DNA of 15,306 nucleotides from Acidobacteriota bacterium (lineage in GTDB: Bacteria; Acidobacteriota; Holophagae; Thermotomaculales; Thermotomaculaceae), in NCBI GenBank assembly GCA_027067895.1, contig JAMOUY010000035.1, positions 1-15,306 of the forward strand, written 5' to 3'. The notes under the pieces were generated by a model that was not told the origin of the DNA, searched no databases, and worked only from the letters and a program-made list of their open reading frames with translations. The translations under genes were made by a program, and so were the position numbers. Numbering within the stretch: the stretch's first letter is position 1; each line of letters opens with the position of its first letter. Positions 1 to 15,306 of this stretch are shown here, one piece after another.

Positions 1-2
1 AT

Positions 3-1634
3 ATTTCAAGGAAAGAAGGGGAAATTTATACTTTGGGCCCTTTAATTCACAACAATCAGGTTGTTTCCCTTCTTGAAACAAAGGGTGTAAAGGCTGAAAA
101 AAAAGTTGAGAATTTGAATAAAGGCACGGTTGTAATCAGGGCGCACGGCACAACGCCGGATATTCTTGAAAATTTGAAAGAAAAAGGCCTTGACGTTATA
201 AACCTTACCTGCCCGAAGGTTGGCAAGGTGCAGGGAATTATAAAAGGCCACGTGAAAAAAGGATACAAGGTTGTAATTGTAGGAGACGAAGGGCATGCGG
301 AAGTTATAAGTTTGAAAGGGTATTCGGGAAACACGGCCTTTGTTGTGGGAAGCGTTGAGGATGCCGAAAAACTTCCCAAGATGGAAAAAGTTATAGTTGT
401 TTCACAGACAACTTTCAGTTTTGACGAGTTTTTTGCAATTGTTGAAAAGGTTAAGGAAAAGGCAAAAGAGGTTAAAGAATTCTGCACAATATGCGATTCA
501 ACACACAGAAGGCAGGACGAGGTTAAAAAAATCGCTTCCGAAGTGGACTGTATGATAATAATCGGCGGAAAACACAGTGCAAACACAACGAGGCTTGCCG
601 AGATTTCCCGTAAGTTTTGCCCCGTTGTTTATCATATTGAAACGGAAGAAGAGTTAAAAGGTATTGATTTTTCCAAGTTTGAAAAGGTAGGGGTTTCGGC
701 AGGTGCTTCAACGCCGAATTGGATTATAAATTCCGTTGTGGATTATCTGAGGTTTGTTGACGAAAAGTCAAAGCCTCTCGCCAAGGCTTTGGGAATTATT
801 TTCAATTCCGGGCTTTTCAGAGGTATTTCGGCTTTTGTTTTTTCTTATGGGCTTTTAAAATTATACGGAGTAAAATCACCTTTGGAATTTTCCCTTATAG
901 CGTTTTTGTATATTTTTTCCATGACTTTGTTTAACGGATTGGTCAATCTTGAAGGGTTGAAATTCAGTAATCCGACAAAGTATTATTTCTTGAAAGAAAA
1001 CAAAAAACCTCTTGTTTTTGCAGGTTTATTATCACTCTTTTTTCTGTGTTATTTAAGTGTTTCGCTTTCATTCGGAGTTTTTGCAGTTGTTCTTTTGGCA
1101 TCTTTGCTCGGGCTTTTTTACAGAATTAAACTTAGGTTTAAAGGCGGAATTAAACGTCTTTTTGATATTCCCGGGTCAAAAAATGTTTTTTATGCCCTTG
1201 CTTGGTCAATCGTTATTAGTTTTATTCCTTTGTTTTTTACCGGGAAAGCGGGTTTTTGTTCTCTAATTCCCATGTTTTCTTTTGTCTTTACAGTTGTTTT
1301 TGCAGGCTCAATACTTTCCGACATAAAGGATATTCAGGGGGACAAGTTTTACGGAAGGGAAACGTTGCCTATTTTAATCGGAATAGAAAAGTCGGTAAAA
1401 ATAGCGGATAGGTTGGTTTTTCTTCTCATTGTTTCCCTTGTGATTTTTTCTTTTGTTTTTAAAACAAGTTTTCTTTTGTCCCTTCTTGCCGTGCTGTTTG
1501 GCGCTTACTATTGGATTATAAAGAGGTTTGTTATAAAGAAAAGAAACCTTTCCCCGATTTACTACGAGTTTCTTCTTGACAACTTCGCCCTTATTCCCGG
1601 GTTGTTTGCAATTCTTTTTTCCTTTTTGAAATAA
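3..1634 (+). CDS. ispH: IspH (HMBPP reductase) fused to a UbiA-family membrane prenyltransferase domain, 5' partial
   Basis: The reading frame is already open at base 3, so the gene begins before the window. About 30-35 residues are probably missing, including the first Fe-S cysteine. The TTG at base 33 is an internal Leu. Numbering from that Leu, residues 1-245 are IspH, which reduces HMBPP to IPP/DMAPP at the end of the MEP pathway. Visible signatures are GPLIHN (His6), RAHGT (His38), TCPKVGKV (Cys60), GHAEV (His88, Glu90), SQTTFS, ICDSTHRRQ (Cys154), GKHSANTTRL and SAGAST. From about 250 to 533 the protein is a multi-span membrane domain of the UbiA superfamily. It contains IPGSKNVFYALAW and a good second Asp motif, DIKDIQGDKFYGRETLP (430-446). 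The first motif, normally NDxxDxxxD, reads NGLVNLEGL (301-309) and lacks its aspartates. There is no stop or frameshift between the domains. The gene ends 3 bases before the convergent trmH-like gene. The IspH call is near certain. The UbiA fold is confident, but its substrate and activity are unknown. Confidence 0.93.
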   Translation: MSRKEGEIYTLGPLIHNNQVVSLLETKGVKAEKKVENLNKGTVVIRAHGTTPDILENLKEKGLDVINLTCPKVGKVQGIIKGHVKKGYKVVIVGDEGHAEVISLKGYSGNTAFVVGSVEDAEKLPKMEKVIVVSQTTFSFDEFFAIVEKVKEKAKEVKEFCTICDSTHRRQDEVKKIASEVDCMIIIGGKHSANTTRLAEISRKFCPVVYHIETEEELKGIDFSKFEKVGVSAGASTPNWIINSVVDYLRFVDEKSKPLAKALGIIFNSGLFRGISAFVFSYGLLKLYGVKSPLEFSLIAFLYIFSMTLFNGLVNLEGLKFSNPTKYYFLKENKKPLVFAGLLSLFFLCYLSVSLSFGVFAVVLLASLLGLFYRIKLRFKGGIKRLFDIPGSKNVFYALAWSIVISFIPLFFTGKAGFCSLIPMFSFVFTVVFAGSILSDIKDIQGDKFYGRETLPILIGIEKSVKIADRLVFLLIVSLVIFSFVFKTSFLLSLLAVLFGAYYWIIKRFVIKKRNLSPIYYEFLLDNFALIPGLFAILFSFLK

Positions 1635-1637
1635 AAT

Positions 1638-2297
1638 TTATTTCCTGTTTTGCAGGTCTTTAAGCATAATATCGCTGTTTTTAATCGCTTTTTTCAAAAA
1701 TTCAAAGTAGATATTTTCTTTTTCTTCTTCGCTTAAATCGGAATTGTTTTCAATTTTTTCTCTGTAAGCATAGGTGGTGTGGGATAAAATTATTGCGCTT
1801 GCAACAGACACGTTGAAACTCTCTGTAAAGCCAAACATTGGTATTGTAAATTCGCAGTCTGCATATTTTAGAATTTCCTTTGAAATTCCGTCATGCTCGT
1901 TTCCAACCACAAAAGCGTATTTTCCGTCTTTTTCAATCTCAATATCGGTAAGTTTCACCGATTTTTCCCCGACGTTTGCAACGAAAATCTTAAATCCTTT
2001 TTCCCTTAATTCTTTTACGCACGGGGAATAATCCTGAAATCTGCGTAAATCAAGCCATTTGTGGCTGTATTTTGTTACGCATTTGTTTATCTCAAACTCA
2101 TAGTCTTTTTCAATAATGTAAACGTCTTTTAGTCCAAGCCCTTCGGCAGTCCTTAATACGGCGCTTGTGTTGTGGGAATCAAGAAGATTGTCAAGCACAA
2201 TGGTAATGTTTTGAATTTTTGAGTTCACAACCTGTTTTATTCTGTTTAGCCTTTTTTCGCTTAGCAGAGATTCAAGAAATTCTATTTGCTCTTTCAT
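1638..2297 (-). CDS. trmH: TrmH-like SpoU-family tRNA/rRNA 2'-O-ribose methyltransferase
   Basis: This is an SPOUT (knotted) methyltransferase of about 219 residues. It transfers a methyl group from SAM to a ribose 2'-OH, and the closest family I recognise is TrmH (Gm18 of tRNA). Motif 1 is the Asn...Arg segment SHNTSAVLRTAEGLGL near the N-terminus. Motif 2 is VVGNEHDGIS in the middle. Motif 3 is IPMFGFTESFNVSVASAI, which with motif 2 forms the SAM-binding knot. The length is typical of TrmH without an extra N-terminal domain. I chose the ATG at 2297. A GTG three codons upstream (2306) is also possible, and neither has a convincing Shine-Dalgarno. The start lies just downstream of the Nfu gene's terminator, so expression may depend on read-through or a promoter I cannot identify. 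The exact target (tRNA G18 or another nucleotide, or rRNA) cannot be settled from sequence alone. Confidence 0.9.
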   Translation of the reverse strand: MKEQIEFLESLLSEKRLNRIKQVVNSKIQNITIVLDNLLDSHNTSAVLRTAEGLGLKDVYIIEKDYEFEINKCVTKYSHKWLDLRRFQDYSPCVKELREKGFKIFVANVGEKSVKLTDIEIEKDGKYAFVVGNEHDGISKEILKYADCEFTIPMFGFTESFNVSVASAIILSHTTYAYREKIENNSDLSEEEKENIYFEFLKKAIKNSDIMLKDLQNRK

Positions 2298-2308
2298 TTT
2301 CAACACAA

Positions 2309-2335
2309 CAAAAAAGCCCCGAAAACCGGGGCTTT
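2309..2335 (-). terminator. Rho-independent terminator after the Nfu-like gene
   Basis: A GC-rich stem AGCCCCG/CGGGGCT (2315-2321 with 2327-2333) has a five-base loop. It is extended by two A-T pairs and, read on the minus strand, is followed by a run of six T. It sits directly after the Nfu-like stop codon and ends about 12 bases before the ATG of the trmH-like gene. Confidence 0.85.
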
Positions 2336-2338
2336 AAT

Positions 2339-2563
2339 TTATACCTGAACAACTTCCTTAACTTCCGGGACTTCCTCTTTCAGTCTTTCTTCAATAAAAA
2401 GTTTGAGAGTCATTGTTGACATGGGGCATCCGCCGCATGCTCCCAAAAGTTTTACGTAAACCGTTCCGTCTTCGTATTTCAAAAATTCAACGTCTCCGCC
2501 GTCCATTTGAAGGGCGGGTCTTATGTTGTTCAAAGCCTTTTCAATTCTTTCCTGAATTTCCAT
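2339..2563 (-). CDS. Nfu/NifU C-terminal-domain Fe-S cluster scaffold or carrier protein
   Basis: This is a stand-alone NifU C-terminal (Nfu) domain of 74 residues. Such proteins bind a [4Fe-4S] cluster between two subunits and pass it to target apoproteins. The family signature is complete: RPALQMDGGDVEF near residues 15-27 and GACGGCPMSTMTL with the CxxC pair Cys43/Cys46. There is no A-type or IscU domain, so it is the minimal Nfu form. The start is the ATG at 2563, preceded at 4 bases by a perfect AAGGAGG. An in-frame TTG at 2584 would add seven residues that include the ribosome-binding site and is rejected. It lies 22 bases after the lysine aminotransferase gene and is probably co-transcribed with it. 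The two functions have no obvious link. IspH in this window is an Fe-S enzyme that such a carrier could serve, but that is inference. Confidence 0.93.
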   Translation of the reverse strand: MEIQERIEKALNNIRPALQMDGGDVEFLKYEDGTVYVKLLGACGGCPMSTMTLKLFIEERLKEEVPEVKEVVQV

Positions 2564-2567
2564 GATT

Positions 2568-2574
2568 CCTCCTT
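2568..2574 (-). promoter_or_regulatory. Ribosome binding site that fixes the Nfu start
   Basis: A perfect AAGGAGG on the minus strand lies 4 bases before the ATG at 2563. It decides against the longer TTG start at 2584. Confidence 0.85.
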
Positions 2575-2585
2575 GTTCGCTCAAA

Positions 2586-3905
2586 TTATGCCTTTAATAC
2601 TTCGGCAAGAATGTTTATGCCTTCGTCAATTATTTCTTTGGTTATTGTCAAAGCGGGTCTGAATCTGATTGATTTTTCCCCTGATTTCAAAACGGCAAGC
2701 CCTTTTTCAAAGCATTTGTTGAATACTTCGTTTCTTACTTCCGGAGTTTCAAGTTCAACTGCGGCAAAAAGTCCTTTTCCTCTAATGTTGGAAAGTTTTA
2801 CCTTTGAAACTTCCTGTAACTCATATAGTTTATCAAGCAGGTAATCGCCCATTTTTGCGGCGTTTTCAACAAGGTTTTCCTCGTGTATAATTTCAAGCAC
2901 TTTTTGTGCCCTAACCATGTCAACAATGTTTGCGCCCCATGTTGAGTTGATTCTTGAAGAAACCTTGAAAACTGAGTCAACTTCGTTTACCTTATCCGAT
3001 GACATAATTCCGCAAACCTGCATTTTCTTTCCGAAAGAAACTATATCGGGGGTAAATCCGAAATGTTCAAAGCACCACATTTTTCCTGTTGCGGCGACGC
3101 CTGTCTGCACTTCGTCAACAATGTAGAGAATATCGTTTTCTTCTGTGATTTCTCTCAACTTTCTCAAAAATTCAGGCCTAAAATGGTTGTCTCCGCCTTC
3201 GCCCTGAATAGGCTCAATAATAAGGCAGGCAATATCGTCTTTGTTTTCGTTTATCGCTTTGTAGATTTCGTCAATAGCCTTGTTTTCAAGTTCAATTACC
3301 TTTTTGAGATTTTCTTCGTTTAGAGGGAATTCAATCTTGGGATTTGTGATTCTCGGCCAGTCAAATTTCGGGAAGTATTTTACTTTTGTCGGGTCTGTGT
3401 TTGTAAGGCTCATTGTGTATCCCGTTCTTCCGTGAAAAGCCTCTTTGAAATGAATTACAAGGTGTCCCTTTTCCTCTTTGTATCCCTTTGCGAAATTCTT
3501 TCTTACCTTCCAGTCAAATGCGGTTTTTAAAGCGTTTTCAACCGCAAGCGCTCCGCCGTCAATAAAAAAGTAGTTGGGCAATTCCGGGTGAGCGCCTAAC
3601 TTTGCGAATGTTTCAACAAATTCCGCCATAAATGTGGTGTAAATATCCGAATTTGCAACTTTATGGATTGAAGCGATTTTAAGCCTTTCCAAAAATTCAG
3701 GGTCTTTCATTTTAGGATGGTTGAAACCTAACGGCAGAGAAGCGAAGAAAGCGTAGAAGTCAATATACTTCTTTCCGTCTCTTGCGTCAACCATGTAGCA
3801 GTTTTCGCTTTTTTCAAGGTCAAGGACAATGTGGAAACCGTCAACAAGCATGTGTTTTTTCAAGGTATCAAGCACATCGTTAGGCTTTACTTTTATTGAT
3901 TCCAT
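2586..3905 (-). CDS. lat: L-lysine 6-aminotransferase (lysine epsilon-aminotransferase), class-III PLP enzyme
   Basis: This 439-residue class-III (ornithine/GABA type) aminotransferase closely resembles the LAT family (Rv3290c type). It moves the epsilon-amino group of L-lysine to 2-oxoglutarate, giving 2-aminoadipate-6-semialdehyde, which cyclises to piperideine-6-carboxylate, plus glutamate. Visible features are FIDGGALAVENALKTAF (about 114-130), the FHGRTGY turn, the Asp-Glu of YIVDEVQTGVAATGK (Asp264) that contacts the PLP ring, and the PLP-lysine segment SFGKKMQVCG (Lys293/Lys294). SSRINSTWGANIVDMVRA is a stretch typical of LAT and not of general ornithine aminotransferases. Length matches the family. 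The ATG has AAGGAG (3912-3917) 6 bases upstream. Its own promoter lies at 3937-3964. No piperideine-6-carboxylate/aminoadipate-semialdehyde dehydrogenase or saccharopine pathway gene lies nearby, so the pathway context is incomplete here. Confidence 0.93.
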   Translation of the reverse strand: MESIKVKPNDVLDTLKKHMLVDGFHIVLDLEKSENCYMVDARDGKKYIDFYAFFASLPLGFNHPKMKDPEFLERLKIASIHKVANSDIYTTFMAEFVETFAKLGAHPELPNYFFIDGGALAVENALKTAFDWKVRKNFAKGYKEEKGHLVIHFKEAFHGRTGYTMSLTNTDPTKVKYFPKFDWPRITNPKIEFPLNEENLKKVIELENKAIDEIYKAINENKDDIACLIIEPIQGEGGDNHFRPEFLRKLREITEENDILYIVDEVQTGVAATGKMWCFEHFGFTPDIVSFGKKMQVCGIMSSDKVNEVDSVFKVSSRINSTWGANIVDMVRAQKVLEIIHEENLVENAAKMGDYLLDKLYELQEVSKVKLSNIRGKGLFAAVELETPEVRNEVFNKCFEKGLAVLKSGEKSIRFRPALTITKEIIDEGINILAEVLKA

Positions 3906-3936
3906 ATCTTACTCCTTAATAAAATTTTACCTCTGT

Positions 3937-3964
3937 ATATTACCAGAATAGGCTTTAAGGTCAA
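3937..3964 (-). promoter_or_regulatory. Sigma-70-type promoter of lat
   Basis: On the minus strand: TTGACC (3964-3959), a 16-base spacer, then TAATAT (3942-3937) preceded by TGG, an extended -10 arrangement. Transcription would start near 3930, leaving a short leader that carries the AAGGAG site. The -35 matches consensus at 5 of 6 positions. Confidence 0.7.
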
Positions 3965-3976
3965 CAGATTTGTTGA
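3961..3976. repeat. Palindrome overlapping the lat -35 box (possible operator)
   Basis: TCAACA-GATT-TGTTGA is a perfect 6-4-6 inverted repeat. It shares four bases with the -35 box of lat and lies in the 75-base gap after the upstream gene. A T-run follows it only on the plus strand, where no gene is transcribed towards it. It therefore does not look like a terminator for its minus-strand neighbours. A repressor site is an inference from position. Confidence 0.45.
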
Positions 3977-3980
3977 TTTT

Positions 3981-4910
3981 TTATTTCAATAAATCGGGAT
4001 TGCCTTTTGCTACAAATTTTACCAATGCGTCATTGAAAATTGAGTCGGGAAATCTCTGTTTGTCAGGATATTTTTCCCTAAACGCCTGATAACTTTTTTC
4101 AATATCTTCTTTCAAAAGTTCTCTCAAATGACCTTTAACAAGTCCCTGCTTGATTTTGTCTTCGTTGTAAAGTTTTATATCGCTTGCGAGAGCATTTGCA
4201 TATCTTCTCGCTTTTTTAAGAAGCGGGTCTTCTTCGCCGGATGCAGCAGGCTTTGCCGATTCTTGTTTTTTTTCCATTGTTTTAAACTGCTGTGTTTTCA
4301 TTTCTCCGTGTGTTTTCAGCGGAAGAAGGTTCAATTCTCTTTCAAACATTGAAGTTGCTACTTCAAACAGTTTTTCGTTTCCGTTTTCCTTTAACTCAAA
4401 GACGAAAAATCCTGCCTGCTTGTATTTTATAAAAAGCGGAATAGCAATTGTTTTTTCTTGATTCAAAAGAGATTTTAATTCTTCCGGAAAAATCGGGTCC
4501 GAAAGTTTTTTGGGTTCCATAAATATAATTTTTTTGATTTTAAAATCCTTTTGAGGTCTATTTCCGCTTCCTTTTGCGGCGTAACATATTGAATAATCTC
4601 CTTTGAAGATAAAAAATCCGATATAATTTGTCAATTCTGAAAGGGAAGCGAAAAAACCTTCAATCAACTCTTTTTGATTTGTGCTTTGTTTTAAAACAAG
4701 ATTGAGATTGTGCAGTGCGTCAATATTTCCTGATTGCCCCCCTGATTTTTCCTCGCCTGTAAAAACTTTTGAGATAAGAGGCTCAACATCTTCCGGTTTG
4801 AGATAAAAATCTTTTTGAAACGCTTTTTCAATATCCATTTTAAGTTCGCTTATAACTTTATCAACTTTAAAATTGATAAATTGTAAAATCAATTCTTTTT
4901 GGTTTTCCAT
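3981..4910 (-). CDS. Uncharacterised protein, possible GAF-like sensor domain plus conserved C-terminal helical module
   Basis: This is a 309-residue soluble protein with no signal peptide or membrane segment. Residues 1-60 are helical and charged. Residues about 65-200 alternate predicted strands and helices (KELIEGFFASLSELTNYIGF; IAIPLFIKYKQAGFFVFE), suggesting a degenerate GAF-type fold, but I see no ligand residues. A polar linker rich in Lys, Glu, Ser and Ala (about 205-225) leads to a C-terminal module beginning LLKKARRYANALASDIKLYN (about 226-309). I recall similar KARR-xxx-DIKLYNE segments followed by LLKEDIEKS at the C-termini of signalling proteins from Acidobacteriota and related groups. 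That is memory and not a search. The ATG is preceded by GGGAGAGG. The gene is divergent from the dnaK operon and upstream of lat in the same direction. A role in stress or metabolic signalling would be speculation. Confidence 0.8.
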   Translation of the reverse strand: MENQKELILQFINFKVDKVISELKMDIEKAFQKDFYLKPEDVEPLISKVFTGEEKSGGQSGNIDALHNLNLVLKQSTNQKELIEGFFASLSELTNYIGFFIFKGDYSICYAAKGSGNRPQKDFKIKKIIFMEPKKLSDPIFPEELKSLLNQEKTIAIPLFIKYKQAGFFVFELKENGNEKLFEVATSMFERELNLLPLKTHGEMKTQQFKTMEKKQESAKPAASGEEDPLLKKARRYANALASDIKLYNEDKIKQGLVKGHLRELLKEDIEKSYQAFREKYPDKQRFPDSIFNDALVKFVAKGNPDLLK

Positions 4911-4941
4911 AATCCTCTCCCTTTTTTAATTTCTAATTTCT

Positions 4942-4964
4942 ATTATAATAGATTTTTTTTAGAT
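4942..4964 (-). promoter_or_regulatory. Possible promoter of the GAF-like gene
   Basis: A perfect TATAAT on the minus strand (4947-4942) lies 31 bases before the ATG, with A/T-rich DNA upstream. No good -35 is present at 16-18 bases; the best is TTCTAA, 3 of 6. The -10 lies inside a 14-base palindrome, TCTATTATAATAGA (4939-4952). Confidence 0.45.
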
Positions 4965-5024
4965 TAGAATTTTTTTTAAAAAAATATGTTTTTTAAAAAT
5001 CTGATAATATTTTTATAATAAAAA

Positions 5025-5045
5025 CTTGACAACAACGCACTAAAA
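5025..5045. promoter_or_regulatory. Candidate HspR operator (HAIR-like element)
   Basis: CTTGACA-N7-ACTAAAA has the exact architecture of the HspR-associated inverted repeat (CTTGAGT-N7-ACTCAAG). Each half matches 5 of 7 bases and the spacer is the same. It covers the -35 box of the dnaK promoter, and an HspR-type repressor is encoded in the same operon. The half-sites are degenerate, so binding is inferred. Confidence 0.5.
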
Positions 5046-5054
5046 TTTTATATT
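5026..5054 (+). promoter_or_regulatory. Sigma-70-type promoter of the dnaK operon
   Basis: A consensus TTGACA (5026-5031), a 17-base spacer and TATATT (5049-5054, 5 of 6) give a strong housekeeping promoter. A very A/T-rich tract lies just upstream and could act as an UP element. Transcription would start near 5061, leaving a leader of about 30 bases. I see no CIRCE element (TTAGCACTC-N9-GAGTGCTAA) here. Confidence 0.8.
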
Positions 5055-5089
5055 ATTAACGGTTGAAAAAATGAATTTAGGAGGTAATT

Positions 5090-7003
5090 ATGGGAAAAAT
5101 AATTGGAATTGACCTTGGAACTACAAACTCCGTTGTTGCGGTAATGGAAGGAAACGACGTAACCGTTATTCCTAATCAGGAAGGTTCAAGAACAACTCCT
5201 TCCGTTGTTGCGTTTACCAAAAACGGAGAAATTCTTGTCGGACAGGTTGCCAAAAGGCAGGCAATAACAAATCCTGAAAATACAATCTTTTCCATAAAGA
5301 GATTTATGGGAAGAAGGTATGACGAGGTAACCGAAGAAATGAAAATGGTGCCTTACAAGGTTGTAAAGGCTCCGAACGGAGACGTTAGGGTTGAGATTAA
5401 CGGAAAACTCTATTCTCCGCCTGAAATTTCGGCAAAAATTTTGCAGAAATTGAAAAAAGCGGCGGAAGATTATTTGGGAGAAAAAGTTACCGAAGCGGTA
5501 ATTACCGTGCCTGCATACTTTAACGATGCTCAAAGGCAGGCTACGAAAGATGCCGGAAAGATTGCCGGACTTGAAGTAAAAAGAATTATCAACGAGCCGA
5601 CAGCCGCTGCTTTGGCTTACGGCCTTGACAAAAAGAAAGACGAAACCATTGCTGTTTACGACTTTGGTGGCGGAACTTTTGATATTTCCATTCTTGAAGT
5701 GGGTGACGGAGTTGTTGAAGTTAAGTCAACAAACGGAGATACCCATTTGGGCGGAGACAACATTGACCAGAGAATTATTGACTGGCTTGTTGAAGAGTTT
5801 AAGAAAGACCAAGGCATTGATTTGAGCAAGGACAAAATGGCGTTGCAGAGGCTTAAAGAAGCGGCTGAAAAGGCAAAAATTGAATTGTCTTCCATGATGG
5901 AAACCGAAATCAATCTGCCTTTTATCACCGCTGACGCATCAGGCCCGAAACACTTGAATATCAAACTTACAAGGGCAAAACTTGAATCAATGATTGAAGA
6001 CTTGATTGAAAGAACAATGGAGCCTTGCAAAAAGGCGCTTGAAGATGCAGGACTTACCGCGTCCGATATAGACGAAGTCGTTCTTGTGGGCGGTTCAACA
6101 AGGATTCCGCTTGTTCAGAAAAAGGTTACCGAATTTTTCGGCAAAGAGCCTCATAAAGGCGTTAACCCTGACGAGGTTGTTGCTATCGGTGCCGCTATTC
6201 AGGGCGGAGTTTTGGCAGGAGACGTAAAAGACGTTCTTCTTCTTGACGTAACCCCGCTTTCTTTGGGTGTTGAAACTCAGGGCGGAGTTATGACTGTTAT
6301 GATTCCGAGAAACACTACAATACCTACCAAGAAAACGGAGGTATTCACAACTGCGACTGATAACCAGACAAGCGTTGAAATTCACGTATTGCAGGGTGAA
6401 AGGCCTCTTGCGAAAGACAACAAGTCTCTCGGTAGGTTTCACCTTATGGGAATTCCGCCTGCACCGAGGGGAGTTCCTCAGATTGAGGTTACCTTTGATA
6501 TTGACGCAAACGGAATTTTAAACGTTAGCGCAAGAGACAGGGCAACAGGAAAAGAGCAGAAAATTACAATAACCGGTTCAAGCGGATTGTCCAAGGAAGA
6601 AATAGACAGAATGGTGAAAGAAGCGGAAGCACATGCGGAAGAGGATAAAAAGAGGGCTCAGTTGATTGAAGCGAGAAACAGGGGAGATTCTTTAATCTAT
6701 CAGATTGAGAAACTTCTCAAAGACCATGCGGACAAGATTACCGAGGCTGACAAGCAGGCTATTGAATCTGCAATATCTCAGTTGAAAACCGCTATGGAAG
6801 GTGAGGATGTAAACGCAATCAACTCTGCGATTGAAAACCTTACCAATGTTTCTCACAAACTCTCTCAGTATCTCTATCAGGGTCAGGACGGAGCGGGTCA
6901 GGCCGGTACGGGTCAGGCATCCGCATCCGGTGATGCTCAGGCTCAAACTTCTTCTGATAACAATGACGGAGACGATGTTGTTGATGCGGAAATCGTTGAA
7001 TAA
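5090..7003 (+). CDS. dnaK: Molecular chaperone DnaK (Hsp70)
   Basis: This is a complete 637-residue Hsp70, the normal bacterial length. It is the ATP-driven cytosolic chaperone that binds unfolded segments, working with DnaJ and GrpE. The N-terminal ATPase domain shows the phosphate-1 loop GIDLGTTNS (6-14), [34 protein letters not shown], the phosphate-2 motif [10 protein letters not shown] and the adenosine motif [11 protein letters not shown]. The conserved linker [16 protein letters not shown] then leads into the substrate-binding beta domain and a helical lid. The tail is Gly/Gln/Ala-rich and ends [12 protein letters not shown], the acidic end typical of bacterial DnaK. AGGAGG (5079-5084) lies 5 bases before the ATG. 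It is the first gene of the operon with dnaJ, hspR and a sigma factor. grpE, often found between or next to these genes, is absent from the window. Confidence 0.99.
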
Positions 7004-7026
7004 GGGGGAAGTCGGAGGACTGAGCC

Positions 7027-8130
7027 ATGAATAAAAAAGATTATTACGCCGTATTGGGGCTCCCTAAGGGGGCCTCAATACAGGACGTAAAAAAGGCATA
7101 TAAAAAATTGGCAAGAAAGTATCACCCGGATTTAAATCCGGGTGACAAACAGGCTGAGGAAAAGTTTAAAGAGATTTCCGAAGCCTATGCCGTACTTTCT
7201 GACCCGAAGAAAAAGGAACAGTATGACAAATACGGCTTTGTGGGAGACGGAAACTTCGGAGAAAACTTTAACTATCAGGATTTTCAGAATGTAAATGTTG
7301 ATTTTTCCGAAATTTTTTCAGATTTATTCGGAAACAGGGGAAAAACTCATTCTTACGGAGAGAATTTTTATGCTAATGCGCCTAAAAAAGGCGAGGATAT
7401 CCAGTATTCAATGAGAATTTCCTTTATGGATGCCGTTCACGGTTTAACAACAAAAATAAGGGTAAACAGAAGCAAGCCGTGCGATGCATGCGGCGGCACG
7501 GGAAAAATTCCTCTTTCATCGCCTCAGGTTTGTCCGAGGTGTAAAGGAACGGGAAGGGAGTCAAGCGGACTGCCTTTCTTCCATGTGGAAAAACCGTGTT
7601 CATTATGTGGCGGAAGCGGTAAGATAACCTTTACCAAGTGTTCCAAATGCAAAGGCACGGGAAGGATTCCGTTTACCGAAACCATTAAAGTGAGAATTCC
7701 AGCAGGTGTTGACAACGGTTCAAAAGTAAGGGTGCCGGGGAAAGGCGAAGCGGGAATTAACGGAGGCCCTCCGGGGGATTTATACATTGTAACTGTGGTT
7801 GAAGAGCATCCTATTTTTAAAAGACAAGGAGACAATATTTACATGAAACTCCCGATAACCTTTTCCGAAGCGGCGTTAGGCGCAAAGATAACAATACCGA
7901 CTATTTACGGTCCGACAACCGTTAAAATACCGCCTCAAACCCAATGCGGACAAAAAATAAGGGTGAGAGGCAAAGGAATAAAATCAAGACGCACGGGGCA
8001 AAACGGCGATATGTATCTTGAAATTGAGGTAAAAACTCCGTCTATTGTGGATACAAGGGTAAGGGAATTGATGAAAGAATTGGAAAAATACGAAGACAAA
8101 GAAGCAATCAGAGGGCATTTAAAGGTATAA
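7027..8130 (+). CDS. dnaJ: Chaperone protein DnaJ (type I Hsp40)
   Basis: This is a 367-residue Hsp40 co-chaperone that stimulates the DnaK ATPase and delivers substrates. The J domain occupies residues 1-70, with the essential HPD at 33-35 ([10 protein letters not shown]). The following linker (about 70-115) is Asn- and Phe-rich with motifs [10 protein letters not shown], and is poorer in Gly than a classical G/F region. Four CxxCxGxG zinc-binding repeats are intact: [24 protein letters not shown] and CSKCKGTG (about 150-210). Two C-terminal substrate-binding beta domains follow, with the usual [21 protein letters not shown] and GDMYLEIEV segments. The ATG has GGAGGA (7014-7019) 7 bases upstream. 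It lies 23 bases after dnaK with no terminator between them, so co-transcription is expected. Confidence 0.98.
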
Positions 8131-8142
8131 AGGGGGTGGCTT

Positions 8143-8550
8143 ATGGCGAAAGACAAAAATAACGAACCTTATTACATGATTAGCGTGGTGGCTAAAATGT
8201 ACAATGTCCACCCTCAAACCCTCAGGCTTTACGAAAAACACGGTTTGCTTACTCCTTCAAGAACTGAGGGCAATACAAGGCTTTATTCCAAAAAAGACCT
8301 TGAAAGGCTTGAAATAATACTGAACCTTGCGAGGGATTTGGGGGTAAATCTTGCGGGAATTGAAATAATTCTCAACATGCGTGAAAAAATGGAACAGATG
8401 CAGAAAGAAATCAATCAGTTAACCCTTGCGTTGCAGAAAATTATTCTTGAACACGTTAAAAACGGAGAAGAAAAAATCAAAAATGCACTTGTAAAAATTC
8501 CTCGTTCGGGTATAGTTAAACTTGACATAGAAATGGATGAGAAAGAGTAG
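8143..8550 (+). CDS. hspR: HspR-type MerR-family heat-shock repressor
   Basis: This 135-residue protein has an N-terminal MerR winged helix-turn-helix (about 11-75): YMISVVAKMYNVHPQTLRLY, then EKHGLLTPSRTEGNTRLYS. The segment LARDLGVNLAGIEIIL is the hallmark of HspR within the MerR family. A coiled-coil dimer helix follows (about 78-110, REKMEQMQKEINQLTLALQK). The tail, ending IPRSGIVKLDIEMDEKE, has no cysteine-based effector site, as expected for HspR, which is not a metal sensor. HspR represses dnaK operons by binding HAIR elements and in actinobacteria uses DnaK as co-repressor. The candidate HAIR at 5025-5045 fits autoregulation. The gene starts 12 bases after dnaJ, with a GGGGGTGG ribosome-binding site. 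The family is confident. Co-repression by DnaK here is inference. Confidence 0.93.
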   Translation: MAKDKNNEPYYMISVVAKMYNVHPQTLRLYEKHGLLTPSRTEGNTRLYSKKDLERLEIILNLARDLGVNLAGIEIILNMREKMEQMQKEINQLTLALQKIILEHVKNGEEKIKNALVKIPRSGIVKLDIEMDEKE

Positions 8551-8555
8551 GGTGT

Positions 8556-9410
8556 ATGGCAAAAAAGTTTAAATATTTTGAGGAAGAAGAGGGTTTAAAG
8601 CAATATTTGAAACAAATAAATGAAATTCCTCCTATCACTCCGGAAGAAGAAAAAGAACTTGCAAAGAGAATAAAAGAGGGGGACGAAGAGGCTTTAAAAA
8701 AACTTGTTGAGGCAAATCTTAAATTTGTCGTCTCTGTTGCTAAAAAATACAGGGGCAGAGGCGTGCCTTTTATGGATTTGATTAACGAGGGCAATCTTGG
8801 CTTAATAGAGGCGGCAAAAAGGTTTGACCCCGACAAAAATGTGAAGTTTATAACCTATGCCGTTTGGTGGATTAAACAGGCGATACTTTCTGCCATTGCG
8901 GGACAAAGCGGTATTTTTAAAATATCGTACAAAACCTTTAATCTGCTAAACAATATAACCAAAAAATTTAACGAATTGCAAAAAGAGTTGCACAGAGACC
9001 CTACTTCAAAAGAACTTGCAAAAGCAATGGAGTTGGACGAGTTAGAGTTGAACTCTCTTTTAACCACTTATGGAGAACACAAATCGCTTGATGATTATAT
9101 TTCTTCCGATACGGACGATTTAAACTATGAGGACGTAATTGAGCAGGAAAGTGTTGATGATGCGGAAACGGAATTGATAAAAAAATCTTTTGTTGAGCAT
9201 TTGATGCAGTCGTTGTCTGTCTTGAACAACAGGGAAAGAGAAGTTCTTGTTCACAGATTCGGGCTTGACGGAGAAAAGCCTAAAACTTTGCAGGAAATAG
9301 GCAAACTTCTCGGATTGTCAAGGGAAAGGGTAAGACAGATTGAAAAGGCTGCGCTTGAAAAAATCAGAAGGTCAAGGTTTAAAAATATCCTTAAAAGTTA
9401 CTTAAATTAA
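8556..9410 (+). CDS. RpoD/SigA-like sigma-70 factor (alternative, operon with hspR)
   Basis: This 284-residue sigma-70 factor has regions 1.2 to 4.2 but lacks region 1.1 and the non-conserved insert of the primary sigma. Region 1.2 is about 11-40 (LKQYLKQINEIPPITPEEE). Region 2 is about 46-115 (VEANLKFVVSVAKKYRGRG, DLINEGNLGLIEAAKRFDP, FITYAVWWIKQAI). Region 3 is about 120-195 and region 4 about 215-272 (LNNREREVLVHRFGLDGE, TLQEIGKLLGLSRERVRQIE). The stretch after region 2.4 reads GQSGIFKISYKTFNLLNN, where primary sigmas have a segment like RTIRIPVHM, so promoter preference may differ. It has no RpoH box, so I do not call it RpoH. It begins 5 bases after hspR with a weak AGGGTG site and is probably translationally coupled. 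A stress-response role is inferred from the operon. Its stop overlaps the convergent permease gene. Confidence 0.9.
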   Translation: MAKKFKYFEEEEGLKQYLKQINEIPPITPEEEKELAKRIKEGDEEALKKLVEANLKFVVSVAKKYRGRGVPFMDLINEGNLGLIEAAKRFDPDKNVKFITYAVWWIKQAILSAIAGQSGIFKISYKTFNLLNNITKKFNELQKELHRDPTSKELAKAMELDELELNSLLTTYGEHKSLDDYISSDTDDLNYEDVIEQESVDDAETELIKKSFVEHLMQSLSVLNNREREVLVHRFGLDGEKPKTLQEIGKLLGLSRERVRQIEKAALEKIRRSRFKNILKSYLN

Positions 9411-10201
9411 TCAGCCTTTTTGAAAAAAGCGGAAACAAAATAAACTATTGCCCCCAAAGAAACTATTGTTGCGCCTGTGGGAAGGTCCAGTTTGTAACTG
9501 AGATAAAATCCCGCAAAAAAGATTAAAAGATTTAGAACAATAGCCCAGAAAATTACTTTTTTGTAATTGTCAAAAAAAAGCATGGTAATTGCGGAAGGGA
9601 TAATCAAAAAAGCCGAAACCAAGATTATTCCTATCAATTTAATGCTGAAAACAATCACGAGGGAAAGTATCAAAACAATTGTGTTTTCAAACAACTCAAC
9701 AGGAAGCCCGGATGCCTTTGCAACCGTTTTGTCAAAGGTTATGAATAAAATTTCTTTGAAAAACAGGTAAAACAAAATGATAATCACACTCATTAAAACA
9801 CCGAGGGCAACTATATCTGTTTTTGTAATTCCAAGTATACTTCCGAAAAGGTATGACATTATGTCAAAAGTGTAGTCCTGTTTAAGCGAAATAAAAATAA
9901 CGCCCAAAGCCATTGTAAAGGCAAAAAGTATGCCTATTACGGTGTCGTATTCGGATTTTTCACCGTAAAGAGAAATTAAATAGCCCACGACTATGCAGAA
10001 GAAAATTGCGGTTGTATAGGGGTTTGTGCCTAAAAGTATTCCGAGCGCAACTCCGCCGAATGCTGCGTGGGAAATTCCCACAGTTAGAAAAGAAAGCCTT
10101 TTCATTACCACAAAAAAAGAAAGAAAGCCGAAAAGAATGCTTATAATTGTGCCTGCAAGCAGCGCATTTTTTACAAATTCGTATTGAAGCAAATCAATCA
10201 T
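9407..10201 (-). CDS. Zinc/manganese-type ABC transporter permease (ZnuB/MntB family)
   Basis: This 264-residue integral membrane permease of the ABC-3 (cluster 9 metal) family has about eight hydrophobic segments and forms the channel of the importer. Recognisable are the conserved early segment SFFVVMKRLSFLTVGISHAAFGGVALG, with the His-Ala of SHAAFGG, and the later GIILVSAFLIIPSAITML, both typical of ZnuB/TroC-type proteins. The start is the ATG at 10201, preceded by a G-run (10205-10210). A frame open 63 bases further upstream would run through the ATPase gene and is rejected. The start overlaps the ATPase stop by 8 bases, so translational coupling is likely. It is the last gene of the binding protein-ATPase-permease operon. 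Zn versus Mn cannot be decided from this protein. Confidence 0.93.
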   Translation of the reverse strand: MIDLLQYEFVKNALLAGTIISILFGFLSFFVVMKRLSFLTVGISHAAFGGVALGILLGTNPYTTAIFFCIVVGYLISLYGEKSEYDTVIGILFAFTMALGVIFISLKQDYTFDIMSYLFGSILGITKTDIVALGVLMSVIIILFYLFFKEILFITFDKTVAKASGLPVELFENTIVLILSLVIVFSIKLIGIILVSAFLIIPSAITMLFFDNYKKVIFWAIVLNLLIFFAGFYLSYKLDLPTGATIVSLGAIVYFVSAFFKKAD

Positions 10202-10973
10202 CTTCCCCCCTTTGGCACCCCTTGCAGTGTTGGTCGTGAACAAGAATTTGAATGTTTGTACCAAAAACCTTTTTTAAAACGTCTTCCGGGATAGGGTTAC
10301 CGCTTTTTCCGTGGTAATGGATTGTTTTGTTAAGGCATGCGATTTTGTCAACAAATGTTGAAACAACGCCTATATCGTGGGAAACCATAAGTATTGCCAT
10401 ATTTTTTGTGTCCCTTATGTTTACAAGGGTTTTGTAAAAATCTTCCTGAGCAACAATGTCAAGCCCTGTTGAAGGCTCGTCAAGGATAAGAATTTTTGGT
10501 TCCATTGCGAGTGCCCTTGCTATAAAAACCCTCTGTCTCTGTCCGCCGGAAAGTTTATTTATGTTTTCGTCTTTCAGATGTTCCATTTTTACTATTTTCA
10601 GGCATTCTAAAACAATTTCCCTGTCTTTCTCGGACGGTTTTTTAAAAAAGCCGAGTTTCGGATATCTTCCCATCATAACGGTTTCAAAAACGGAAATAGG
10701 GAAGTTTTTCGCGGTTTGTTCTTTTTGGGGAAGATATCCTATCTGTTTTTTGTCAACCTCTTTCGGCGGTTTTCCGAGGATTTCAACTTTTCCTTTTGTG
10801 TAATCCTTTAAGCCGAGTATCACTTTCAAAAGCGTTGTTTTTCCCCCGCCGTTGGGTCCGACTATTGACACTATTTCCCTTTTGTTAACTTCCAGAAAGA
10901 TATTTTCAAGAACAACTTTGTTTTTGTATCTTACTTCAAGGTCTTCAATAAGAATGTATGGCTTTTCCTTCAT
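10194..10973 (-). CDS. Zinc/manganese-type ABC transporter ATP-binding protein (ZnuC family)
   Basis: This 259-residue cytoplasmic ATPase powers the metal importer. It has Walker A GPNGGGKT (39-46), Q-loop Gln83 in YLPQKEQ, the ABC signature LSGGQRQRV (141-149), Walker B ILILDE (161-166), D-loop STGLD and switch His199 (VSHD). The order is complete, so the protein should hydrolyse ATP. The C-terminal tail carries several possible metal ligands: IHYHG (His219, His221) and HDQHCKGC (His246, His249, Cys250, Cys253). A His-rich tail is common in this family, but the Cys pair is less usual. The ATG overlaps the stop of the binding-protein gene in an ATGA arrangement, and the 3' end overlaps the permease start. 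Confidence 0.95.
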   Translation of the reverse strand: MKEKPYILIEDLEVRYKNKVVLENIFLEVNKREIVSIVGPNGGGKTTLLKVILGLKDYTKGKVEILGKPPKEVDKKQIGYLPQKEQTAKNFPISVFETVMMGRYPKLGFFKKPSEKDREIVLECLKIVKMEHLKDENINKLSGGQRQRVFIARALAMEPKILILDEPSTGLDIVAQEDFYKTLVNIRDTKNMAILMVSHDIGVVSTFVDKIACLNKTIHYHGKSGNPIPEDVLKKVFGTNIQILVHDQHCKGCQRGEDD

Positions 10974-11785
10974 CTGCTTAGTGCCTGATAAATCCTTTCA
11001 CAGTTAAAAATCATAAGGTTAAGATAGGTGTTTCTATCCTTGCTATTCGGGTCTCCGATAGGGTCGAGTTCAACCACTTTAAGGTTTAATTCTCTTTTGT
11101 AAATATCAATAATTTTGTCTTTTGTACCTATTCTGCAAAGCAAAGCGTCTGCTCCGAATTTTTTTCCTCTTTCAAGTATTTCCGTAAGTTGTTGAATTTT
11201 AACTCTCTTACTCTCTCCGGTATAAATTACACCTATGGTTTTCAGTTTTAAATCAATTGCAAGGTATTCCCAAGCCGGATGGTATTGAATTATGTTTTTT
11301 GAATTTAATTTTGAAAATTTATCAAGGTAAACCTTGTAAACTTCGTTAATTTCCCTTGCGTATTCCCTTGCGTTTTTTTCGTAAAAGTGAAGATTCTTTT
11401 TGTCAAGTTTTACAAAAATTCGTTTTGTTGTCGTAATAATGCTGTAAGATTTTCTGAAAGAAAGCCAGATATGTGGATTGGCAGGCCTTTTCAAAATATA
11501 GTAAACCTTTGCGTCTTTTTTCAGAAACTTTTCCATCCATCCGTCAAACTGCTTTGAAATTCCGATAAAAATATCGGCGTCCGCTATCATTTTTGCCTGT
11601 TTGGGGGTTGGCTCGAATGTATGGGGATTTGCATTGACGGGGATTGCAAATTTAACCTCCGCTTTATCCTTTACAATATTGGAAACAATGTCTGCAACGG
11701 GGAATATTGAGGTAATAACCTTTGTTTTTGCAAAACCCCCCGTTGTCATTAAAGCGATTAAGAAACACATTAAAATCCTTTTCAT
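10970..11785 (-). CDS. Metal-binding substrate-binding protein of a Zn/Mn ABC importer (ZnuA/TroA family)
   Basis: This 271-residue exported cluster A-I (cluster 9) binding protein captures the metal ion for the permease. It has a signal peptide with a short basic start and hydrophobic core (MKRILMCFLIALM), probably cleaved after GGFA (Ala19). No lipobox is present, so it should be periplasmic, consistent with a Gram-negative cell. The expected ligands are visible: His55 (NPHTFEP), His105 (NPHIWLS), His169 (QYHPAWEYL) and Asp241 (ELDPIGD). The loop between the first two ligands is short and lacks the His-rich insert of many ZnuA proteins, so Zn or Mn are both possible. The start is the ATG at 11785 with GGAGGG 4 bases upstream. 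A TTG ten codons further upstream would include that ribosome-binding site and is rejected. It is the first gene of the importer operon. Confidence 0.93.
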   Translation of the reverse strand: MKRILMCFLIALMTTGGFAKTKVITSIFPVADIVSNIVKDKAEVKFAIPVNANPHTFEPTPKQAKMIADADIFIGISKQFDGWMEKFLKKDAKVYYILKRPANPHIWLSFRKSYSIITTTKRIFVKLDKKNLHFYEKNAREYAREINEVYKVYLDKFSKLNSKNIIQYHPAWEYLAIDLKLKTIGVIYTGESKRVKIQQLTEILERGKKFGADALLCRIGTKDKIIDIYKRELNLKVVELDPIGDPNSKDRNTYLNLMIFNCERIYQALSR

Positions 11786-11789
11786 TTTT

Positions 11790-11795
11790 CCCTCC
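11790..11795 (-). promoter_or_regulatory. Ribosome binding site that fixes the ZnuA-like start
   Basis: GGAGGG on the minus strand lies 4 bases before the ATG at 11785. It supports this start over the upstream TTG at 11815. Confidence 0.8.
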
Positions 11796-11818
11796 GAAAA
11801 CTTTATTTTTCTCAAATC

Positions 11819-11827
11819 ATTATACCA
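11819..11827 (-). promoter_or_regulatory. Extended -10 promoter of the metal ABC importer operon
   Basis: On the minus strand TGGTATAAT (11827-11819) is a perfect extended -10 lying 33 bases before the chosen ATG. No good -35 is seen; extended -10 promoters can work without one. Its upstream region overlaps the divergent plsY promoter. I see no recognisable Zur or MntR box. Confidence 0.6.
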
Positions 11828-11843
11828 AACTGCAAAGTTAAAG

Positions 11844-11849
11844 TATAAT
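11844..11849 (+). promoter_or_regulatory. -10 element of plsY, implying a near-leaderless mRNA
   Basis: A perfect TATAAT ends 10 bases before the plsY ATG. Transcription from it would start about 3-6 bases upstream of the start codon. No good -35 is present at 16-18 bases. Confidence 0.5.
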
Positions 11850-11859
11850 TTACAATGCT

Positions 11860-12456
11860 ATGGACGTAATGGTTGGCATTTTGGTTGCTTACATTTTAGG
11901 CTCAATCCCTTTTTGCTTTGTTTTGGGAAAATTGTGCCGTGGGATTGATTTGAGAAAAGAGGGAAGCGGAAATGTAGGCGCTACAAACCTTTACAGGCTT
12001 TGCGGACTGAAATTTGCGTTTGCGGGATTTATCCTTGACTTTTTTAAAGGGTATTTTGCCCTTTTTCTGATAAAAAATTTTCTAACCGCAGGCGGTTTGC
12101 TTATTCTTTTTTCCGCTGTTGCCGTTATTTTAGGCCATGTTTTTCCCGTTTTTCTAAAATTTAAAGGCGGAAAAGGGGTAAGCACGGCGGCAGGCGTTTT
12201 GTTTTTCCTTGATTACAGGATTTTTCTCATTTCCCTTGCGGTTTTTATCCTTGTTTTTCTGGCGACAAAGATAGTATCCCTTTCTTCCGTTGCTTCCACT
12301 TTTTCCCTTGTTGTTTCTGCGGTTGTTTTTTACTTCTTTTTCGGGCTTTCTCCGGAAAAAACCATATTTTTTGCGTGCGTGGGTGTGTTGATTATTGTTT
12401 TTCACAGGGAAAACATAAAAAGGCTTTTTGAAAAAAGGGAAAAGAAAATTTTATGA
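11860..12456 (+). CDS. plsY: Acyl-phosphate:glycerol-3-phosphate acyltransferase PlsY
   Basis: This 198-residue inner-membrane enzyme transfers an acyl group from acyl-phosphate to glycerol-3-phosphate, the first step of phospholipid synthesis. The family motifs are all visible: GSIPF near the start, EGSGNVGATNLYR (34-46), DFFKGYFAL (60-68), GHVFPVFLKFKGGKGVSTAAG (92-112) and FHRENIKRL near the C-terminus. There are about five to seven hydrophobic segments, and length is typical. The ATG at 11860 has no Shine-Dalgarno, and the next ATG (11869) has none either. A TATAAT 10 bases upstream suggests a leaderless message. The stop overlaps the start of the EamA transporter gene by 4 bases (ATGA), so those two genes form an operon. 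Its partner PlsX is not in the window. Confidence 0.95.
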   Translation: MDVMVGILVAYILGSIPFCFVLGKLCRGIDLRKEGSGNVGATNLYRLCGLKFAFAGFILDFFKGYFALFLIKNFLTAGGLLILFSAVAVILGHVFPVFLKFKGGKGVSTAAGVLFFLDYRIFLISLAVFILVFLATKIVSLSSVASTFSLVVSAVVFYFFFGLSPEKTIFFACVGVLIIVFHRENIKRLFEKREKKIL

Positions 12457-13337
12457 ACAACAGGACAAAGGCTTTCTGGTGGATGGTTGCCGCTTCTTTT
12501 TTCTATGCCATGCTTGCGGTTGATTTCAAATTCCTTGCAAAAAGGTATCCGGTTTTTGAAATGATTTTTGCAAGAAACTTTACCGCGTTTATATTTGTCG
12601 GATTTTACATGATTGCAAGGGGAATAAAAACCTTTAAATTCACCAATTTCAAACTTTTAACCGCAAGGGGGATATTCGGCACCTTTGCCGCATTGTTTTA
12701 CTTTTATTCCCTTTCGGTTTTGCCTGTTGCAACGGTTATAACAATCCACAAAACCGCGCCGTTTTTCATAATAATCCTGTCTTGGATTTTTCTGAAAGAA
12801 AAAAGTTCCCGTTATAAATTTATTGCGTTTTTCATAGCCTTTACCGGAATACTTCTTATTTTTAAACCCGGATACAATTCGGGAAGATACTTTTACCTGT
12901 TTCTTCCGGTTTTTTCCGCAATTTTCTCTGCAATATCCCACACAATTGTAAGAAAGTTGGGCGAAACAAACGAACCTGTTGTAATTGTTGTTTTCTTTTT
13001 CTTTGTTTCAAACTTTATTCTCGCACCCTTAATGATTTATCAGGGAATAAAACTTCCTGACAACGTTTTTCACTGGTTTCTGGTTGCTTTGCTTGGGGTT
13101 TTTACAGGCGCGGCGCAGATTACAATGACAAAGTCTTACTCTCTGACAAAGGCGGGAGAGGCAAGTTTGTACTCTTACATAAACATTCCCTTTGCCGTTT
13201 TGCTTGCATATCTTGTATTCGGTGAAATTCCCGACAAAATCTCATTTATGGGAATTCTTCTTGTAATCTATGCCGCATTTGTAAATTACAGGGAAAGGAT
13301 ATTCTTTTGGGCGGGAAAACAAAAAAAGGCTTCCTGA
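12453..13337 (+). CDS. EamA-family (drug/metabolite superfamily) membrane transporter
   Basis: This 294-residue membrane protein has about ten predicted transmembrane helices arranged as two EamA repeats, each of about 140 residues. The first repeat contains ARNFTAFIFVGFYM and LPVATVITIHKTAPFFIIIL followed by SWIFLKE. The second repeat contains the matching GEASLYSYINIPFAVLLAY and LVFGEIPD. These halves are the usual marker of the family, which exports or takes up metabolites such as amino acids or nucleotide sugars. Sequence alone does not give the substrate. The start overlaps plsY in an ATGA junction. The last codons (GKQKKAS, stop) coincide with a terminator for the opposite-strand helicase gene, and the stop codon itself forms the loop of that hairpin. 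Confidence 0.93.
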   Translation: MNNRTKAFWWMVAASFFYAMLAVDFKFLAKRYPVFEMIFARNFTAFIFVGFYMIARGIKTFKFTNFKLLTARGIFGTFAALFYFYSLSVLPVATVITIHKTAPFFIIILSWIFLKEKSSRYKFIAFFIAFTGILLIFKPGYNSGRYFYLFLPVFSAIFSAISHTIVRKLGETNEPVVIVVFFFFVSNFILAPLMIYQGIKLPDNVFHWFLVALLGVFTGAAQITMTKSYSLTKAGEASLYSYINIPFAVLLAYLVFGEIPDKISFMGILLVIYAAFVNYRERIFFWAGKQKKAS

Positions 13338-13344
13338 GGAAGCC
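13321..13344 (-). terminator. Rho-independent terminator of the DEAD-box helicase gene, inside the EamA transporter 3' end
   Basis: A perfect 7-bp stem, GGCTTCC (13328-13334) with GGAAGCC (13338-13344), encloses a 3-base loop. On the minus strand it is followed by seven T (13327-13321), a classic intrinsic terminator 26 bases after the helicase stop. On the plus strand no U-run follows directly, so termination of plsY-EamA transcripts here would be weaker. Confidence 0.88.
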
Positions 13345-13369
13345 CTGATTATTTAGCAATTTTTTGTTT

Positions 13370-14956
13370 TTAACTTCTTGTTTTTTCTTTGGCTTTGTCT
13401 ATAAGAGGCCTTTTCCCCTTTTTGTTTTTCTTTATTGTGTGAAGCAAAACTTCGGCGTCTTCAAAGGGCAGGGTAACGAAAGAGAAATTGTCAAATATCT
13501 TTATTCCCCTTATTTTTCTGCTTTCAATGTCAATGTGCTGCTGAATTAACTCTATCAATTTGTGAACGTCGTATCCGTGTTCCCTTCCCCTTGCAATAAA
13601 AAGCCTTGTCGTTCCCTTTGTGTCTATTGAAACCTCTGAAATAGGCTTATAACTTTCAGGGTCAAGGTCTTCCCTGTATGCAAGTTTTAGAAGGGACGCA
13701 AGCACCAACTCGGGGGAAGAAATTTCAAGCAATTCGTTTGCTATCCCGACAAATTTTTCAAGATTGTTTGAGCCGATTGTGTCTTTTATGTCGTTTTTAA
13801 GTTTCTCAATTTTGTTTGCAAGAATTTTGTCGGCGCCGGGAAGTTTTTCTTTTTTTATGTCCGCCTTTGCTATTTTTTTGATAAAGATAAGGTTTCTGTA
13901 TTCCCCCGGCGTAACAAAGGTAATGGCAGTTCCCTCTTTTCCGGCTCTTCCCGTTCTTCCTATTCTGTGAATGTAGGTTTCGGGATTTTGAGGGATAGAG
14001 TAGTTTATAACGTGCGTTAAATCGGAAATATCAAGTCCCCTTGCCGCAACGTCGGTTGCAACAAGAATATTGATATGTCTCTTTTTAAACTTTCTGATAA
14101 TTCTTTCCCTTTGAAACTGCGATATGTCTCCGTGAAGACATTCCGCATCGTATCCTCTGTCAACAAGTTTGTTCGCAACCCTGTCTGCCTCAACCTTTGT
14201 CCTTGTGAAGATAAGCCCGTAAAATTCAGGCTCAAAGTCAATTATTCTGCACAAAGCCTCAAACTTGTCCCTTTCGGCAACCTCAAAGTAAATCTGATGG
14301 GTAAGGTCTGTTGTCTCGCTCTGTTTCTTTATTCTGATAATTTTGTATTCGCCCATGTATTTTTCAACAAGTTTAAGTATTCTGTTGGGCATTGTTGCCG
14401 AAAAGAGAAGCATTTTCTTGTTTTCAGGCGCATGCCTTAAAATCTCTTCAATGTCGTCGATAAATCCCATGTTAAGCATTTCGTCCGCTTCGTCCAGAAT
14501 AAAGTATTTGATTTCGTCAAGTTTTAAAGTCCCTCTCTTTAAGTGGTCAAGCACTCTTCCCGGTGTGCCCACAACAATGTCAATTCCCTTTTTAAGTTTT
14601 CTTATCTGCTCGGAAATAGACTGCCCGCCGTAAATCGGGACAATGTGAAGCCTTTTTCTTCCCTTTAACGAGTTGATTTCTTCTGCAACCTGAATTGCAA
14701 GTTCCCTTGTTGGGGTTAAAATAATTGCCTGAACCTTTTTGGAACCGCCTTTTAACTTTTCAATTAAAGGAAGCCCGAATGCCGCTGTCTTTCCCGTTCC
14801 CGTCTGTGCCTGTCCTATTACATTTATATCTTCGTGCAAGAGAATAGGTATCACTTTTTCCTGAATTTCGGTAGGCTCTTCAAAGCCCTTTTTCTTAAGC
14901 GCAAGTAATGTGTTTTCGCTTAAGCCCAGTTGTCTGAATTTTTCTAATCTTTCCAT
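13370..14956 (-). CDS. DEAD-box ATP-dependent RNA helicase with DbpA-type RNA-binding domain (DeaD/CsdA-like)
   Basis: This 528-residue RNA helicase is complete. The RecA1 domain shows the Q motif (FRQLGLSENTLLALKKKGF to PTEIQ), AQTGTGKT (50-57), PTRELA (82-87), TPGR (131-134), DEAD (155-158) and SAT (186-188). The RecA2 domain shows IFTRTKVEAD, DVAARGLD (302-309) and HRIGRTGR (330-337). A mostly helical section (about 355-440) precedes a DbpA-like RNA-binding domain (about 447-515, TTRLFIARGREHGYD, KIRGIKIFDNFSFVTLP) and a basic tail. This domain order is that of DeaD/CsdA, which acts in ribosome assembly, RNA turnover and cold adaptation. DbpA itself is shorter. The ATG has AGGAG 5 bases upstream. 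The gene follows the HflX-type gene by 80 bases, and the terminator at 13321-13344 ends the unit. Confidence 0.95.
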   Translation of the reverse strand: MERLEKFRQLGLSENTLLALKKKGFEEPTEIQEKVIPILLHEDINVIGQAQTGTGKTAAFGLPLIEKLKGGSKKVQAIILTPTRELAIQVAEEINSLKGRKRLHIVPIYGGQSISEQIRKLKKGIDIVVGTPGRVLDHLKRGTLKLDEIKYFILDEADEMLNMGFIDDIEEILRHAPENKKMLLFSATMPNRILKLVEKYMGEYKIIRIKKQSETTDLTHQIYFEVAERDKFEALCRIIDFEPEFYGLIFTRTKVEADRVANKLVDRGYDAECLHGDISQFQRERIIRKFKKRHINILVATDVAARGLDISDLTHVINYSIPQNPETYIHRIGRTGRAGKEGTAITFVTPGEYRNLIFIKKIAKADIKKEKLPGADKILANKIEKLKNDIKDTIGSNNLEKFVGIANELLEISSPELVLASLLKLAYREDLDPESYKPISEVSIDTKGTTRLFIARGREHGYDVHKLIELIQQHIDIESRKIRGIKIFDNFSFVTLPFEDAEVLLHTIKKNKKGKRPLIDKAKEKTRS

Positions 14957-14986
14957 AAAATCTCCTATATTTAGTCAAACGGATTA

Positions 14987-14992
14987 AGTATA
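14987..14992 (-). promoter_or_regulatory. Possible -10 of the helicase gene
   Basis: TATACT on the minus strand lies 30 bases before the helicase ATG, in an 80-base A/T-rich gap. No matching -35 is visible, so this rests on the -10 alone. The rest of the gap (14957-15036) holds no clear hairpin or operator. Confidence 0.3.
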
Positions 14993-15036
14993 AGGTATTT
15001 TTGAAAAAAAGTATATACAAACATTTCATAAAGGCT

Positions 15037-15306
15037 TTATTTGTGCGTGTTTTTCCATTTTTCATAGTTTAAGATTACTCTTTCCTTTAAGTCTTCTATT
15101 CCTATTTTTTCTTTTGCGGATATGAAAATTGCATGGGGGAAAAGTGCCTTTACCCTGTTTAAGTGAAATTGGTTTGTCTGGTCAATTTTGTTGAAAACAA
15201 GAAGTTTCGGTATGTTTTCGCATTCTTCCCTTAACTCTTTGTAAACAATCTCTATTTCTTCCTCAAAGTTTGGCGATGTTATATCAACAAGTTGAATTAT
15301 CAAATC
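15037..15306 (-). CDS. hflX: HflX-type GTPase, C-terminal part only (5' end outside the window)
   Basis: Only the last 89 residues are visible. The frame runs off the right edge, beginning with DLIIQLVD, so the apparent TTG start at 15303 is internal. The segment matches the end of the HflX G domain: DLIIQLVDITSPNFEEEIE, the G4 guanine-specificity motif NKID in KLLVFNKID, and the G5 region FISAKEKIGIEDL. HflX binds the large ribosomal subunit and splits stalled or stressed 70S ribosomes. The P-loop and the N-terminal ribosome-binding domain would lie beyond the window. Other TRAFAC GTPases share G4 and G5, but the LVD-x-SxPxFEEEIE pattern favours HflX. It lies upstream of the helicase gene in the same direction. 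Confidence 0.8.
   Translation of the reverse strand, partial: DLIIQLVDITSPNFEEEIEIVYKELREECENIPKLLVFNKIDQTNQFHLNRVKALFPHAIFISAKEKIGIEDLKERVILNYEKWKNTHK

Follow-up and report, generated by a model that had tools for sequence, protein, structure and literature searches.

The stretch of DNA analysed here (15,306 nucleotides, referred to as the window) opens with a single open frame of 543 codons on the forward strand (3-1634), which begins at the contig edge and encodes an IspH half joined, with almost no linker, to a UbiA-type membrane half (Table 1). The contig edge cuts off the 24 N-terminal residues of the IspH-UbiA protein; these are provided by a 100% identical homologue (P0001), in which the full-length protein has 567 residues. 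Residues are numbered here according to P0001, the first residue of the window being 25. The UbiA half starts with an amphipathic-looking helix (282-292), followed by long membrane-type helices.

Table 1. Features of the IspH-UbiA gene and its convergent neighbour in the window
Feature	Position	Strand	Basis or remark
IspH (LytB) domain	3..767	+	Full-length residues 25-279; residues 1-24, including the first cluster Cys (presumed ligand), C12, lie beyond the contig edge
Second cluster Cys codon (presumed ligand), C94 of P0001	210..212	+	C in 165/165 aligned fusions
Third cluster Cys codon (presumed ligand), C188 of P0001	492..494	+	C in 165/165 aligned fusions
UbiA-type membrane domain	774..1631	+	P0001 residues 282-567
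UbiA motif 1 site, N335 to N339	933..947	+	Sequence; Asn retained, middle Asp is Asn, L343 non-acidic
Pocket loop Y397 to W425 with DIPGSKN (412-418)	1119..1205	+	Conservation across aligned fusions
UbiA motif 3, D464-I-K-D467-I-Q-G-D471	1320..1343	+	HMMER alignment with DFEDMEGD of DGGGPS 6m31
Fusion stop codon	1632..1634	+	Sequence
RNA-methyltransferase-like gene, convergent with the fusion	ends at 1638	-	Reading-frame map

Other genes within the window include an L-lysine 6-transaminase on the reverse strand (2586-3905; TIGR03251, 644.8 bits against a cut-off of 520.8) and, at 5090-9410, dnaK, dnaJ and the HspR repressor gene (113.4 bits, cut-off 105) in series, directly followed by a sigma-70-type factor recognised by eye. 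Three reverse-strand genes at 9407-11815 resemble, by eye from their translations, the permease, ATPase and binding protein of a metal ABC importer. No shared neighbour gene was found by eye in the flanks L003, L004 and L005.

Because the draft genome consists of 415 contigs and the gene sits at the end of one of them, it might be suspected that the fusion arose in assembly or gene calling. We regard such an artefact as practically impossible, and homologues carrying both domains rule it out: both Pfam domains were detected in all 120 listed homologues (828 matches in total), including P0003 from Thermotomaculum hydrothermale, in which the fusion sits on a 2,317,141-base contig. In the genome search, 60 of 61 relatives matched the fusion protein; the 9 genomes of family f1 did so over nearly the full length (47-100% identity) and most genomes of family f2 across both halves, while 7 genomes of family f3 matched IspH only. 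Domain scores, the fold model and homologues thus agree with the claim of an earlier note on this DNA that the gene is a true one-frame fusion, with IspH first and a UbiA-like fold second.

In a survey of the phylum, 68 of 297 genomes had a match to the UbiA half with an E-value of at most 0.001. In a list read by eye, 36 of them held strong matches (E below 1e-30) in long frames, coming from families f1, f2, f9, f20 and f27, and the remaining ones were a single distant match (G257) and 31 weak ones. In two Holophaga-like genomes (L069, G040:C73; L070, G044:C1) the fusion occurs twice, the second copy being diverged, about 515 residues long and deprived of further catalytic residues in its UbiA half.

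The earlier note had implied that the fusion was new, which had to be rejected: IspH-UbiA already stands in the title of Rao, O'Dowd, Li, Wang and Oldfield (Chem Sci 2015; PMC4746011). The sections of that paper drawn on here report 47 IspH-UbiA sequences from sulfate-reducing bacteria, with the UbiA part classed as PT_UbiA_5 of unknown function and carrying two DXXXD repeats, and with separate UbiA/MenA in the fusion-bearing genomes. Its authors proposed membrane localisation, with IspH feeding the UbiA half and a high local supply of IPP/DMAPP; the three fusions that they expressed gave truncated product and inclusion bodies, none being intact in the sections drawn on. For later IspH-UbiA work, the open-access literature yielded only Rao et al. 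and one citing paper (PMC12605070) and, within the accessible sections of these, no characterised IspH-UbiA protein, in line with the earlier note. The window fusion is an Acidobacteriota member of the kind described in 2015, on the side of Thermotomaculum, whose species T. hydrothermale, a near relative by way of P0003, belongs to the Acidobacteriota, Holophagae (NCBI taxonomy). What is new here is the non-canonical first Asp motif in every fusion examined.

The IspH half scored above the cut-offs of TIGR00216 (254.8 bits, cut-off 187.85) and PF02401 (LYTB; 272.8 bits, cut-off 24.5). We aligned 165 fusions, made up of the 120 listed homologue proteins (P rows) and 45 genome rows; the latter cover 45 of the 46 named loci, with L030 left out, and 7 of them share 98.5% identity or more with a P row, which leaves 158 distinct sequences. 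Ten of 13 checked IspH positions were invariant in this alignment. C94, C188, H40, H72, H122, E124, T161, S216 and S260 were present in all 165 fusions, T160 and N218 each differed in one row (164/165), and C12, outside the window, was Cys in P0001 and in all 148 rows that reach that position. Following the IspH literature, we take C94 and C188 to be cluster ligands and the checked positions to be cluster or active-site residues. Judged by family and residues, the IspH half looks fully active as an ordinary 4Fe-4S HMBPP reductase. It very probably makes the IPP and DMAPP of the cell, since the search of the window's genome gave one match to IspH, the fused one. IspG was not found in this draft genome, a gap which we take as incompleteness because IspG is present in 7 of the 9 genomes of the family.

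In an IspH tree of 44 rows, built by a quick method with 3 long-branch rows and with the unfused f3 loci L109-L115 left out, 7 of the 8 unfused rows clustered together and two label changes were counted. The eighth, a Blastocatellia IspH without a UbiA domain (L006:5902-7630), was placed among the fused ones, possibly through loss of the fused domain. Its stop codon overlaps the beginning of a gene for squalene synthase (HpnC, 307.6 bits against a cut-off of 250.45).

The UbiA half reached 46.2 bits with PF01040 (cut-off 34.2) and showed the UbiA helical fold in the model. Both of its Asp motifs lined up with canonical UbiA in a profile comparison, although weakly (hhalign E 0.002, probability 13.6). 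The second Asp motif that the earlier note had recognised is indeed there: D464, D467 and D471 of motif 3 (D-x2-D-x3-D) are intact in the window, and across the 165 rows D occupies position 464 in 135 (with E in 21), position 467 in 149 and position 471 in 163. Motif 1 (N-x3-D-x3-D), on the other hand, fails in the window, where its three positions read N335, N339 and L343. None of the 165 aligned fusions has motif 1 in its canonical form, and none shows the residues N, D, D, Y, D, D, D together. Asn was retained at position 335 in 133 rows and Asp at 339 in 126, while position 343, that of the last motif-1 Asp, was never D in the 165 rows and E in 4 of them.

N339 of the window is one base away from an Asp codon, and within the genus Asp is found here in 4 of the 5 genomes; thus the change from D to N may be private to this sequence or a sequencing error. 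The loss at 343 extends to all rows, whatever the residue at 339. Acidic residues lie 6, 11 or 12 places past the motif-1 Asn in part of the rows, and these could be substitutes for the missing Asp.

As a control, the loci of the top PF01040 matches from the same relatives were examined, and all 30 of them have a motif of the N-x3-D-x3-D type; being made up of best-scoring matches, with weaker paralogues outside it, this sample favours canonical UbiA. A second control, at which rows had been picked by the motif itself (31 of 34 loci), was circular and its count of 31 of 31 was discarded. MenA and UBIAD1-type enzymes space motif 1 differently, so that insisting on exact N-x3-D-x3-D spacing may set too narrow a criterion.

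The weight of these residues can be read from MjDGGGPS, in which motif 1 consists of N62, D66 and D70 and motif 3 of D180, D183 and D187; Ala mutants of its five Asp residues were strongly impaired, and N62A and Y125A were also impaired, according to the sections of PMC9385802 used here. These six motif residues align to positions 335, 339, 343, 464, 467 and 471 of the fusion. The prenyl transfer step of which the earlier note spoke is possible, and it is an assumption, because canonical motif 1 occurs in none of the 165 fusions and the window is without two of its three residues.

Rao et al. and the earlier note both read the UbiA half as an active prenyltransferase; such an enzyme, with an acceptor that is left unnamed, would be fed by IspH, and one Asp plus the Asn would suffice for motif 1. 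It speaks for this reading that all motif residues save the last motif-1 Asp are kept in 90 of the 165 rows, among them those from 4 of the 5 genomes in the window's genus. We nevertheless consider it somewhat doubtful, since that last Asp is missing in all 165 rows and the same change strongly impairs MjDGGGPS (PMC9385802, in the sections used here). Moreover, several lineages drop more catalytic residues with the fusion retained. In the Holophaga-like f2 rows the motif-1 Asn is mostly replaced by T, S or A, and D464 by E, N or S; N stands at 471 in G081 and G093; in G310, position 464 is E and position 467 is S; D467 is also lost in G066 and in G040b, and further motif residues are missing from the diverged second copies, G040b and G044b. 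The flanks L003, L004 and L005 hold no neighbour gene that would name an acceptor, and the quinone step has a separate enzyme of its own.

That separate enzyme is a stand-alone UbiA with canonical motifs (G000:C91, L035; 206.9 bits) elsewhere in the genome. It scored 325 bits with TIGR01475 (cut-off 180.8) and about 300 bits with the MqnP models, below their cut-offs, and it adjoins a UbiX-family gene and a fragment whose best match is MqnE. Such an arrangement of genes is that of menaquinone synthesis by the futalosine route, and the assignment as MqnP is ours. The presence of this canonical UbiA makes it unlikely that the fused domain is the quinone prenyltransferase of the genome. Two PF01040 matches were found in the one-contig relative G003, and only the fused one in the draft genome G002.

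A profile search with the UbiA half, in which the best 8000 candidates were scored, gave 38 proteins. Of these, 27 start with IspH residues. The remaining 11, from contigs of 904-3066 bases, have their first residue within the UbiA domain and may be either fragments of fusions or stand-alone proteins; 7 of the 11 are named IspH in the source. Within this search and that of the phylum, no close stand-alone relative of the fused UbiA domain was found. One distant relative that looks stand-alone was observed (L068, G257:C119; E 5.6e-16), and it had no NCBIfam match at 1e-5.

To the selection acting on the two halves, 115 pairs of at least 85% identity were devoted. The dN/dS of the UbiA half ranged from 0.022 to 0.324 (median 0.175) and that of the IspH half from 0.018 to 0.205 (median 0.082). 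The fused UbiA domain is under purifying selection and is not decaying; the constraint on it is weaker than that on the IspH half, because its dN/dS was the higher one in 113 of the 115 pairs. The rate at which the fused domain diverges between genomes is 1.83 times that of the MqnP-like UbiA for the window's genus (6 pairs) and 1.17 times for family f2 (153 pairs, from 18 of the 21 named f2 genomes).

The near-invariant positions of the UbiA half lie mostly inside the pocket loops, which account for 20 of 25 such positions in f2, for 27 of 35 among the rows of the f1 side and for 14 of 18 among the other P rows. The loops make up 81 of the 282 positions, and their boundaries were set after viewing the alignment, so that P values are indicative. 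Y397, P414, S416 and K417 are conserved in at least 95% of the 165 rows, and W425 is found in all 120 P rows. Conserved loops of this kind agree equally well with a working enzyme and with a binding site.

They fit poorly, on the other hand, with the idea that the UbiA half is a mere membrane anchor, a worn-out enzyme without ligand that holds IspH at the membrane. The erosion of catalytic residues in several lineages, the faster evolution of the UbiA half (in 113 of the 115 pairs against IspH, and about 1.8 times against the MqnP-like UbiA in the 6 pairs of the window's genus) and the placement of the domain-less L006 IspH among the fused ones would all suit an anchor. A pure anchor, though, needs no Y397, S416, K417, D471 or P480, and the clustering in pocket loops persists even in the f2 rows, with most of motif 1 gone. 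The whole nine-helix domain is also retained, although one helix would suffice. We thus hold the anchor to be improbable.

Our best explanation, to which we would give about an even chance, is a non-classical role of the UbiA half in binding, docking, sensing or a changed reaction. In the model, the last IspH helix leads almost directly into the first helix of the UbiA-fold membrane domain, and IspH would be held beside the mouth of the UbiA pocket at the cytoplasmic face, the side being taken from UbiA structures. The UbiA half would in this way tether IspH to the membrane. Its pocket is kept by selection with a rebuilt metal site, motif 3 being intact in the window and motif 1 down two of its three residues. 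The UbiA half most likely still binds diphosphate or a prenyl diphosphate and probably does not run the classical two-metal prenyltransferase reaction. Perhaps it couples IspH to the isoprenoid status of the membrane, by docking or sensing, or perhaps the reaction that it catalyses is changed, using one metal or differing in another way.

More tentatively, and with less likelihood than the role just described, the whole fused UbiA subfamily may be a repurposed module for binding prenyl diphosphates, nowhere a classical prenyltransferase, which docks IspH to the membrane and couples its reaction, the last step of the MEP pathway, to the isoprenoid status there. As far as found, such a module occurs solely as a partner of IspH, with a catalytic Asp lost family-wide, further losses in single lineages and the pocket conserved.

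The window adds a lineage to the known fusions, and not a concept. The loss in motif 1 weakens the standing suggestion that prenyl units are made and used within one molecule, and it sharpens the question of whether the UbiA half binds a prenyl diphosphate or transfers it. An IspH docked to the membrane or under feedback control would represent a new mode of regulation for the essential MEP pathway.

Compared with the fusions of Rao et al. (PMC4746011, in the sections drawn on), the window protein has the same domain order and lengths, the single frame and a separate UbiA/MenA in the genome. Theirs come from sulfate-reducing bacteria, whereas the window lies on the Acidobacteriota side; and two DXXXD motifs are given there, whereas the window has only D467-x3-D471 of motif 3, with motif 1 reading N-x3-N-x3-L. 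The IspH-RPS1 fusions (PMC4746011, same sections; PRK00087) share the arrangement of an N-terminal IspH with a C-terminal partner, and PRK00087 is the NCBIfam model that the IspH half matches best (295 bits against a cut-off of 624); the partner there consists of ribosomal protein S1 repeats and here of a membrane domain. MjDGGGPS (6M31/7BPU) shares about 14-15% identity over the fold and has N62, D66 and D70 in motif 1, where the window has N, N and L. The MqnP-like UbiA of the same genome (G000:C91, L035) belongs, like the fused domain, to the UbiA superfamily, but it is stand-alone with canonical motifs, and the fused domain aligns with it only weakly (hhalign E 0.002, probability 13.6).
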